Shown one piece after another: positions 1-64,000 of a stretch of 64,000 nucleotides of DNA. The notes beneath the pieces are model-generated. The model saw only the letters and a program-made list of their open reading frames with translations, did not search any database and had not been told where the DNA came from. The DNA is from Cellvibrio sp. 79 (GTDB lineage: Bacteria > Pseudomonadota > Gammaproteobacteria > Pseudomonadales > Cellvibrionaceae). The stretch is from assembly GCA_003056245.1 (NCBI GenBank), contig MVDH01000006.1, forward strand, positions 407,394 through 471,393. The letters run 5' to 3'. The position numbers and the translations under genes were made by a program. Position 1 is the first letter of the stretch, and each line of letters starts with the position of its first letter.

Positions 1-25
1 AGGCTTCGAGATCTTTTTTGTTCAT
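1..25 (-). CDS. 5' end of an unidentified gene, cut by window edge
   Basis: Only the first eight codons (MNKKDLEA) are inside the window. The ATG at 25-23 is preceded on the minus strand by AGGA eight bases upstream, a plausible ribosome binding site. It lies 60 bp downstream of the immunity-like gene at 86-409 on the same strand, so the two may be co-transcribed. Nothing can be said about function. Confidence 0.35.
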
Positions 26-85
26 ACTGTTTATCCTGCCTACAGGAGGTTAATGATAAACAGTTACACAGAGTTATTTACAGTC

Positions 86-409
86 TCACTGTGCCCCCTC
101 TTCCAATTCCCTGAATAACCCAAACCCAATTCTCTTCGTATATTTAACTTCCTCGACCAACTTCAGAATTGCGTCCCGATCTTCACATTGCACGATCCAT
201 TTAGCATCATCGAACGAAGAGCAATGAAACAGCTCCACCAGCTCTAGCTTCCCTTGCTCCAGATAATGAAATAATTCAGCCTTTGCTTCTGCTTCACTAG
301 TTGCAAAAGTTGCTGATTCACCGAGAGCGAATTCAGTGTCATCCATTGCCAAGGGGCTGGACGGCAATATCCTTATTTTGAAGGAAGACAACCATACTAT
401 CTTTTCCAT
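86..409 (-). CDS. Immunity-like small protein (family A, copy 1)
   Basis: A 107-residue soluble acidic protein with no signal peptide or membrane segment. It is clearly paralogous to the protein at 37980-38291: both begin MEK-x-(V/L)W-(L/I)-x-SF and share RIL-x-xSPLAM-x-D near residue 20, an Ala/Glu-rich stretch, KLELVE, SF-(D/E)-x-AKW and a C-terminal FG-(L/I)-FR. More distant relatives are at 36587-36916 and 37577-37930. A toxin-tail remnant ends nine bases upstream (419-613). Toxin followed closely by a small acidic gene is the usual polymorphic toxin/immunity order, so an immunity role is inferred. The exact family is not recognised. Confidence 0.6.
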   Translation of the reverse strand: MEKIVWLSSFKIRILPSSPLAMDDTEFALGESATFATSEAEAKAELFHYLEQGKLELVELFHCSSFDDAKWIVQCEDRDAILKLVEEVKYTKRIGFGLFRELEEGAQ

Positions 410-418
410 TAACTTCTC

Positions 419-613
419 CTATCCGTATGTTTTGTGAAGCTTAATAATACGTACCGCCGCGTAGGGTTCAACCAACCCTTTCACATGTTTTCTTGCAGTT
501 AATCGAAATCCCTGTATTTCAACGCCAAACGATTCACTTTCTCGAATATATCTGAAAATTCCAGTAGTAATACTGCTCTTATTCAGGGCTTCCCACCCTT
601 CCCAGTTATTGTT
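419..613 (-). pseudogene. Remnant of a toxin C-terminus
   Basis: On the minus strand a frame stays open for about 64 codons from a TGA at 616-614 to a TAG at 421-419, but has no usable start codon. The composition looks coding (NWEGWEALNKSS early, RKHVKGLVEPYAAVR later). The stop lies nine bases before the start of the immunity-like gene at 409. Just upstream, another frame reads a possible zinc-knuckle stretch (WECPTCETITGKGG), so a frameshift may split one former reading frame. I read it as the decayed tail of a toxin or effector whose immunity gene survives. The toxin family is unknown. Confidence 0.4.
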
Positions 614-779
614 TCACAAGTGGGACACTCCCATTTTCTCAATATCCCTCACCAAGGAAGAGACCAACTACCAGCTTGTTTACAGTTAACGGGCCTTTTT
701 ATGGCTCTGCTCTTATTTGCGGCTCTGCTTCCATAAAAAATCTCCTTTGATAAAAAACAATAAGTCCTCTGGAGGAACT

Positions 780-3700
780 ATGAACTTTAAAATCAACCCC
801 ATAGCATTCGCTCTGCTGAGCGTGACCGCTGTGAGCACCCAGGCACAAACCGCCTATAACGATGCTTGGTGGGCAACACCCAATAACAATGCCGATTTCG
901 TTGACCAGTTCGATGGCGTTAACATCGACCGCAACAAATGGCTGGTGGAAAAAAACATCTTCGTTAATGGCGAAGACATTGATTATCAGGACGTGGAATA
1001 CCCCGCTGCTGACTGGACGTTCCGCGTTGGTCAACCGGACACTGGCGCGAGCGATGGCAAAGTATTGAACCTTAAAGCCCGCTATATGGATGGCCAGATC
1101 CAGGACTACTACGGCGGTAACGCCGGTCAAGGCAAACCCTTGTTTATCCGCGCAGGCCGTATCGAATCGCAAATTACCGATTCCAGTACCTTTGTGTACG
1201 GTAAGTTCGAAGCCCGTATCAAAATGCCGCCAGCACGCAACGGCGAATTCCCTGCATGGTGGTTATTAGGAAACTTCCCGGATGTGGGTTGGACCGCGTG
1301 CCAGGAACTGGACATCATCGAATTCACCGGCGCCAATGCGTCCAAAGCACCGCAAACCCGCTGGTCTGCGCCCTACCCGGCTTACGGCGGCAACCCCTTC
1401 GGCACTACTTACGCACAACTGGGTATTAGCCCGAGCAGCCAATACGTGACTTACGGCGTAATCAAAACCCCGGAATACATTGAGTACTACATCAACGGCG
1501 TAAAAACCTTTAGCTGGACCAAAGCCGAACGCGGCGATCAGCCCTGGCCGTACCTCACCCCCATGCGCATGATCCTCAACCACGCCATCACCCATGTGGA
1601 ATGGCCGGATGTGGGCAACTACAACAAGTTCAGCACCGACGCGAACGTCGCCAACAAAACCGGCTACACCCGCGTGACCAATGGCGTGACTGAATACGAA
1701 TACCTCGATACCGCGAGCATGAACACCAATATCGGCCGCGCCGGTACTGACTTCCTCGTGGACTATGTAGCGCATTGGCCGCTGCCGGCGACTGATAGCT
1801 GGCATAAATACATCGACGAAAGCAAATACAGCTTCTTCCGTCCAACTAACAACACCAAAGGTTTCTACTCGCTGAAAGGCTGGATGGCGCCGGTGTCGGT
1901 GACGGCGGATGCGTATTTGCAAGAAGGCGATAACGCCTATCGCGATAACAGCGCTAAAAATTCGGCGGACGGTTACGTCGGCTCCAAATGGGCCACGCCG
2001 CGCGATGACAATAACCACACCGTCACCATCGATTATGGTGTAGACAAGCCGATCAAATATTTCTGGATCGAGTGGAGCTGGAACCTGCCGAAGTCTTACG
2101 ACATCTACGGCAAAACCTCCTCCGGTAGTTGGGAACATGTACTCACCTCCGACCAGCAAAGCGTAGGCTGGGCGACCCATACTTTTGATGTGAACAAGAC
2201 TTACCGTTACATCAAACTGGTCACCAAAGGCCGTATCGATAAAGCCGAGCCGATCTGGCTGCTCGAATTCAAAGCCTTTGAAGATGTCGCCAATGTGTAT
2301 CCAAAACCGGCGGGCACAGCGCAACTGGATCGTTCCATCAACGTGTTGAACAACGGCAATTTCGCCGGTGGTTTGGCCGGTTGGGCGGGCGAGAACTATG
2401 ACGGTTCAGGCGCGGCTTATTCGGTTGTAAATGGTGAAGCGCGTATCACCGCCGCTGCGCAAGGTACGGGCGCGGGTTCTTATCAGTTGCACACACAAGG
2501 TTTCGGCTTGAAGCGTAATTACCGCTATCAAGTGACCTTCCGTGCGCGCGCTGAATCGCCACGCAACATTCAATTGCGCTTGTCAGAAGACCAATTGAAC
2601 CCATCCGCAGGCGGTACTTATTTGTTGCAAACCGTCGCACTGGGAACCACTAACGCTAACTACAGTTTCAACCTCGATTTCACCGCCGGTGATAACCCGG
2701 GCCGCCTCACCTTCCTCTTCGGTGGCATGGGCAATGCGACCACTTACATCGATGAGGTAGTGATCCGCGAAGTGGCTTACATCGGCTCTGGTGATCCATT
2801 GGTTCCGGCGATTAGCGCAACCAATTTCTCTGGCGCAAGTTCCGGCTGGGAAAGTGAATGGTGGGGTGCAGCTGCACGTGCAGTGGATGGCTCAACCGGC
2901 AACAAAGCCAGCGGTGGTCCGGGCGTAGCGGATGGTCAGGACCTGTGGGTCAGCGTGGTTATCGACCCGAACTATGAAGTGAAAGAAGTGTTGGTAGCAG
3001 GCGATAAATCCTCGCCCCGCAGCCTGGCCCAATTCAAAGCGGAATACGGCACAGCCAATAACACCCTGATCAACTGGACCAACAGCAACACCGACGGCAC
3101 CTATGAAAGTTTCACCAACTTCGCGGCATTGTCACCGGCGAACGAGCGCAATTTCCGCTTCTGGTTCCGCCCACCGGCTGGCCAGGTGGTTGAGGTGGCT
3201 GATGTGCAATTGATGGCAGTGGATCTGAAACCGCACCGTATTTACACCATCAACCTGGATGGCGTCGGCAGCATCACCCCGGCTGGCACTGTGCGCTACG
3301 GTAAAAACAATACCGACTCGGCGACTTACACCTTCACTCCACCGGCAGGTCAGCAAGTCGCTAACGTGATTGTGGACGGCGTTTCACTCGGCGCATTGAA
3401 CAGCTACACCTTCAACGCAATTTCCGCGAGCCACACCATCGCAGTGTCGTTCACCGGTAGCGGTAATCCTCCGGTAAGCAGCTCTTCATCCAGCAGCAGC
3501 TCATCTTCAGTTGTAAGTTCATCGAGCAGCGCAGCATCGGTATTGGTATCGCAAGGTAAAACGGTAACGGCCAGCACCAGCTTGTTGCCCGCTACCAATG
3601 CCGTGGATGGCAATGCCGGAACCCGTTGGGAATCCAACCACGGCGTAAGCCCGAGTTGGTTACTGGTGGATCTGGGCAGCAGCCGTGCGTTGACGCAAGT

Positions 3701-4358
3701 GGTTATCGATTGGGAAGCAGCGAACGCCGCTAACTACGAAGTGCAAGGTTCTACCAATGGCACCAGCTGGACCACGTTGAAAACTGTTACCGGCGCTGCA
3801 TTTGGCAATCGCACTGACACCCACACTGTGAGCGGCAATTATCGCTACGTACGTGTTTATGCCACTGCACGCAGCGCGGGCAATACCTGGGGCTACTCAA
3901 TTTTCGAATTAAAAGTTTATGCACAAGGCACCGCACCAAGCAGCAGTTCATCCTCCAGTGTTGCGACTCCTGGCCCATTAACACCGGTGAGTGCAGCGGC
4001 AAGTACAGCATTAACTGCCGCTGGAAATGCAATCGATAAAAACGCGGGCACCCGTTGGGAATCTGCGCACGCGATTGATCCAAGCTGGTTAACACTGGAT
4101 CTGGGCAGCGCTAAAACCTTAACCAATATTGCCATCGATTGGGAGGCCGCCAACGCCGCAGCTTATAAAGTGCAAGGTTCAAATGACAATGCCAACTGGA
4201 CTGATATCGCGAGCAAATCCGACGGCACTTTCGGTGCGCGCACCGACACACTTTCATTAAATGGAAATTATCGCTACGTGCGCATTTACGGCACGGCGCG
4301 TAGCACAGGCAATCAATGGGGTTATTCAATCTGGGAGGTGAGACTAACTGGACTGTAA
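780..4358 (+). CDS. Secreted GH16 endo-beta-glucanase (laminarinase-like) with multiple CBMs
   Basis: A 1192-residue secreted enzyme. The ATG at 780 follows GGAGGAAC and opens a signal peptide ending near TQAQ. A GH16 domain covers about residues 25-330, with the family signature ELDIIE at residues 176-181 (nucleophile Glu176, assisting Asp178, acid/base Glu181) and the preceding FPAWWLLG. Then follow a discoidin/CBM32-like domain (~370-500), a CBM4/9- or CenC-like jelly roll (~515-660), another F5/8C-like domain (~675-830), a short bacterial beta-repeat (~835-890), a poly-Ser linker (~898-922), and two near-identical CBM32 modules (~922-1050 and ~1065-1190) separated by a second Ser linker. 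GH16 enzymes cut beta-1,3/1,4-glucans or marine galactans; the signature favours beta-glucan, but the exact substrate is inferred. The neighbouring TonB receptor and AraC regulator suggest one uptake locus. Confidence 0.88.
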   Translation: MNFKINPIAFALLSVTAVSTQAQTAYNDAWWATPNNNADFVDQFDGVNIDRNKWLVEKNIFVNGEDIDYQDVEYPAADWTFRVGQPDTGASDGKVLNLKARYMDGQIQDYYGGNAGQGKPLFIRAGRIESQITDSSTFVYGKFEARIKMPPARNGEFPAWWLLGNFPDVGWTACQELDIIEFTGANASKAPQTRWSAPYPAYGGNPFGTTYAQLGISPSSQYVTYGVIKTPEYIEYYINGVKTFSWTKAERGDQPWPYLTPMRMILNHAITHVEWPDVGNYNKFSTDANVANKTGYTRVTNGVTEYEYLDTASMNTNIGRAGTDFLVDYVAHWPLPATDSWHKYIDESKYSFFRPTNNTKGFYSLKGWMAPVSVTADAYLQEGDNAYRDNSAKNSADGYVGSKWATPRDDNNHTVTIDYGVDKPIKYFWIEWSWNLPKSYDIYGKTSSGSWEHVLTSDQQSVGWATHTFDVNKTYRYIKLVTKGRIDKAEPIWLLEFKAFEDVANVYPKPAGTAQLDRSINVLNNGNFAGGLAGWAGENYDGSGAAYSVVNGEARITAAAQGTGAGSYQLHTQGFGLKRNYRYQVTFRARAESPRNIQLRLSEDQLNPSAGGTYLLQTVALGTTNANYSFNLDFTAGDNPGRLTFLFGGMGNATTYIDEVVIREVAYIGSGDPLVPAISATNFSGASSGWESEWWGAAARAVDGSTGNKASGGPGVADGQDLWVSVVIDPNYEVKEVLVAGDKSSPRSLAQFKAEYGTANNTLINWTNSNTDGTYESFTNFAALSPANERNFRFWFRPPAGQVVEVADVQLMAVDLKPHRIYTINLDGVGSITPAGTVRYGKNNTDSATYTFTPPAGQQVANVIVDGVSLGALNSYTFNAISASHTIAVSFTGSGNPPVSSSSSSSSSSSVVSSSSSAASVLVSQGKTVTASTSLLPATNAVDGNAGTRWESNHGVSPSWLLVDLGSSRALTQVVIDWEAANAANYEVQGSTNGTSWTTLKTVTGAAFGNRTDTHTVSGNYRYVRVYATARSAGNTWGYSIFELKVYAQGTAPSSSSSSSVATPGPLTPVSAAASTALTAAGNAIDKNAGTRWESAHAIDPSWLTLDLGSAKTLTNIAIDWEAANAAAYKVQGSNDNANWTDIASKSDGTFGARTDTLSLNGNYRYVRIYGTARSTGNQWGYSIWEVRLTGL

Positions 4359-4398
4359 TTAAAAATTATTTTATTCGGTCATTACTTTTAAGGAAGAC

Positions 4399-4431
4399 AA
4401 CCGCCCGTGAGTTTTTTTGCGGGCGGTTTTT
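4399..4431 (+). terminator. Rho-independent terminator of the GH16 gene
   Basis: ACCGCCCG and CGGGCGGT form an 8-bp GC-rich stem around a 12-base T-rich loop, followed by TTTT. It sits 40 bp after the GH16 stop. Confidence 0.8.
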
Positions 4432-4441
4432 GCGTTACCAG

Positions 4442-4568
4442 CTTCGAACACGTTTGACGTTGCCGTAACTGTTTTGAAAACGCATAAACCCATCCATGGG
4501 GCTCCGTTTCGTCATCCCTGACTCTACGGTTTCAAAACAGTTACGGCAACGCCAAACTCACGTCGAAG
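4442..4568. repeat. Long imperfect inverted repeat, ~38-bp arms
   Basis: The left arm (4442-4479) and right arm (4530-4568) are near-perfect reverse complements; the core GCCGTAACTGTTTTGAAA pairs with TTTCAAAACAGTTACGGC. About 50 bp lie between them, including CCCATCCATGGGG. There is no open reading frame. The arm length and small loop fit a miniature inverted-repeat element or a strongly structured intergenic RNA. I see no second copy in this window. Confidence 0.6.
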
Positions 4569-4626
4569 ATATTTCGAAACAATTAAAAAAGCGTTATTCA
4601 CAATCAACTAACGGACGATATAAATC

Positions 4627-5241
4627 ATGCTTAAGACCAAATCACTGTTACTCTCTTTATTACTCTCATTAGGTATCAGCAGCGTTGCCAGCACGCAAGC
4701 CGCTGTTATTACTTTCGACGATTTACCCGCAACCGAAATCGATGCAATTCCCGATGGCTATCGCGGTTTCAACTGGGGCCAATCACTCAGCAATGTGTCC
4801 TACGTTCACAAAGACACCTTGCCCGGCACCGGTTTTGAAAAGGGTGTAGTGTCCGGCAATTACGCCGCGTTTAATTTCCTCGCGACCACCAGCATTATCA
4901 GCGGCGAGATTTTTGATTTTAACGGTGCGTACCTGACGGCGGCATGGCATGACGGTTTGAATATCGAAGTCACCGGCTTTTTAAATAATCTCGCGACCTT
5001 TACCAAAACCATTACAGTTAATACCCAACAGGCGCAATGGTTTGATTTTGATTTTACCGGCATCAACTCACTCAGTTTACGCGCCTGGGGTAGCCCGTCC
5101 GGTAATGATTTTTTTGTGATCGATAATTTCACCATCAACGAAGGATCTGTGTCAGTGCCGGAATCATCTCCGCTAATACTTTTATTACTTGGCCTCACCG
5201 CAATTGCACTAGGCCGTAGAACCACGATTACCAAAAACTAA
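4627..5241 (+). CDS. PEP-CTERM exported protein
   Basis: A 204-residue exported protein. The N-terminus is a signal peptide (Lys-rich start, Leu/Ser-rich core, cleavage near TQAA). The central region is beta-rich with many Asp, Asn and Gly residues (ITFDDLPA near the start, FFVIDNFTI near residue 165), as in PEP-CTERM proteins of jelly-roll type. The C-terminus has the sorting signal: VPESSPL, a hydrophobic helix, then the basic GRRTT. In systems with exosortase the tail is cleaved and the protein is placed at the surface. It sits between the GH16 enzyme and the regulator, so a role in glycan handling is possible but not shown. Confidence 0.75.
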   Translation: MLKTKSLLLSLLLSLGISSVASTQAAVITFDDLPATEIDAIPDGYRGFNWGQSLSNVSYVHKDTLPGTGFEKGVVSGNYAAFNFLATTSIISGEIFDFNGAYLTAAWHDGLNIEVTGFLNNLATFTKTITVNTQQAQWFDFDFTGINSLSLRAWGSPSGNDFFVIDNFTINEGSVSVPESSPLILLLLGLTAIALGRRTTITKN

Positions 5242-5270
5242 TTTCTCCGTTAGCAATAACGTCCCGCTTG

Positions 5271-5303
5271 GCCGCTACAAAGCAATTTGTAGCGGCGTTT
5301 TTG
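5271..5303 (+). terminator. Rho-independent terminator (copy 1 of a shared element)
   Basis: GCCGCTACAAA and TTTGTAGCGGC form an 11-bp stem closed by GCAA, followed by GTTTTTG. Almost the same element, with shared flanking bases (GCGTCCC/ACGTCCC upstream), ends the TonB receptor gene at 8874-8906. Confidence 0.8.
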
Positions 5304-5333
5304 TATGAGTTTACTCATTAAGGTGATCGCATC

Positions 5334-6086
5334 ATGGACCTGGATGACGTCATTAATTTTTACCAAATACATCATGTAAATCGCCCCACTGAACTGGTCA
5401 ACACCTTTACTGACAGTTTTTATTTTGCAAAGGATTTACAGGGCCGGTTTGTCTACGCCAATCAATTACTCTATGACCACTTTGATTTGAGCGATCCCAC
5501 TGATGCCATTGGCAAAACGGACGCTGATTTTTTTCGCGACGATATTACCGAGCAAATCCACAAAGATGACACCAGCGTAATCAAGGGTGCAGCCATCACC
5601 AACAAGCTGGAATTAATTGAGGATGGCAGTGGCGATGTGCTCTGGTTAATAACGTCTAAAATCCCGTTAAAAAATAATCGCGGCGAGGTTGTCGGCATTG
5701 AAGGCATCAGCCATTCCGCCCGCCATATTCAGGCGAACATTCGTTCCTACAATGTTTTTTATGAATGCATTAACTACATGCAAAAGAACTTCAAAAACAT
5801 TATTTATATCGATCATCTCGCCAGCCTGGCCTGCATGTCAGTCAGCACCTTTGAGCGAAAATTCAAAAAACAATTTGGCTACGGCCCCACTCAACACATT
5901 AAACGGTTGCGCATCCAGGAAGCTTGCCGGTTGCTGCGCGCGGGCATGAGCATCCAACATGCCGCATCGGAAAGTGGTTTTTGTGACCAAAGTTATTTCA
6001 CGCGCGAGTTTCGTAACCTCATGGGCAAAACCCCGAAACATTACCAGCGCGATTCAAATTCTTCTGAACCTGACCGAACAGCATAA
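5334..6086 (+). CDS. AraC-family regulator with N-terminal PAS domain
   Basis: A 250-residue cytoplasmic transcription regulator. Residues about 15-130 form a PAS sensor domain (SFYFAKDLQGRFVYAN, then IGKTDADFF and the closing VVGIEGISHS). Residues about 140-240 form the AraC double helix-turn-helix: first HTH at DHLASLACMSVSTFERKFKK, second at SIQHAASESGFCDQSYFTRE, then the conserved GKTPKHY. The ATG at 5334 follows AAGGTGAT. It lies between GH16/PEP-CTERM genes and a TonB receptor on the same strand, so it probably controls this locus. The PAS ligand cannot be told from sequence. Confidence 0.87.
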   Translation: MDLDDVINFYQIHHVNRPTELVNTFTDSFYFAKDLQGRFVYANQLLYDHFDLSDPTDAIGKTDADFFRDDITEQIHKDDTSVIKGAAITNKLELIEDGSGDVLWLITSKIPLKNNRGEVVGIEGISHSARHIQANIRSYNVFYECINYMQKNFKNIIYIDHLASLACMSVSTFERKFKKQFGYGPTQHIKRLRIQEACRLLRAGMSIQHAASESGFCDQSYFTREFRNLMGKTPKHYQRDSNSSEPDRTA

Positions 6087-6365
6087 GAAATTATTTCAAC
6101 AGCTGCTCAACATAAAAATTATCACTGACTCAATGCAACATTCGCCGCCACATTTCGATAGAGCAGCAGATTATTTATCTTGTTAAACACTCTTTTTCCC
6201 CATCTCCGACATAAATCAGTCACACAAACCACGCATGGGATTTTCTCACGCTTTATTTTAATTGCCGAAAAAACACCAAAAAATGCGCTAAACGTTACAA
6301 AGAAATTTTAGCTTCCGGGTGTAGCCTGCCGATTATTAATTCAACAATAATCGAGAAGGACTACT

Positions 6366-8849
6366 ATGCTCTGCAATCAACTCCGCAATAAACTTTTCAT
6401 CGCCCTTAGCCACCTTATTGTCACGTCTTATATTGCTGGCAGCATGACGGCCTACGCTCAGGAGCAAGATGACACCACGCATTTTGCGCTCGACGAGATA
6501 ATGGTTACTGCGCGCAAAAAAACTGAAAACCTACAACGGGTACCCGATACCGTCGCCGTATTATCGGGCGACACCGTTGAACGCGCCAATATTGCCAATG
6601 CACGCGACATCACCGCGAGAATGCCCAACGTTTCAATCGTGGAATCACTCAGCCCGACATCAACATTTATCATCGTGCGCGGCATTTCCTCGGTGCGCAA
6701 TTCTGAATCTGCCGTTGCCGTGGTTGTCGATGGTGTGCAAGTCGGCAGTGCTTCTGAAGTATCGCAATCGTATTACGACATTGAACAAATTGAATTATTA
6801 AAAGGCCCGCAAGGGGCACTGTACGGGCGCAATGCTTTGGGTGGTGCGCTGATTATCACCTCGAAAAAACCGGGCGATGTATTTGAAGGGAAAATAACGA
6901 TTGGTACGGGCGATGGAGGCCTTAAAGAAGTGTCCGGCTCGTTTTCAGGCCCCTTATCTGACGAGTTATTTTTCCGCGTGGCGGGCAATCAAAAATCGTT
7001 TGATGGCACGGTTGAAAATGAATATTTAAATCGCGTCCTTGAGCGCAATAGCCAGGCAGTTAGCGGTTATACGCCGAAAAATTCCTACATGGATTTTGAA
7101 GATAACGAAGATTTCCGTGTGCAGCTGTTATGGGAACCTTCGGATAACAGCTCGGTTGATTATCGCTATTCCGAGAATAATCTGGAAACCGGTGCGATGT
7201 GGTATCGCAACATTTACCGTTTGGAAAGCGACGCCAATAAAACCTACGAATTCCCGATTAATTCCAATGGTAATCCCACCGCCATACGCGGGATCGATAG
7301 CCATACATTGTTATTTAAACAAGCATTCGATGCTGCGGAATTTTCCTGGATCACCAGCCATACCGATACCCACGAACGTTACGGTGTAGCAGGCGAAGTG
7401 CGCGGCAGTGATCGCACGGGCAACGTATTATTTTTTACCGAGCCATTTGTAGAGGAATTTATTGCGCAACTCGACAATCCAATTGACCGCGATTTTTTTA
7501 ACGCACAACTCGGTGGTCAATTGGACGGAAATTTTGTTGGCAGCGATCAATACTACGAAATTGAAACCCTCTCGTCTGAAGCGCGCTTTTCGGGCGACAC
7601 CGAAACCCTGAGCTACGTCGGCGGCGCCTATGTATTGTTGACCGAACGAGCAGACACCATTCGCGCAACCTGGGAAACACCAAACGGTGCTCCGTTTAAT
7701 TGCCCACCCGCTTATCCTGGCGGCCCTTCAGTCACTGACTTCACGTGCAACGGTTTAATCAACGCCACGCAAAACGAACAGGACAATACGGCTTGGGCGT
7801 TATTTGCCAGCGCGGATTACGAGGTAACGGACACAGTCACGCTCACCCTGGCTGGACGTTACGATGAAGACCGACGCGAAGTCACGCGTATCGACGGACC
7901 TACCGTTGACACGAATGGCCTTGGTGTCGGCGCTTGCGATTCAGAGGCAAATCCGGAAAATTGCGCAGCCGCTAATTCAACACTGGCAAAAACATTTAGC
8001 GCATTCCAACCCAAAGCCTCACTGGTTTATGCCCCTAGTGATGCGTGGAGTTTTTATAGCACCTTCGCACGCGGTTTTCGCAGCGGTGGTTTTAACGCAT
8101 CCGGCGCGCTGTTGACTGACAGCTACGACAAGGAAACACTCGATAGTTTTGAAGTCGGCTTTAAAACAACATTGCTCGATGAACGCCTGCGCGCCAGCTC
8201 GGCACTTTTTTATCAAGACTATAAAAATGCGCAGCAATTTGAATTTGACGGCAATACCTTTGTGCAAAGCCTTTATAACATTCCGCAAAGTGAAATTTAC
8301 GGTATTGAAGCCACTATCGATTTTGCGGTCACTGAAAGCCTGACACTTGGTGTTGGCTTTGGTTGGATGGATTCAAAAATCAAAGAATTCGACGATGAAA
8401 TATTTAATCGCATGGAATCCGAATTACTCGCACGCACAGCGAACTCGGTGAAATTACCAGAAGGAACCCAACAGGCATTCGATCATCAATTTGAAGGCGA
8501 ACACCTGCCTAACTTTGCGCACAAAACGGCGAACGTATCCTTGCAACACGAATTACCGGTGGGCACAAAAACCATTATCACCCGCGTCGACTACAGCCAC
8601 TTCGGTGACCGTTACTGGTGGCTGGACGGCCAAGACGTACAAGAGTCAGTTAACCTGATGGATTCAAGCATTTCACTCATGGTCACTGACAGCCTGGAAT
8701 TCCAACTCTGGTGTAAAAACTGTTTCGACACCGAATACGATTCCGAATACGCCCCCACCGAAAAAGAACTGTTTGGCGGCGCCGCAAAAGATGTCGCCTA
8801 TCGTGCACGCGGTATCACTTGGGGAGTGAAAGCTAAATACGATTTTTAA
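6366..8849 (+). CDS. TonB-dependent outer-membrane receptor
   Basis: An 827-residue outer-membrane receptor. The ATG at 6366 follows GAGAAGGAC. The signal peptide ends near TAYAQ; the TonB box region is ALDEIMVTARKK (about residues 42-53). The plug domain follows (VPDTVAVLSGDTVERA; LLKGPQGALYGRNALGGALIITSKKP near 150) and then a 22-strand-type beta-barrel ending in a terminal aromatic residue (AKYDF). The family imports large ligands such as oligosaccharides, siderophores or vitamins using the TonB/ExbBD energy system. The 280 bp upstream carry no gene and must hold the promoter. Given the GH16 and AraC neighbours, uptake of glucan oligosaccharides is a reasonable inference. Confidence 0.9.
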   Translation: MLCNQLRNKLFIALSHLIVTSYIAGSMTAYAQEQDDTTHFALDEIMVTARKKTENLQRVPDTVAVLSGDTVERANIANARDITARMPNVSIVESLSPTSTFIIVRGISSVRNSESAVAVVVDGVQVGSASEVSQSYYDIEQIELLKGPQGALYGRNALGGALIITSKKPGDVFEGKITIGTGDGGLKEVSGSFSGPLSDELFFRVAGNQKSFDGTVENEYLNRVLERNSQAVSGYTPKNSYMDFEDNEDFRVQLLWEPSDNSSVDYRYSENNLETGAMWYRNIYRLESDANKTYEFPINSNGNPTAIRGIDSHTLLFKQAFDAAEFSWITSHTDTHERYGVAGEVRGSDRTGNVLFFTEPFVEEFIAQLDNPIDRDFFNAQLGGQLDGNFVGSDQYYEIETLSSEARFSGDTETLSYVGGAYVLLTERADTIRATWETPNGAPFNCPPAYPGGPSVTDFTCNGLINATQNEQDNTAWALFASADYEVTDTVTLTLAGRYDEDRREVTRIDGPTVDTNGLGVGACDSEANPENCAAANSTLAKTFSAFQPKASLVYAPSDAWSFYSTFARGFRSGGFNASGALLTDSYDKETLDSFEVGFKTTLLDERLRASSALFYQDYKNAQQFEFDGNTFVQSLYNIPQSEIYGIEATIDFAVTESLTLGVGFGWMDSKIKEFDDEIFNRMESELLARTANSVKLPEGTQQAFDHQFEGEHLPNFAHKTANVSLQHELPVGTKTIITRVDYSHFGDRYWWLDGQDVQESVNLMDSSISLMVTDSLEFQLWCKNCFDTEYDSEYAPTEKELFGGAAKDVAYRARGITWGVKAKYDF

Positions 8850-8873
8850 TCCCGTCAATAGCGTCCCTGTTTT

Positions 8874-8906
8874 GCCGCTATCAAGCAATTGGTAGCGGCG
8901 TTTTTG
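8874..8906 (+). terminator. Rho-independent terminator (copy 2 of a shared element)
   Basis: GCCGCTA and TAGCGGC form a stem around TCAAGCAATTGG, followed by GTTTTTGTTTTT. It follows the TonB receptor stop and is nearly the same sequence as the terminator at 5271-5303. Confidence 0.8.
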
Positions 8907-9027
8907 TTTTTGGGATAAATTCCCGCGCTAATGTAGATGGTGCCGAGCCGAGCCGGGCAAGCTGAGCGCAGCAAAGACCATCGTGCACATCCCAAGCGTA
9001 ATCAATGTCATCACAGTGCGAAAAACA

Positions 9028-9405
9028 ATGATCTACCAAGGCAGCTGCCATTGCGGCGCAATAAAATTTGAAGTGGAAGCAGCGGATGAAGTTGAAGTAG
9101 AAAACTGCAATTGTTCGATCTGCACTATGACCGGTTTTTTGCATTTGATTGTGCCGCTGCGCGATTTCCGTATCACCGCCGGCGAAGATAATCTCACCAC
9201 CTACACATTCAACACCGGTGTAGCCAAACACAAATTCTGCAAAACCTGCGGCATCAAACCTTTTTATATCCCGCGTTCAAATCCGGATGGAATGGATGTG
9301 AATTTGCGTTGCATAACACCGCAACCAAAATCAATAAAAGTCGTAGATTTTGATGGCCAGAATTGGGAACAACATGCATCTACCATTGCGCATAAAAGCT
9401 TATAG
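9028..9405 (+). CDS. GFA/CENP-V fold zinc protein
   Basis: A 125-residue protein of the GFA family (named for glutathione-dependent formaldehyde-activating enzyme). The start was placed at ATG 9028 because MIYQGSCHCGAI aligns with family N-termini; the upstream GTG at 8983 adds an unlikely extension. Zinc ligands are visible: CHCG near residue 8, CNCSIC near 33 and CKTCG near 80. The family binds two zinc ions; most members have unproven activity, and formaldehyde-glutathione chemistry is not established for them. It stands alone between two repeat-rich intergenic regions. Confidence 0.82.
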   Translation: MIYQGSCHCGAIKFEVEAADEVEVENCNCSICTMTGFLHLIVPLRDFRITAGEDNLTTYTFNTGVAKHKFCKTCGIKPFYIPRSNPDGMDVNLRCITPQPKSIKVVDFDGQNWEQHASTIAHKSL

Positions 9406-9427
9406 ATTATTGGATTCAAATTATTGG

Positions 9428-9506
9428 GTTCAATAAATTGAACCCCTACGGACGAGGTATATGCAGGGGACGAAGTATTCGTAGGGGCGCAATTTATTGC
9501 GCCCTA
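9428..9506. repeat. Two short palindromic intergenic repeats
   Basis: GGGTTCAA-TAAA-TTGAACCC (9428-9447) and GGGGCGCAA-TTTA-TTGCGCCC (9483-9505) are separated by 35 bp, with CTACG / CGTAG at their facing edges. Palindromes of this style are common dispersed intergenic repeats in bacteria. The second one supplies the last codons and stop of the gene at 9494-9691. Confidence 0.6.
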
Positions 9507-9691
9507 CCCCCCAGAATACGCGAGGGAAGAAATAACAATGCACGCAGGAATGCAAAGACCGCATCAAAGGCAATACCCAGAAGGCGGAATGGAATCGAGA
9601 TTAACCACACAAAAGGCCAGAGCACCAACGCGAGCAAGGCCAGCGGCCAACAAATCACCCACAATAACAGCCAGCAAATAAACGTCAGCAT
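9494..9691 (-). CDS. Small hydrophobic membrane protein
   Basis: A 65-residue very hydrophobic protein with two probable membrane helices (about 3-32 and 38-58), rich in Leu, Trp and Phe, with a short basic tail (PSRILGGRAQ). AGGGGAATT stands upstream of the ATG at 9691. Its regular helix spacing and the conserved-looking IPFRLLGIAFDAVF motif support a real gene. The stop and last few codons come from the palindromic repeat at 9483-9505, so the native C-terminus may have been trimmed. Function unknown. Confidence 0.6.
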   Translation of the reverse strand: MLTFICWLLLWVICWPLALLALVLWPFVWLISIPFRLLGIAFDAVFAFLRALLFLPSRILGGRAQ

Positions 9692-9769
9692 TCCAATTCC
9701 CCTAATAAGCGATTGCTATCACTAGCTTGGACTCAGGTTAGGGGAAATTGGATTCACACTAGCGATAAA

Positions 9770-10246
9770 TTATTTGCTCTCAGGCGTGAGATCGACTGCC
9801 GCACGGAAACTTCCATCCATATAGAAAGGCACCGAGGCATGATCATGGGAAATCAGCCATTGCCCATGGATTTTTCGCAAAGCAAAAGTTGTGCGCACCC
9901 AAAACTCCTTATATCCATCATCTTTTTTAGTGCCGTACATTTTACTAAGCGCTGTTGCGACGGCCAGGTTTTCATCAATAGTGATATCGAAATCCTGCAT
10001 ATCCATTCCTAACGGCCCTTCCCATGTAGCTAGCCACTCTGCGAGATTTTTTGCGTTCAGACCGCGATGAAACAACGGCGGAGCCAAATCATAAATCATC
10101 GCATCACGGGTGTAAGCGGCAACTATCGCATCCGCATTGTGATCGGCATAGGCGCGGTTTAATTGTTCAAACAAGGCTTCAATTTGTGCCCTGTCCGACT
10201 GGAATTTATGGGTTGATACATTTTTGGTCGAAGCGTTGTTAGCCAT
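9770..10246 (-). CDS. SnoaL-like / DUF4440-type NTF2-fold protein
   Basis: A 158-residue cytoplasmic protein. The start at 10246 follows GAAGGAGG. An NTF2/SnoaL-like alpha+beta cone is suggested by IEALFEQLNRAYADHNADAIVAAYTRDAMIYDLAPP (split here as the helix and first strands, ~20-55), then FRG/FHRG, DITIDENLAVATALSKMYG and a terminal WLISHDHASVPF strand. Related proteins act as ketosteroid-isomerase-like enzymes or ligand binders; the substrate is unknown. It sits 13 bp downstream of the gene at 10260-10724 and likely shares its transcript. Confidence 0.78.
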   Translation of the reverse strand: MANNASTKNVSTHKFQSDRAQIEALFEQLNRAYADHNADAIVAAYTRDAMIYDLAPPLFHRGLNAKNLAEWLATWEGPLGMDMQDFDITIDENLAVATALSKMYGTKKDDGYKEFWVRTTFALRKIHGQWLISHDHASVPFYMDGSFRAAVDLTPESK

Positions 10247-10259
10247 GACAAATCCTCCT

Positions 10260-10724
10260 TCACGCGGCGGCTTGCGAATCGATTTGATCGCGCAACTGGT
10301 TGCCATTTAATTTGGTGTAATCTTTATCAACTTCCGCAGCGATTATCAGTTTCAATTTTGGATCGAGTAATTTACGAAATACGCCAAGAAACTCTGGCGA
10401 CGCAAACAGGTAAATTTGTTCAAAGGAATTTCCCTGATAGCCTTTGGACAAAAATTCAGCCAAGCGTCGAGCAAATAACTCTACATGATGTTTTGCAGGG
10501 GTTTGATTGGGCTCATAACCACTAGGCTGAGTCGGCGCACCAACACCATGTTTACTATTGGAAGCGGCATGTTGGCCTAATTTATCTGCTTCAGTTTCTG
10601 CTGTTACTGAACTTGCATCCTCATTATACATTTCAGTGACTTGTTCAACCGGACCTGATGGCTTCAGCTGCGCATACACATAGGCGCGTCCACCATTGGC
10701 AGTAACAATCCAGGATCTGGCCAT
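10260..10724 (-). CDS. Host-attachment family protein (baeRF-like)
   Basis: A 154-residue protein starting MARSWIVTANGGRAYVYAQ, which matches the N-terminus of the 'protein required for attachment to host cells' family (PF10116), a member of the bacterial/archaeal eRF1-like fold group. The middle is low complexity; the C-terminal part (HVELFARRLAEFL, YLFASPEFLGVFRKLL, DKDYTKL) is typical. The start at 10724 follows GGAGGAG. The family name comes from Agrobacterium; a ribosome-linked or stress role is suggested for the wider fold, not proven here. It is upstream of the SnoaL-like gene. Confidence 0.75.
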   Translation of the reverse strand: MARSWIVTANGGRAYVYAQLKPSGPVEQVTEMYNEDASSVTAETEADKLGQHAASNSKHGVGAPTQPSGYEPNQTPAKHHVELFARRLAEFLSKGYQGNSFEQIYLFASPEFLGVFRKLLDPKLKLIIAAEVDKDYTKLNGNQLRDQIDSQAAA

Positions 10725-10883
10725 AATAAACTCCTCCATCGAAATTATTTACTTAAAGCTAATAATCAAATACTCATTATTAGCTCCCACAAATTTACGA
10801 TGCAGAAAAATGAGTGATGTTCAACTTATTTCCAGAAGAAAAACCTATATCAATAAATGCTGTTTATACAAATACTCCTTAAT

Positions 10884-11414
10884 TTATAAATCAATGGCGC
10901 CCTCAACTGCATCATCCAGTTTTTTTCCAATAGCGGCGCCAACCAGCATTTTTACCCCACCAATAATATTGCCATGCTTGCTGTTCCAGTAATAACCATC
11001 ACTGGGAATTACTTTAATTACACTGATGCGCGGATCATCTTTTCCTTCTGTAAACCAGGTTTTTAGTATCGGCTCCCATAACTCTTCAATCTTCGCCCGA
11101 TCCTGCGAGATAGTTGCATGCCCATTTAATTCCAGAAAGTAGGAATGCGACGGCGCTTGAAAATATAACCGTACGCGTGAATCCAGTTTCAACTCATCAT
11201 TTTTATGGCTATCTACCGGGCTTAAGAACCATAAGTTGCCATCATCATCCACTTTTCGCACTGCCATAGGGCGCGCACCGCTGGAATCACCTACCGCGAC
11301 GGCCGTACAAAAGAAGCAACTTTCCGCTTCGTTAACAACATCCTTTATTTTTTTAATTGCATCGTGTCCATGCAAATTGTCGTGATTGTTGTCATGTTCA
11401 TTGTGTGAAGTCAT
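10884..11414 (-). CDS. Pyridoxamine 5'-phosphate oxidase-like general stress protein
   Basis: A 176-residue split-barrel flavin-binding-type protein. A His/Asn/Asp-rich N-terminus (1-20) precedes the FMN-binding split barrel: ARPMAVRKVDDDGNLWFLS (~45-65), VRLYFQAPSHSYFLELNGHA (~80-100), then LWEPILKTWFTEGKDDPRI and the closing GYYWNSKHG. This is the 'general stress protein 26' group; the cofactor may be FMN or F420-like, and the reaction is not known. The gene is in the same orientation as the two small stress-type genes at 9770-10724, 160 bp upstream of them. Confidence 0.82.
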   Translation of the reverse strand: MTSHNEHDNNHDNLHGHDAIKKIKDVVNEAESCFFCTAVAVGDSSGARPMAVRKVDDDGNLWFLSPVDSHKNDELKLDSRVRLYFQAPSHSYFLELNGHATISQDRAKIEELWEPILKTWFTEGKDDPRISVIKVIPSDGYYWNSKHGNIIGGVKMLVGAAIGKKLDDAVEGAIDL

Positions 11415-11546
11415 AAGATATCCCTCGCATTAATAAATACTGAATACGAAGTCGACAATTCGATTAACAAATGAGTTCCGCATCTACGCGCGGTATGGCG
11501 CGTGGAAAATTACAAAAACTGGAATTTTTTGCTCTGAGTGAAAAAA

Positions 11547-11581
11547 CAAACCCCGCATTTCGTTTCCAAATGCGGGGTTTG
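11547..11581 (-). terminator. Rho-independent terminator of azurin gene
   Basis: AAACCCCGCATTT and AAATGCGGGGTTT form a 13-bp stem with a 7-base loop. On the minus strand it is followed by TTTGTTTTTT. It lies about 80 bp after the azurin stop. Confidence 0.8.
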
Positions 11582-11659
11582 TCTTAGCGCTGTTAAATTA
11601 GCGCGGTATTATCGATTAGTTATGATGCAAGTCATCACGCGGTTATGATGCGAGAGAAA

Positions 11660-12112
11660 TTACGGAGCGAGTGTCAAACTGCCTTGCATAATCGCAACGT
11701 GGCCCGGAAATGAACAGAAGAATGTATAGGCCTCACCAGCTTTTAATTTACTTACCGGAAAAGTTACCGACGCTGTTTCGCCGCCGCCAATAATTTTGGT
11801 GAATGCAATTACACGCGCATCATCCTTTTTGAGGTATTCATTCTCAAGCCCCGCAGAAAGGCCGTCAGACGCAACCGGTTTAGCATCAGCCGCCTTGGTC
11901 AATACCCAATTGTGGCCCATTACATTTTTGGGCAATTTGCCTGTATGAGTTAGATTCAAGGTAAAGGTTTTACAGGTTTTATTAACGGTAATGGATTTTT
12001 GGTCAAACTGCATTGCATCGGTACTGGCCAATGCAAAAGTACATTCATCTGCCTGCGCAAACTGGGCGCCTGCCAGTAAAAAAGCCGATAGAGCAAGAGC
12101 ATATTTCTTCAT
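11660..12112 (-). CDS. azu: Azurin, periplasmic blue copper protein
   Basis: A 150-residue type 1 copper protein. The signal peptide ends at AQA-DEC. Copper ligands can be seen: His in MGHNW (about residue 67), and the Cys, His and Met of [13 protein letters not shown] (about 132-143). The disulphide-forming Cys pair of azurins (near mature residues 3 and 26) is present as DEC and TC-K. Azurin shuttles electrons in the periplasm, commonly to nitrite reductase or oxidases. It is a single-gene unit with its own terminator at 11547-11581. Confidence 0.92.
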
Positions 12113-12550
12113 GGTTAAACCTCGTTATCCTGGGTTGTAGTTAATCTGATTAATAGAATAAACCACTACTTTACTCAAAAGCAGCTAACCCAATCACGGT
12201 TATAAATGCTTAGATTGGTTAATGGTTGAAGACGTTTCTTTACCGTCACCGCCATTAGGCGATGTCGGGTCATGATAGTTCACCCACTTGCCAGTATAAA
12301 ATCTGTGCGCATTAATCCCCTATACAGAATCAACCTTGCAGGATTCCTCGTTCGTCCGCCAATAGCCTGCCTATAAGATCATCATTTATTAGCAAAAAAG
12401 CAGGACTTAACAGTTAATTGACATTAACTTGGCTAGACTGGGAGCCTGCGGGTATTTTATGGCTCATTGAAAGCCCCGGCAGCTCAAAAAAAGAACGAGC
12501 GAGATTTGCACCAGTAAAAAAGCAGCCCACCCTAAATTCGGTTTTTATTC
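12113..12550. other. Intergenic region between divergent azurin and DUF748 genes
   Basis: About 440 bp with no supportable gene. It must carry divergent promoters for the azurin gene and the DUF748 gene. I see no hairpin or repeat of note and no clear regulator box. Confidence 0.4.
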
Positions 12551-15529
12551 ATGATGACAGAAACAACGATTAAGTCCCCTTCCAGATTTTCGTGGTTGTC
12601 CTGGTTATCCTGGCGGCGTCCTTGGGTATGGTTAATAGGCATCTTCTTGTTTTACAACCTAGTACTTGGCGTCATTGCGCCAATGGTTATCAAGAACCAA
12701 CTGAATGATCTGGTCGTAAAGCGATTAAAACTCAATCTGGATCTGGACGGTATATCCATCAATCCTTACGCGCTGACACTGAACATAGACAACCTGAAAA
12801 TTTCCGGAAAAGAGCTGGGGCAACCATTGGGATTCAGCAATCTTCTTATCAATTTTCAGTTGTGGGATTCGCTAGGCGATACGTGGACAATCAGAGAAGC
12901 GCATTTAACCGGTGTTTATGGCGAATTCAAACGCATCAATACCCAATCGAACAATTTCACCGGGTTAATTAATAACTGGATTGCGAGCGCAACAAAAACA
13001 ACAAATGAAGAAAGCACAGACACATCGGAAAGCTTGCCTCGCCTCCGCATAGAAGACACAAAACTACAAATTGCCAAACTTAAAATAATCGACCAGGTTC
13101 CCAAAAGCCGCTTTGAAACTGAATTAGGTCCTATTGAGTTTCAGGTTAATCAATTCAGCACATTACCTAACGCCACAGGCAAGCAATCGTTATTGCTTAA
13201 AACCAATACTGGCGTGGAATTAAGTTGGCTGGGCAATATCACTCTGTCACCACTTTCCAGCCAGGGCGATGTAAAGCTGGTTGGCCCGGCATTGACAACA
13301 CTGGCAGATTATTTAAAGGATGATTTTAAAATCGCGGTAGCAACCACCAATCTGCAAGCAAAATTTCACTACGCTATCAACAAGCCCGAGAAAGCCGATC
13401 TGAATGTATTGCTGTCCGGCCTTGAGGCAAGTGTGCAAAATCTTAAAGTTAATCAGCACCCGGATCGGTCGCCATTGGTAGCACTAAAACAAATTCATTT
13501 AAGTGGAGGCGAACTCAAATGGCCTGAAGCCAGTTTCCACTTGCAAAAAATCCAGCTTAATGACGGCGATGTATGGGCCACTATTACGCCGCAAGGCCAA
13601 TTAAATTTTACGCAATTGATGGCGGAGAATAGCAGTAATAGTAATGAAAGCTCGCCCTGGCAAGTTGTGAATGAATTGCTATCTGTTAGTGGCGTGAACC
13701 TGCATTACCTTGATCAATCCACCACAACACCATCGCAAATTGAAGTTGAAAAAATTTCACTCGATGTGAAAAACCTCGGAACCAAAGCACAACAACCCGT
13801 CGAAGCGATAGCAAGCTTTACGTTGCAAGGTGGTAAATTTGAATCTACCGCGAAACTGCAACTGAATCCGCTGGCGAATGTGGAAGGCACCTATAAAATT
13901 GCGAAACTCCCGGCAAAAGCCGCGCAAAGTTTTATAGAGCCTTATGCAGCCGTTGAAATTGCTGAAGGCGAAGTGGCAGCGGAAGGGGAAATTACATCCA
14001 AGGATGATGCAATAAAAATCCAGGGAACAGCACAAGTTGATAATTTCAAAGTGCTGGAAAAATCTTCGGGCAATATTCTCCTCACCTGGTCACAATTAAA
14101 ACTCAGTCGTATTATCGCTGACTTGAAAGAACAGAAAGTTAATATTGGCCGCATGCGCTTCGAACAAGCATTTGCTGACTTTAATATTTTTGCCGACGGC
14201 ACCCATACCCTGACACGCGTCCTGAAAACACCTGAACCGGCCGTTCCAGAGTCCGCAGAAACCATTGAGGCCACTGAACCCTCCAGTGAAGTTAGCTATT
14301 TGATTGGCCGCATTGATTTTGAAAATGCCAGCGGAAAATTTACCGACGCATCACTACCGCTGCCGTTTTCCGCTAATGTAGCAAAAATTAACGGCAGTAT
14401 TTCTACCCTGGACTCCACCAGCCATTCACCGGCCAGTGTAAAACTGGAAGGGCAAGTCAGTGAATATGGCGAGATGGTGATGAATGGTGCAATTTTTCCG
14501 CTTGAGCCCACGCAAAAAACCCACATGAATATCAAGTTTAACAACATTGATATCGCCGAATTTTCGCCCTATTCCATTAAATTTGCCGGAAGGGAAATTG
14601 CCAAGGGAAAAATGGATCTGGACCTGGAATACCACATCGATAAAAGCCAGATGCGTGGAAAAAACAATATAGTCCTGCACGAATTTGCATTAGGCAAAAA
14701 AGTGGAACAACCCGGTGCCGCAGACCTGCCGCTTGATCTGGCCGTTGCGCTATTAAAAGATAAAGATGGTGTTATTCGTGCTGACCTTCCTGTACAAGGC
14801 AACGTGGATGATCCTAAATTCGATTACGGTAAAGCCGTTCGCCAAACGATTAGAAAATTGATTACCAATGTAGCAGCAGCACCTTTCCGCTTTCTAGCCG
14901 GACTGGTAGGTGTTGGCCAAAATAAGGATTTGGGATACATCAGTTTCTTTGCTGGCCGTACCGATTTATCACCCGCGCAAAGTGAAAAAGTAAAGCAACT
15001 GGGCGAAGCACTGATAAAACGCCCGGACCTGCAAATAACTATTCCCGGCGTATACTCTGCATCTTTTGATACAGCGGCATTGCAAGAAGAAAAATTCGAT
15101 ACCAATTTACGGGAGTTGTTATCCAAAGGTCTAACAGATGCAAACATCGGTTCACGCAAATATATCGCTACGCTGGAAAAATTGTACGAGGACAAAAATC
15201 TTTCACCAACATTAGCAGAACTGAAAAAAAGTTCCCAAAGTCAAGCGAGCGACGATGAAAATGTCGATCAGCTAACTTATGTGAAAACGATAAAAGAAAC
15301 ATTGATCGCGTCTGAAGTGATTACACAAGAAGACCTAACACAACTTGCCAATAAACGTGCACAGATTGTCTATGACAACCTGACACAAGTACCGGGTATT
15401 AACACCGCCCAATTCAAGCTGGGCACTTCACGTGAAGGACAAATCAATAAAGACAACAAACTTAAACTGGAGCTGGGTGCAGATCTGAAGAAAAAGAAGA
15501 AGAAAAAACAAGCGACGCCAACACTTTGA
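12551..15529 (+). CDS. DUF748 (AsmA-like) inner-membrane-anchored periplasmic protein
   Basis: A 992-residue protein. An N-terminal membrane anchor (~30-50, WVWLIGIFLFYNLVLGVI) is followed by GISINPYALTLNIDNLKISG, typical of DUF748 and AsmA-like proteins that form long beta-groove structures across the periplasm. Two DUF748-type blocks are seen (about 60-400 and 400-750), the second ending in DLPLDLAVALLKDKDGVIRADLPVQG, a strongly conserved stretch. The last ~200 residues look like a degenerate OmpA-type region (LSPAQSEKVKQLGEALIKRP) and end in a Lys-rich tail. AsmA-family relatives help move lipids to the outer membrane; that role is inferred for this protein. Confidence 0.85.
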   Translation: MMTETTIKSPSRFSWLSWLSWRRPWVWLIGIFLFYNLVLGVIAPMVIKNQLNDLVVKRLKLNLDLDGISINPYALTLNIDNLKISGKELGQPLGFSNLLINFQLWDSLGDTWTIREAHLTGVYGEFKRINTQSNNFTGLINNWIASATKTTNEESTDTSESLPRLRIEDTKLQIAKLKIIDQVPKSRFETELGPIEFQVNQFSTLPNATGKQSLLLKTNTGVELSWLGNITLSPLSSQGDVKLVGPALTTLADYLKDDFKIAVATTNLQAKFHYAINKPEKADLNVLLSGLEASVQNLKVNQHPDRSPLVALKQIHLSGGELKWPEASFHLQKIQLNDGDVWATITPQGQLNFTQLMAENSSNSNESSPWQVVNELLSVSGVNLHYLDQSTTTPSQIEVEKISLDVKNLGTKAQQPVEAIASFTLQGGKFESTAKLQLNPLANVEGTYKIAKLPAKAAQSFIEPYAAVEIAEGEVAAEGEITSKDDAIKIQGTAQVDNFKVLEKSSGNILLTWSQLKLSRIIADLKEQKVNIGRMRFEQAFADFNIFADGTHTLTRVLKTPEPAVPESAETIEATEPSSEVSYLIGRIDFENASGKFTDASLPLPFSANVAKINGSISTLDSTSHSPASVKLEGQVSEYGEMVMNGAIFPLEPTQKTHMNIKFNNIDIAEFSPYSIKFAGREIAKGKMDLDLEYHIDKSQMRGKNNIVLHEFALGKKVEQPGAADLPLDLAVALLKDKDGVIRADLPVQGNVDDPKFDYGKAVRQTIRKLITNVAAAPFRFLAGLVGVGQNKDLGYISFFAGRTDLSPAQSEKVKQLGEALIKRPDLQITIPGVYSASFDTAALQEEKFDTNLRELLSKGLTDANIGSRKYIATLEKLYEDKNLSPTLAELKKSSQSQASDDENVDQLTYVKTIKETLIASEVITQEDLTQLANKRAQIVYDNLTQVPGINTAQFKLGTSREGQINKDNKLKLELGADLKKKKKKKQATPTL

Positions 15530-15555
15530 GTATTATCTGACGCCACATTTCTGAC

Positions 15556-15596
15556 TTCAACAAACTACCGACATTAAAATGTTGGTAGTTTGTATG
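15556..15596. terminator. Bidirectional terminator-like hairpin
   Basis: CAAACTACC and GGTAGTTTG pair, with a nested ACATT/AATGT inner stem. It lies between the converging DUF748 gene and the outer-membrane barrel gene. The T tract is short, so strength is uncertain. Confidence 0.5.
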
Positions 15597-15615
15597 CTGA
15601 AAGGACAATCAGTAA

Positions 15616-16362
15616 TTAGAATGCGTAATTGATGCTTAATGAATAAAAATTAAGGTCACTCTTCAACATCGTGTATTCCAACTCGGAAAATAAACGCGCG
15701 GTGAATTGGTAACCCGCCCCCAACCCTGCGGAAAAAGCAGATTCACTTTTAGAGAACTTTTGATCCATTCTGCCAGCAAATGCATCAAAATATTTCTCAC
15801 CTTTTGCAACTGACGCCATCGCTATTTTATTATGGCGCTGATCATATGCATAAAGATCAAAGGATTTTGGCTTTATTTTCAGTGTCGATTTTTCTCTCAA
15901 ATACCCGGCTTTTACTTTGAAATATAGATCGCCGCTTGATCTGTAAACACCATAAATTGCTGTTGTTTCAACATTAACATCAAACGTTAATGCCAAATTC
16001 ATAAAGGCATAAGGGTATGCAGATTGGGCCATAGCCGCATTCCAGGCAGGATTCATTTGTACAATTTCATCCCACGATATACGGTTTACTCTCATGTCCC
16101 CAAAGAACACCTTCTCGCTAGCGTCTTTAGTTGATTTGGAATACTGGCCTTCAATCGCAAAATTTTCCGAGATTTTGTACCCTAACTGAATAAACCCGTT
16201 GTTGGCATCAGAGAATTTTATGTAATCCTCTTGCTCCGATTCCACCCCAGGAATCACTCCATAACCTACTCCAACATATAAATCGGATGCATGTTCATTA
16301 GCAGAAACAATACCGGACATAATCCATCCTGCTATCCCTAGATAAAGAAAACCCTTTTTCAT
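15616..16362 (-). CDS. Outer-membrane beta-barrel protein
   Basis: A 248-residue protein with a signal peptide (MKKGFLYLGIAGWIMSGIVSA). The start at 16362 follows GGAG; a further upstream ATG at 16374 lacks one. It has alternating amphipathic strands (DLYVGVGYG, FIQLGYKISENFAIEGQY, FSAGLGAGYQFTARLFSELEYTML) and ends with the aromatic C-terminus SINYAF recognised by the BAM machinery. It resembles the OmpA/OmpW-like 8-strand 'outer membrane beta-barrel' group. Ligand or role unknown. Confidence 0.75.
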   Translation of the reverse strand: MKKGFLYLGIAGWIMSGIVSANEHASDLYVGVGYGVIPGVESEQEDYIKFSDANNGFIQLGYKISENFAIEGQYSKSTKDASEKVFFGDMRVNRISWDEIVQMNPAWNAAMAQSAYPYAFMNLALTFDVNVETTAIYGVYRSSGDLYFKVKAGYLREKSTLKIKPKSFDLYAYDQRHNKIAMASVAKGEKYFDAFAGRMDQKFSKSESAFSAGLGAGYQFTARLFSELEYTMLKSDLNFYSLSINYAF

Positions 16363-16483
16363 TTCGCACTCCACATTAAATCAATTAACATTTCCATAGC
16401 CCGCAAAGGGCGGGCAAAATTACCACATATTGGGAATATTGTTTAGGATATTTATCAGCGTAGGGGACTTTCAAGAAAGCACA

Positions 16484-16515
16484 AAAAAGGCACTATTTTT
16501 ATAGTGCCTTTTGGG
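16484..16515 (-). terminator. Rho-independent terminator of the DUF6748-like gene
   Basis: AAAAGGCACTA and TAGTGCCTTTT form an 11-bp stem with a 5-base loop; on the minus strand TTTTTTG follows. It lies 28 bp after the stop at 16543. Confidence 0.78.
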
Positions 16516-16542
16516 GATGGTTACCGAATAAAAACAACGATG

Positions 16543-17565
16543 TTATTTTTCTACACGAGTTGGTTTTACAGGCAAATAAAATTGCTGGGCAACCAAACGT
16601 ACACCAATACCGGCAAAACCCTGATACTTTTGATTTTTACCAGCAGTATAAAGTGTTGCACCATTAGCCAATAATTGTTGTGCCCATAGGATATTGTCAG
16701 GTGATGCACCCGACATTTCCAAATTCACTTCAGACAATTTAGTAATACGATTATCTGTGTTTAACAGCTCCTCATTGTAACTAAAACAAGGAGTGGTGAT
16801 GCACATGATGCCATTGTTGGTAACACCATAAAAATTGCCAACAGCAGTGTTTTGTGTAGCAGAACGGTAAGCATCTTTCGCCAGAAATACCCCGAGGACA
16901 CCGGAGGTAGTATCTGCTTTTGGCAATATTGCACCAACTAACAAAAACGGAGTTTTATTACCCACTGAAATCACACCACCATTGATTGGGCCATCACCAT
17001 ACACAACCGAGGCGACATAACATTCTTCTTTCAAACTGCCATCAGCACACTGCGTTAACTTTTTGTTCACCAATTTTACAAAATAACCACCACACAAAGG
17101 CGCTGCGCATTTGCGATAATCCGGCCGGGCAGTGAATACTTCGGAAGCAGTTGTTCTTGCTACGAACTGATACTCCACCAATGGACCATCAAATGCGCGC
17201 GAATCAACATAGCCTTTGGCTTTGATCGTATTGCCTTCAAAGGTGAAAGCTATTTCACGGACAGTACCGTAGCTATCTTCATTCGGATCAGCAGGCAATT
17301 GAAAATACACGTCGGGTGTAGTTACAAGATTGGATGATGGAAATAAGATATGATCACCAGCGGTAGAAATTTGTGCGGAAAAATTGCCAGTGAATGTTGC
17401 TACGGTCGACACACAGGGGTTAACACGGCACCAGGCCGGTGTTACAACAACGGTTCCTTCGACAACAGAAAATGTATACGCATTGCTGGTTTGTGTAAAA
17501 CCTGAATTGGCGAAAAACACAAATAGAAATATAAAGCTGGTAACTAACTGTTTAACCATTTTCAT
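16543..17565 (-). CDS. Exported DUF6748-like protein
   Basis: A 340-residue exported protein; the start at 17565 follows AGGAGTCGTAAA, and the signal peptide ends near SGFTQ. The middle has a Cys-rich motif (RPDYRKCAAPLCGGYFVKLVN, about residues 150-170 of the precursor; CADGSLKEECYVA shortly after), which I associate with DUF6748 proteins. Another Cys pair is at CITTPC. The protein is beta-rich, with many Thr/Val/Ser strands, and was probably secreted or periplasmic. Function unknown. It is a monocistronic unit with its own terminator; the family assignment is by motif memory and moderately sure. Confidence 0.6.
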   Translation of the reverse strand: MKMVKQLVTSFIFLFVFFANSGFTQTSNAYTFSVVEGTVVVTPAWCRVNPCVSTVATFTGNFSAQISTAGDHILFPSSNLVTTPDVYFQLPADPNEDSYGTVREIAFTFEGNTIKAKGYVDSRAFDGPLVEYQFVARTTASEVFTARPDYRKCAAPLCGGYFVKLVNKKLTQCADGSLKEECYVASVVYGDGPINGGVISVGNKTPFLLVGAILPKADTTSGVLGVFLAKDAYRSATQNTAVGNFYGVTNNGIMCITTPCFSYNEELLNTDNRITKLSEVNLEMSGASPDNILWAQQLLANGATLYTAGKNQKYQGFAGIGVRLVAQQFYLPVKPTRVEK

Positions 17566-17815
17566 TTTACGACTCCTGGTAATTACGTTAATTGAAGTTA
17601 TTGTCATACATCCCTGACAACAAAATGGAAATGACAGCAGCAAGAAATAAATTTATGCGACGCTTTGAAAACGACATCATATTATTTCACTGTGCCTGCA
17701 TGTCACAAAAAAGTGTACCATCGGAATTTTTACTTTTTTGTTAAAGATTGTTCAAAATTTATCCCCAAAAATTAATGTTAAGTCACATAAATTTACAGCC
17801 AATTAAGGAAAGGTA

Positions 17816-18301
17816 ATGCCAGTTAGAACATGTGTTCCCGCCGATATTCCACCGTTATGTGGCATTTATAATCACTATATTGCCCATACAACAATAACAT
17901 TTGAAGAGTCACCAGTTAGTGTTACTGAAATGCAAAAACGGGTAGAAACCACGATGCAACTATTCCCCTGGCTAGTATTTGAAGAGAATGAAAAAATTCT
18001 TGGTTATGCTTATGCAGGTAAATGGAAAGATCGAAGCGCCTATAAACATACCGCAGAAATTACTGTTTATTTACACCCTGAGCATTGTGGCAAAGGTATT
18101 GGTGGCATTTTATATAGCACCCTTATTGAACAATTGGCCAATAAAAACATCCATGCATTATTGGCATGTATCGCAATACCCAATGTCGCTAGTGAAAAAA
18201 TTCATGAGCAATTCGGTTTTCGCCAGGTGGCACACTTTCGCGAAGTCGGATTTAAATTCGGGCGTTGGCTTGACGTGGGTTATTGGCAAAAAAATCTTTA
18301 G
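17816..18301 (+). CDS. GNAT N-acetyltransferase, phosphinothricin-acetyltransferase-like
   Basis: A 161-residue GNAT enzyme using acetyl-CoA. The N-terminal IYNHYIAHTTITFEESPVS is typical of the Pat/YncA (MnaT) group, followed by GYAYAGKWKDRSAYKHTAEITVYL and the acetyl-CoA loop HCGKGIGGIL (residues ~92-101). The C-terminal part has the conserved NVASEKIHEQFGF. Members acetylate phosphinothricin-like compounds, methionine sulphone/sulphoximine or other amines; the natural substrate here is unknown. AAGGAAAGGTA stands upstream of the ATG. Confidence 0.87.
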   Translation: MPVRTCVPADIPPLCGIYNHYIAHTTITFEESPVSVTEMQKRVETTMQLFPWLVFEENEKILGYAYAGKWKDRSAYKHTAEITVYLHPEHCGKGIGGILYSTLIEQLANKNIHALLACIAIPNVASEKIHEQFGFRQVAHFREVGFKFGRWLDVGYWQKNL

Positions 18302-18360
18302 CATTACGCCTGCGCGTTAATACTATTCCTGACCACAGATAACAAATAGAGGCTATAACC

Positions 18361-18936
18361 ATGAACACAAAAATTATCGGCGTTTTGGCAGCGATCCTTT
18401 TCCTCAACACGGCCTGCTCAAAGGAGGAAAATATCCCGCCGTCCTATACCAACACCAGCACCGCCAACACCAGCACCGCCAATACCAGCATTGCCGCCAG
18501 TGTAGCCGTCAATTCAACGGCTAGCTCTACTGAAGTTATTGAAAGCACATTAGCAGAACCGGGCGACGCAACCAGCCCGGCAGCTAGCGAATTTCTTAAT
18601 ACCTATTGGAAGCTTACACGGCTGAATGACACAGAGATTACTGTTAGTGAAAAAGAACGCGAACCCTATGTTGTTTTTAATTCAGAAAAGCGCGTTGCGG
18701 GTTCAGATGGCTGCAACCGTTTGATGGGAGCTTACGCACAGGAAGGCGATAAACTTACATTCAGCCAAATTGCTTCGACGATGATGGCTTGTGCGGAAGG
18801 TGGCGAACAGGCAGAAGCATTCAAGAAAGCACTGGAAAAAGTAGCCAGCTTTACTATTCACGCCGATCAACTGGAGCTACGCGATAATACCGGCCTTGTA
18901 ATCGCACGCTTTAAGGCAGTTGCTTTAACAAATTAA
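18361..18936 (+). CDS. META/HslJ-domain lipoprotein
   Basis: A 191-residue lipoprotein: signal peptide with lipobox LNTAC (Cys about residue 19), then a Ser/Thr/Ala linker with three near-exact NTSTA repeats (residues ~30-45), then a META domain from about 78 (TYWKLTRLNDTEI, GSDGCNRLMGAYAQEGDKLTF, ASTMMACAEGG, LELRD). HslJ/META domains occur in heat-inducible or secreted lipoproteins linked to stress and antibiotic tolerance. The 15-bp repeats coding the linker can change in number by slippage without shifting frame. Confidence 0.82.
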   Translation: MNTKIIGVLAAILFLNTACSKEENIPPSYTNTSTANTSTANTSIAASVAVNSTASSTEVIESTLAEPGDATSPAASEFLNTYWKLTRLNDTEITVSEKEREPYVVFNSEKRVAGSDGCNRLMGAYAQEGDKLTFSQIASTMMACAEGGEQAEAFKKALEKVASFTIHADQLELRDNTGLVIARFKAVALTN

Positions 18937-18956
18937 CAAGCGATAAGTACTAAAAT

Positions 18957-18997
18957 AAAAAGCCTGCCAGATCAAATCTGACAGGCTTTTTATTTGG
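18957..18997. terminator. Bidirectional Rho-independent terminator
   Basis: AAAAAGCCTGCCAGAT and ATCTGACAGGCTTTTT pair over about 14 bp with a short loop and T tracts on both strands. It separates the converging META lipoprotein and AraC genes. Confidence 0.82.
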
Positions 18998-19013
18998 TCG
19001 CTGGAAATTTATT

Positions 19014-20150
19014 TCAATTAGCCGCATCCCCACGTTGGCGAAACTCCGTAGGCGTAATCCCCACCATCCGCTTGAAAAAGCGGTGGAATGCTGAGGGACT
19101 ATTAAACCCGGACTTGTAAATTATTTCCAAAATTGTTTCATCTTTAAATTCCGGTGCAACCAGCAAACGCTTGGCCTCTTCTACCCGATACCGGTTGATA
19201 AACTCAAAAAAATTACTTTGATAATGCATTTTTAAAATGGCAGATACATCACGCGGTTTCAGGCTGATTTGCTCGGCAAAGCGTTCCAGATTGATATTGC
19301 TCTCCAGATACAATTTATCCTCGTGGATTGCCTTCTCAATCACAGTTACCTTGTGATCCATTTTGCTTGGCTGTACCGGCTTGGCGGCGGGGATTGCCTG
19401 GATATTCAATAGCTGGCGAGTATTAATCAAACCGAAAACAAATAAACCATTTACCAAAATGACAGTGAGGTAATTGTCGATAATACCGAGACTGTCACTG
19501 ACTGAAGCACTGACTAACCCCTCCAGCAAATACGCCAGTAACGACCACAGCCAGTGAATACAAAAACCGGCCAGTACCGCATCGGCCAATTTCAATTCCG
19601 ACATGGAAATATCGGAATACAGTTCGCGCAAGTTTTCGCGCAATTTGTATTCTGCAATTACGCAAGCAACGATATACCCAAGGGGAGATAGCTTTACCAA
19701 CGCCCAAAGAAATGCAGCTACTGCATTTTCTGCACCGGTTAATTCAGTTGTGGGTTGCCACTCCAGGCTGTCAATGCCAAATGCAATCAATAAAACTGCA
19801 GCAACAACCGAGGGTAACAAATGAATCAGATTGCGCCAGCGCAGCAGCTTTATTTCCTGCGAGAGCGAGCGCAAATAAAAATAAAGTACCGGCCCCTGCA
19901 ACAATAAACAGGCGGCAAGAATGCTTACGACAAATGGGGTTTGGTTAATAGTTGCTGTTTTTAAATCGCCGTTCCAGACAATCAGCGTGGCAGTTAATAC
20001 CAACGCAATCAGCACAAAAAATCCGGACAAAATCCTGCGTGGTTGAATATGTTTTGCTGGCAACAAATTCAACAATACCGCCAGCACACCGCACTCCACT
20101 GCGGTGAGCACTAACACCAGGTCATGGATGTTTAGAAAGTTGGTTTTCAT
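19014..20150 (-). CDS. Membrane-anchored AraC-family regulator
   Basis: A 378-residue regulator with about seven hydrophobic segments in residues 8-245 and a cytoplasmic AraC HTH domain at about 275-375. The HTH part shows NLERFAEQISLKPRDVSAILKMHY (first HTH), ILEIIYKSGFNSPSAFHRFFKR (second HTH) and VGITPTEFRQRG. Such proteins sense a membrane or periplasmic signal and act directly on DNA. The target is unknown; the nearest candidate on the same strand is the small lipoprotein gene at 20264-20443, and neither promoter is obvious. Confidence 0.85.
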   Translation of the reverse strand: MKTNFLNIHDLVLVLTAVECGVLAVLLNLLPAKHIQPRRILSGFFVLIALVLTATLIVWNGDLKTATINQTPFVVSILAACLLLQGPVLYFYLRSLSQEIKLLRWRNLIHLLPSVVAAVLLIAFGIDSLEWQPTTELTGAENAVAAFLWALVKLSPLGYIVACVIAEYKLRENLRELYSDISMSELKLADAVLAGFCIHWLWSLLAYLLEGLVSASVSDSLGIIDNYLTVILVNGLFVFGLINTRQLLNIQAIPAAKPVQPSKMDHKVTVIEKAIHEDKLYLESNINLERFAEQISLKPRDVSAILKMHYQSNFFEFINRYRVEEAKRLLVAPEFKDETILEIIYKSGFNSPSAFHRFFKRMVGITPTEFRQRGDAAN

Positions 20151-20263
20151 TAGACCTTTCTCTGTAGCAACGCTACTTCATGATAGCAACATCACCCATT
20201 ACCTCCACAAAATCGGGCAACAGGATCAGTGTATGGAGTTTTTTGCTTGGTTGAGTTTCGTTT

Positions 20264-20443
20264 TTATTTAAACACACAGTGCTTGGCGTAATCCTTGGCT
20301 TCGTTGAGAGTAAGGTCCCCTTTGGGCTTCGTCTCAATCGACTTACACCATTCGGGGCTACCTACCTTCGGTGCACATGCGCCGAGCATTAAAGCACCGG
20401 CTACTGCCAGCAGCGAAGTAAGGATTCGTAAATTGACCAACAT
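20264..20443 (-). CDS. DUF3012 small lipoprotein
   Basis: A 59-residue lipoprotein: MLVNLRILTSLLAVAGALML then lipobox LGAC (Cys ~23). The mature part is CAPKVGSPEWCKSIETKPKG followed by DLTLNEAKDYAKHCVF, which matches the DUF3012 pattern of a Trp-Cys and a KPKGDxTxNEAxDYAKHC motif. The mature protein has three Cys, one of them lipidated. The gene lies upstream of the membrane AraC gene on the same strand, 113 bp apart. Function unknown, but the family is conserved in marine gammaproteobacteria. Confidence 0.78.
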   Translation of the reverse strand: MLVNLRILTSLLAVAGALMLGACAPKVGSPEWCKSIETKPKGDLTLNEAKDYAKHCVFK

Positions 20444-20697
20444 ATCGGATTCCCGGTTATTCGTTGTTATATATCGTTATGTAATACAAATGGCCAAACA
20501 TCTGCATATTTATGAACTGCGACAAGGATAGCAGAGCCAATCATCAATAAAAAACGCAGACAGGAATACACGGGCGATTTTTCAGAATGACGTGCATGCC
20601 AGTGTTCATTTGCTCTCGATTGCACTCCCGGCGGACGGATTCCCTCAGCTACACTAGCTCCACTATTTCTCAAGACTGCTCGTTTCAAGGAAGCGCC

Positions 20698-22247
20698 ATG
20701 ACTGATGACGACCGCACCCGCACATCCCCTTTAACCCAGACACTGCAAGAGAATAGTCCGCTACCTGCCTGACCATCATCTGGCATCCGGAGCAGGAATA
20801 CATCGGCAACCAGGCCATCATTGCCGGACAGCAGCTTTCCCTGAGCCGCTACCAGCCGGCATTTTGCAAGGCAGAGCAAAACGGGTTGCCACTGGGCCAC
20901 ACAGGCATATCGCGCACTCCGGTGGAATTCTCACTAAGCGCGGAAGGTGGAATTACTATTAATGTACCGGCCAGCAGGATGCAGGTAGAACTGGATGGCC
21001 AGGAAATTCGGGGCAATTATCAGTTATCACCCGAACAAATCAGCAATGGCGTCATTATCGGCCTCGGTCGCGCAGTGTTGTTATGCCTGCACTGGTTAAC
21101 ATTCCTGCCAAAGGACAATGCGATTGATGGGTTAATCGGGGTAAGTAGCTGCATCCAAAAAGTCCGCGATCAAATTTTTCAGATTGCACCGACTGACCAC
21201 GGCGTACTGGTGTTAGGCGAAACCGGAACGGGCAAGGAAGTTGTAGCCCGGGCAATCCACTCTCTCAGCCTGCGCAAAGATAAATCGCTGGTCAGTGTAA
21301 ACATGGCTGCACTCAATGAAGACCTGGCCGCCGCCGATTTATTTGGCGCAGCCAAAGGGGCTTACACCGGTGCGCAAAGTACACGCAATGGATTTTTCCA
21401 GGAAGCGGAAGGCGCAACATTATTTCTGGATGAAATTGGTAATGCTCCCCCTAATACACAACCGATGTTATTACGTGTTTTGGAAACTGGCGATTACCGC
21501 CCACTGGGGGCAACCAAAGATTTATCGACGAGCGCACGCATCATCGCCGCAACCGATCAGGATTTATATGGTGGAGCGTTTAATCCTGCATTACTGCGCA
21601 GACTCGAAAGTTTCGTCATCAATTTGCCGCCGCTGCGCAGTCGTCGCGAAGACATTGGTGTTTTGATTATTCATTTAATGCAATCAGCATCGCTGGCCAA
21701 TATCACTGATAAAAATTTATCATTTACTCTGCTTACGCAATTTGCCACTTATGATTGGCCGGGGAATGTTCGCCAGCTACGCAATGTACTCAAAAGCGCT
21801 TTGCTTGGTATGGCAAATGATGAACCTGCATCATTTTCCTCGCTTATTGGTTCGCCCCTGAAACAAAAAATTTACGTCAGAGAGCTCACCACAATACAAC
21901 CTGTAACGCCGTCTTCAATACCCGTGCGCCATGAAAAACCAACAAGAAAAAAACTGAATGAGTTAACAGAAGAAGATGTTCTGACCGCACTTGAGGAAAA
22001 CGATTGGAATATACAAAGTGCAGCTCAGGCGCTGGAGATTTCACGGCCATCAATGTACAAACTTATCGAAGCCAATAAGCATATACGTCGTGTAGAGAAA
22101 ATTCCGCACGATGAAATTTACAAGACCTGGCATGCAGCCAATAACAATATCGAACAATGCGCATCCCTATTAAAAACACCTGCTGAAGCATTACGAAGGT
22201 ATATGCGAGGCTTGGGCATAAACGTGCAGGCAGATCCAATCGCCTGA
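20698..22247 (+). CDS. FHA/sigma-54-dependent regulator, frameshifted near its start
   Basis: The reconstructed 516-residue protein starts at ATG 20698 after CAAGGAAGCGCC. The first ~20 codons (MTDDDRTRT...) run into TGA at 20770, while the frame one base back continues ATCLTIIWHPEQEYIG into the rest of the protein, so one base is missing near 20759. Next come an FHA-like N-terminal part (~30-125), the AAA+ sigma-54 activator domain (GVLVLGETGTGKEVVARAIH Walker A; GAYTGA sigma-54 loop; TLFLDEIGN Walker B; LLRRLES), and a C-terminal FIS-type HTH (NDWNIQSAAQALEISRPSMYKL). It activates RpoN promoters when phosphopeptides bind the FHA. Expression from an internal TTG near 20886 would lose half of the FHA domain. 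Either a true lesion or a sequencing error. Confidence 0.75.
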
Positions 22248-22379
22248 TTTACATAATTATATTTTTAATACAATTACCGATAAGGCATAAAATCGACTTC
22301 CGCGTAAATATTAAAAGCTCACCTGTTACCGATTACTAACTGGCAGCAGGTGAAAAAAATCAACGTTTATAAACATAAT

Positions 22380-22784
22380 TTAAAACCAGTTTGGTGTACA
22401 AGCTAACCAAACAACATTACGTATATCAGAATTGCTTCTAACCAACTCACTAAAGCGCATTCCACGCCCGGATATATCGACTTTGTGGTTAAAGTTTTCA
22501 AGATCAAAGCCACCATTTTCCCTGCTGTATTCATCCTCGAACGGCCATAGGTAATAATCGAGCACTGCGTCATCGCTACCATAATCAGTCACTTCAAAAT
22601 CTTCGCCCAAAATATCCATAACATCATTTATATCGCAGGCGCCATTTTTTATCTTTTTAAACATATCCATTGCATACCCATGGGACATTTCCGCTGCTCG
22701 GGCTTGATAAATAGTCAACGGATGAGCAGTTCTAAAAAATCGCCGTGTCGATTCGGCGTGGCATGACATCACACAATGTTTCAT
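22380..22784 (-). CDS. Unrecognised acidic protein
   Basis: A 134-residue soluble protein. The start was set at ATG 22784, which follows AAAGGAT; an in-frame upstream extension to 22841 has no ribosome binding site. N-terminal MKHCVMSCHAESTRRFFRTAHPLT, then an acidic middle (IKNGACDINDVMDILGEDFEVTDYGSDDAVLDYY, read in pieces) and a Trp-rich end. There is no signal peptide or known motif. It follows the paralogous pair at 22835-24162 on the same strand and may share transcription. Function unknown. Confidence 0.5.
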   Translation of the reverse strand: MKHCVMSCHAESTRRFFRTAHPLTIYQARAAEMSHGYAMDMFKKIKNGACDINDVMDILGEDFEVTDYGSDDAVLDYYLWPFEDEYSRENGGFDLENFNHKVDISGRGMRFSELVRSNSDIRNVVWLACTPNWF

Positions 22785-22834
22785 AAAACTATCCTTTATT
22801 GAATTAACATCAATTATGTATGCAAAAAAAATTA

Positions 22835-23461
22835 CTAACATGCAACGAAAAGCCCTGTATCATCATTGTATGTCACTACAATTTCTGATTTTTCAGCGTT
22901 AAATGATAGAGTAGTCATTGGTGAACTCACATTTGAAATGACTGTACTACTTTTAATATGGCTTTGGATCCAGATATTTATTGTATGACTGGGTTTCATA
23001 ATGACCGTGTGCCCCAACATCACTTGTGATGCAGAAATAGGATTTCCTTTCACTTCATCTCCATTCAGGCTTGCATCTTGATAGAGTCCCACTGTTATAA
23101 TTTTCTTTTCCTTATAACTATTTTTAAGTGCATATACACCAGCATTTCCACCATCTTGCGGATGGCTTATGCTTCCATCCGGTTTTAAGGTATAGAGTTT
23201 TCTGGTACTTGCTCCCAAGTCGGTATAAGAATGCTGAACAATCGGACAATCAACATCCAATTGCGAAGTGGAAGCATAGATCCCATAGACTTCATTCCAT
23301 GATAAACAATTTTTACGCATTGGCTTAAAGACTTGCCAAGCGACGCTAAGATCACTGGCACTGTACATTTTCCCAATAACCACACTGGCATTCGCCTGAA
23401 AAATAATGGCCAGTTGCTCATTAGTAAAATTCACAATTAACTCATATTGATTACTATTCAT
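22835..23461 (-). CDS. Unrecognised beta-rich protein, paralogue of next gene
   Basis: A 208-residue protein. The start at 23461 (MNSNQYELIVNFTNEQL) aligns with the paralogue's N-terminus. Shared features with the protein at 23539-24162: an FTN-(E/Q)-QL opening, VAWQ-x-F-x-P, LSW-x-E-x-YGIY-(A/V)-ST, KLYTL then a Gly/Ser-rich turn, VGLYQDA-(S/T)-(L/V)-NG, G-(N)-x-ISA and near-C-terminal SPMT-x-L-x-F. No signal peptide. The pattern is that of an all-beta binding or crystal-like protein; I do not recognise the family. A hairpin at 23493-23523 separates the pair. Confidence 0.55.
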   Translation of the reverse strand: MNSNQYELIVNFTNEQLAIIFQANASVVIGKMYSASDLSVAWQVFKPMRKNCLSWNEVYGIYASTSQLDVDCPIVQHSYTDLGASTRKLYTLKPDGSISHPQDGGNAGVYALKNSYKEKKIITVGLYQDASLNGDEVKGNPISASQVMLGHTVIMKPSHTINIWIQSHIKSSTVISNVSSPMTTLSFNAEKSEIVVTYNDDTGLFVAC

Positions 23462-23492
23462 GAGGGAAATTCCCATAGCAAATTTTAGAAAC

Positions 23493-23523
23493 AATCGAAC
23501 CGGAAAAATTTTCCAGTTCGATT
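23493..23523 (-). terminator. Hairpin between the paralogous genes
   Basis: AATCGAAC-CGG and CCAGTTCGATT pair around AAAAATTTT. On the minus strand it follows the gene at 23539-24162 and is followed by GTTTCTAAAATTT. It may be a terminator or a partial attenuator that gives the second gene less transcript. Confidence 0.5.
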
Positions 23524-23538
23524 GCATTTAATTTTTAA

Positions 23539-24162
23539 TTATACGAATAAAAATCTTCCGCTCTTTGTGTCGTACGCAGTTGAAATGTCAGTGATTTCCC
23601 CACCAAACCTCAACAATGTCATCGGTGAAGTTACTGTCGTAACAACAGTGTTACTTTCAATTTCTGATTGCAACCACACATACAGGGTTGTGAACGGAGT
23701 CATGACTGCTGTACTTGCGAGCAACACACCGGCCGCAGAAATTGCATTACCGGCAATCTCTGTGCCATTTACAGTTGCATCCTGATACAAACCCACAGTC
23801 ATCAAGTCTTGCTTGGAATAGTTATTCAACAGGCTAAAAGAATTTGGCTCGCCACCGCTAGCAGGAGCAGAAATCGCACCGCTATCAGTTAATGTGTACA
23901 ACTTGTTAGACGCAGCCGGAATTCCGGTACTGGAAAGTTTTTCCAATTTTGCCCCACTATTAATACTCGCAGTCGATACATAAATACCGTACTGTTCCTG
24001 CCAACTCAGAGTATTTGCATTCAACGGATCAAATGCTTGCCATGCGACGTTAGGTGCAGCACCCAAAGTTGGTTTAGCCACAATCACTTTGGTATTCGTT
24101 TGTGCAATCACATCAAGTTGTTGATTGGTAAACGCCATGCTCAATTTAAAGTTAAGGCTCAT
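23539..24162 (-). CDS. Unrecognised beta-rich protein, paralogue of previous gene
   Basis: A 207-residue protein with no signal peptide (MSLNFKLSMAFTNQQLDVIA). It shares the full length with the product of 22835-23461, as listed there, at roughly 35-40% by eye. It is rich in Thr, Ser, Ala and Val, with alternating patterns suggesting beta strands (YVWLQSEIESNTVVTTVTSPMT). Tandem duplicated, non-secreted beta proteins of this size can be lectins, pore-forming proteins or inclusion proteins, but no signature supports any one of these. Function unknown. Confidence 0.55.
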   Translation of the reverse strand: MSLNFKLSMAFTNQQLDVIAQTNTKVIVAKPTLGAAPNVAWQAFDPLNANTLSWQEQYGIYVSTASINSGAKLEKLSSTGIPAASNKLYTLTDSGAISAPASGGEPNSFSLLNNYSKQDLMTVGLYQDATVNGTEIAGNAISAAGVLLASTAVMTPFTTLYVWLQSEIESNTVVTTVTSPMTLLRFGGEITDISTAYDTKSGRFLFV

Positions 24163-24596
24163 ATAATTACTCTCTTAATAAATAAGGATTAGCTTTCTCG
24201 GACAATAAAACGCCTGACCGCAGGAATACTCTGCAATAAATTTTTTCACTTATTAGTGCTGAACTAGATAGCAGAGTTGTTATTAACAACATCTACCTGC
24301 GAACAAGCAATCAATTAACCGATGCGTTTTTGCAATATTTAAATAATTTTAAAAATTCCTTTTAGAAAATATTATTGATAAATGAATGCAAAGTAGTAAT
24401 TGCAACTGGCATGCCAAAGCGGAAATAGCTAAATTCGGGCGGGGATTAATGTTTTATATATAATCTCAAATATGTTTACACGTAAATAAACTAATTTACA
24501 TGATAAAAAAATAGTTATTATTGATTAACCACCAAAGCTAAGGGTTATTAACATCGATCAATAACCGCTCCAGCCAGCTTTTACAGTATCAAAAAA
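24163..24596. other. AT-rich intergenic region
   Basis: About 430 bp without a supportable gene, lying upstream of the paralogous pair and downstream of 24642-25019. It has a hairpin GGTTATT/AATAACC at 24543-24565. The promoter of the pair should be here, but no clear -35/-10 pair stands out in the AT-rich background. Confidence 0.35.
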
Positions 24597-24618
24597 AATG
24601 GGGCATATGCCCCATTTA
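24597..24618 (-). terminator. Rho-independent terminator
   Basis: AAATGGGGCATATGCCCCATTT is a perfect palindrome; on the minus strand TTTTT follows. It lies 24 bp after the stop of the gene at 24642-25019. Confidence 0.78.
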
Positions 24619-24641
24619 TAAATACAGCCACTATTTTTTAT

Positions 24642-25019
24642 TCATGATCGGCAAAGGCATTTCAGCGCATCACTTATCTCATTGAGAAGATCTTGTGCCT
24701 CTTGTGAAAACGAATTAATTTTATCTATAGCAGCTGCCCGCAGGTGAGAAGGAATTTGGTGAAGGTTATGATTTAATTGCTGGCTGCCTAGCCATAAGTG
24801 AAGATTGAAGCCCCCTACAGGAATAGACACATGGATTTTCTCCAAGTCATTTACATGTTTTCTTCCGTTGCCCGTAGTGGCCAATGTAAAGTGCAAATCT
24901 TCCGAGTCATCTCCCCCTTCAAGGTAATAGCTATAAGAGTTCTCATCTGATTTATTGCAAGTTACATACGTTTTTCCATTAATTAAAAAGCTATTCGGCA
25001 ACTGATTGCATAAACACAT
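24642..25019 (-). CDS. Unrecognised small protein with N- and C-terminal Cys motifs
   Basis: A 125-residue protein starting MCLCNQLPNSFLINGKTYVTC at ATG 25019, which follows TTGGAGGTCTGT. It has CLC at the start and a terminal LKCLCRS. The middle is polar with a possible beta sheet (LHFTLATTGNGRK, IHVSIPVGGFNLHLWLGSQQ) and a C-terminal helix. No signal peptide. The paired CxC motifs could bind metal. It has its own terminator at 24597-24618. Function unknown. Confidence 0.5.
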   Translation of the reverse strand: MCLCNQLPNSFLINGKTYVTCNKSDENSYSYYLEGGDDSEDLHFTLATTGNGRKHVNDLEKIHVSIPVGGFNLHLWLGSQQLNHNLHQIPSHLRAAAIDKINSFSQEAQDLLNEISDALKCLCRS

Positions 25020-25106
25020 ACAGACCTCCAAATTTAAAAATAGTGAATAAGGCTTTAAATAAAATCCATTTCAAAATGGTCACCTGCAATTGCAATGCCG
25101 TGCCCC

Positions 25107-25130
25107 ATGCTAATGCTAATGCTAATGCTA
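25107..25130. repeat. Hexanucleotide tandem repeat (ATGCTA)x4
   Basis: ATGCTA is repeated four times in a non-coding AT-rich stretch between the divergent genes at 25019 and 25407. The short frames crossing it look random. A small hairpin TTTACATG/CATGTAAA follows at about 25200-25220. Confidence 0.6.
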
Positions 25131-25406
25131 AAAATCAATTACATAAAATTTATTTTTATAAAAAGTTTCGCACTTACAAAATACTTTTATTTTTTTGTTT
25201 TACATGGAAAACATGTAAATTTACGTGGAAAAAAGTATTACCGAATTACCCAAAAACACACAACTGGAAATGGCATGGTGCTTGCAAAACTCACATCGAA
25301 CACTTTCACAACGGCGACGCAGGCATGCGCCACCAGGGACGGTAGAATCAATGTTGAAATAATGTTCAGTTATGCATTACCACACTTAAATTAAGAGGAT
25401 ATCGAT

Positions 25407-25799
25407 ATGATTAAAAAATGCTTTTTTCAATACACAATGGCCTTAGTATGTATTATCACAACATTCTCCGCTCCAATTACATGGGCATTGACTGAAGGTA
25501 TCGTGATACGCGGAGGGGAATGTTCCGAAGATGCTTTTAGCAGGGGAGCAGAATTAAACAGCAATGGTAATTTGATTGGACTCAGTGCAAATTGCACAAC
25601 CAATACAACCGATAAAGCGCAGTACACAAAGTATTTGGATGGCATAGCTAATAAAAAACATTGTGTAGCAAAATGGAGCCAACTGGAACTAAATGGAGTG
25701 AAAGTAGAAAAAGATCCTGTAGCTGGAAATCGCTACCACTGCCGACTCAGTGGCAAGGCAAAAGATATCGTAAAAGCGTTGGGCAAGTATCCAATGTAA
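25407..25799 (+). CDS. Small exported Cys-containing protein
   Basis: A 130-residue protein with a signal peptide (MIKKCFFQYTMALVCIITTF, cleavage near TWAL). The mature part of about 100 residues has four Cys: GGECSEDAF, SANCTTN, KHCVAKW and YHCRLSG, able to form two disulphides. GAGGATATCG precedes the ATG. No family recognised; probably periplasmic or secreted. It precedes, in the opposite orientation, the Ser/Thr kinase gene at 25973-27199. Confidence 0.55.
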   Translation: MIKKCFFQYTMALVCIITTFSAPITWALTEGIVIRGGECSEDAFSRGAELNSNGNLIGLSANCTTNTTDKAQYTKYLDGIANKKHCVAKWSQLELNGVKVEKDPVAGNRYHCRLSGKAKDIVKALGKYPM

Positions 25800-25972
25800 T
25801 GATTTAACGAGTCTAATATAAAGAAACCAGAGTCCTATGTCTAGTCTTTAAAGATTAAACATGGGACTCTGCTTGCAAATATATCCTTACCAATCATGAG
25901 TCGAATATTTTTTGCATTCCGGAACTGCAGCTTTTTTATTAAAAGAATCTCTACATTCATTCAATATTCTCT

Positions 25973-27199
25973 CTAATTATCCCGCGTTAAATTAATTATC
26001 TTAATCTCCGGATCAATCCGGTACTTCACACCGTTGATAGTGCAACAAAAATCCAAACACCAAACTTCACCTGCACTTAATGCAATCTGAATTTGCTGGC
26101 CATTCCTTTTAAGCGGAGATATTCTTTTGGTTTTATCTTTTACGGGAGAAAATTTTTGAGGGATATTTTTTTCGGAGGAATAGTTTTTGTATAATTTTTT
26201 AAAATCGCGCCAGCAAGCTTCGGCAACCCGTTCGAGGAGCGGCGTATCTTCATTAGTATCAGCTTGATGGCGACTTTCGAGATCATCCACAACAACATCT
26301 TTATTATAAAGTCGCCATAGAATTTCTAATTCGTCGCCACGCTGGAGGCTAATAATATCGCCGGAGACATTCGAGCTTCCCACAGTGCAGCTTTCAAACG
26401 AATCCAGCGCTTCAATTACCTCTCCCATTGACGAAAAACGCTGGCAAGGCTGCTTGGCTGTCATACGGCGAATTAGCTGAATTAAAGGATAAGGTAGTTC
26501 AAGTGGGTAATCCCACTGGTCGGATGACGATTGAACCAACGCAGCAGCGAGCGCCAATCCACCAAGATCTGCGAATGGGCGCCGTCCGTTGAGTAGTTCA
26601 AATAGAATTACGCCAAGTGCATACACATCAATTTGCGGAGCAAGGGGAACACCCAACAAACGTTCTGGCGCCATATAGGCAATAGTACCTTGTGGGTCCT
26701 GTTGCAATAGGGAAGTAGTTGTTTGCGTATCCACCATGCAGGCCAAACCAAAATCCAGAATTCGAACCAGCCCCTCCGGCTCCAACATTAAATTGGAAGG
26801 TTTTAAATCACCATGTATAAGTCCGCAGGTATGAGCTTGTTGCATGGCTTCAGCAATTTGCCGCACAACATCCAATACAGTTGAATGCTTTGGTTTATCG
26901 TTGGCGATAATATTTTTGAGGGTTTCACCACGTACCAACTCCATAATAATGGCGTGGTTATTTTCATTTTCCTCCAACGCATAAATTTTTACGAAGGCAG
27001 CATGACTGAGTGAGGCGGCCATGCGCGCTTCACGTATCAGGTCTGCGGCAGGTGATAGCAACCCATCTGCATTCAAGCACTTGATGGCCACACTCCGTTG
27101 CAACTTGCTATCCCATGCCTCGTAGACTTTACCAAAACCGCCCTGCCCCAAACAGGAAACAATTTGGTAGTGCTTAATAACAGCAGCCCCGGGAGACAT
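25973..27199 (-). CDS. Hanks-type Ser/Thr protein kinase
   Basis: A 408-residue soluble kinase with no membrane segment. Kinase domain ~10-265: glycine loop LGQGGFGKVYE, ATP-binding Lys in VAIKCL, catalytic loop HGDLKPSN (Asp131; HGD instead of the usual HRD), metal-binding DFG in RILDFGLA, and activation segment GTIAYMAPERLLG. The remaining ~140 residues have no recognised fold and include a Lys-rich stretch (SPVKDKTKRISPLKRNGQQ). The HGD form lacks the Arg that usually couples activity to activation-loop phosphorylation, so it may be constitutively active. The substrate is unknown; the sigma-54 FHA regulator at 20698-22247 is a conceivable partner but 4 kb away. Confidence 0.87.
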   Translation of the reverse strand: MSPGAAVIKHYQIVSCLGQGGFGKVYEAWDSKLQRSVAIKCLNADGLLSPAADLIREARMAASLSHAAFVKIYALEENENNHAIIMELVRGETLKNIIANDKPKHSTVLDVVRQIAEAMQQAHTCGLIHGDLKPSNLMLEPEGLVRILDFGLACMVDTQTTTSLLQQDPQGTIAYMAPERLLGVPLAPQIDVYALGVILFELLNGRRPFADLGGLALAAALVQSSSDQWDYPLELPYPLIQLIRRMTAKQPCQRFSSMGEVIEALDSFESCTVGSSNVSGDIISLQRGDELEILWRLYNKDVVVDDLESRHQADTNEDTPLLERVAEACWRDFKKLYKNYSSEKNIPQKFSPVKDKTKRISPLKRNGQQIQIALSAGEVWCLDFCCTINGVKYRIDPEIKIINLTRDN

Positions 27200-27329
27200 A
27201 CATATCCATTTAATTATTTATCGGTAAGCTTTTCCCTTTCGGATCGCTTGAAAATAAAGGGAGCTATAGAACCATAAAATAAAAATCTCGGGCTTGGCTT
27301 AATGATTTTTATGCCAGAAAATTTTAAAT

Positions 27330-27363
27330 AAAAAAGCCCGTCATCAACGATGACGGGCTTTTT
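27330..27363 (-). terminator. Rho-independent terminator of chitinase gene
   Basis: AAAAAGCCCGTCATC and GATGACGGGCTTTTT form a 15-bp stem with an AAC loop. It lies 35 bp after the chitinase stop and works in both directions, with the kinase gene beyond. Confidence 0.85.
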
Positions 27364-27397
27364 AGACAGACGAAATTATTTCGTCAACAACAAACTA

Positions 27398-29050
27398 TTA
27401 CGGCAAGGTTTTCAGATGATTGCCCACAGGAACCGAGAAGATACGACCGTCTTTTACATCCCAATTGATTGACCAGGTCATCACACCGCGGAAATCACCA
27501 TAAGCCGCGAGTGGAACATTACTACCGCAATTGGTGCGCAATGCCAAACAGCTTACAGCACGATTGATATCCGCAGTGGTTGCCTGACCGGAGCCGGCAG
27601 CGCGTGGGCCTGATGGCAAACCGAGAGCAACTTGATCCGGACGCAAACCTTTAAATTGACCCGCAGTGCCGTTGGCCAATGGGAAACCTTCAATCATCAT
27701 ACGTGCAGATGCAACCATCATATCCACAGTGCCTGCTTGATAAGCTTGCGGTGAGTAAGGAGTTGCCAAACCACCGTTGTTATACAACTGCACGTGTAAT
27801 AAATCGAGTTCATTGCGCAGTTGATCGATCATCGGCAAGTAAGCGCCCCAGATGCCCGAGTAAGCTACATAACCACCTTGCACGTAAGGATGCTCGGGCG
27901 CCATGGAAACATACAAATCCGGATACATCGCATCCAGCTGTTTGATCGCAGAAACCATGTTGGATATAACCGGTGCACCGTGAATTACTCCGGCACCGGA
28001 TTCCAGATCGATATCCACACCATCAAAACCATACTCATTGATGATTGCCGCCGTGCTGTTTACAAAGTTGGCCAGGTTGGTGGAGTTGTTCAATGTCACA
28101 GTACCTTTTTCACCGCCGTAAGAAAGCACGATGTTTTTACCTTGCGCGCGTTTTGCAGCGACATCGTGAATAAATTGCGCTTTGTTCAACGCAGGATCCA
28201 AACGGAATTCCACATTGCCATTGCCGGCGTCATCCACGAAGGCGATGACGATGACATCCCAGGAAGCGTCAACATCTGCAAGACGAAGCACACCACTGCC
28301 GTTATCAAAGTTATGCCAGTAACCAACCAGTGCATGTTTTGGCAACGCAGCTGCATCACCGGGAACACGACCATTACCATTTACGCTTGATGACGAGCGG
28401 CTGCTCACCACTATTGATGAACTGCTGGATGATTTTGAAGTAGTCGCTACTGACGATGAACTTGGAGCAACGCTGCTTGCTGCACCGCACGAACGCACCA
28501 ATTCCCACGCCTGTTGCCAATGCGCACCAGTGCCAGGTGCGTAAGCCCAGCTCGCCGTAGACCCACACCAACCTGCAACGGTGCAGCGATATTCACTACC
28601 CGCATTTTGCGCAAGAGCACCAGCAGAATAATTGGTACCTGCTGCATATTGCGGTGATGCACAGTTACCAGCAACCACTGAAGATGATGAGCTTGATGGA
28701 GCCAACGAACTAAAAGAAGAACTGGAGGATTTTGAACTACTACTGATAACTACCGATGAAACAACAGAACTTTTTGATGACGAAGAAACTGCGCCGTCGC
28801 AAGCGCCCAGCAATGCCCACTCTTGCCACTGGCCCGAATAATTTACCGGGTTGTGACCTTGCGACCACCAGTTAGCTTTATAGGCTTTGTTCTGTTCCTT
28901 TACTTGACTACCACCGCCGTAAGATGCAGTGGCGTTCCATGCAGGAATGCTAGAACAATCAATTGCCATTGCGCTGGTAGATAAGCCGCTCACACACAAC
29001 GCGGCCAGCGCTACTTTTATTTGCTTCATTAAAAGTATTTTTTTCACCAT
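27398..29050 (-). CDS. Secreted GH18 chitinase with two CBM5/12 modules
   Basis: A 550-residue secreted enzyme. The ATG at 29050 follows GAGAGGGGAAATAAA; the signal peptide ends at SAMA. Modules: CBM5/12 (~30-80, PAWNATASYGGGSQV, YKANWWSQGHNP), poly-Ser linker, second CBM5-like chitin-binding module (~128-190, YRCTVAGWCGS), second poly-Ser linker, then GH18 from ~228 to the end. The catalytic motif DGVDIDLE has Glu350 as the acid, with Asp346 and Asp348; SYGG and the terminal MTWSINWD are also GH18 features. It hydrolyses chitin outside the cell, probably as a small bacterial-type GH18 lacking the insertion domain. Confidence 0.92.
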   Translation of the reverse strand: MVKKILLMKQIKVALAALCVSGLSTSAMAIDCSSIPAWNATASYGGGSQVKEQNKAYKANWWSQGHNPVNYSGQWQEWALLGACDGAVSSSSKSSVVSSVVISSSSKSSSSSFSSLAPSSSSSSVVAGNCASPQYAAGTNYSAGALAQNAGSEYRCTVAGWCGSTASWAYAPGTGAHWQQAWELVRSCGAASSVAPSSSSVATTSKSSSSSSIVVSSRSSSSVNGNGRVPGDAAALPKHALVGYWHNFDNGSGVLRLADVDASWDVIVIAFVDDAGNGNVEFRLDPALNKAQFIHDVAAKRAQGKNIVLSYGGEKGTVTLNNSTNLANFVNSTAAIINEYGFDGVDIDLESGAGVIHGAPVISNMVSAIKQLDAMYPDLYVSMAPEHPYVQGGYVAYSGIWGAYLPMIDQLRNELDLLHVQLYNNGGLATPYSPQAYQAGTVDMMVASARMMIEGFPLANGTAGQFKGLRPDQVALGLPSGPRAAGSGQATTADINRAVSCLALRTNCGSNVPLAAYGDFRGVMTWSINWDVKDGRIFSVPVGNHLKTLP

Positions 29051-29554
29051 TTTATTTCCCCTCTCTCTCGTTGTATTTTTTTAGACAAAAGGATGCCGTA
29101 AAGAAATTTAAAAAATTTCTTTTGATTCATCACTTCTATTGAGATTTTTTTTGGGTGTCCCGTGGAGCAGTACTTATCTATTTCTTGCGCTTATTGGTAT
29201 AACAAATAGATTGGGCCGTACTTGGGGAAACACACCTGTCCTGGTCACTCGTTAAGAGCTCCCTCTGGTCAGTTTTCACAGGCATTTCCCAGCCTGATTT
29301 TATTATGGGTAAGTTATTATGGGTATAAAAGTCTTTGTGACAACGTTGCCATATATAACACCGGGTAACGGCTATGGCAATCAACAAATGAAAAAAGCAT
29401 GACGGTTCGATGAACTTTTCTTTTCATTAGAAGAAAAGTTCATCTAGCGAACTAAAAGCAGTTGGGAGATATGCGATTGAGAAATAAAGGGTTACACATA
29501 ACTTGTTACGAGGCTTCACAGTGACAGTCTTCTATCATTTATAAAATGGTCCTC
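29051..29554. other. Intergenic region with a perfect hairpin
   Basis: About 500 bp without a supportable gene; a 69-codon frame at 29178-29387 has random-looking composition. At 29409-29444 GATGAACTTTTCTT pairs perfectly with AAGAAAAGTTCATC around an 8-base loop. It has no T tract, so it may be an operator or an RNA structure. It separates the chitinase gene from the LysR gene. Confidence 0.45.
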
Positions 29555-30469
29555 TCATAAGTTTTTCTGGCTAGCAATTAACTCAATAAGATGCTCAGCC
29601 AGATGATCATATACTGCACGGATGCGCGGGTTAGAGCGTAACTCCAAGGGTGCGGTCAGCCAAACCGGTGAATCCTTAAACCAGTTCTCCGGCAGCACAC
29701 GTACCAATTGCGGATATTGCACTGCTAATAACGTAAAGCCAAAACCTATTCCCATTCCATTTAACATTGCTTGCCAACACACCATTTGATCATCGCTACG
29801 CACCGCAAATGACTCGCGTGTTAATTCAATTCCCAAGGCGCGACAGTGGTTAACAATCGCAGGATTTTTGTCGTAACCAATCCAGTCAAATTCACCCATG
29901 CTGCTTGGCGAGAAGGAAATATTTTTTTGTTCGAGATACGCCTTGCTCGCATAACCGCCTATTTTAATATCGCCCAAATGACGAGCCACCAATGTGTCCT
30001 GGGAAGGCTTGGTCATACGGATTGCGATATCCGCTTCGCGCTCCAGCAAATTATCCAATGCATTATTCGCAACGATTTCCAGTTGGATATCCGGATATTT
30101 CCAACGCAAGCTCGCCAGTATTGGCGGCAATAAAAATGCACTGGTCATTTCACTCGCAGTAATACGCACCGTGCCTTTTAACGATTGGCTTTGCCCCGAA
30201 GCGGCTAACTGTAACGAATGCGCAACCAACTGCATTTGTTTGGCCGGGTAAACCAGTGCCTCGCCTGCCGCCGTGAGCACACTACCGCGCGCGCCGCGCG
30301 TAAATAATGCCGCACCTATCTCCGCCTCCAGTGCCGCAATTTGCCGGCTTAAGGTAGGCTGGGTTGCACCAATCGCCTCGGCTGCACGCGCCAAAGCACC
30401 GTGCTCGACTACCGCCAAAAATGCCTGGATCAGGTTCCAATCAAAATTTAATCGATTTGCGTTATCCAA
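29555..30469 (-). CDS. LysR-type transcription regulator
   Basis: A 304-residue LysR regulator. N-terminal winged HTH (AFLAVVEHGALARAAEAIGATQPTLSRQIAALE, read in pieces; residues ~14-60), then the substrate-binding domain with KGTVRITASEMTSAFLLPP and WLTAPLELRSNPRIRAV. The frame starts at TTG 30469, with AGGAGC about ten bases upstream; no better ATG exists. It is divergent from the membrane protein gene at 30576, 106 bp away, the classic arrangement for regulating that neighbour. Effector unknown. Confidence 0.85.
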   Translation of the reverse strand: MDNANRLNFDWNLIQAFLAVVEHGALARAAEAIGATQPTLSRQIAALEAEIGAALFTRGARGSVLTAAGEALVYPAKQMQLVAHSLQLAASGQSQSLKGTVRITASEMTSAFLLPPILASLRWKYPDIQLEIVANNALDNLLEREADIAIRMTKPSQDTLVARHLGDIKIGGYASKAYLEQKNISFSPSSMGEFDWIGYDKNPAIVNHCRALGIELTRESFAVRSDDQMVCWQAMLNGMGIGFGFTLLAVQYPQLVRVLPENWFKDSPVWLTAPLELRSNPRIRAVYDHLAEHLIELIASQKNL

Positions 30470-30575
30470 TTTTGCATAGCTCCTATACCGATATCGATCT
30501 TGTGGCTAATACCTTCGCCACTGAAAATGGGGCCATCGATTACATCTTCACTGATTAACCAAAAGGACCGCCGTC

Positions 30576-31169
30576 ATGAACACACTGTATCGCTACTTTC
30601 TCGATTCGCCGAAAACCCTGACCTTGTTTGTGCTGACCTTGATGGCCTTTGCATTTAACTATTGGGCATCCAACGCTTTAACGGCAAGTTATATCGAATC
30701 CAGATTCCCGGTTCCTTATTACGTAGCGCAACTATCTTTTAATCCGGAACAATTAAAAGCCTGGTACAGCACATTACAAACACTGGGAACATTTGATGTG
30801 TATGTATTAACGCAACATATAGATTCACTTTTTATTTTATCGACGCTATTGTTACATTGCTTTGCACTGGTACTGATATCGCGCTTGTTCAGCGCCAACA
30901 GTAAAGGCAGAAAAATAATGGTTGTGTGTGCATTAATTTCTGCGATTGCCCCCATCAGCGATCAGCTGGAAAATCTAGTATCATATGTCATGCTCGCCGA
31001 TCCAGAAAATTTTGCAAATGGCCTTGCTTATATTTATTCCAGCTTTGCTGCCACCAAATTTGCATTCTTTGTGTTTGCCTATATTGTTGCGCCGTTGGGT
31101 TTAATCGTAGGTTTGATCAGTTTGTTGACCAATCGTTATAAGCATGAACAACAAATCACAGCGGCATAA
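30576..31169 (+). CDS. Four-helix integral membrane protein
   Basis: A 197-residue inner-membrane protein with hydrophobic segments at about 15-33, 80-105, 112-130 and 158-185. The large loop between the first and second (SFNPEQLKAWYSTLQTLGTF) is probably periplasmic. It starts at ATG 30576 after AAAGGACC. The family is not recognised. Divergent from a LysR regulator that probably controls it, and followed 75 bp later by the DUF2141 gene, perhaps in one transcript. Confidence 0.65.
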   Translation: MNTLYRYFLDSPKTLTLFVLTLMAFAFNYWASNALTASYIESRFPVPYYVAQLSFNPEQLKAWYSTLQTLGTFDVYVLTQHIDSLFILSTLLLHCFALVLISRLFSANSKGRKIMVVCALISAIAPISDQLENLVSYVMLADPENFANGLAYIYSSFAATKFAFFVFAYIVAPLGLIVGLISLLTNRYKHEQQITAA

Positions 31170-31244
31170 GCATGGCCGTTATTTAACAACAAATCGTAAA
31201 AGACATCACCACTATTATTCATCAAGTTTGTATAAGGAACCATT

Positions 31245-31670
31245 ATGAAAAAGTATTTATCATTTATCGCCAGTACTTCATTTTTACTTGCAGCTTTCAG
31301 CCCAAACCTTTCTGCCGCAGAATTAACGGTAGATGTAAGTAACATCCAGCAAGTGCAGGGCAGTCTCTATATTTCACTCTATAAAGATGAGCAGGGATTC
31401 AACGCGAACACCAATTTCGTAAAACGCGAAAAAGTCAACGTCGATAAAAATACATTGCAAATAAAACTGGGCGATCTACCCGCTGGTGATTACGCACTGA
31501 AGACGTATCAGGATGTGAACGATAATGGCAAACTGGATTTTAATGGCATGCTGCCCAGCGAACCTTACGGCTCCAGTAGCAAAAGCAAGGAACTGGCGCC
31601 ACCAGGTTTTACTGATGCGAAATTTACGCTGGATAGCAATCGGACTATTCAGATTCAGTTATTGAAATAA
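31245..31670 (+). CDS. DUF2141 exported protein
   Basis: A 141-residue exported protein. The signal peptide ends at LSAAE. The mature part matches DUF2141: QGSLYISLYKDEQGF, LGDLPAGDYALKTYQDVNDNGKLD and a Pro/Gly-rich GMLPSEPYGSSSK, ending in a beta strand. The family is a periplasmic or surface beta sandwich of unknown role. It follows the membrane protein gene on the same strand. Confidence 0.78.
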   Translation: MKKYLSFIASTSFLLAAFSPNLSAAELTVDVSNIQQVQGSLYISLYKDEQGFNANTNFVKREKVNVDKNTLQIKLGDLPAGDYALKTYQDVNDNGKLDFNGMLPSEPYGSSSKSKELAPPGFTDAKFTLDSNRTIQIQLLK

Positions 31671-31867
31671 TTTAATCTCCCCGGCTCCTCTTGGCTACGC
31701 TCCACGTTTCTAATCTCCCCCTAACCCCCTCTTTTTCAAAGAGGGGGAACATTCAACCCTCCCTTAAACGGGAGCGGGCAGCCAGAGGGTCAGGAGAGAT
31801 TAAAAGGGAGTCGGCTCCCCTCTTTGAAACGGGGCGCGTAGCCAAGAGGGGTTGGGGGGAGATTAAA
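31671..31867. repeat. Complex palindromic intergenic repeat
   Basis: The outer arms are TTTAATCTCCCC and CCTCTTGGCTACGC at 31671-31700, paired with GCGTAGCCAAGAGG and GGAGATTAAA at 31836-31866. Inside are further hairpins, such as CCCCCTCTTT-TTC-AAAGAGGGGG (31725-31747). The whole space between the converging DUF2141 and rlmB genes is filled by it, so it could also act as a terminator for both. Confidence 0.6.
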
Positions 31868-32611
31868 TTATTTAACGCTACGCTGACGTACCGCTTCAAA
31901 TAAACAAATACCCGTAGCAACAGAAACATTCAAACTGCTAACTGTTCCCGCCATTGGAATATTCATCAAATGATCGCACGTATCTTGCGTAAGGCGACGC
32001 AAACCATCACCTTCTGCACCCATTAAAATTCCCACCGGGCCAGTCAGATTGGATTGATAAACGGATTGCTTCGCTTCACCCGCCGCACCGAATAACCAAA
32101 TGCCCTGCTCTTGCAATTTTTTGAGCGTACGCGCGAGGTTGGTGACGGGTACGAAGGGTAAAACTTCTGCTGCACCACAAGCCACTTTGCGTGCGACCGG
32201 TGTTAAGCCGGTGGATTTATCTTTGGGCGCAATAACCGCATGCACACCCGCCGCTTCTGCCGAACGCATACAGGCCCCGAGGTTATGCGGGTCGGTCACG
32301 CCATCCAGAATTAATAGAAACGCGGGCTCACGCAAATTTCCCAGAAATTGGAACAACCAGGTTTCATCGTAAGTTTCACCGAGCGTACAAATTGCGATAA
32401 CGCCCTGATGATTTTCATCATTCACCATATCGTCCAGCTTATTGCGACCGACTTGTTGGCAATGGATGCCGTTAATTTCCGCGGCGTTCACAATTTTTTG
32501 CAAGCGATGGTCGTTGCGCCCCTGGAGCAAATAAATTTCAATCACTCGCTGGGGTGCACTTTTTAGCAATGCCTGCACCGCATGCAAGCCATAAATAATT
32601 TCGCGTTTCAA
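31868..32611 (-). CDS. rlmB: 23S rRNA 2'-O-methyltransferase RlmB
   Basis: A 247-residue SpoU-family methyltransferase that methylates the ribose of G2251 in 23S rRNA using S-adenosylmethionine. TTG 32611 was chosen as the start: AGGAA is six bases upstream and KREIIYGLHAVQALL then aligns with E. coli RlmB. The substrate-binding N-domain (~1-75) is followed by the trefoil-knot SPOUT domain with motifs LILDGVTDPHNLGACMRSAEAAG, GILMGAEGDGLRRL and IPMAGTVSSLNVSVATGICLFEA. It follows rnr on the same strand, as in E. coli, 152 bp apart. Confidence 0.93.
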   Translation of the reverse strand: MKREIIYGLHAVQALLKSAPQRVIEIYLLQGRNDHRLQKIVNAAEINGIHCQQVGRNKLDDMVNDENHQGVIAICTLGETYDETWLFQFLGNLREPAFLLILDGVTDPHNLGACMRSAEAAGVHAVIAPKDKSTGLTPVARKVACGAAEVLPFVPVTNLARTLKKLQEQGIWLFGAAGEAKQSVYQSNLTGPVGILMGAEGDGLRRLTQDTCDHLMNIPMAGTVSSLNVSVATGICLFEAVRQRSVK

Positions 32612-32763
32612 AACACTTTCCTGAAAAAATAAGCTCAACAATAACTAAAAATTATCGCTCGGAGATACGCGTTTCACGCTCGCGCAACTCCCTGTCTTTC
32701 ACTACATAGATTTCCCGCTGCTGGTTCTCATCGAAAACAAAACCTTCGCCTTGCAGCCAGCGG

Positions 32764-35700
32764 TTAATCCTTCTTCTTAGCCTTAGCCACCGGTCTTTTA
32801 GCAGCTGCCGCCGCAGGTTTAGCGACAGTGTTGCCCTTTGTTGCCTTTGGCGTTGGCGATTTAGCTGGCTTTGGCGTTGTTGCGCCTGAAACTTTCGCAT
32901 TCTTACGGCCATGCTCCACCTCACTGGTAGATGTAGATTGCTTTTTCACAGCAGACCCTGCTGCAGTTTTCGCCGTTGGTTTTTTCGCAACTGTATTTTT
33001 TGGAGCTGCACTTTTTGCAGGCTCATTTTTTACTACTGCATTTTTTGTTGTAGTAGTTTTTGTTGCTGACTTTTTATCATCTGTGTTTTTTGCATTGACT
33101 GATTTGCTATCTGCAACCCGTTTTACTTTAATCGTCGATGGCTTATCTGTTACGACGTCCACAACAGCAACTCTTGCTTTAGCCACTGGTTTTGCAACGG
33201 GCGCTTTCACCTTGGCCTGCTTAGCGACAGATTGCTTGGCACTCGCTTTACTGCTGCCCTTTGTGTTTTCAACAAAATCATCCAGCGCGAAATTACCCGC
33301 GGATGACTTGGCATTGGATTTTTTACCTGAGCCTTTTTTGCTAGCCGCTCTAGGGTTGGCAATTGCTTTTTCCGCAAGTGCTTTATCAACCGCTTTACTA
33401 GCACCAACTTTATTGGCAACTGTTTTTCCTGATGGCTTTTTAGTAACCGCTGATTTGGTAATTGCGGGCTTAGCGTTAGCTTGTTTAGTGGATGAAGGTC
33501 TTTTAGCTACTGGTTTTGCCGATGATGACTTAGCCGATTTCCCCGCGAATTTCTCTACCGCTTCAACGACTGACTTTTTCGCCGACGCCGCTAGCTGCTC
33601 AACCGCATTCAATGATTTTTCCAGCAATGAATCAGCACTTTTTTTCGCTTTGGATGCATCGCGCTTAGCAACTTTCGGTTTAACGGCTGATTTGGGGCGG
33701 CGAATCGCATTAGCCGATTCCAATTCAAAATCAATCTTGCGATTATCCAGATCCACGCGCACAACACGCACAACCAACTCATCGCCCAAACCAAATACCT
33801 TACGCGTGCGCTCACCAACCAGACGCTGTTGCGCGGCATCAAAGCGATAATAATCATGCGGTAATGACGTGATATGGATTAAACCCTCGATATACAACTC
33901 ATTTAATTCAACGAACAAACCAAACCCAGTCACGGCACTCACATGACCATCGTAAACTGCACCGACTTGATCGCGCAGGTATTCACACTTCAACCAACTC
34001 ACCACATCACGCGTGGCTTCATCGGCGCGGCGTTCAGTGCGCGAACATTGCTCGCCGAATACCAGCATATCGCTCGGTGAGTATGGGTAAATTTTACGTT
34101 TGGCAATTGGTTTGGCGGTTTCAATACGACGCACATGGGTGGATGGCAATTCGCTACGAATAACCGAGCGAATAGCGCGATGCACTAACAAATCTGGATA
34201 GCGGCGAATCGGCGACGTGAAATGCGTATACGCCTCATAACCCAAACCAAAGTGGCCGTGGTTTTCCACTTGATACATCGCCTGACGCAAACTGCGCAGC
34301 ATTACCGTTTGAATTAAATGGCCATCGCTACGGCCCTGGATCATTTGCAATAATTGTTGGTAGTCACCCGGCGTCGGGCGATCACCACCCGCAAGACCTA
34401 AACCCAACTCGGAAAGATACGCACGCAAGTTGGTAAGCTTCGCTTCGGTCGGACCTTCATGCACGCGGAACAATCCAACCAAATCGTGCTTCTCAATAAA
34501 TTTCGCTGCACACACGTTTGCACACAACATGCATTCTTCAATTAATTTATGTGCGTCATTACGTTTAATGGGAACAATGCGTTCAATTTTGCGCTCTTCA
34601 TTAAATTGAATACGCGTTTCCACCGTTTCAAAATCAATCGCGCCGCGTTCATCACGCGCTGCACGCAAACATTCATACAACTTGTGCAGCAATTCCAGCT
34701 GCGGCACCACCGCTTTATATTCTTTGCGCAACGCCTCACGCACTTCGCCTTCACCGGTTAGGATCTCGCCCACTTTGGTGTACGTCAAACGCGCATGGGA
34801 ATGCATAACGGCTTCATAAAATTGATAACCGGTGATGCGCCCTGCATCGCTGATATTCATCTCACACACCATGCACAAGCGATCCACATCCGGGTTCAGC
34901 GAACACAAACCGTTGGATAATGCTTCCGGCAACATCGGCACCACGTAATCGGGGAAATACACCGAGTTACCGCGCGCACGCGCTTCTACATCCAGCGGCG
35001 ATTCCACTTGCACGTAATGCGATACATCCGCAATCGCCACATACAAACGCCAGCCACCTTTGCGACGCTCACACAACACCGCGTCATCAAAATCGCGCGC
35101 GTCTTCACCGTCGATAGTCACGAACGGCAATTGGCGAACATCCACGCGATGCTGTTTATCTTTTTCTTCAACAGTTGGTGATATCAACGCCGCTTCGGAA
35201 AGCACATCCACCGGCCACACACTGGGAATACCGTGCGCCTGGATCGCCAATTCGATTTCCATCCCCGGCGCCATGTGGTCGCCCAATACCTGGATAACAC
35301 GGCCGGTCGGCAAACGGTTTTTATCCGGTTGCTGGGTAATTTCTGCCACTACGATTTGTCCATGCTTCGCACCACCATAAGCGCCAAACGGAATCATAAT
35401 GTCGTGGGTAATACGCGGGTTTTCGGCGCGCACAAACTGCACACCTTCTTCATTAAAAAAGCGCCCCGCCAATTGCGTGGTGTTACGCACCAGCACCTCA
35501 ATAATCGCACCCTCCTCCTTCCCGCGATACTGCTCACCGGAAAGGCGCACCAGCACCTCATCGCCATCAAATACTTTGCGCATCTGGCGATTGTGAAGGT
35601 AGATATCCTCCTCACCATCGGCCCGCAACACAAACCCGTACCCATCGCGATGCCCTTGCACCCGCCCACGGACCACATCAATCTTGTCCGAGCGCACATA

Positions 35701-35943
35701 GGCATCGCGGCGATTGCTGATCAACTGGCCATCGCGCGCCATCGCAATCAAACGGCGGCGTAAGGCTTCCACCTGATCCTCATCGGTCAGTTTCAGCATC
35801 ACGCACATTTGTTCATGGGTAACTGGCTGGTCGGCGCTATCGAGTAAATCGAGGATATATTCGCGGCTGGGGATGGGGTTTTCGTATTTTTCCGCCTCAC
35901 GGGCGGCAAAGGGGTCACGGCTGGAGTTTTTACGTTTAGTCAA
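32764..35943 (-). CDS. rnr: Ribonuclease R with a very long basic C-terminal tail
   Basis: A 1059-residue 3'-5' exoribonuclease (E. coli RNase R: 813). The start is TTG 35943 with AGGA eight bases upstream. Domains: winged-helix N-terminus (~25-75), cold-shock domains (~80-220), catalytic RNB domain (~255-590) with DARDFDDAV (metal-binding Asp cluster), and an S1 domain (~640-735, YDGHVSAVTGFGLFVELNELYIEG). From ~740 to the end about 320 residues are Lys/Ala/Ser-rich and low complexity, with AKPVAK-like repeats and Lys-rich ends. RNase R degrades structured RNA; the Lys-rich tail of the E. coli protein binds RNA and ribosomes and is far shorter. Precedes rlmB. Confidence 0.93.
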   Translation of the reverse strand: MTKRKNSSRDPFAAREAEKYENPIPSREYILDLLDSADQPVTHEQMCVMLKLTDEDQVEALRRRLIAMARDGQLISNRRDAYVRSDKIDVVRGRVQGHRDGYGFVLRADGEEDIYLHNRQMRKVFDGDEVLVRLSGEQYRGKEEGAIIEVLVRNTTQLAGRFFNEEGVQFVRAENPRITHDIMIPFGAYGGAKHGQIVVAEITQQPDKNRLPTGRVIQVLGDHMAPGMEIELAIQAHGIPSVWPVDVLSEAALISPTVEEKDKQHRVDVRQLPFVTIDGEDARDFDDAVLCERRKGGWRLYVAIADVSHYVQVESPLDVEARARGNSVYFPDYVVPMLPEALSNGLCSLNPDVDRLCMVCEMNISDAGRITGYQFYEAVMHSHARLTYTKVGEILTGEGEVREALRKEYKAVVPQLELLHKLYECLRAARDERGAIDFETVETRIQFNEERKIERIVPIKRNDAHKLIEECMLCANVCAAKFIEKHDLVGLFRVHEGPTEAKLTNLRAYLSELGLGLAGGDRPTPGDYQQLLQMIQGRSDGHLIQTVMLRSLRQAMYQVENHGHFGLGYEAYTHFTSPIRRYPDLLVHRAIRSVIRSELPSTHVRRIETAKPIAKRKIYPYSPSDMLVFGEQCSRTERRADEATRDVVSWLKCEYLRDQVGAVYDGHVSAVTGFGLFVELNELYIEGLIHITSLPHDYYRFDAAQQRLVGERTRKVFGLGDELVVRVVRVDLDNRKIDFELESANAIRRPKSAVKPKVAKRDASKAKKSADSLLEKSLNAVEQLAASAKKSVVEAVEKFAGKSAKSSSAKPVAKRPSSTKQANAKPAITKSAVTKKPSGKTVANKVGASKAVDKALAEKAIANPRAASKKGSGKKSNAKSSAGNFALDDFVENTKGSSKASAKQSVAKQAKVKAPVAKPVAKARVAVVDVVTDKPSTIKVKRVADSKSVNAKNTDDKKSATKTTTTKNAVVKNEPAKSAAPKNTVAKKPTAKTAAGSAVKKQSTSTSEVEHGRKNAKVSGATTPKPAKSPTPKATKGNTVAKPAAAAAKRPVAKAKKKD

Positions 35944-36051
35944 TTGGGTATCCTGTGAGCAAAATTGGTAGTTTTCAAACTATCCCGAGGTATATAGAGG
36001 GATTATAGGGCAGCAATCATGACAAACCTACAAATAAAACCGAAATCCCTG

Positions 36052-36080
36052 TTGACAGTCACAAGGCCGATATTTATAGT
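36052..36080 (+). promoter_or_regulatory. Sigma-70 promoter of tRNA-Leu
   Basis: TTGACA (36052-36057), a 17-bp spacer, and TATAGT (36075-36080), followed after six bases by a GC-rich start GCGCGG that resembles a stringent discriminator. It lies 24 bp upstream of the tRNA. Confidence 0.8.
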
Positions 36081-36104
36081 GCGCGGCCTCAGCTTGCTGA
36101 GTAT

Positions 36105-36189
36105 GCCCAGATGGTGAAATTGGTAGACACGCCAGCTTCAGGTGTTGGTGACGCGAGTCGTGGAGGTTCAAGTCCTCTTCTGGGCACCA
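36105..36189 (+). tRNA. tRNA-Leu (anticodon CAG)
   Basis: An 85-base tRNA with encoded CCA. The acceptor arms GCCCAGA/TCTGGGC pair fully. The anticodon stem CCAGC/GTTGG encloses loop TTCAGGT, giving anticodon CAG (CUG codons). A long variable arm and the T arm GGAGG-TTCAAGT-CCTC are present. It has its own promoter and terminator. An accessory toxin/immunity region begins 100 bp downstream, but no repeated tRNA end was seen in the window. Confidence 0.96.
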
Positions 36190-36197
36190 AAAATATG

Positions 36198-36232
36198 AAA
36201 GCCCCGTTACGGAAGTGACGGGGCTTTTTGTT
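36198..36232 (+). terminator. Rho-independent terminator of tRNA-Leu
   Basis: AAAGCCCCGT and ACGGGGCTTT form a 10-bp stem around TACGGAAGTG-like loop bases, followed by TTGTTTT. Confidence 0.85.
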
Positions 36233-36290
36233 TTAATCAGCTTTATAACTAACCGATGTGTAACGATACTGGCAAGAACGCGGGCCTATT

Positions 36291-36587
36291 TCAAAGATCA
36301 GCAAACGCCTCCCACTCTGATTCATAGCCAGCCCTTCTAAAATAAGCCATCAAGGTATTAATTACTTTTTCCAGTAAAAATTCGCACTCAACCGCATCGC
36401 CTTTGTATTGAAACTCATTTGATTTCTCTACCATCCTCCAAAAGAACTCTGCCACCTGCAATGCTTCTTCTTTGTTAACAATCTCATTTCGTTCAATAAT
36501 CTTTATGGTTTTTTCATCATTCAACAAACCGGCATAGAAAATAACCATTTCTTTTTCTGTGCTTGATTTCCAGTCGATCATTAACAT
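36291..36587 (-). CDS. Immunity-like small protein (family B, copy 1)
   Basis: A 98-residue acidic protein. Its ATG (36587-36585) overlaps the TGA of the upstream gene by one base (TGATG), so the two are translationally coupled. It is paralogous to 58206-58508 and 59515-59820: all have a short N-terminal strand, then (V/L)-x-(F/H)-YA-(G/N)-x-L, a middle (A)-x-x-(V/F)-(S/A)-(E/R)-F-(F/I)-W-(K/R)-M, and a C-terminal aromatic-rich W-(E/D). In the third copy it lies directly behind a probable toxin, which makes an immunity role likely. Family name not recognised. Confidence 0.6.
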   Translation of the reverse strand: MLMIDWKSSTEKEMVIFYAGLLNDEKTIKIIERNEIVNKEEALQVAEFFWRMVEKSNEFQYKGDAVECEFLLEKVINTLMAYFRRAGYESEWEAFADL

Positions 36588-36916
36588 CAACCTTGCCTCA
36601 TCGATTCAGATGTACGTGCATACACATAGCAAGCCTTTCCGTCTTCGCGAACCATACGAGCAGCATTGTTTATCTGACTTGAGCGATTTGAATTATCCTT
36701 AAAGTTATCAATCGAATGCTTTTGCAAATCATAAATTTCGATTAATTTCATTTTGTCGCGTTTTAGAAACTCGTTGAATTTTTCCAGAGCATGAGCTTCA
36801 TTTGCTGCCGACAATACGCAAACGCCTAAAATCCATGATGAACCATCCAGATTCATTGGTGAGTCTTCGCTTAGGGTAGCTTTGTGGTCTATGATCCATA
36901 CTTTTTGGGTGTCCAT
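36587..36916 (-). CDS. Immunity-like small protein (family A, copy 2)
   Basis: A 109-residue protein, distantly related to 86-409 and 37980-38291: VWIIDHKATLSEDSPMNLDG (compare W-(I/L)-x-SF-x-x-RIL-x-x-SPLAM), an Ala-rich segment, and KLIEIYDLQKHS in place of KLELVE. It is the gene before the family B member at 36291 and the two overlap by one base. The Tsi2-like immunity gene (36948-37127) is 31 bp upstream. Probably an orphan or accessory immunity gene; function inferred from context. Confidence 0.55.
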   Translation of the reverse strand: MDTQKVWIIDHKATLSEDSPMNLDGSSWILGVCVLSAANEAHALEKFNEFLKRDKMKLIEIYDLQKHSIDNFKDNSNRSSQINNAARMVREDGKACYVYARTSESMRQG

Positions 36917-36947
36917 AATTTAAGCCCTGAAAAATAAATCGGCTTTC

Positions 36948-37127
36948 TCAGTTATCGTTTTCGCTCTCATTTATTTTTTCAACAATGATTCTTAGCAGCA
37001 TTGAATCGTTTCCCAGCTCAATAGAATCATCACTATCTGGATCTAAAATTTTCAGCTTCTTTTCACTCAATTCCAGTTCTTTCAAAACAGCATGGCGGAT
37101 TAAACGTAATTCGATTTCGCTAAACAT
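36948..37127 (-). CDS. Tsi2-like antitoxin/immunity protein (59 residues)
   Basis: A 59-residue small acidic protein that is easy to miss by length. Its ATG (37127-37125) overlaps the TAG stop of the Tse2-like toxin (37120-37122) by eight bases, ATGTTTAG, so translation is coupled. The sequence begins MFSEIELRLIRHAVLKELEL and is predicted helical throughout, with a net negative charge, as for Tsi2, the 77-residue helical antagonist of Tse2. Sequence similarity to Tsi2 itself is weak; the call rests on position, size and charge. It is followed 31 bp later by the family A gene. Confidence 0.6.
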   Translation of the reverse strand: MFSEIELRLIRHAVLKELELSEKKLKILDPDSDDSIELGNDSMLLRIIVEKINESENDN

Positions 37128-37551
37128 TTTTTGCTACCAATTTTCCCGTAAATTTATTCACATGAACAGCATACTTTTCTGCCCATTTACCAAGCTCTTC
37201 CGCCCATTTCTCTGGCGTAATGTCCGTCAAGGAACGAACACTGTAGTGACCATTAAACTTGTTACCAGTAAGATCTTTAGAAAGGGTAAACCCGGGAGGC
37301 AATGGCGAATCTTTAGGAATAACCCACCAATCACTACCACTTCTGAAGTCTGGCTTATTAAATAGGCTAAGGCCACCGCTTTTATGGTCAATAAGTAATT
37401 GACCTCCAATATTCTTAACTTTTAGGTCAAATTTTTCCGGAGCCACCCTTGGAGGACTAAGCCGAATATAATCGAATCGCGGCTTTGTAGCTCCACCTCT
37501 ACGAAACAAGTCCTCAGGTACTTTTATAAAAAATTCTATTGGTGTGTGCAT
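37120..37551 (-). CDS. Tse2-like ADP-ribosyltransferase toxin
   Basis: A 143-residue small toxin, with no signal peptide. It follows the Tse2 pattern: an N-terminal FRRGGATKPRFDYIRLSPP, a central SGGLSLFNKPDFR, DWWVIPKDSPLPPGFTLSKD, then NGHYSVRSLTDITPEKWAEE and a terminal helix. In Tse2 of Pseudomonas aeruginosa the corresponding stretches are GGTSVFDR, DFVIPDGTDIPPDL and THYTIMP. Tse2 is a type VI secretion effector with a diphtheria-toxin-like ART fold that arrests growth from inside the cell. Delivery is inferred: no secretion domain is fused. A 59-residue gene overlaps its stop and is the probable immunity gene. Confidence 0.7.
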   Translation of the reverse strand: MHTPIEFFIKVPEDLFRRGGATKPRFDYIRLSPPRVAPEKFDLKVKNIGGQLLIDHKSGGLSLFNKPDFRSGSDWWVIPKDSPLPPGFTLSKDLTGNKFNGHYSVRSLTDITPEKWAEELGKWAEKYAVHVNKFTGKLVAKNV

Positions 37552-37576
37552 ACTAAAACTCCTTGCTTAATTAAAG

Positions 37577-37930
37577 TTAGATCTTGCTGTATTCGATCCC
37601 GAACATTTTTTTGTATTTATGACCAACTGATTTTTCCGATATAAAACAACCTATTGCTATCTCTCCGCTATTGCTTGATTCCTCTAAGCTTAAATGAATT
37701 TCAAAATCATCCTCCCCCTCCCACCTGCCATTCTCATACAGAATACTTGCCATTACAGATTCAACCAAAATATCCTGTTCTTTTAGTAGCGAAACCAATT
37801 TTTCAACTGCGGCTTCTTTTGATTCCACTGGCACTACACTGCGACCATAGTAGTAAGCACTACCATCCTGAGGCAATACACTTTGCGGTAGCACCTTGCA
37901 TTTAGTATCAATAACCCAAAAACTTGACAT
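37577..37930 (-). CDS. Immunity-like small protein (family A-related, copy 3)
   Basis: A 117-residue acidic protein. The start at 37930 follows GGGGAAAG. The N-terminal half resembles family A (FWVIDTKCKVLPQSVLPQDG, AAVEKLVSLLKEQDILVESV); the second half differs (WEGEDDFEIHLSLEESS) and adds a distinct C-terminus. It lies 25 bp upstream of the Tse2-like toxin and 49 bp downstream of the family A gene at 37980. Probably an immunity protein against another variant toxin; unproven. Confidence 0.55.
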   Translation of the reverse strand: MSSFWVIDTKCKVLPQSVLPQDGSAYYYGRSVVPVESKEAAVEKLVSLLKEQDILVESVMASILYENGRWEGEDDFEIHLSLEESSNSGEIAIGCFISEKSVGHKYKKMFGIEYSKI

Positions 37931-37979
37931 ACTTTCCCCATAAGGAAATGACATTTAAACGTAAAAAATAAATCAATGT

Positions 37980-38291
37980 TTATTCTTCATCTCTAAATAT
38001 TCCAAACCTAAATTCGCCGGAGAAATTTACTTCTTCTATCAATTGTAAAATATCATCCCGATGCTCACTGTCGGCAAACCATTTTGCGTTTTCAAAAGAG
38101 GAGTTTTGATAGCTTTCTACTAGTTCAAGCTTTGCGTTTTCCAATTGCTGTAGAAGTTGAGATCTAGCATCTTCATTAGAGTGCGCAAATGTAGCACCCT
38201 CAGCAGCAGCGCATTCAGAATCACCCATAGCCAAAGGACTTGCTTTTAGTATCCTTACTCTGAAGGACATAATCCAAAGAGTCTTTTCCAT
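37980..38291 (-). CDS. Immunity-like small protein (family A, copy 4)
   Basis: A 103-residue acidic protein, the closest relative of the gene at 86-409 (see there for shared motifs). It is the first gene of the minus-strand cluster 38291-36291, which runs family A, family A-related, Tse2-like toxin, Tsi2-like, family A, family B. No toxin gene stands directly upstream, so it is an orphan here, unlike copy 1, which keeps a toxin-tail remnant. Confidence 0.6.
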   Translation of the reverse strand: MEKTLWIMSFRVRILKASPLAMGDSECAAAEGATFAHSNEDARSQLLQQLENAKLELVESYQNSSFENAKWFADSEHRDDILQLIEEVNFSGEFRFGIFRDEE

Positions 38292-38407
38292 GTATACACC
38301 CTACCAGCTAATCGAATCGGCTTGCATAATAGAGTCCACTGTACGTAACCTCAATGACCCGCATCACAAGTCTTAACTATGCTCTCGGCGTAAAAGTAAA
38401 CATCATA

Positions 38408-39102
38408 ATGACTATTTACCGCATTCATCCAGATCGCATGAATTATCAATTGCTGTCAATTTCCTCTGACGAGGTAATTAGCAAACTGGGTAAGTCGTAC
38501 CCATTTCATATTGACCCAACACCAAAACCCTACTCTTCCATTTGGAAACCATTAGAAGTTTCGTTCTATGACAGCACATTGGGTAAGAAAAAAACCAAAC
38601 TTCCTGATATCAATATTGATCATGGGCGATTTTTTTTAAATGAAGCGGGCTACAATGTATTATCAACATTGATTGAATCAGATGGGAAATTTTACCCGTG
38701 TCTTTTGGTGAGCAAAGCGGTGTTATTTTCAATGCTTTGAAAATTGCTGAAGATTTTAATGCTCTTGACACAAAGCTCAGCACCAAAAACGATTGGGGTG
38801 ATTTGCAGTCATTAGCTTTTTTTGAAGAAAGACTTGAGGGCAGCAACTTATTCAAATGTCAGTTTGATGGATTTACAGGCTTGTTTTGTAATGATGCATT
38901 TAAAACAGCAGTTGAAAAAGCGAGTTTAAACGGTGTGGCCTTCAGCATCGACCTTGGAAATATATTTCCTCTTGACCAATCAGCGAAAGAATCCATTAAG
39001 CAATGGCAAGTAGGTGCTGGTGAGCCTGCGAACCGCAACATTCGTAATCGCAAGCAACGCATTGTTTCGATAATACGGACAACCAATCGATACCAGATTT
39101 AA
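38408..39102 (+). pseudogene. Imm11 (DUF1629) immunity gene with a frameshift
   Basis: Two frames join into one ~231-residue Imm11-type protein, close to the intact copy at 58510-59124. Up to 38700 the frame from ATG 38408 reads KLPDINIDHGRFFLNEAGYNVL and ESDGKFYPCL; the matching GEQSGVIFNALKIAEDFNAL and KNDWGDLQSLAFFEERL lie one frame back. One T missing from a TTTT run at 38703-38706 explains it. The C-terminus (after DLGNIFPLDQSAKES) runs into the inverted-repeat element at 39010. It is alone on the plus strand among minus-strand genes. Either truly broken or a homopolymer sequencing error. Confidence 0.7.
39010..39080. repeat. Inverted-repeat element, copy 1 (partial)
   Basis: GAACCGCAACATTCGTAATCGCAA and the following ATTGTTTCG-TAATACG stretch match the left end of the full element at 41553-41736. 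The left arm is shortened (GTAGGT...GCCTG) and the right half is lost or diverged after 39080. It forms the end of the broken Imm11 gene. Confidence 0.6.
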
Positions 39103-39145
39103 TTTTTATTACTCACTTAGATATGGCGGCCTACGGACCAAAATA

Positions 39146-39949
39146 TTACTTAAGTGTAAAACTACCTTTCTTTTTCGACGAAATTATTTCGAACACCAAA
39201 TTTTCTCGCCACACTTTACCAATTTGCGCTTCAAAATTATCACTTGGATTAAATCTGCCCGAGTATACGCCAAGGAAGCGCCAAGACATGGGGTTATCAA
39301 TGATTTTCATTTTAGCGCCCTCACCAGTTAGCGAATAATGTCTCCAATTGGAGATTGCGAAACATGGTGATCCTGACATACCTTCACGGGTGGCTGTATC
39401 TACGAAAAAGAAAGTGGTCATACTGTGCCCGAATTCCAGTGAGGACGCCAAACTAGCTCGCTTCCATATTGGCATTAGCCCATTTGCGGATAGACCGAGA
39501 GGAAATCCAGGCAAAAATAGATCAGCACCGAGATCAATAAACATCATGGGGTCATGACCGCCAGAATCTAGAATATCGCGTGCAGGCTCACATACATTTT
39601 CAATGCGAATTACAGCAACATCGACAAGTTGCCCATGAACAGGATGCTCGTACCATGCAATAGAATCATCAGCCTCACTCCCCAATTCCAACGTATATTT
39701 TTTCCAAACAAGCTTGTCATTAAGAAGTGCGGTGGCGTAATAATCACAGAAAGAAGGAACTGCACCTGAGGGATGTCGAGGCTGTCCTGTATCAGGCTTT
39801 CTTCCTGAAAAAACGTGCCAATTTGTGACGAGATACCACTGCTCATTAGATCTAATAAAAAAGCCAGTTGCAGTGCCTAACTGTGCACACTCGTTCGAGA
39901 GTTCCAATTTTGTAATTGCTGTAGTTAAGAAAGTTGCTGTTGCAGCCAT
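39146..39949 (-). CDS. Intracellular trypsin-like serine protease
   Basis: A 267-residue chymotrypsin-fold protease of the Trypsin_2 type with no signal peptide. Visible parts: GTATGFFIRSNEQWYLVTNWHVF (catalytic His in NWHV, about residue 45), LVDVAVIRIEN (catalytic Asp, ~120) and REGMSGSPCFA (catalytic Ser in GMSGSP, ~195). Cytoplasmic trypsin-like domains without export signals recur in bacterial conflict systems. It lies 130 bp downstream of a membrane protein gene on the same strand (40080-40823), so the two may work together. The substrate is unknown. Confidence 0.75.
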   Translation of the reverse strand: MAATATFLTTAITKLELSNECAQLGTATGFFIRSNEQWYLVTNWHVFSGRKPDTGQPRHPSGAVPSFCDYYATALLNDKLVWKKYTLELGSEADDSIAWYEHPVHGQLVDVAVIRIENVCEPARDILDSGGHDPMMFIDLGADLFLPGFPLGLSANGLMPIWKRASLASSLEFGHSMTTFFFVDTATREGMSGSPCFAISNWRHYSLTGEGAKMKIIDNPMSWRFLGVYSGRFNPSDNFEAQIGKVWRENLVFEIISSKKKGSFTLK

Positions 39950-40079
39950 ATAAAGTCCAAAAAATACGAAGAAGTAAGTTGGGTCAGCCCTCTAACATTT
40001 GTAATACGCCAGTGCGCTTTAATTAATACTTTGCTATTGATTGACAAGAAGATCATATAGGAGTCATACATGATCCAAG

Positions 40080-40823
40080 CTACTTACCAGAAACTTTTTT
40101 TTGAGCTGGAGGTATAGCTTCCAAAGTAGCCCCTCCCAGTATTCCTAACTCTTTTAATGATCGCAAGTCTGGTGCCGGAATACCCACTGGAACTCGCTCA
40201 ATAACCCTCCTACTTAAAATTATTTCATTTTTTTCTTTATGCCTAAGTAACCAATCATAACCATAAGCAAATGGACGAACGTGATCTTGAAGAACAAAAA
40301 ATAACTCATCAGTGAGATCATTCAAAGTGTCATACGCTGCTATGGGCAATGTAATGATGCCTATATCTTTTTCAAAAAAAGAACAATCAATCGTGATAAA
40401 CGACTCCCTAATTTCCTTATTAACACGTTCAATTTCTTCGGCAACAACCAAGTCTCTTTTTGTCGGGTCACGAAGTTCAGGGCGCATTGTTGCAGCCTTA
40501 ATACCCTCTTCAACTGTATGCTGAAGATTCACCGTCGCCTCAGAATAACGTTGCAATCTAATAGCTCGGGCCTCCTTCATGTTTTGCAGATAAGATGCAT
40601 CACCAGCAAAATCTTTGGGGGCATAAAAGTTTTCAGGTCGATGATAAAGGATGTAGAAAAACGCTATTGCAACACCACTGGGAAACACACAAGAAAAAAC
40701 AGCCAAAACAATTTGCAACCACGATTGAGTTTGCGAAATACTGATTCCTAAAACAATTTCGGACAACGCAACAAAAAGAAAAATAATTCCAAGAGGTGTA
40801 AGTAATTGTGGCGGTGTTTGCAT
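40080..40823 (-). CDS. Two-helix membrane protein with cytoplasmic domain
   Basis: A 247-residue protein starting at ATG 40823, preceded by ACAGGAG. Two N-terminal membrane helices (~8-28 and ~35-58) are followed by ~185 cytoplasmic residues: helical up to ~130 (LQNMKEARAIRLQRYSEATVNLQ), then a mixed domain with DVAYD-like and RPFAYGYDWLLRHK segments. No known domain recognised. Its orientation and spacing suggest an operon with the trypsin-like protease. It may be a sensor or membrane effector of a defence module, but that is a guess. Confidence 0.6.
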   Translation of the reverse strand: MQTPPQLLTPLGIIFLFVALSEIVLGISISQTQSWLQIVLAVFSCVFPSGVAIAFFYILYHRPENFYAPKDFAGDASYLQNMKEARAIRLQRYSEATVNLQHTVEEGIKAATMRPELRDPTKRDLVVAEEIERVNKEIRESFITIDCSFFEKDIGIITLPIAAYDTLNDLTDELFFVLQDHVRPFAYGYDWLLRHKEKNEIILSRRVIERVPVGIPAPDLRSLKELGILGGATLEAIPPAQKKVSGK

Positions 40824-40974
40824 GTAAACTCCTGTTATTCGCACAAGGCTCATATTGATACCTAATAAATCGGCCTTGTATAGAGTTCGAAGCATAGGCC
40901 ATATCCAAAGAGATTAAAATAACGCCATATTTCAATTTTTAGCTCACATTGACAACCCCACCCTCATCCCCTAA

Positions 40975-41192
40975 CCTGCCCGCGCTGCGGTAAATCCCGC
41001 AGTCGGGATTACGACCCCCGGTAAGTATCTAACCGGCGCGAGACTTTTGTTTCGTGTCCTCGTACAGCTTTGCCTGTTGTTATGGCGGCTGGGCGGGGCC
41101 ACCTTCGGGTGGGCCGGTGTGGTTAGATCCGGTGGTCGTAACCCTGCTCAGTCCGCCCCCATGAATTACGACCTCATGGGGGTAAATGGCAA
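40975..41192 (+). ncRNA. Strongly structured RNA or leader ahead of a short gene
   Basis: GC-rich island in AT-rich surroundings. Nested hairpins: CTGCGG/CCGCAG and AATCCCG/CGGGATT (40988-41013). A long outer stem pairs TTACGACCCCCGG and ATCTAACC (about 41009-41036) with GGTTAGAT and CCGGTGGTCGTAA (41121-41142). Inside are ACAG/CTGT and GGCCACC-TTCG-GGTGGGCC with a UUCG tetraloop. A further stem CCCCATGA/TCATGGGG follows at 41158-41182. The multi-branched fold ends 30 bp before the ATG at 41214. The family is unknown to me; it could be an independent RNA or a regulatory leader. Confidence 0.5.
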
Positions 41193-41213
41193 ATCTAACC
41201 CGAGATTTTTATT

Positions 41214-41531
41214 ATGGATAATACAATTCCCCCTCCCCCGTTTCCGAATACCTGCGTTATTAAACTCGATCAACTCCAATACGCGTTTTACAAAAAATCC
41301 CGCCTTGAAATTCGTTCGCCCACCGGCGAAGCGATTACTGTACTCAGCACACCGGTGCCTGTCGTAACGGATGAGGATGCAATTCATCAACTGTATTGTC
41401 AGACGCTTATATTAGAAATGTTGTTGTATGAAGTTAATGAGCGCCTGAAGTTACCACAGTGGGCAATTAACAGTGTTGCGCGTGTGATAGACAGGATTGA
41501 TTTGCACTTGAAGAAGCAGTTGTCGATGTAA
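41214..41531 (+). CDS. Short protein with Pro-rich N-terminus, DUF3077-like
   Basis: A 105-residue protein starting MDNTIPPPPFPNTCVIKL. A flexible Pro-rich start is followed by a beta segment and two helices (YCQTLILEMLLYEVNERLKL, AINSVARVIDRIDLHLKKQL). The layout recalls the short DUF3077/DUF6124 proteins that are abundant in Pseudomonas; similarity is by architecture only. The gene is preceded by the structured RNA at 40975-41192. The short gene at 55747-56007 has the same arrangement. Confidence 0.45.
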   Translation: MDNTIPPPPFPNTCVIKLDQLQYAFYKKSRLEIRSPTGEAITVLSTPVPVVTDEDAIHQLYCQTLILEMLLYEVNERLKLPQWAINSVARVIDRIDLHLKKQLSM

Positions 41532-41552
41532 GTTTCAGACGAAAAAAAATAG

Positions 41553-41736
41553 CGTAGGTTATGGCGGGGCGCGCAGCCTGAGGAATGAACCGCAACATTC
41601 GTAATCGCAAACAGCATATTGTTTCGAAAATACGAAAAATCAATCAACGTCACATGTATTTTATTTTTTGTGGTTGCGGAAGTATGGTCATGTTGCGGTT
41701 CGTTCCCAGGCTGCGCGCCCCGCCACAACCTACGCA
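41553..41736. repeat. Inverted-repeat (MITE-like) element, copy 2, complete
   Basis: 184 bp with terminal inverted repeats of about 46 bp: 41553-41599 (GCGTAGGTTATGGCGGGGCG to GAACCGCAACAT) and its near-perfect complement at 41691-41736. The ~90 bp core contains CAATCAACGTCACATG and a TTTTATTTTTTG stretch. Apparent reading frames across it are repeated in copy 3 and are byproducts. No transposase is present. Arm length and size fit a miniature inverted-repeat transposable element. Confidence 0.75.
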
Positions 41737-41764
41737 CCAAAATGAAAATTGATAAAACAGAGCA

Positions 41765-42127
41765 TCAACGGGAGCGATGTGTTATACGACCTGCTTTACC
41801 AAGCAACTTGTCAATTTCCGCTATTGCCTGTTTATCGTCAGCAATTCGTTGAGATAATTGTGCCCGCTTTTTATGTAGCTGCTCTGAAAATTCAGGGCAA
41901 AAATAACCCAAATTTTTATAGCGCCGATATCCTTCCTTAATCACAGAAAGACTGAATCCTATCTCTTTTCCTTTTTGAATAAAGGCTAATTCCTCAAGCT
42001 GTGCTTGCCCATATTCCCGATAGCCATTTAAACCGCGCGATGGCGGGGTCAAGATTCCAATTTTCTCGTAATAACGCAGCGTGTCGCGTGCCAATCCTGA
42101 TACTTTTTCGAACTCGGAAATTTTCAT
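41765..42127 (-). CDS. MerR-family regulator
   Basis: A 120-residue regulator. ATG 42127 was chosen because MKISEFEKVSGLARDTLRYY aligns exactly with MerR N-termini. The winged HTH (KISEFEKVSGLARDTLRYYEKIGIL) is followed by NGYREYGQAQLEELAFIQKGKEIGFSL and a dimerisation coiled coil (~80-115). The only candidate Cys lies in YFCPEF, so the metal-ion type is unlikely. It is divergent from the MBL-fold gene at 42191, and the gap carries an operator typical of MerR (42138-42171). Confidence 0.85.
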   Translation of the reverse strand: MKISEFEKVSGLARDTLRYYEKIGILTPPSRGLNGYREYGQAQLEELAFIQKGKEIGFSLSVIKEGYRRYKNLGYFCPEFSEQLHKKRAQLSQRIADDKQAIAEIDKLLGKAGRITHRSR

Positions 42128-42137
42128 CAAGAACCTA

Positions 42138-42171
42138 TTGACTATGGAGTTAATCCACACTTTACCATAGT
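42138..42171 (+). promoter_or_regulatory. MerR-type promoter/operator with 19-bp spacer
   Basis: TTGACT (42138-42143), 19 bp, then TACCAT (42163-42168) form a promoter with the overlong spacer typical of MerR targets. The dyad ACTATGG (42141-42147) and CCATAGT (42165-42171) brackets the spacer. It reads towards the MBL-fold gene at 42191. Confidence 0.65.
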
Positions 42172-42190
42172 TTTAAATGGAGACCACATT

Positions 42191-42961
42191 ATGAAAATTA
42201 CTCAAATTAGAAACGCCACAATCATTCTAGAAATATGCCAGGGTCGCATTTTGATTGACCCTATGCTCGCAAGAAAATCAACATTACCCAAGCTTCGATA
42301 CTACCGTAGCCAAGAGCGCAATCCATTGGTTGAGTTGCCAAAGGCATTTGAAAAGTTACAGAGCAGTATTGAATATGCAATGATTACTCATTGTCAAAAG
42401 GGGCATTTCGATCATTTAGACCGAGCGGGAATCAGATGGTTATTGGACAATAAAATTCAGACATTTTGTACACCTCACGACGCGGCCTATCTCAATAAAA
42501 AAGGTATTCATACTAATATTTTAATAGAAAAATGTAGTCCTTTCTTTGATGGGACAATTGAACAGGTTCCAGCTAAACATGCGAGCGGCTGGCTATCACC
42601 ACTGATGGAGCATGGAACAGGTTACTTTATTAAGCTTCCCAAGGAACCAAGTTTATATCTAATGGGCGATACCATCTTAACCGATGAAATCAGAGCATTT
42701 ATCTGCGCTAACCAACCGGATTACATTATTGCGCCTACAGGAAAAGCGCAATTTGATTTAGGCGCTCCCATATTATTGGATGAAGCAGATATTCTTGAAC
42801 TAGCCTCAATAAGCAACGGAAAAATTATCGCTAATCACATGGACGCTTTAGATCACTGCCGTATTAAACGCGCAGATTTGGCAGAGTTAATCAGCACTCA
42901 CAATTTAATTGCGAAGTTTCTTATCCCGAAAGATGGTGAAACCATAACTCTACCTATATAA
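42191..42961 (+). CDS. Metallo-beta-lactamase-fold hydrolase (UlaG-like)
   Basis: A 256-residue cytoplasmic MBL-fold hydrolase. The N-terminal MKITQIRNATIILEICQGRILIDPML is typical of the UlaG-like group, then the metal site ITHCQKGHFDHLD (~residues 75-87; HxxxxHFDH instead of the usual HxHxDH), YLMGDTIL (metal-binding Asp) and the last His in IIANHMDALDHC. Related enzymes open lactones such as ascorbate-6-phosphate lactone; the substrate here is unknown. The divergent MerR regulator and its operator point to induction by a small molecule. Confidence 0.82.
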   Translation: MKITQIRNATIILEICQGRILIDPMLARKSTLPKLRYYRSQERNPLVELPKAFEKLQSSIEYAMITHCQKGHFDHLDRAGIRWLLDNKIQTFCTPHDAAYLNKKGIHTNILIEKCSPFFDGTIEQVPAKHASGWLSPLMEHGTGYFIKLPKEPSLYLMGDTILTDEIRAFICANQPDYIIAPTGKAQFDLGAPILLDEADILELASISNGKIIANHMDALDHCRIKRADLAELISTHNLIAKFLIPKDGETITLPI

Positions 42962-42994
42962 GAGCCATACAACGCTGCGATAAATTTTGTCCAG

Positions 42995-43143
42995 TGAACC
43001 GCAACATTCGTAATTGCAAGCAACACATTGTTTCGAGAATACGAAAAATCAATCAACGTCACATGTATTTTATTTTTTGTGGTTGCGGAAGCATGGGCAT
43101 GTTGCGGTTCGCTCCTCAGGCTGCGCACCCCGCCACAACCTAC
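42995..43143. repeat. Inverted-repeat element, copy 3 (left arm truncated)
   Basis: Nearly identical to the core and right arm of the element at 41553-41736, from TGAACCGCAACATTCG to GCCACAACCTAC. The outer 35 bp of the left arm are missing. It lies 34 bp after the MBL-fold stop, so the two copies bracket the MerR/MBL gene pair. Confidence 0.7.
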
Positions 43144-43535
43144 CGGCCTTCACAAAAAAATCTTGAATATTAAAAAATTTATAGCTAATTTTTTTTCGTT
43201 TTTTTGGTAACTAAAGAAATAAATTATCTTAAATAATTAATTAAATTTGCGTACTTACTTCGACATTATGATGCACACCTATCAAATAACTAATACTTTT
43301 CAATTAAAAATTAAAAGCAATTAGTTTCGCTTAAATACACATAATGATCATGCTGATCTCATTCTGTATAAAATATTTTTAGCTAACTACCAAATCAATA
43401 ATTACCGTGCTAGGGTGATTTTGGGGCTTAACTGGCCCCAAGGAAAAACACTTAAACATCTGCAAAAAATGGCATACGAATTTTATTTTTATGCCACATT
43501 TTTTGTGTGCAATGGTTTTTTATGAGGATAATAAA
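43144..43535. other. AT-rich upstream region of the FN3 protein gene
   Basis: About 390 bp with no gene. A stable hairpin TTGGGGC-TTAACTG-GCCCCAA is at 43421-43441, in what is likely the 5' untranslated region of the gene at 43536. It lacks a T tract, so it is probably not a terminator. Confidence 0.4.
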
Positions 43536-44396
43536 ATGAAATTAGTTAAAAATAGACCACTCGGCCTGTTGGGTACTGCGTTATTTTTTGGTTGTGTTAA
43601 TTTTGCAGCCGCAGGCAATCCTGGTATTACCGGCCCTCAGTATGATTCTGATGGCAGCTTTCAGTTGACGCCATATCTACCCGAGGCGCCTTATTTTTTA
43701 AATGATATCTGGATGAAAAAAGGCAACGGTAATTGGCAACCACTGGTGGTGGGTTATCGTGATTATTCGGTTAACGTAGATGTGAGTGCTGTTGGAGACT
43801 ACGAATTTAAAACCAGATGGTATAACCCTAGCCCACAACCTGGCACCTACAGTGGATTTAGTAATAGTATTGTGGTGATCGTTAGCGCTATAGCCGCACC
43901 GGATACGCCGGGAATCAGCGTTCCGACTACAGATACCGATGGCAATTATACTGTGTCATGGAGCAAAGCTGCTCGCGCGGATCAATACAAATTAGAGCGC
44001 GCTTTTAACGGCGGGTCCTGGACGCTTGTACAATCAAATTTGGCTTACAGTTATACGGCATCCAATCAGGCAGCAGGCACTTACAGTTATAAAGTTAGTG
44101 CATGCAATGTTAGCGGTTGTACAGTTTCAAACATCAGCAACATAACTGTAACCACTACAGATACACCGATACCTGGTATGCCTTCACCTGCCAGAGTGCC
44201 GAATGTAACCGTGATCACCTGGCCTTCTGTGGCAAATGCGAGCTATTACGAAACCGACATTTATCAAAATAGTTGGATACGTATCGCATCAGGTTCAAGC
44301 ACAAGCGCATGGTATGGTGGCTATACTCCACAACAATTCCGTGTGCGTGCGTGTAACGTCAATGCGCAATGCAGCGGATTCGCTTATTTGTATTAA
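43536..44396 (+). CDS. Exported fibronectin type III-domain protein
   Basis: A 286-residue exported protein. ATG 43536 is preceded by TGAGGATAATAAA; the signal peptide ends near FAAAG. The first ~100 mature residues are a beta domain (GITGPQYDSDGSF). Then comes an FN3 domain (~125-215; APDTPGISVP, YTVSWSKAARADQYKLER, YSYKVSACNVSGCT) and a second similar domain (~220-286; VTVITWPSVANASYYET, FRVRACNVNAQCSG). There is no catalytic domain. Secreted FN3-only proteins can bind polysaccharide or other surfaces; no precise role is shown. Confidence 0.7.
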   Translation: MKLVKNRPLGLLGTALFFGCVNFAAAGNPGITGPQYDSDGSFQLTPYLPEAPYFLNDIWMKKGNGNWQPLVVGYRDYSVNVDVSAVGDYEFKTRWYNPSPQPGTYSGFSNSIVVIVSAIAAPDTPGISVPTTDTDGNYTVSWSKAARADQYKLERAFNGGSWTLVQSNLAYSYTASNQAAGTYSYKVSACNVSGCTVSNISNITVTTTDTPIPGMPSPARVPNVTVITWPSVANASYYETDIYQNSWIRIASGSSTSAWYGGYTPQQFRVRACNVNAQCSGFAYLY

Positions 44397-44708
44397 CACA
44401 ATGTAAATAATGTAATTAAGATCAAACCTTGATGTTAGATAACCCACTGGCTCTTAATTACGTTTGAAAAAGCAGGTGCATGAAATATTAAGTGCATCTG
44501 TTTTCAATTGTTTTCAATTATAAAATCCATCTTATGATAGTTTTTCAGAACACATTTTTTAACCCGGAGTTCAGAGTTAGCGGACTTATTTTCTGACGAT
44601 CCAATCCTTCATAAATATTCCAAAAATATAAAAGTGATTTTCAAACTTTATTATCAGATGTACCTGTTGCGAGATTATTGCCGCATCTTCAATGTGAATT
44701 TAAACGTA
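44397..44708. other. Intergenic region between converging genes
   Basis: About 310 bp; no supportable gene. It contains a direct repeat GTTTTCAATT (44502-44522) and AT-rich DNA. Confidence 0.35.
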
Positions 44709-44742
44709 AAAAAACAGACGGTCATATACCATCTGTTTTTTT
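44709..44742 (-). terminator. Rho-independent terminator of the PEP-CTERM gene
   Basis: AAAAACAGACGGT and ACCATCTGTTTTT pair around CATAT with one mismatch; on the minus strand TTTTTTT follows. It lies 17 bp after the stop at 44759. Confidence 0.78.
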
Positions 44743-44758
44743 GCATTAACCACGTACG

Positions 44759-45487
44759 CTATTTACGGAAGCGCAATACAAGAGCTAATAATGCGGTACT
44801 AAACAACAGTAGCGGAGCGGGCTCTGGCACGGATGATTTTCGTATGGACGCGCTAACCTCATTAATACTTAAACCAAGATAGCCGAACAGGGTTACACCA
44901 TCGCGGGTTTGATTATATTGAAAACTGCCATAACCGGTTTGCTCATCCGTGCCTTGTCCAACCCAACTGAATTCCTGCTCAAGGCTGGTACCATTGATAA
45001 AATCAGCAATAGAGTCAAAAAAATAAAGCTGTCCATAATTGTGGGAATAATTTGATGTCGGATCACCCAGCCCTGCGCTATCCAGAATAGCAAAATAATC
45101 CAGGTTATTTTCTGGTTGGGAGGAATATCGGTCTTTTATTATCACCATATTGGTGTGGAGCATCGGGTCGAGAATGTCGGTGTAGTCATGAGATACATCA
45201 AATGTTTGTCCTGCAATATGAAAAGTCATGCTGACAAAAGAGTTATTGCCACTGAAATAGCGAGCTTCATTTGGCCCGACAGAAAAGCCGTTATCAAATA
45301 GCGCCGTGTCGTATGAGAAAGTACCCGTTACCGTGCTACCGACAAGATCTCCCCACAGACCTTCCACCGGCTCACCAGAGGCTACTGTCGCTTTAAAAGT
45401 GCCATCAATAATAGCTGCCTGACTTGTTAACGGTAAGGTAAGCATCAGCGCTGAGCAGGTGTAGAAAAAAAGCGTTTTTACATTCAT
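44759..45487 (-). CDS. PEP-CTERM exported protein
   Basis: A 242-residue exported protein. ATG 45487 (MNVKTLFFYTCSALMLTLPL) follows GGAAA; cleavage is near SQAA. The mature part begins with IIDGTFKATVASGEPVEGLWGDLVGSTVTGTFSYD (in pieces), a pattern common in PEP-CTERM proteins. It ends with the sorting tag SVPEPAPLLLFSTALLALVLRFRK (Pro-Glu-Pro, membrane helix, basic end). Presumably processed by an exosortase elsewhere in the genome. Function unknown. A second such protein is at 4627-5241. Confidence 0.82.
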   Translation of the reverse strand: MNVKTLFFYTCSALMLTLPLTSQAAIIDGTFKATVASGEPVEGLWGDLVGSTVTGTFSYDTALFDNGFSVGPNEARYFSGNNSFVSMTFHIAGQTFDVSHDYTDILDPMLHTNMVIIKDRYSSQPENNLDYFAILDSAGLGDPTSNYSHNYGQLYFFDSIADFINGTSLEQEFSWVGQGTDEQTGYGSFQYNQTRDGVTLFGYLGLSINEVSASIRKSSVPEPAPLLLFSTALLALVLRFRK

Positions 45488-45979
45488 AAGAAATTTTCCA
45501 TTTATAAAGTTATTAGTAATCACTTGTGCATCAAACAAGTGATGCCAACAAAAATATACCGTTAAAATATGAGAGCACCGCTTTCATTTTTATAAAATTT
45601 AAATCGCCGGATGACTGATAAACAAAACTTAACCAGCAAAACAACGTTGCGACATACAGATGAAAATAAAATTTGTTAGTGAACTCTACATGGCGATTGG
45701 AATTTCCATTCCATGACTCATGGCGGGAAAATTATTCACTGTGCGATTGCAATGTAATGAATGTTAAATACGTCAAACATTACGCCCAGATAGGCATTTT
45801 TGACAGAAAAAATAAGAACCAATCCAAATTCAAACCGTCAATTACAAGTGCCAGGCATGGCCACTTAATCATGTACATAGTTGAAGAACCCTGACGACGT
45901 CCCGCTCGCCGTGTATGATTCCGCCATCTCACCAGCACACGCCGTCCAGGCTGAACATCATTGCAAAGGATCTCCGAGC
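45488..45979. other. Intergenic region between divergent genes
   Basis: About 490 bp with no convincing gene. A frame extending upstream of the histidine kinase to 45881 (TTG) has no ribosome binding site and no family match. Promoters for the PEP-CTERM and kinase genes should lie here. Confidence 0.35.
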
Positions 45980-48139
45980 ATGGCGACAGTTATTAATCCA
46001 TCCACTAGTAGCACCATTGGCTTTCTTTCCGGCGGCGGTGTGATGGGTGAGTTGATGAGGAATTATAATTGGGAACAAACTCCTCTTGGCTTACCGCATA
46101 CATGGCCCTCCACGCTTAAAACCAGTTTGCGTTTATTACTAACAAGCAACCATCCGATGTTTATTTGGTGGGGACCTGAGCTCATCCAGTTTTACAACGA
46201 TGCTTACGGTCAAACGATGGATGCCGGGCGGCACCCGCGCGCGTTAGGGCAACGCGGCCGCGAGTGCTGGGAAGAAATCTGGAGCATCATCGGCCCCCAA
46301 ATTGAATACGTGATGTCAGGTCAGGGAGCTACCTGGCATGAAGAGCAGCTACTGAAAGTCACACGCCACAATGAACCGCGCGATGAATGGTGGACATACG
46401 GATTCAGCCCGATTGAAGATGACGCTGGCGTGCATGGGGTGCTGGTGGTTTGCAATGATGTGACTGAGCAACATCAAACGCGCGAGAGACTTCAGCAGCT
46501 CAATCACCAACTTGAAAAAGAAATCGAACACCGCAAACAAGCCGAAGCGCAACTTGCAGTACAACATCAAGCCGAATTAATTCGCGAGCAGGAACGCAGT
46601 CACCAAATTCTCAGCCAGGATGCAGAACAACGTAAGCGATTTTATGAAACATTTCTTTCACACACACCGGACCTGGCTTATGTATTCGATTTAAATCATC
46701 GCTTCATTTATGCCAACACCGTATTACTCAAAATGTGGGGAAAAAGCTGGGAAGAAGCGATTGGAAAAAACTGTCTCGAGTTAGGTTATGAGCCTTGGCA
46801 TGCGGAGATGCATGATCGCGAAATTGAACAAGTAATTGCAACCAAACAACCCGTGAGGGGCGAGGTACCTTTTAACGGTACCTTTGGTCGACGAATTTAT
46901 GATTATATTTTTGTTCCTGTATTTGGCCCCGATGGCGAAGTAGAAGTTATCGCGGGAACAACACGCGATGTTACTGAACGAAAACAACATGAAGATAGAC
47001 TTCAGCAACTCGCTAATGATCTTACCGAAGCCAATCGACGCAAAACGGAGTTCCTCGCTACATTGGCCCACGAACTACGCAATCCCCTCGCCCCTATTCG
47101 CACAGGCCTGGAACTTATGCGAATTGCGCAACAAAATCCCGCCTCGCATAGCAAGGCACTGGCAATGATGGATCGACAGCTGACCCAACTGGTGCGCCTG
47201 ATTGATGACCTGATGGAAATTGCGCGTATTAATAGCGGTAAAATCGAATTAATGAATCAACGAGTTGATTTCACCTCGATTGCAACAACAGCTGTGGAGG
47301 CAGTACTCGGGCAAATAGAATTGGCTGGGCACAAACTGGATATCCAGATTGGCGAGGATACTATCTGGCTCGACGCTGACCCAACCCGCCTTGCCCAGGT
47401 GTTGAGCAATTTGCTAACTAACGCTATCAAATATACGCCTGCTGGCGGCCACATAATTCTAAAGGCGCACATCGAAGGTACATTTGTATTTATATCTGTA
47501 ATCGATAACGGAATTGGAATTCCGCAAACGGCACTCAACCAGGTGTTCGATATGTTTTGCCAGGTTTCAAAAACAAAAAATTATTCGCAAGGTGGGCTCG
47601 GTATTGGTTTATCACTTGTACAAAGCCTGGTTCAGATGCATGGTGGGTCGGTATCTGCCCACAGTGATGGCGAAGAAAAAGGAAGTACGTTTACCCTCAA
47701 ATTGCCGTTAGCGAAAGCTACAACATCCACTGCCGTATCCATGTCGCCTGCTGATGAAACTTTTCCGCAACAGCTTTTGCATATTTTAGTCGCCGACGAT
47801 AACAAAGATGCGGCAAATACATTATCGAATCTATTGTCGCTCCTGGGGCACTCCGTAAAACTTGCCTATGATGGTAATGAGGCACTCACGCTTGCAACCA
47901 CAAATAATTTTGATTTGATTATTTTGGATCTCGGCATGCCCGGCTTAAACGGCTATGAAGTCGCAACGGAAATCCGGAAAATGCCACACCTGCAAAAAAC
48001 CACACTCGCCGCATTAACCGGCTGGGGAAGCGAAAACCACCGCGATCAAACCAAAGCAGCAGGCTTCGATGCGCATTTAACCAAGCCCGCCGCCATTGCA
48101 GACATTAACCAACTATTAGTAACAGCGGCTGGCTGTTAA
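45980..48139 (+). CDS. Hybrid histidine kinase with two PAS domains and a receiver
   Basis: A 719-residue soluble sensor kinase starting at ATG 45980 (AAAGGATCTCCGAGC upstream). A PAS-type domain (~40-165, MFIWWGPELIQFYNDAYG) precedes a coiled coil (~165-215) and a second PAS (~220-340, YVFDLNHRFIYANTVLL). Then HisKA with LATLAHELRNPLAP (phospho-His, ~365-430), HATPase (NAIKYTP N box, DNGIGIP, GGLGIGLSLV), and a receiver domain (~590-715, LVADDNKDAANTL, LIILDLGMPG phospho-Asp, LTGWGS, TKPA). No membrane segment: it senses a cytoplasmic signal or ligand. The same layout without PAS is found in the membrane kinase at 48792-50780. Confidence 0.87.
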   Translation: MATVINPSTSSTIGFLSGGGVMGELMRNYNWEQTPLGLPHTWPSTLKTSLRLLLTSNHPMFIWWGPELIQFYNDAYGQTMDAGRHPRALGQRGRECWEEIWSIIGPQIEYVMSGQGATWHEEQLLKVTRHNEPRDEWWTYGFSPIEDDAGVHGVLVVCNDVTEQHQTRERLQQLNHQLEKEIEHRKQAEAQLAVQHQAELIREQERSHQILSQDAEQRKRFYETFLSHTPDLAYVFDLNHRFIYANTVLLKMWGKSWEEAIGKNCLELGYEPWHAEMHDREIEQVIATKQPVRGEVPFNGTFGRRIYDYIFVPVFGPDGEVEVIAGTTRDVTERKQHEDRLQQLANDLTEANRRKTEFLATLAHELRNPLAPIRTGLELMRIAQQNPASHSKALAMMDRQLTQLVRLIDDLMEIARINSGKIELMNQRVDFTSIATTAVEAVLGQIELAGHKLDIQIGEDTIWLDADPTRLAQVLSNLLTNAIKYTPAGGHIILKAHIEGTFVFISVIDNGIGIPQTALNQVFDMFCQVSKTKNYSQGGLGIGLSLVQSLVQMHGGSVSAHSDGEEKGSTFTLKLPLAKATTSTAVSMSPADETFPQQLLHILVADDNKDAANTLSNLLSLLGHSVKLAYDGNEALTLATTNNFDLIILDLGMPGLNGYEVATEIRKMPHLQKTTLAALTGWGSENHRDQTKAAGFDAHLTKPAAIADINQLLVTAAGC

Positions 48140-48352
48140 CGAGTATCAACTTTCCTTTTTAACGCCTGACAAAAGCCGCCAGCAACAGCACGAACTGAAG
48201 CCAGTGCGATCTGTTAAAGAGCAATTACGCAAGCACCACAATGGAGCGAAGAAAAAAGAAGTTGGAACTGCAAGCTACAACCCGGGAAAGCACCACAGAA
48301 GATTTCATGCCTCCACCTATGATGGAATTACTCAGGATTACACTCGCTTTTC

Positions 48353-48730
48353 TTATTTTATAAGATACCGATCAATCAGATAACCAATAACACCGCCAAC
48401 GGCGATAGGCGCCAACGCGTAAATTGGAATAAAGACGAGGCCGACGCCCGCCTGGGCATCGGATGATATGTCATATACGCTGTGCACCCAGGCAAGCGGT
48501 ACAAAACCAAACAATACTGGCGCGATGACGGAGCGTTTATATTTGTACAGAAAAGTGAAGGATAGAACTGCGCCCCACGCGATAGCATTGAAGACACCAA
48601 TAAATAAAAATCCTCCGATGTCATTGCCTGTGTATTGGTGCAACCAGCCCGAACCGCCGGGGATTCGCGCGATGTAAGGAAGCAAAATACCAAATATTAC
48701 AATTGCAATACGTATTGTTAGCATTTTCAT
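48353..48730 (-). CDS. Four-helix small membrane protein
   Basis: A 125-residue protein with four hydrophobic segments (about 5-20, 40-60, 68-85 and 98-118). It starts at ATG 48730 (MKMLTIRIAIVIFGILLPYI), preceded by AGGGTGC. The short loops are Gly/Asp-rich. The family is not recognised. It lies 61 bp after the membrane kinase gene on the same strand and may be co-transcribed. Confidence 0.6.
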   Translation of the reverse strand: MKMLTIRIAIVIFGILLPYIARIPGGSGWLHQYTGNDIGGFLFIGVFNAIAWGAVLSFTFLYKYKRSVIAPVLFGFVPLAWVHSVYDISSDAQAGVGLVFIPIYALAPIAVGGVIGYLIDRYLIK

Positions 48731-48791
48731 AGCACCCTAAAGTGGATAAATACTTCGAGCCATAAAACGATATTGAAAAAGTATAAAATTG

Positions 48792-50780
48792 TTATCTATC
48801 TAAATTGTTTCGTTGCGGCGAACGCGCCAATAAATTTAATAATTCTGTAACACTAACCGGTTTCACCAGATGAACATCAAACCCTGCCTCACTGGATTTA
48901 CGGCGATCTTCTTCCTGGCCCCATCCGGTCAACGCAATAATTAAAATATTTTTCGCCCATTGATTTTCGCGTATACGCCGGCAGGCATCAAAGCCATTTA
49001 ATTTTGGCAACCCGATATCCAGCAATATCACATCGGGGCGCAATCTTTCGGCTGCCGCGACAGCGGCCTCACCGTCATGCGCAACGAAGGTTTCGCTCCC
49101 TCCCAGACTCAATACTTCAGACAAACTCTGCGCACTATCCAGATTATCATCGACAATCAGAATACGGCTTTTCACATTAGTACCATTCAAGTGTTGCAGT
49201 TCAGCGGGTGAAGCATCCTGATCAATTGTGATGGGCAGACGAATAACGAATTCACTTCCTTTTCCCACGCCTTCGCTACGCGCTTCAATGCTGCCATCAT
49301 GAAGTTCAATCAATTGTTTTGCCAGGGTAAGGCCAATGCCCAGGCCACTTTGGGATCGCTCCAGCGACTGATCAACCTGAGCAAACATTTCAAAAATAAA
49401 ACCGAGCAAATCAGGTGGAATACCTATGCCGTTGTCTTTTACCGTTATCAAAACATCTTCACCTGACCGCTCTACGGCCAGTTTTATACAGCCATGCTGC
49501 CCGGCAAATTTACAGGCATTGCTCAGGAGATTACTGACGACTTGCGCTAACCGAACCGGATCGGCATGCAGATAAATAGGTTGCGCTGGCAATTCTACGA
49601 TGAGTTCCTGCGCGGCAGCTTCAACACCCAAACTACAGGTTTCAACCGCCTGATGAATCACCGACACCAATTCGATGTGTTTGCGGCGCAGCTCCATTTT
49701 TCCACGACTAATGCGACTTAAGTCGAGCAAGTCATCAACGAGCCTCACCAAATGCGCTGCCTGCCGTTCAATCATTTCTGTCGCGCGGGAAAATATTTCT
49801 GCGTTGCCCTGCGCAAGCTTTAACATCGATACAGCATTACTGATAGGCGCGAGCGGATTGCGCAGTTCGTGCGCCAGGGTCGCGATAAATTCATCCTTGC
49901 GCCGATCTGCTTCACGCTCACGCTGCTCGCGGCGGCGAAGCGCCAGCAATGCAATCCACATTAACGAAATAACACCGAGCATTAGCATCGCGGCGCCCAG
50001 CGCACGACTGGTCCCGATATCAAATAGACCGAGTTCGTATCCTTTGGTGCGCAACCAGATAAACAGCGGAATCATAATAATAAGAATCGGTAGAACGGTG
50101 CGCGCCATACTTCCGGCACTCGAACGCTCGCACAACAAAAGCATAGGCTGGTGCTGGGGAACACTGATAATTAAATTCACAGCCAACGCCATTAACATGA
50201 TTGCACTTGGCAACGCAATCGCCGAAAGCCAGGGAATCGCATAAAAGTCGCGTGCGCCGAATAGATATCCCAGCAGCGAAAATCCCATCAGCAACACAAC
50301 AACAAGAGCGAGAGCGGAAACATAGCGGCGAGCACTCACATCACGCAGTCCGAGCACCATGAGCGACATGCCGATAAGAACAAATGCGATGGACGCTGGC
50401 GGACCAAAACGCCCCGGTGTCAGGGTGCCGGCATGACCCCACTCGCGCGCGAAAAGTAATTGATGATTGAAACCAAAATCCATATTAAGCATATATTGCA
50501 GGAGGTTGAGACCTCCACCTAACGCAACCAATGCACCCAACACCAATGTAGATCGACTGTATCCATATTGGATCAACAGCAGCGCAATACTCGCGAGCGC
50601 AATCAGCACCGTTGTATTAGGTTGGATCGACATTTCACTGGCAAGCCAACTAGTAAGCCGCGGAAGATCAAGCACCCAGCCACTAAAAGAACCTACACTC
50701 GCAATCAATGTAAACAACCCCAGTATCACTGAAAGCCGTCGAAGGCTGCGCGGGGCAACGATTGTTAAAGGAATCGACAT
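48792..50780 (-). CDS. Membrane hybrid histidine kinase with receiver domain
   Basis: A 662-residue membrane kinase. About eight hydrophobic segments in residues 15-285 form an uncharacterised MASE-like sensor. HisKA: IATLAHELRNPLAPISNAV (phospho-His ~305), HATPase: NLLSNACKFA, KDNGIGIPPDLLGFIFEMF, SGLGIGLTLAKQL. The receiver (~540-655) has LIVDDNLDSAQSLSEVL, VILLDIGLPKLNG (phospho-Asp), LTGWGQEEDRRKS and the conserved Lys in VKPVS. Kinase and receiver domains are close to those of the soluble hybrid kinase at 45980-48139 (both have LTGWG). No cognate output regulator is adjacent. Confidence 0.88.
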   Translation of the reverse strand: MSIPLTIVAPRSLRRLSVILGLFTLIASVGSFSGWVLDLPRLTSWLASEMSIQPNTTVLIALASIALLLIQYGYSRSTLVLGALVALGGGLNLLQYMLNMDFGFNHQLLFAREWGHAGTLTPGRFGPPASIAFVLIGMSLMVLGLRDVSARRYVSALALVVVLLMGFSLLGYLFGARDFYAIPWLSAIALPSAIMLMALAVNLIISVPQHQPMLLLCERSSAGSMARTVLPILIIMIPLFIWLRTKGYELGLFDIGTSRALGAAMLMLGVISLMWIALLALRRREQREREADRRKDEFIATLAHELRNPLAPISNAVSMLKLAQGNAEIFSRATEMIERQAAHLVRLVDDLLDLSRISRGKMELRRKHIELVSVIHQAVETCSLGVEAAAQELIVELPAQPIYLHADPVRLAQVVSNLLSNACKFAGQHGCIKLAVERSGEDVLITVKDNGIGIPPDLLGFIFEMFAQVDQSLERSQSGLGIGLTLAKQLIELHDGSIEARSEGVGKGSEFVIRLPITIDQDASPAELQHLNGTNVKSRILIVDDNLDSAQSLSEVLSLGGSETFVAHDGEAAVAAAERLRPDVILLDIGLPKLNGFDACRRIRENQWAKNILIIALTGWGQEEDRRKSSEAGFDVHLVKPVSVTELLNLLARSPQRNNLDR

Positions 50781-50963
50781 GCACTGGCCTCGGGAATGGA
50801 TCAGTTAAATTAAGCAGTGATTATTGAAGAACTTCCTGGATAGCGCCACCAGTATCGAATTTAAATTAATTATTTATACGGAGTATCAATTAGTTTGCAG
50901 CCACTCACAGATTCAGACGATAAAAACGGCATTAACGCAGATGCGAGTATGCCCAACCTCAGG

Positions 50964-51089
50964 TCATAACCAGAGCAGGGAGAAATATTCATGCTCAACC
51001 TTTGCTACCTTTTCGCGATCGCGATTCCTTAACCAAAAGAGCAGACCGAAAACAATTGATAACAGAACAAGAGTTAACACAAAACTCAT
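50964..51089 (-). CDS. Possible 41-residue single-helix membrane protein
   Basis: ATG 51089, after GGAAAAGAGAAT, opens MSFVLTLVLLSIVFGLLFWL followed by a basic RNRDREK and KVEHEYFSLLWL. It is one clear transmembrane helix plus a short charged tail. It lies 64 bp downstream of the lipoprotein gene at 51154-51549 on the same strand. Small membrane peptides of this type exist, but coding potential cannot be proved from length alone. Confidence 0.35.
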   Translation of the reverse strand: MSFVLTLVLLSIVFGLLFWLRNRDREKVAKVEHEYFSLLWL

Positions 51090-51153
51090 ATTCTCTTTTC
51101 CGTTAATGCAACACCAGAAAGCAATTTTCAAATTTTTTTTGATGTAAGACTTA

Positions 51154-51549
51154 TTACTCAACAGGCTCTTGCTTCGCAGCCTCTTCGGCTTTTTGGGTCA
51201 CGTTAAGGTCCCCGATACGACCATACGCAATGACTTTACCATCTTGAAGATGAACAAAGTAATCGTTGTCTGAATACCGGCAGCCTTTAATTAAGTAGGC
51301 TAACCCAAGCGTATAAACACCACCGACACCGCATGCAGTTTGAGTCGCTGCACCCGGTGCTTTACGTAGCTCATAAACCAGATATTCGACATTATTAGCA
51401 CCGCTTGTTTCATCGGGAACACCAAGGGCATCAATGACCTGCGCCTTTGTCATGCCCACCGACAATGAATTTAATTTTTTTGCTGTGCTAACACAGGCCA
51501 CTAGAAATATAGAAAGTAAGATAACTACGTATTTCACTTGGTTCTCCAT
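51154..51549 (-). CDS. Lipoprotein of the SmpA/OmlA-like group
   Basis: A 131-residue lipoprotein: signal peptide with lipobox LVAC (Cys ~19). The mature part contains LNSLSVGMTKAQVIDALGVPDE, the BLIP/SmpA-type helix-strand opening, then YLVYELRKAPG and YFVHLQDGKVIAYGRIGD. It ends in a charged helical tail (KAEEAAKQEPVE). BamE/SmpA-like folds often act in outer-membrane assembly, but this small form lacks other family hallmarks. Function inferred at family level only. Confidence 0.68.
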   Translation of the reverse strand: MENQVKYVVILLSIFLVACVSTAKKLNSLSVGMTKAQVIDALGVPDETSGANNVEYLVYELRKAPGAATQTACGVGGVYTLGLAYLIKGCRYSDNDYFVHLQDGKVIAYGRIGDLNVTQKAEEAAKQEPVE

Positions 51550-52095
51550 CTAAAGATAATGATCGCGCATCAACCGGAAACAAATCCGCTATGCGACTTA
51601 TTAAAAATGTCACTGGTTACTAACATGGCGGGATGACTCAACAACAGACGATTAGCCCACAATTATTGTTATGTTCATGGTGTTTTCAGGCTACATGAAT
51701 ACCGGAAATAGCCCGCGTGAACTCGTCCCCCACGGGAGCCCCACTACGCATCTGCCCCAGGGAATAAACGCCTCACGGGAAGATATGTAACCAGACTTTC
51801 CATTTGCTTTCTGGCAGCTTAATCAACCATGCAAACTATATAGCTTTGCGTTTTATTTTTCCATAATTTACTCAAGCCACATCGCCTCTGATCAATCTTA
51901 TTATTTTCAATATTTCACCGCAGGCCCTTCGAGGCTGCGCCATATAAATCAATTACTGTAATAGCCGCCTTAACCGCATTCCGCCCCAGATCATCCCGCG
52001 CATTCCCCGCGCCCGGTTAACAGATATTAACTGGAGCTTATGAATAGAGCTAATTACACTGCGTGTCTTCTAATAATTAACAAGGAAAATAATAA
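51550..52095. other. Intergenic region, no gene seen
   Basis: About 545 bp between divergent genes. A 31-codon frame at about 51692 shows no support from a ribosome binding site. It holds the promoter of the acyltransferase gene; no clear repeats. Confidence 0.35.
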
Positions 52096-53175
52096 ATGGA
52101 AAAAAACCGGTTTTATGAAATAGATTTACTGCGCTTTGTTTCAGCAGTTCTCGTGGTGTTATTTCATTACACCTTTATCGGATCAGCACTCAACCTCGCC
52201 CCCGAACCACGCACCGACGCGCTGGGCGAATACGGGCGTTACATGTATGTGGGGATCAACTTCTTTTTTATTATTAGCGGATTTGTAATTTTACTCAGCG
52301 CCGAAGACGGCAAGCCGCGTCAATTTATTGTTTCCCGTTTTATTCGCCTTTATCCCGCTTACTGGTTCTGCATTTTTCTCACAGCGAGCGCCGCAATATT
52401 ATTCAACCAACCAACATTTCAAGTGAATTGGTCACGCCTCCTTATCAACCTTACGATGTTTCAAAGCGGTTTTGATGTACAACCGGTAGATGGCGTTTAT
52501 TGGACACTGTGGATAGAACTGAAATTTTACGCGCTGGTCCTGGTAATGATTTGGTTGCGACTACTGCGCTTCTTACCCTGGCTTTGCGGTGTGGTATTGA
52601 TAGCATCAATCATCGGCCTAAGTATGCCACTTGCCGCCAATACTGAACATTTTCTTGCAGGCTTCCCGCACTGGCCTGGATATTTTTCCTGTGGCTGTGC
52701 GTTGTATCTGGTGAAGTCGCGCGGTTTTAATTGGGGCTATGGAGCACTGCTGTTGCTAAGTGTGATTTTCTGCGTACGTCAAAACCTGGTATTTACGGAA
52801 TTGATGGCCAACTGGTACAACGTGGATTTCAAAATTTGGGTAAATGTAATCTCGACACTATTATTTTTTGCACTTTTATCGATCGTTGCCCTGCGTAAAA
52901 ACGGGCTGCTACGCGACCCTCGTTTTTATTATCTCGGCGTACTGACTTATCCGCTCTACCTGCTACATGAGTATGTTGGTTTTATGATGTTTAACGCATG
53001 GCACGATCTGATACCCGGCCCTACATTAGTTGGCGGAGTGATAGTGTTTATGTTGATTGCGGCGTGGCTGATACATCGTTGGGTTGAAAAGCCGTTGCAG
53101 GTTTTTTTAAAGCGCAAGTTGCAGTCTAAAGCTGAGAAAAGCGAAATAAACTCCTTATCTCCACGACATGAATGA
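52096..53175 (+). CDS. Acyltransferase 3 family membrane protein
   Basis: A 359-residue inner-membrane O-acyltransferase. The family opening is clear: EIDLLRFVSAVLVVLFHYTF with the conserved R and H (about residues 8-27), then YVGINFFFIISGFVIL and RFIRLYPAYWFCIFL. About ten hydrophobic segments follow, with the WTLWIELKFY motif (~135) and a Lys-rich C-terminus. Such enzymes move acetyl or other acyl groups onto exopolysaccharide, lipopolysaccharide or peptidoglycan sugars. No polysaccharide operon is adjacent, so the acceptor is unknown. AAGGAAAATAATAA precedes the ATG. Confidence 0.87.
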   Translation: MEKNRFYEIDLLRFVSAVLVVLFHYTFIGSALNLAPEPRTDALGEYGRYMYVGINFFFIISGFVILLSAEDGKPRQFIVSRFIRLYPAYWFCIFLTASAAILFNQPTFQVNWSRLLINLTMFQSGFDVQPVDGVYWTLWIELKFYALVLVMIWLRLLRFLPWLCGVVLIASIIGLSMPLAANTEHFLAGFPHWPGYFSCGCALYLVKSRGFNWGYGALLLLSVIFCVRQNLVFTELMANWYNVDFKIWVNVISTLLFFALLSIVALRKNGLLRDPRFYYLGVLTYPLYLLHEYVGFMMFNAWHDLIPGPTLVGGVIVFMLIAAWLIHRWVEKPLQVFLKRKLQSKAEKSEINSLSPRHE

Positions 53176-53293
53176 CGAACGCGAATTGTGTTCATATTGT
53201 GCGGATTTGTAATCTTCTGGATTTTTTGATTGGGGGAACAAATACTATTGCATAACACCTTATACTAACTAACAACGACAAAAAGGAAAAATT

Positions 53294-53899
53294 ATGCGCA
53301 CGACAACCAAATTTTCTGCTCTTGCCCTAGCTCTTCTAGCATGCGCCACGGCAGTAGCTGCTTCCGAACAAAAAACTACTGAATCATCAACTTATGTACA
53401 CCTCAACCTTAAAGGTAAAAAAATCGGTCTCAATCCATCGAAAGCTCATTGTGTTACAGATAGAGGCACAGGCTTGGTGTGGGAACTTAAAACACCCGAC
53501 GATGGTATTCATAGCGCCAAAAATGATTATCGCTGGGGCGGCTCCGGTGCAGAAAAAACCGGGGTTATTTTTTTTAATGACTGGGATGAATTAATTAAAG
53601 GGAGCAACAAAGAAAAGCTCTGTGGCTTTAGCGATTGGCGTGTACCGACCATCGAAGAATTGAAAACCCTGGTTGTCGCCAACGAACAAGGGCTAAAAAT
53701 TGATACACAATATTTCTTTGATACGAAAGACAGTGCCTATTGGTCATCATCCGCTTACGCAAATTACCCGGAACATGCGCAGACGGTTCATTTCGGCAGT
53801 GGCAATTCGCATTATTACAATGGATTTAAAGGAGACCGCTTACCGTTACGGCTTGTTCGTGGAAAGTTAACACTGCAACTAAATGATCTTCAAAACTGA
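53294..53899 (+). CDS. Exported DUF1566 (Lcl C-terminal-type) protein
   Basis: A 201-residue exported protein. The signal peptide ends near AVAA. The mature part has the DUF1566 pattern: CVTDRGTGLVWELKT, FSDWRVPTIEELKTLV, YFFDTKDSAYWSSSAY and LPLRLVRG. The domain has a C-type-lectin-like fold and occurs in secreted proteins that may bind or adhere. AAAAGGAAAAATT precedes the ATG. Monocistronic. Confidence 0.8.
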   Translation: MRTTTKFSALALALLACATAVAASEQKTTESSTYVHLNLKGKKIGLNPSKAHCVTDRGTGLVWELKTPDDGIHSAKNDYRWGGSGAEKTGVIFFNDWDELIKGSNKEKLCGFSDWRVPTIEELKTLVVANEQGLKIDTQYFFDTKDSAYWSSSAYANYPEHAQTVHFGSGNSHYYNGFKGDRLPLRLVRGKLTLQLNDLQN

Positions 53900-54043
53900 C
53901 ATAATTAAAAATTCCCTGCAAAGCTTCAAGCAATGCGGGGGGATTTGCTTTTTACACAGATATAATTTTTCGCTTTCTCAATAGCTCATAACACTGTATT
54001 TCATGAAACCACTCAATATTGGATCATCGTTGTGCAGATCACA

Positions 54044-54418
54044 TTAGCGAGCTAAAGCTGCAAAAACATAATGATCCATTGCAACAACCTCATAGGCCAA
54101 CAAATTGAGCTTGATGGATGTTTCCGACAACAGCTTTTTAAAGCTACAACTTTTCCTATATACCGTCACCGCCAGATTGGTTTTGCTACTACTCAGCAAT
54201 CCCATAGTGCACAAACTTTTCAGATTTTTATTGATCGTTGATACGGATACTTTTTTATTTTCTTCCTGCAATTGACGATAAATATCGACGTCGGAAAAAT
54301 CCTGATCACTTTGCTTATGGATCACTTCCAGGATCTTCAACCTTGAACCGGTTGTTAAAGACCCATTGCGGCGAAGCAATGTTTTAACGTGAGTGGAGAA
54401 TTCTTTAGGGGTAATCAT
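54044..54418 (-). CDS. Small Fur-like winged-helix regulator
   Basis: A 124-residue DNA-binding protein. LTTGSRLKILEVIHKQSDQDFSDVDIYRQL (in pieces, ~20-50) and VSVSTINKNLKSLCTMGLL (~55-75) match the Fur-family winged helix (R-x-x-IL, DIYRxL, S-x-STxxxxLxxLxxxGLL). The Fur metal-binding, dimerisation C-domain with its HxHxH motif is missing; the tail is ~45 unrelated residues with two Cys. It may be a transcription factor that has lost or changed metal control. It sits at the edge of the toxin/immunity region. Confidence 0.6.
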   Translation of the reverse strand: MITPKEFSTHVKTLLRRNGSLTTGSRLKILEVIHKQSDQDFSDVDIYRQLQEENKKVSVSTINKNLKSLCTMGLLSSSKTNLAVTVYRKSCSFKKLLSETSIKLNLLAYEVVAMDHYVFAALAR

Positions 54419-54496
54419 AGTGTATGGGTCTTTAATTGAATATTAATGCTACGGTAACAACTAACGCTCCGCAGTTCTAAAGATTTTTTTGGGAAA

Positions 54497-54727
54497 CTAT
54501 AACTTAAGCTCAATACCATATGTATTTAGCGCACCATACTGAATTGTTTTTCTTGTAACTTCAATATCCTGCAACTTTTCATCAAAGGAAAGCTCCTCAT
54601 CTTCTGCTGAAGCACTTAAAGACATTTGCTCCATATGTTTTTCGTAGTGAGTCAATGCTTCCCAGATAATGTTGTACTCCTTAATTAAAAGTGTTTGGCT
54701 TTCCATTTTTATCTTAAAACCTTTCAT
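54497..54727 (-). CDS. Small acidic protein, paralogue of 59132-59338
   Basis: A 76-residue protein. MKGFKIKM aligns with METIEIKL of the gene at 59132-59338, then EYNIIWEALTHYEKHMEQM aligns with EVTLVLDALRHYINYIENV; an acidic loop and a C-terminal helix follow in both. It lies 11 bp after the second BrnA-like gene. The relative at 59132 heads an Imm11 cluster. Unknown family; perhaps an immunity subunit. Confidence 0.5.
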   Translation of the reverse strand: MKGFKIKMESQTLLIKEYNIIWEALTHYEKHMEQMSLSASAEDEELSFDEKLQDIEVTRKTIQYGALNTYGIELKL

Positions 54728-54737
54728 TCAGCCATAA

Positions 54738-54923
54738 TTAGCATTTATTTTTGGTTAAGCTTTCTTGATTTTTTGCAAACCTAGCGTTAACAATAGGGGC
54801 ATCAGGGTCTTTCTTCGCTCTTTCCTCTGCTTGCTTATCTGTCAATGCTCGAATTTTACTAACATTAAATTCGGGCGCGACTGACGAATCCTTTATATGG
54901 TTTGCTGTTATTTTTTTACTCAT
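54738..54923 (-). CDS. BrnA-like antitoxin fragment, copy 2
   Basis: A 61-residue protein with VSKIRALTDKQAEERAKKDPDAPIV. The motif ALTD-x-(Q/E)-x-EERAK-x-DPD is shared with the gene just upstream (54916-55113), so the two are a tandem duplication; their frames overlap by eight bases. BrnA antitoxins carry such a motif before a ribbon-helix-helix domain; that DNA-binding tail is absent here. Toxin-binding may still be possible. Function inferred from the neighbouring brnT. Confidence 0.5.
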   Translation of the reverse strand: MSKKITANHIKDSSVAPEFNVSKIRALTDKQAEERAKKDPDAPIVNARFAKNQESLTKNKC

Positions 54924-55113
54924 TTACTTTATTCCTTCTTCTGATTTTTATTTTCTTCAGTTGCTCTTCAGAAAACGGCAAGGAATCCGGATCATTTTTT
55001 GCTCTTTCCTCAATTTCCTCATCGGTGAGAGCATCCGCTTTTTCGAAATCAATATCACTGTTATCGATTGGCTTTTCTTTTGAGTGTTCTTTTTGAAAAA
55101 TTTTATTTGCCAT
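54916..55113 (-). CDS. BrnA-like antitoxin, copy 1
   Basis: A 65-residue acidic-basic protein. DFEKADALTDEEIEERAKNDPD resembles the toxin-binding region of BrnA antitoxins; a basic end (KKIKIRRRNKVNE) replaces the usual ribbon-helix-helix DNA-binding part. Its ATG overlaps the TAA of the broken brnT upstream by one base (TAATG), the standard brnTA order. Since brnT is broken, this antitoxin may be a relic or act against other BrnT toxins. Confidence 0.55.
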   Translation of the reverse strand: MANKIFQKEHSKEKPIDNSDIDFEKADALTDEEIEERAKNDPDSLPFSEEQLKKIKIRRRNKVNE

Positions 55114-55393
55114 TAGAAACCTCCAGACTCATATAGTTTGCGCTCGCTTTTGGTAGCTTTGCGAACAGAGATAAGACGAGTTACATTAGCACTTTTCATC
55201 GTGAATACCACATTGAGAAGCTTGGTTCGATTATCAACTCCAATGACTATAAATCGTTCCTCACCATAGTTAAATCGATTATCCTCAAACTAAATTGCGT
55301 TTACATCGTCGAAAACAGGAATTCCAGCTTTAAGAGGCATTCCATGTTTTTGCTTGTTTATTTTGTCTTTCTCTCATCCCATTCAAATAACAT
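55113..55393 (-). pseudogene. brnT: Decayed BrnT-family ribonuclease toxin
   Basis: AAGGAG seven bases before ATG 55393 opens MLFEWDERKTK, which then hits TAA. With one A restored in the AAAA run near 55364 the frame continues INKQKHGMPLKAGIPVFDDV, the BrnT motif K-x-x-N-x-x-KHG, then NAI, an in-frame TAG at about 55290-55292, and FEDNRFNYGEERFIVIGV, LNVVFTM, RLISVRKATKSERKLYE. So two lesions: a 1-base deletion and a nonsense codon. BrnT is an RNase of type II toxin-antitoxin systems. Both lesions could not both be sequencing error without coincidence, so it is most likely dead. Confidence 0.78.
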
Positions 55394-55540
55394 CTTTTTA
55401 CTCCTTCAGATGTTGCGGCCACTTTAACCAACAACGCAAACTATATATCCCCGCACCTTATTTTTCTATATTTTGATCAACGCACCAAAGCCCCTTTGAC
55501 AACCCTCCTCCAACCCATTAATGTTCGCCCCACTGATAAA

Positions 55541-55738
55541 CACGAACGGTTTCCGCAACCGTTAGCTTTTTTTGCGATTGTTTCAATTTCGTAGGGAAAG
55601 TGGCGCCCGCCATTTGGCCGGGTGGAGAGGCGTAATATAAAACCCGCAAGGGGAATAGGCCCGGAGCCGTTCGTGTGGCTTCAGTTGACACCCGGCTTCC
55701 AGCTACTAACTGGAAGCCGTTAACTACAAAACACGAAG
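55541..55738 (+). ncRNA. Structured leader ahead of a short gene
   Basis: ACACGAACGG (55540-55549) pairs with CCGTTCGTGT (55667-55676) to close a ~130-base domain containing AACGGTT/AACCGTT and other GC-rich stems. It is followed by a hairpin GGCTTCCAG-CTACTAA-CTGGAAGCC at about 55691-55715. The ATG of the next gene comes 30 bp later. The general layout is like that at 40975-41192. Confidence 0.4.
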
Positions 55739-55746
55739 AGGTTTTT

Positions 55747-56007
55747 ATGACCGAATTACAGGATGTTCCACCCACCGAAAATCCCCCTCCCAACATCAGA
55801 CGCGAATTAGCTAGCCTGATCGATTCCTACCGAGAATTTCATCACTACTGTGCATTTTATTGTAAATCCACCAGCGTCATGCTCCACCGCTTTGGTGTGG
55901 ATCTTGATGCGGACTGCACCGAAGGTATTGAGCGCGTTGCGCAAATGGTGATGGATAAAGCAGATGATATTGAAGCGCGGTTGAAGCGGGTGATGGATAG
56001 GGTTTAG
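55747..56007 (+). CDS. Short protein with Pro-rich N-terminus, similar in layout to 41214-41531
   Basis: An 86-residue protein starting MTELQDVPPTENPPPNIRRE at ATG 55747, which follows GAGG. The Pro-rich start is followed by two amphipathic helices (YREFHHYCAFYCKSTSVMLH; IERVAQMVMDKADDIEARLK). Three Cys and four His lie in the first helix region. Its architecture resembles short DUF3077-type proteins. It is preceded by a structured leader and followed by a toxin gene. Function unknown. Confidence 0.45.
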   Translation: MTELQDVPPTENPPPNIRRELASLIDSYREFHHYCAFYCKSTSVMLHRFGVDLDADCTEGIERVAQMVMDKADDIEARLKRVMDRV

Positions 56008-56170
56008 CTACCATCAATTTATCCCAAATAATTAATAGTGAGATGTATCGCTTGCCATCAAATGGCAAGCGCGCTCTACCCTATATATTCGACTTACTGA
56101 ACAGCGCAAAGTAAGGATTAACTTTCGTCTAACATAAGAGCGATGCTCAATTTATGATTGCATTCGATAA

Positions 56171-56896
56171 ATGTTTGGACGATTATCGGCGAACTCAAAT
56201 ATCAGATACGGAAATAGTTATATGGGCCAAAATCACATTGACGTTTATGAAGTTCAACCCCACGAACTCATGATTGGTTTAATTGAGGTTATTCGGGAAA
56301 CAGAGAAAAAGATTGGCTATTATGAAATGAAAAAGATGGCAAAAGACCATCTTGATGCCAATTCAAAAATTGTTATCGAGAAAAAAGCAAAGCATCTTAC
56401 TGCACAGGAAATTAATAATCTGGCAGCAAAGCTATATTCCAAGTTGATGATGAGAGGCACTATTCAAGCGCTTTCCGCGCTCTCTCAATATCAGGCAGAA
56501 GCTAAAGGAATGACAAAGGCTAATTTCTTAAAAGAAGAACATTCGGCAGACCGACTTTCTAAACACATTAAAGCCACCGGCATCAAAAGACCACCCAATG
56601 TAGCGGCACATGCCATAGTAAGCGGGTCACATCCTGAAGCAACAGCGGCAAGAAAAATTCTTGCAAAATTCAAAATTCGTATAGATGACCCAGACAACGG
56701 AGTGTATCTTCCGAGAGACTCCAGATTTATTCCTCATGAAGAAATGCCTGACGCCAGTGCCCATGCAAAAATACACACAGATGAATATTACATCAACGTA
56801 ACCAATATTCTTAATACAGCCACTTCACCATTTGAATGCAGAGTAGCTTTAAAACTTATCGCCAAAAAACTGCGCGATGGAACTTTGGAATATTAA
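56171..56896 (+). CDS. AHH-type nuclease toxin
   Basis: A 241-residue protein with no signal peptide. A helical N-terminal part (~20-125) is followed by an AHH-type HNH/EndoVII nuclease domain: NVAAHAIVSGSHPEATAARK (first catalytic His in AHA; the family usually has AHH, here the second His is Ala), IDDPDNGVYLPRDSRF, then SAHAKIHTDEYYINV. These match the AHH polymorphic-toxin nuclease order. A later ATG at 56222 has a better-placed GGA. No secretion domain is fused. Two Imm11-type genes follow directly (two bases and 17 bases apart), the known immunity partners of such nucleases. Activity is uncertain because of the AHA change. Confidence 0.68.
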   Translation: MFGRLSANSNIRYGNSYMGQNHIDVYEVQPHELMIGLIEVIRETEKKIGYYEMKKMAKDHLDANSKIVIEKKAKHLTAQEINNLAAKLYSKLMMRGTIQALSALSQYQAEAKGMTKANFLKEEHSADRLSKHIKATGIKRPPNVAAHAIVSGSHPEATAARKILAKFKIRIDDPDNGVYLPRDSRFIPHEEMPDASAHAKIHTDEYYINVTNILNTATSPFECRVALKLIAKKLRDGTLEY

Positions 56897-56898
56897 TC

Positions 56899-57477
56899 AT
56901 GAAAATATATACTGTAAAACCAGATTCAAATTTTAGGTTAATGTACCCAGAAGAAGCCGTCTATGAGTCTGACGATTGGGAATTTAAATGCAAACCATTA
57001 GCGGGAAAATTGCCCTTACATTTTGAAGCCTACTTCAATGAGAAATCAGATAAACCTTTCCCGGATATCGCCTGGATTGGAATGAATACATTTGCCTTTA
57101 GGGCCGATGTAGCTACTGAACTTGTCGAAATACTGGAAGAAAGTGGTGAGCTTTTACCCTTCAAGGTAGACGGTGATATTTGGTATTGCCTGAATGTATT
57201 ACAAAAATCAGAAAGTTCTGTCGACCCTGAAAAATCCAGCTATGAGATAAATGACGGTGAAACCAGATTTGGTTTGAAGCAACCGGCATTCATCGTAAAA
57301 AACTTACCCAAATCACCTCTATTCAAAATCAGAGAAGACAATTATACAAATATTTATTGTTTGGACCATAGAAGCTCTGAAAGCGATATCGTGAATAATT
57401 TCTTTTGTGCTGTCGCCGCGCACGCATATACCGGTGTCAAATTTGAGGAAGTGTTCAACGATGAAAGCGATAGATGA
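56899..57477 (+). CDS. Imm11 (DUF1629) immunity protein, copy 1
   Basis: A 192-residue acidic protein. ATG 56899 is two bases after the toxin stop; an upstream overlapping start is unlikely. Imm11 features: FPDIAWIGMNTFAFRADVATEL, ESGELLPFKVDGDIWYCLNVL, LFKIREDNYTNIYCLDH and a terminal HAYTGVKFEEVF. Imm11 proteins (PF07791) neutralise polymorphic toxins including AHH nucleases. The adjacent gene is a divergent second copy, perhaps against another nuclease variant. Confidence 0.72.
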   Translation: MKIYTVKPDSNFRLMYPEEAVYESDDWEFKCKPLAGKLPLHFEAYFNEKSDKPFPDIAWIGMNTFAFRADVATELVEILEESGELLPFKVDGDIWYCLNVLQKSESSVDPEKSSYEINDGETRFGLKQPAFIVKNLPKSPLFKIREDNYTNIYCLDHRSSESDIVNNFFCAVAAHAYTGVKFEEVFNDESDR

Positions 57478-57494
57478 ACAAATTTAGGCAATAA

Positions 57495-58079
57495 ATGAAT
57501 AATATTTATTTAATTGAGAGTGATGGCTTCGATTTTAAATGGATCGCATTGGAGATTGACGACTTTATTGATCAAATACCCAAGAGATATTCGGACAAGG
57601 AAATTTTCCAATACAGCCATCACAACCTAAAGCTATCAGAAGGCTGGAAAGATATATCCTCTGAATTTATTCAAACGGAGACCAAGCAAGAACACCGGAT
57701 TCCCGACGTGTCTCTTTGGCTTACCGGAGCTTCGTTGGTTTTATCACCAAAGGCTTTTTCTGCTCTAGAAGCTTTACTTTCTCCTTTTGGGGAGTTTTTG
57801 CCAGTGTTATGCAACAACGAAAATTTTTACATCTTTAATTGCCTGTCTCTTGCTGAAGCCGATCCTGCACAAAGTGAACATATTCTTCAAGATGGGCACA
57901 TAGTCGGCGAATTAAAAATTGGATTTGATCAAAAGGAAGTATCTAGCAAGTCAATTTTTAAAACAAAATTTAATGCGTGTCGGGATATATATTGCGGAGA
58001 TACAGTTAAAAACATTATAGAAAGCAATAACTTAACCGGCGTAAAATTCTCACCCAAGCTAATTTCTTCTTTTGATTGA
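57495..58079 (+). CDS. Imm11 (DUF1629) immunity protein, copy 2
   Basis: A 194-residue protein with the same layout as copy 1: HRIPDVSLWLTGASLVLSPKAFSAL, PFGEFLPVLCNNENFYIFNCL, KSIFKTKFNACRDIYCGDTVKN and NLTGVKFSPKLI. It lies 17 bp after copy 1 in the same operon. Sequence identity to copy 1 and to 58510-59124 is low but the pattern is the same. Confidence 0.72.
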   Translation: MNNIYLIESDGFDFKWIALEIDDFIDQIPKRYSDKEIFQYSHHNLKLSEGWKDISSEFIQTETKQEHRIPDVSLWLTGASLVLSPKAFSALEALLSPFGEFLPVLCNNENFYIFNCLSLAEADPAQSEHILQDGHIVGELKIGFDQKEVSSKSIFKTKFNACRDIYCGDTVKNIIESNNLTGVKFSPKLISSFD

Positions 58080-58205
58080 CATGAGTTCAAAACAATTTTG
58101 GGAGCGTGTTTCAGATAATCAGAATTGAGAAAATATAGGCATGTTGGATTGGCCGCAGCGCGGCCATACACATAACCAACTTTACTTTCCTAATTTTCTT
58201 ACCTC

Positions 58206-58508
58206 CTATTGCTTATCCATCACAGAATCCCAAACATCAATAAAACCCAATCGATCCAGATAGCCGCTCAATGAATTTAAGATTTTTTCGTTCCAAAATT
58301 CTGCACCGTCGCCCCAAGGGTAGTTTTTCTCTTTGGTGCACGCAATTGAGCTATCGACCATCTTCCAAAAAAATTCACTAACATGCAAAGCAGCAGATTC
58401 ATCAATAACTACCTCATTAGCAAATATCGCTGCAATCTGGTGATCAGCTAATTTCCCAGCATAATAAAAAACTATATCTCGTTCTTCCGGGTACTTAAAA
58501 ATAATCAT
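58206..58508 (-). CDS. Immunity-like small protein (family B, copy 2)
   Basis: A 100-residue acidic protein of family B, related to 36291-36587 and 59515-59820: FYYAGKL, then ALHVSEFFWKMVDSS and a C-terminal YLDRLGFIDVWDSVMDK. Its ATG is one base after the Imm11 stop (58510), so the genes are coupled. Probably an immunity protein. Confidence 0.6.
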   Translation of the reverse strand: MIIFKYPEERDIVFYYAGKLADHQIAAIFANEVVIDESAALHVSEFFWKMVDSSIACTKEKNYPWGDGAEFWNEKILNSLSGYLDRLGFIDVWDSVMDKQ

Positions 58509-58509
58509 A

Positions 58510-59124
58510 TTAATTTAACTTTGAAACTTCGGATCGCTCTACAGCGAAAACTGAACCGAGATTTGTGGTGATGTAGAGCCCTTTAAGATCATTCTGTTGC
58601 ACCGCATTAACAAAAGCTTGCGTACATTGCAGAGTGTAGAACGCGTTAAATTCAGCACGAAACAGAACCCAGTTGCCTAATTTCTCTTCGTGAAAAGCAA
58701 GGTTTTCCAAATCGCCCCATTCTGATTTTTTGCTTAGCGTTGCATCCAAAGCATTGTTTGATTCGGCCACATTCAACGGAGTAAAAATATAAGCGTCGCC
58801 GCCATCGTAGACTGCGGGTAGAAACTCGCCATCCGCTTTAATAAGGTCTTTAAGCGCGCTATAAGCTTTTTGATTTAAGAAAAGCCTACCTTCAAATACT
58901 GTGATATCCGGAATTTCACGTTTTACTTTTGACTTTTTGAAAACTGGAAAATTTACTTTTAATGGCTCACTAAAAACACCTGCAAATGAGCGCGGCGCGT
59001 GATACAAGTCGATGCGGCTAGTTCTTGTCTCAGTACTGAGCGCACCAACCAGCCGATCAAGCTGATCAGAATCAATTAGAGGGTCCAGAAATTTTTTGTC
59101 ATCAAGCATAATTGTATAGAGCAT
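58510..59124 (-). CDS. Imm11 (DUF1629) immunity protein, copy 3
   Basis: A 204-residue protein starting MLYTIMLDDKKFLDPLIDSD at ATG 59124. Imm11 features: REIPDITVFEGRLFLNQKAYSAL, ADGEFLPAVYDGGDAYIFTPLNVAE, SEWGDLENLAFHEEKLGNW, LFRAEFNAFYTLQCTQAFVNAV, ending GSVFAVERSEVSKLN. It follows the small protein gene at 59132 by seven bases. Fragments of a near-identical second copy lie at 59326-59424 and 60402-60464, and the frameshifted relative is at 38408-39102. Confidence 0.75.
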   Translation of the reverse strand: MLYTIMLDDKKFLDPLIDSDQLDRLVGALSTETRTSRIDLYHAPRSFAGVFSEPLKVNFPVFKKSKVKREIPDITVFEGRLFLNQKAYSALKDLIKADGEFLPAVYDGGDAYIFTPLNVAESNNALDATLSKKSEWGDLENLAFHEEKLGNWVLFRAEFNAFYTLQCTQAFVNAVQQNDLKGLYITTNLGSVFAVERSEVSKLN

Positions 59125-59131
59125 TATTTTG

Positions 59132-59338
59132 TTAATACTCTCCGAACTTCTCTGAATACAATGAAGAAATCTGTTTTTCAACAGCCTTGACATTCTCATT
59201 GTCATTTAACAGATCTGCCAAAGTGTCCTCATCTATTTCTGACTCATTAACATTCTCAATATAATTTATATAATGACGTAGCGCATCTAAAACCAAAGTG
59301 ACTTCTGAGTAGGGTAATTTAATTTCTATAGTTTCCAT
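59132..59338 (-). CDS. Small acidic protein, paralogue of 54497-54727
   Basis: A 68-residue protein (METIEIKLPYSEVTLVLDAL, then acidic ESEIDEDTLADLLNDNENVK). It heads the minus-strand unit 59338-58206, upstream of Imm11 copy 3. Its first codons overlap the tail of a truncated Imm11 fragment (59326-59424). Probably a small immunity or adaptor protein; unrecognised family. Confidence 0.5.
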   Translation of the reverse strand: METIEIKLPYSEVTLVLDALRHYINYIENVNESEIDEDTLADLLNDNENVKAVEKQISSLYSEKFGEY

Positions 59339-59424
59339 ATAATTTCCTCACGAAACTCCAGTTGATCAGAATCAACTAGAGGATCCAGAAATTTTTTGCC
59401 ATCAAGCATAATTGTGTAAAGCAT
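59326..59424 (-). pseudogene. 5' fragment of an Imm11 gene
   Basis: ATG 59424 opens MLYTIMLDGKKFLDPLVDSDQL, the first ~22 residues of Imm11 copy 3 (58510-59124) with two changes, then unrelated EFREEIIWKL and stop. DNA identity to 59060-59124 is high. The rest of the gene is missing at this site. Confidence 0.75.
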
Positions 59425-59514
59425 TATTTAAGACCTGTAACGGACATAACTTCCGGAGGAACCGAGACTTGAGAGATTGAACGCCTACCATGGATTTAAA
59501 TTTATCTTCATTTA

Positions 59515-59820
59515 TTAACTTTTATCACAAATATCATCCCAGATTGCTCCAAATCCTCGGTCTGCCAAGTAAAGGCTAACTTCATAATCAATATCTGGGA
59601 CCATGCTGCTATTATCTACATTACCTAAAACTTCTTTATTTTGTTTAATATCAATCGCCATTTGATCCAGCATTCGCCAAATAAACCTGGAAAAATATTC
59701 GGCTTCGTCTTTTGAGGAAATGCCCACTTTAATTATTTCGGGAATTGTTGTCTCATTAAGTTGATTGGCATAATGCAATATCAATGTCCCAACATGGGGA
59801 TAGCGAGAGAATTCAATCAT
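59515..59820 (-). CDS. Immunity-like small protein (family B, copy 3)
   Basis: A 101-residue acidic protein of family B (LHYANQLNETTIPEIIKVGI, EAEYFSRFIWRMLDQMA, then ADRGFGAIWDDICDK). Its ATG overlaps the TGA of the upstream toxin-like gene (ATGA), so translation is coupled. This overlap is the best support that family B proteins are immunity proteins. Confidence 0.65.
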   Translation of the reverse strand: MIEFSRYPHVGTLILHYANQLNETTIPEIIKVGISSKDEAEYFSRFIWRMLDQMAIDIKQNKEVLGNVDNSSMVPDIDYEVSLYLADRGFGAIWDDICDKS

Positions 59821-60299
59821 AAAGCTTTCTCCACATTTCTAATTACAGTCATCCTGTCCGCAATCCACTTGAGATTGTTCACAAGCTTGTAAATAGTAAT
59901 TTGTCTTTTAACCGTCAAAAAGTAATGCCCTTTTTTATTTGGCCTTTCATCTTCAACAAATTCCATATCATCAGGGATATCGGCGCCCTGTAAAATCCAA
60001 TGCACATCTAGAGGAGTTGTTTTGACGCGAGCAAGCATTCTGTAAACACGTTTAAGCTCACTCCAGTTTGCTGAAAATGACAGCCCTTTTTGGTTGTGCG
60101 GAAGCACCCATTTTTCATCTACAGATAATATGTAATCAACCACACGTATACCACTTACAGTTCGATATTCTCCCTCTTTCACCTTTGGATACAATGTCGG
60201 ATGCTGCCCACGCTTTACGGGCCTAGTCATGCACCCCTCTAACTCTACAATAATTTTCTTTAGGTCATCTAATGATTTATATTGTTTTTGCTGTTCCAT
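59817..60299 (-). CDS. Putative ADP-ribosyltransferase-like toxin
   Basis: A 160-residue protein without signal peptide. An N-terminal helix (~5-30), then YRTVSGIRVVDYILSVDEKWVLPHNQKGLSFSAN, LDVHWILQGADIPDDMEFVED, and KGHYFLTVKRQITIYKLVNNLKWIADRM (read in pieces). The GLSF, W-(I/V)-L-x-x-G-x-(D)-IP and GHY-x-(L/I) order resembles small Tse2-type ART toxins, as at 37120-37551. Similarity is weak; other toxin folds are possible. Its stop overlaps the family B gene start, as expected for a toxin with its immunity gene. Flanking Imm11 fragments suggest a transferred cassette. Confidence 0.45.
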   Translation of the reverse strand: MEQQKQYKSLDDLKKIIVELEGCMTRPVKRGQHPTLYPKVKEGEYRTVSGIRVVDYILSVDEKWVLPHNQKGLSFSANWSELKRVYRMLARVKTTPLDVHWILQGADIPDDMEFVEDERPNKKGHYFLTVKRQITIYKLVNNLKWIADRMTVIRNVEKAL

Positions 60300-60401
60300 C
60301 TCAATATATCCTTTCGAATTTTCTTATACATTACTCTCAGTGCTATGAATTAATGTCGCCGAGGCGCAGTGCAGCCATACATCTAAAGTTATTCCAATCT
60401 C

Positions 60402-60464
60402 TTAATTTAACCTCGAAACTTCAGATCGCTCTACAGCGAAAATTGAACCGAGATTTGTTGTAAT
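60402..60464 (-). pseudogene. 3' fragment of an Imm11 gene
   Basis: On the minus strand a frame ITTNLGSIFAVERSEVSRLN then TAA (60404-60402) matches the C-terminus of Imm11 copy 3 (58510-59124) almost exactly. It is cut off upstream at about 60464, 66 bp after the stop of the MBL-fold gene. Confidence 0.75.
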
Positions 60465-60530
60465 CGACTAATGAAATAAGATGTAAATATAAATTCACCG
60501 CACAGAAAGGAAGCAGTATTACATCAAATA

Positions 60531-62063
60531 TTATCGTTTCCCGTCACCCAGCTTTGTTTGATTGGATTCAGAATAGAATCCTTGTTCGGTGGGAGACCTG
60601 ATGATACCTTCAGAATTCCGGACCGCCAACCTATATACATGCTGAGGACGCATTGAATCTGAGCCACTTCCACTCCCTGACGAAGACGAAGACGAAGACG
60701 AAGACGAAGACGAAGCTTCTAGAGAAGCTTGAGAGGTTGTTGCAGAATCATCCACAAAATTTCTAGCAATATCATCTCCCAAATCAAAAATTTCATCCTC
60801 TTCGTCGCCGCTCTCTGCGGGGCCATCGACAGAAACGTATTTTTTTTCAGTTTTTTCTCTTCTATATTTTTTAGGGGGAGATGATTTAAATCCAGGATGA
60901 TCGCTGCAGTCAATAATAACTTCCTTTTCCAAGGGATCCACAATTATATCGTACCGACACCCCCCCATCTGAACAGGAACAAAATTTTTCCTCTCTGCTT
61001 GAATAGCTAAATCACTCTTAGAATTGTCATCTTTCATAGACGACAAAGTGGTGTAAATAGCTTTCTTTTCGGTATGTGACTCATATCCTTTATTTTGATC
61101 TGCAATCCTAATTACACTATGTTCATTTTGAAAGTTGCAGTCATTAAGTCTATTTCCTTCTGATTTTGCGTATTTCAATAATTCTTTATACATTACAGTT
61201 GAAGGATGACCATATTTCACATCCGCACTTATCATGATTACCTTCGGCTTTACGTAGTTCATAAAATTTTCTGTACAAACACGCGCTGACCCATGATGCC
61301 CGACTCTAAGTACATCTATTTCCTTAATACGTTTTTCTTTATTTCCAACCAGAATTCGCTCAACTGAGCCCTCAGCATCACCCATAATTAAAATTTTCGC
61401 CCATCTAGCAGTACTCGCATTTTTAGCTTTAACAAGAATAACAAGGCTCGCAGCATTCTTTTCAGTTTCACCACTAATCTTTCCTAAATCATCTCTAACA
61501 TTGTTACCAGTTATGATCTCAAGCTTAACCCAATCATCTAACCCCATTTTACCTATTGTAGTATCAGCCCCCACCTCCGTGTAATACTTGACGTCTTCAA
61601 AAATATTTTTTTTATTCAAGAGTTGCCTAAAAGTAAATGGGTAGTGCGTTGGGATACCCCCTAAAATAACGCGATTCACTATAAGTTCACCCTCAAGTTC
61701 ATTACACAGATTAGTCAAGAGATTGTAATGGTCTCCGTCTCCATGTGTTATGACGAGATCATTTATAATTAGTTTTTGCGAGGCATCCTCGTTTTTCCTA
61801 TCCTTGAGAATTTCTTTTATAAATTTCAGCGCCTCAAAACCCGCTGCCTCTCTGTTCTTTTTACTTCCAATATCAATTATCCCTATATATGTTGAGCCTT
61901 TCTTGAGCCTATACACAAATGTGCAATCTCCTTGGCCTACGTCCATTACAGAAATCCAAGTTTGATCCCCCAATGCAGCCACCGAACTCGCCCTTCTTCG
62001 CGTTGCAGGATGCGGAGCGGAAGAGGAAGAGGAACTAACTGTTGGTTTTTCACTCATTGTCAT
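60531..62063 (-). CDS. Large metallo-beta-lactamase-fold protein, putative T6SS-linked effector
   Basis: A 510-residue protein; start ATG 62063 (or 62057, MSEKP). A Ser/Pro-rich N-terminus (1-30) precedes a ComEC/Rec2-like MBL domain (~30-320): WISVMDVGQGDCTFVY, VITHGDGDHYN (metal site), KILIMGDAEGS, VLRVGHHGSA (metal His). Then ~100 residues of mixed fold, an acidic part (SGDEEDEIFDLGDDIARN) and a poly-Ser tail coded by a (TCTTCG) hexamer repeat at 60679-60714. ComEC-like MBL proteins act on DNA or phosphoesters. Its place behind T6SS accessory genes and ahead of an Imm11 remnant suggests a nuclease effector; it is inferred, not shown. Confidence 0.6.
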   Translation of the reverse strand: MTMSEKPTVSSSSSSAPHPATRRRASSVAALGDQTWISVMDVGQGDCTFVYRLKKGSTYIGIIDIGSKKNREAAGFEALKFIKEILKDRKNEDASQKLIINDLVITHGDGDHYNLLTNLCNELEGELIVNRVILGGIPTHYPFTFRQLLNKKNIFEDVKYYTEVGADTTIGKMGLDDWVKLEIITGNNVRDDLGKISGETEKNAASLVILVKAKNASTARWAKILIMGDAEGSVERILVGNKEKRIKEIDVLRVGHHGSARVCTENFMNYVKPKVIMISADVKYGHPSTVMYKELLKYAKSEGNRLNDCNFQNEHSVIRIADQNKGYESHTEKKAIYTTLSSMKDDNSKSDLAIQAERKNFVPVQMGGCRYDIIVDPLEKEVIIDCSDHPGFKSSPPKKYRREKTEKKYVSVDGPAESGDEEDEIFDLGDDIARNFVDDSATTSQASLEASSSSSSSSSSSSGSGSGSDSMRPQHVYRLAVRNSEGIIRSPTEQGFYSESNQTKLGDGKR

Positions 62064-62157
62064 TTCTCACCGATCGATAAAAGCTGCTTAGCGTTTTCAT
62101 TTCACTAACTCTCCCAAGCTATTCTACGCGCCCGATTACAAAATTTTTATTGTGATA

Positions 62158-63216
62158 TCAAGACAAAGCTATCGCCAGCAAAGCTGTTTCTGTGGCTTTG
62201 TTTCTATCTCCCGTTTCCTTCAACTTTTTGGTACGTTGAAAAGCGCGAATAGCAGCTTGTGTCTTAGGTCCCAGCTTGTTATCTTCCGCACCGCAGTCAT
62301 ACCCCAAATTATTCAACCGTGCCTGCCAGCCAGATACATTATCAATAGGGTTTATATAACCGAGATTGAATTCGTGCACTTCCGACCAAGGACCTGGATT
62401 AAGAATGATCGTCACATTTACAGCACTAGGCGGAATTGGCTGATTCACAAATCCTTTATCATCCGTTTTACTAAAGGCATCAGCAACCAAAATGCCTTTG
62501 TCCGTTTTGAGACTTAGTAAATAAGGCACCTCTATTCTGGGAGTTTCATCATAATTTAAAAAGCGAATATGCAAATATTCTGGCACTCCTTGACGCTGCA
62601 CAGTTAGTTGAACCCCAGCAGCAACTGTCCTCGCCTTCTCGCGCTTTGCAGGAATAACCACTTCATCCTTCTCAAACAAAATATACATTTCATCATGCCG
62701 CAACTTTTTAAGCTCCGCATTCTTCCCATACTCCCAAATCGTCTTCGGAAAAAATCCATAAACCTCTGCAATTTTCCCAACACATTCCCCTTGCTTAATA
62801 ATATGAATTTTTTCTTCTTCGATATTTTGCGCTGGAGCACTTTGCCAACTCGCAACACTAGAACTTTTCGCCTCATCCGCCGGCAACGATTCAGTAGTTA
62901 ATTCCTTCCACGCATCCTTATCCAACTCCGGCAAACTTAATTGATAATTACCAGCATCCAAACCTTTAAAAGCATACACACCATCCGGCGCTGTTTTTCC
63001 GGTTAATATTTTTTTATCCGCACGACTTAATTGCAGTGCAATACCACCAAGGCCAACACCATCCTCCCCCACCACTTTTACCCGAATAACTTCTTTCAAT
63101 TCTTGTGCATCATTCGGACAAGGCATGGTAGCTGCGCCTACGGGTTGTGAATCGCTGTAGGAATTTGCGGCTTTTTCAGCGGTAGCCAAGGGCGAATTAT
63201 TTTTGTTTGGATACAT
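62158..63216 (-). CDS. LysM and peptidoglycan-binding protein of T6SS cluster
   Basis: A 352-residue protein with no signal peptide. A CnaB-like beta sandwich (~50-105; IRVKVVGEDGVGLGGIALQLS), a LysM-like domain (~140-200; IHIIKQGECVGKIAEVYGFF, PKTIWEYGKNAELK, DEVVIPAK), a further beta domain, and a C-terminal PG_binding_1 domain (~295-350; WQARLNNLGYDCGAEDNKLGPKTQAAIRAFQR). Such fused cell-wall-binding proteins occur in T6SS vgrG-linked operons, where they may carry effectors to peptidoglycan. Its first 20 bases overlap the upstream gene. Confidence 0.72.
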   Translation of the reverse strand: MYPNKNNSPLATAEKAANSYSDSQPVGAATMPCPNDAQELKEVIRVKVVGEDGVGLGGIALQLSRADKKILTGKTAPDGVYAFKGLDAGNYQLSLPELDKDAWKELTTESLPADEAKSSSVASWQSAPAQNIEEEKIHIIKQGECVGKIAEVYGFFPKTIWEYGKNAELKKLRHDEMYILFEKDEVVIPAKREKARTVAAGVQLTVQRQGVPEYLHIRFLNYDETPRIEVPYLLSLKTDKGILVADAFSKTDDKGFVNQPIPPSAVNVTIILNPGPWSEVHEFNLGYINPIDNVSGWQARLNNLGYDCGAEDNKLGPKTQAAIRAFQRTKKLKETGDRNKATETALLAIALS

Positions 63217-63856
63217 AACCGCCTCCGGATTTTTGGATTAATAGTGGATGGCTGTTGTTAACCCATTCGGGTGCGGCTGGGTTTGGTTGGCTTGAGTCGG
63301 GCATTGAGTCTGCGCGCTCCCATAAACTTTTGCTGAGGTGGTAGCTTTGGGGATTTAAAAAAAGTACCGGTTGATCGGTAGTGGGTTCTACTTGATCGGT
63401 ATTACGTTTAGGGCCTAAATAATCTTCAGCGGATTCAAGGCGGATTACAGGTTCAACAGGAATCAAACCAAGTTGTTTGCGCAAGTTTAGATTGTGTTCT
63501 TCAATGCCCTGGCGATGCAGACAGGTTTGCACTAAATGATCCAAACGTTCGCCGGGTTGCATTAGCGTTTTATCGGTGAGGATTTTTTGCATCCACAATA
63601 AATCAGGATCACGATCAAATTCCCAACCATAAGTAGCAGCTATATTTAAAAAACGGCACACCTGTTGTTGCGTGGTGAGTTGATAATATGCAGCGCGTTC
63701 GATGCAAGTATTTATTTGGCTGCGCAACTCTTCCGCCGTGAATAACCAGGCCACCGCCGGGAAATAGGTGCGCAGGTGATTCACCATAGCGCTAACAAAA
63801 TGCTCTTGCGCTTGCTGGCTAAAAGCCTGCATTTGCGCGTTACTGATTTTTAGCAT
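63197..63856 (-). CDS. T6SS accessory protein (vgrG-cluster type)
   Basis: A 219-residue protein with the pattern of a common unnamed protein next to vgrG genes: FVSAMVNHLRTYFPAVAWLF, ELRSQINTCIERAAYYQLT, QQVCRFLNIAATYGWEFDRDPDLLWMQKIL. The helical N-terminal half is conserved; the C-terminal ~90 residues are Pro/Ser-rich. Its precise role is unknown; in type VI clusters it is found with adaptor and effector genes. It overlaps the LysM protein gene by 20 bases and follows the partial gene at the edge by seven. Confidence 0.65.
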   Translation of the reverse strand: MLKISNAQMQAFSQQAQEHFVSAMVNHLRTYFPAVAWLFTAEELRSQINTCIERAAYYQLTTQQQVCRFLNIAATYGWEFDRDPDLLWMQKILTDKTLMQPGERLDHLVQTCLHRQGIEEHNLNLRKQLGLIPVEPVIRLESAEDYLGPKRNTDQVEPTTDQPVLFLNPQSYHLSKSLWERADSMPDSSQPNPAAPEWVNNSHPLLIQKSGGGYVSKQK

Positions 63857-63863
63857 TTCAGTA

Positions 63864-64000
63864 TTACGTCTCTACTGTGGATTCCAACGGCGCTAATGAA
63901 GTGCTGCTATCAAGCTCAACCAAAAGCCGCGCGAGAATGGAATAAATTTCATCCTCACTTACAGGCACACCAAAATGGTGATAACCATAACCGGGGCGCT
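63864..64000 (-). CDS. 3' end of an unidentified T6SS-linked gene, cut by window edge
   Basis: The last ~45 codons are in the window: RPGYGYHHFGVPVSEDEIYS then ILARLLVELDSSTSLAPLES and a TAA at 63866-63864. It is the upstream gene of the operon 63856-60531. The position suggests an adaptor, chaperone or VgrG-linked protein, but no diagnostic motif is visible. Confidence 0.45.
   Translation of the reverse strand, partial: RPGYGYHHFGVPVSEDEIYSILARLLVELDSSTSLAPLESTVET

Follow-up and report, generated by a model that had tools for sequence, protein, structure and literature searches.

The C4 antisense RNA of phages P1 and P7 is already known, as is the mechanism of its anti-words a′ and b′ (PMC5320573). 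In the c4-icd-ant operon of immI, the target words a1 and b1 are followed by the RNA, which belongs to Rfam family RF01695, then by the words a2 and b2 and a short ORF (AF234172). The CI RNA of satellite phage P4 is likewise complementary to one upstream and one downstream site in its own transcript, where it acts on transcription termination (PMC4825925); we liken it to C4 by layout, not by sequence. The IsrK/AnrP system of Salmonella Gifsy-1 combines a terminated leader RNA with read-through into an antirepressor gene, and IsrK raises anrP translation 140-fold in trans (PMC4825925). C4-like RNAs can also be numerous, the Group 1 small RNAs of Acinetobacter baumannii comprising 21 similar members in one genome, with a variable a′ loop (PMC5320573). 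A further family, sRNA-Xcc1 (RF02221), was called trans-acting in the title of a 2011 paper and has been reported upstream of symE in Xanthomonas integron cassettes, with "a divergent regulatory mechanism" (PMC12444791). SymE itself is under antisense RNA control in the SymE/SymR pair of Escherichia coli, "in cis" (PMC1891008).

Two structured leaders belong to known RNA families

The window, that is, the whole stretch of 64,000 nucleotides of Cellvibrio sp. 79 DNA analysed here, contains two examples, one C4 and one sRNA-Xcc1, of real, dispersed, coded antisense units, a known class in an uncommon use. Both units are ~0.6 kb long and run in the order putative promoter, leader, RNA and short ORF. 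A preliminary description had seen in them a dispersed pairing of RNA and short protein that could not be assigned to any known class; both RNAs in fact exceed their Rfam gathering scores in cmscan, one as C4 (41078-41163, 58.6 bits, E = 9.2e-9, cut-off 45) and the other as sRNA-Xcc1 (55616-55705, 61.2 bits, E = 1.4e-8, cut-off 53), and the dispersed unit is a known class in a new setting. The two units do follow one design, repeated in 21 C4 matches (16 over the cut-off) and 4 sRNA-Xcc1 matches (all over the cut-off) of the 5.7-Mb genome, but they represent two Rfam families, and their proteins fall into separate clusters. No C4 or sRNA-Xcc1 match over the cut-off was found in 14 control genomes. 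The C4 unit of the window comprises the following features:

40949-40977, + strand: putative promoter, based on position (TTGACA 40949-40954, 17-nt spacer, TAACCT 40972-40977)
40984-41002, + strand: leader hairpin before a1 (covarying alignment pair 48-64)
41009-41016, + strand: a1 word TTACGACC (coupling scan, position, word parsing)
41027-41034, + strand: b1 word ATCTAACC (coupling scan, position, word parsing)
41078-41163, + strand: C4 antisense RNA, RF01695 (cmscan)
41121-41128, + strand: b′ anti-word GGTTAGAT (position)
41134-41141, + strand: a′ anti-word GGTCGTAA (position)
41166-41173, + strand: a2 word TTACGACC, within a hairpin loop closed by CATGA...TCATG (coupled pair 275-287)
41193-41200, + strand: b2 word ATCTAACC, directly 5′ of a Shine-Dalgarno-like GAGA (41202-41205)
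41214-41531, + strand: 105-aa ORF (MDNTIPPPP...), of a family found in these searches only in Cellvibrio

At 41078-41163, a′ and b′ are complementary to a2 and b2 ahead of the next ORF, and the second target pair, a1 and b1, lies upstream in the same transcript; the best duplex ends 12 nt upstream of the ATG. The promoter was not called by a consensus scan, and its TTGACA recurs, by eye, in most aligned copies. The leader, in which no terminator was found, is covered by weak Rfam matches to c4-a1b1 (40971-41024, 35.7 bits, below the cut-off of 46.7) and isrK (40984-41052, 30.2 bits, below the cut-off of 50). Going by eye from the P1 c4 annotation, our guess is that mature C4 would span ~41084-41160 (77 nt); a GG stands, by eye, at the 5′ end that RNase P processing would be expected to leave (41084).

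The GC-rich, multi-branched fold proposed for this locus was borne out (leader 40985-41213, −110.8 kcal/mol, z = −6.67, 0 of 200 shuffles equally low), and the UUCG hairpin is present, inside the Rfam C4 match. The long closing stem also exists, joining 41009-41016 (TTACGACC) with 41134-41141 (GGTCGTAA) and 41027-41034 with 41121-41128; instead of just forming the body of a single RNA, it is the target-antisense pairing of a1 with a′ and of b1 with b′. The 105-residue ORF was rightly placed, its start reading MDNTIPPPP and not PPPP, and "Pro-rich" describes the N-termini of the two small proteins but not the remainder of either. The second leader, before an 86-aa ORF, is likewise structured (55535-55746, z = −4.21, 0 of 200 shuffles equally low), and its unit comprises:

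55496-55523, + strand: putative promoter (TTGACA 55496-55501, TTAATG 55518-55523), not called by the consensus scan
55539-55549, + strand: upstream word AACACGAACGG (word matching, position)
55545-55573, + strand: leader hairpin with T run, resembling an intrinsic terminator (terminator scan)
55616-55705, + strand: sRNA-Xcc1, RF02221 (cmscan)
55667-55678, + strand: anti-word loop CCGTTCGTGTGG (word matching, position)
55730-55741, + strand: downstream word AACACGAAGAGG, which overlaps the Shine-Dalgarno of the 86-aa ORF
55747-56007, + strand: 86-aa ORF (MTELQDVPPTENPPPN...), of a sequence cluster other than that of the 105-aa ORF

Compared with P1, the C4 unit has the same order of parts and similar spacings, of 27 versus 29 (a2-b2), 21 versus 18 (b2-ATG) and 18 versus 14 bases (a1-b1). 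Unlike the P1 and P7 regions, the Cellvibrio units are chromosomal, occur in many copies and carry their own words, and the 105-aa protein is an orphan without a match to Ant. In a P1-type immI region C4 controls ant; for the window ORF, Pfam and PADLOC gave no match and PHROGs only chance-level ones (E 0.15-0.23). Because no antirepressor match was found in this ORF, the C4 unit works like, rather than is, an immI region.

Target words and anti-words change together

Couplings were ranked by mutual information in an alignment of 38 Cellvibrio units (363 columns), which excluded L006, L018, L019 and L021 and from which 10 of 52 units were then removed by hand along with 4 near-identical ones. 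The top couplings link a1 with a′, a′ with a2, and a1 with the identical a2, i.e., the three places change jointly; a hairpin pair (199-210) ranked 8th, the leader hairpin pair (48-64) 11th, and b1 with b′ 13th and 26th. The compensatory changes that the preliminary description had proposed to look for are thus found in the word pairings, by the coupling scan and by permutations.

Among 18 C4 units of the window's genome, the RNA paired best with its own upstream partner in 14 (mean −36.9 versus −24.8 kcal/mol) and with its own downstream partner in 10 (−23.2 versus −17.1), with 0 of 10,000 permutations as good in either comparison. The four units that fail upstream are L006, in which this part has been replaced, L012, for which one other partner was better, and the degenerate L017 and L018. 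At L006 the sequence replacing the lost upstream words reads, by eye, as an opposite-strand Rhs-type C-terminus, and the downstream words still match the RNA. The four sRNA-Xcc1 copies of this genome, which allow only 24 permutations (417 of 10,000), preferred their own partner in 4/4 cases upstream and 3/4 downstream.

Across genomes (108 C4 and 48 sRNA-Xcc1 units), the mean duplex energy of own pairs was reached by 0 of 20,000 permutations in all four cases, and by energy the own partner ranked top in only 39 (upstream) and 12 (downstream) of the C4 units and 9 and 7 of the sRNA-Xcc1 units. An exact complement of at least 7 bases to the unit's own upstream region is present in 37/41 Cellvibrio C4, 75/76 other C4 and 44/50 sRNA-Xcc1 units, and to the own downstream region in 38/41, 61/76 and 35/50, respectively, against a background of 10-18% with other units (for sRNA-Xcc1, 17.7% upstream and 10.7% downstream over the 50 units); 0 of 10,000 permutations matched the observed value in each test. 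These sets are what was kept of 54 Cellvibrio C4, 80 other C4 and 54 sRNA-Xcc1 units after removal of near-identical RNAs; L019 and L021 were left out of the duplex-energy, exact-complement and terminator counts, and L018 also out of the all-genome same-code test described below.

In one genome of 1.5 Mb (G404), six C4 units whose RNAs resemble one another (5-10 differences among the four pairs listed) have six different a-words, each present by eye at all three places, and share a b-word among five of them. Four of these six lie in one 1.4-kb stretch (L199, G404:C9:1200-3700; start spacings 355, 598 and 354), each with its own a-word. The A. baumannii RNAs were reported without assigned targets (PMC5320573); here the leader of the adjacent ORF carries the matching word. 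That chromosomal C4 and sRNA-Xcc1 units carry private codes looks new, and the units could serve as a naturally occurring collection of candidate orthogonal RNA switches.

sRNA-Xcc1 as a proposed C4-type RNA

An alignment of 51 sRNA-Xcc1 units yielded RNA-stem couplings and no clear word couplings; since the flanks are out of register, we used the word-matching permutations instead. By these, over the 50 units, the anti-word pairs with the unit's own upstream and own downstream word. In lambdoid phages, a core, CTTCAAAG in two and CAAATAAG in one, occurs upstream of sRNA-Xcc1, as its complement in the loop, and again before the Shine-Dalgarno. The ORF starts 41-42 bases past the RNA and is an annotated antirepressor in PhiR5_2; the two other records are without annotation and have similar ORFs after sRNA-Xcc1. 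Six SymE-type units in two genomes also have their own words at all three places, SymE being assigned to four of them (G284) by scores over the model cut-off and to two (G220) by blastp cluster.

Because the phage and SymE units carry their own words at three places, we read sRNA-Xcc1 as working like C4, with a C4-type architecture. This appears to be new: no statement of sRNA-Xcc1 as C4-like was found in a literature search of mostly open-access scope, outside which the 2011 sRNA-Xcc1 paper lies, and novelty is unproven. Whereas the Xanthomonas RNA, of the same family as that in the window, was published as trans-acting, the units analysed here, among which is no named Xanthomonas locus, have a three-place code of the C4 type. 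An RNA discussed in terms of trans-acting virulence and cross-kingdom functions would thereby gain a simpler mode, as antisense of the adjacent gene, sometimes an antirepressor or SymE. SymR is encoded opposite symE in E. coli; unlike in that pair, the RNA here lies upstream on the same strand.

Copies and leaders in other genomes

C4 was found (E 1e-5) in at least 25 of 144 genomes of the family, at least 9 of 21 of the genus and at least 24 of 369 of the class, and sRNA-Xcc1 in at least 13 of 144 family and at least 20 of 369 class genomes; these counts are lower bounds, searches spanning more than 40 genomes having been run with stricter filters. Homology between copies mostly extends from the promoter region to the end of the ORF and not further. 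In the window's genome four C4 copies are degenerate (L017, L018, L019 and L021). A further C4 match there (L020, G000:C12:195122-195214, 21.6 bits), tRNA-like by eye, was rejected as a false positive.

At 12 C4 loci of other genera, both c4-a1b1 and isrK matched over the leader in 11 (4 and 5 over the cut-off, respectively), and neither did so at the eight sRNA-Xcc1 loci scanned. Given these Rfam matches over C4 leaders, isrK, c4-a1b1 and C4 seem to follow one another along a single transcript. Terminator-like sites are present in the leaders of 65/80 C4 units outside Cellvibrio, 39/51 sRNA-Xcc1 units and 14/54 Cellvibrio C4 units, compared with 1, 3 and 1 in shuffled controls and 3, 1 and 3 at 600 bases upstream. 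Most Cellvibrio C4 leaders thus differ from that of IsrK/AnrP in being without a terminator, as the eight sRNA-Xcc1 loci differ from it in having no isrK match.

Downstream proteins

The ORF caller found an ORF in 137 of 159 units and none in 22; among the clusters listed, it starts 43-59 bases past C4 and 27-56 past sRNA-Xcc1 (search windows 38-64 and 26-56, respectively). The ORFs form 51 sequence clusters, at most 7 representatives of which have a Pfam match at E 0.01 (two to Bro-N, one to SymE and one to each of four further families), leaving at least 44 without one; no single PHROGs anti-repressor model hits more than 2 of the 51. A Bro-N representative stands for a cluster of 9 ORFs, 7 after C4 and 2 after sRNA-Xcc1, and one ORF after C4 (L143) matches a model of an Icd-like cell-division inhibitor (33.8 bits, cut-off 25). 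Beyond Cellvibrio, C4 and sRNA-Xcc1 both precede antirepressors, and sRNA-Xcc1 also SymE. One genome (G284) has seven SymE places (L213-L219), four with sRNA-Xcc1, one with a SymR match of 47 bits (cut-off 61) and two with neither, and SymE may be under two different antisense RNAs in this one cell.

The largest cluster, the MDN family of the 105-aa ORF, spans 42 units in 8 genomes, all Cellvibrio, the window's genome contributing 15 of the units, and the analysis brings this conserved family to attention. It occurs in 11 of 21 genomes of the genus, and a scan of named genomes with a short peptide pattern, one that detects close relatives only, yielded 11 loci, all in Cellvibrio or a MAG of the genus. 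Searches of 50,697 phage records and of plasmid records gave no match to the 105-aa protein, and a relative (L003) has none in Pfam, PHROGs or NCBIfam; the 86-aa protein has sub-threshold Pfam matches only. No fold is claimed for the 105-aa protein (AlphaFold pLDDT 68.6, pTM 0.36; best E 1.7 in a PDB search). The Cellvibrio MDN ORF is under purifying selection, with a median dN/dS of 0.30 and 0 of 428 pairs above 1 (37 genes).

In the window's genome, a C4 match lies directly upstream of an MDN ORF at 15 of 21 places (23 rows, two split pairs having been merged by hand) and is missing from 6, four of which were rescanned and gave no C4 match. At L174, L175, L178 and L183 the MDN ORF looks intact without a C4 match, which argues against a strong toxin; as a first guess, the protein could be a mildly harmful or conditionally needed product, expressed only on loss or titration of the RNA. 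At L013, where the unit's own ORF is split, an 86-aa ORF ~536 bases past the C4 RNA resembles, by eye, the protein of the sRNA-Xcc1 type in the window.

A probable self-silencing operon and its alternatives

Very probably, each unit is a short operon in which a coded antisense RNA silences mainly its own gene. The promoter would give one transcript containing the a1/b1 leader, the ~77-90-nt RNA with a′/b′, then a2/b2 and the short ORF. The RNA would be cut out of this transcript, as in phage P1, and a′/b′ would pair with a2/b2 and block translation of the ORF; processing and repression are proposed here by homology and on the P1 analogy. In a competing state, a′/b′ would pair with a1/b1 while the leader is nascent or after it has terminated, and the leader RNA could serve as a decoy for the antisense RNA. 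The leader terminators, taken with the trans effect of IsrK, suggest the terminated leader for this part. As the a and b words vary between copies, each RNA is expected to silence mainly its own gene.

The best own duplex places at least 3 pairs within −15 to −4 of the ATG in 80 of 100 C4 and all 37 sRNA-Xcc1 units, and RNAs of other units do so on identical targets in 68% and 83%, respectively (duplex energies of own versus other RNAs, −25.9 versus −19.1 for C4 and −22.2 versus −15.9 for sRNA-Xcc1). With controls so similar, the count is weak evidence for repression, the case for which stands on the words and the P1 precedent. If the self-silencing operon is correct, P1-type RNA immunity would here act as a module of chromosomal gene control, one cell harbouring many separate specificities, and the role of multi-copy C4 RNAs, including those of Acinetobacter, becomes testable.

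The units might instead be type I toxin-antitoxin modules, with a toxic ORF and the RNA as antitoxin, a serious possibility that we nevertheless doubt. The RNA is antisense to the sequence just ahead of the ORF, sRNA-Xcc1 precedes ORFs of the SymE family (PF08845) with words before the start, including four of the seven SymE places in G284, another of which has the sub-cut-off SymR match, and the Icd-like inhibitor model is matched behind a C4. Private codes keep co-resident type I systems apart. A toxin is at odds, however, with the intact-looking ORFs found without C4 and with the great variety of the downstream proteins, most of whose clusters have no Pfam family.

An action on transcription as in P4, where pairing of the words would cause premature termination and no translational block, seems unlikely. 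The seqA/CI/seqC layout of P4 is the same (PMC4825925), and terminator-like sites are frequent in sRNA-Xcc1 units and in C4 units outside Cellvibrio, but they are infrequent in Cellvibrio C4 units, and b2 directly precedes the start codon in P1 as well as in the window.

We regard it as rather unlikely that the units are decayed prophage immunity regions, i.e., C4/antirepressor switches left after integration. Such an origin would fit the Bro-N cluster, the PHROGs anti-repressor matches, the antirepressor behind sRNA-Xcc1 in PhiR5_2 and the P1 layout; it does not fit the homology between copies, which mostly stops at the promoter region and the ORF end, the absence of the 105-aa protein from the phage records searched, the purifying selection on its ORF, or the neighbouring genes, in which the integrase domains PF00589 and PF13495 appear in one member each among 59 ORFs (best 25 of 35 families).

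A mainly trans-acting role of the RNAs, with many unrelated target genes, has been published for sRNA-Xcc1 and for its homologues in Xylella but is very unlikely here: 212 targets have been predicted in Xylella (PMC12189769) and variable a′ loops were proposed to retarget the A. baumannii C4-like RNAs (PMC5320573), but the variable loops here fit the adjacent gene better on average than the genes of other copies, which explains their variability without trans targets. GC-rich chance can be set aside as the source of the structures, since the island is indeed GC-rich but the z-scores of both leaders, the Rfam matches and the covariation already refute it.

Distribution of codes among units

Codes were parsed for 44 Cellvibrio units and not for 11; the parser moves some a-words by one base, and distinct a-words were therefore not counted. 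All 14 codes parsed in the window's genome differ. Cellvibrio has 16 same-code pairs, 0 of them within a genome against 2.9 expected (313 of 10,000 label shuffles were as low). The RNAs differ by 0-5 bases in 15 of these pairs, flank likeness is absent from 13 and extends over 171, 59 and 25 bases in the other three, and identity within the 16 protein pairs ranges from 34 to 87% (mean 0.62 versus 0.46 for other cross-genome pairs). Near-equal RNAs without flank likeness and with diverged proteins point to an RNA and code common to species at different sites.

The all-genome test (133 C4 units, 48 genomes) gave 19 identical-code pairs, 0 within a genome versus 0.78 expected, which is not significant. 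Among sRNA-Xcc1 units a counterexample is given by L116 and L128, which share a code in the fragmented assembly of G175; with L212 they make three near-identical units there, and could be a true exception to code exclusion or an assembly duplicate. The test was conceived after the data had been seen, and the finding that no code occurs twice in one Cellvibrio genome is suggestive only. The codes might be identity tags, by which a resident RNA silences an incoming unit of the same code and only units with new codes are expressed beside others. We think this improbable; if true, the units would behave like a very small mobile element divided into incompatibility or immunity groups.

Genes and repeats near the units

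Cellvibrio is a soil bacterium. Polymorphic-toxin genes lie near both units of the window (37120-37551, 56171-56896 and 57495-58079), encoding a Tse2-type ADP-ribosyltransferase, an AHH nuclease and an Imm11 immunity protein. Of 59 ORFs neighbouring the units genome-wide, three have Tse2 and three AHH (best 25 of 35 families); for 63 control ORFs both were absent from the best 25 of 91 families, among which HipA_C occurred once. Downstream of the C4 unit, a MITE-like repeat (41554-41740 and 42995-43143) flanks a gene at 42191-42961, with 121-nt direct copies at 41586-41706 and 42995-43115 (93% identity) and a 45-nt inverted pair at 41554-41598 and 43099-43143.
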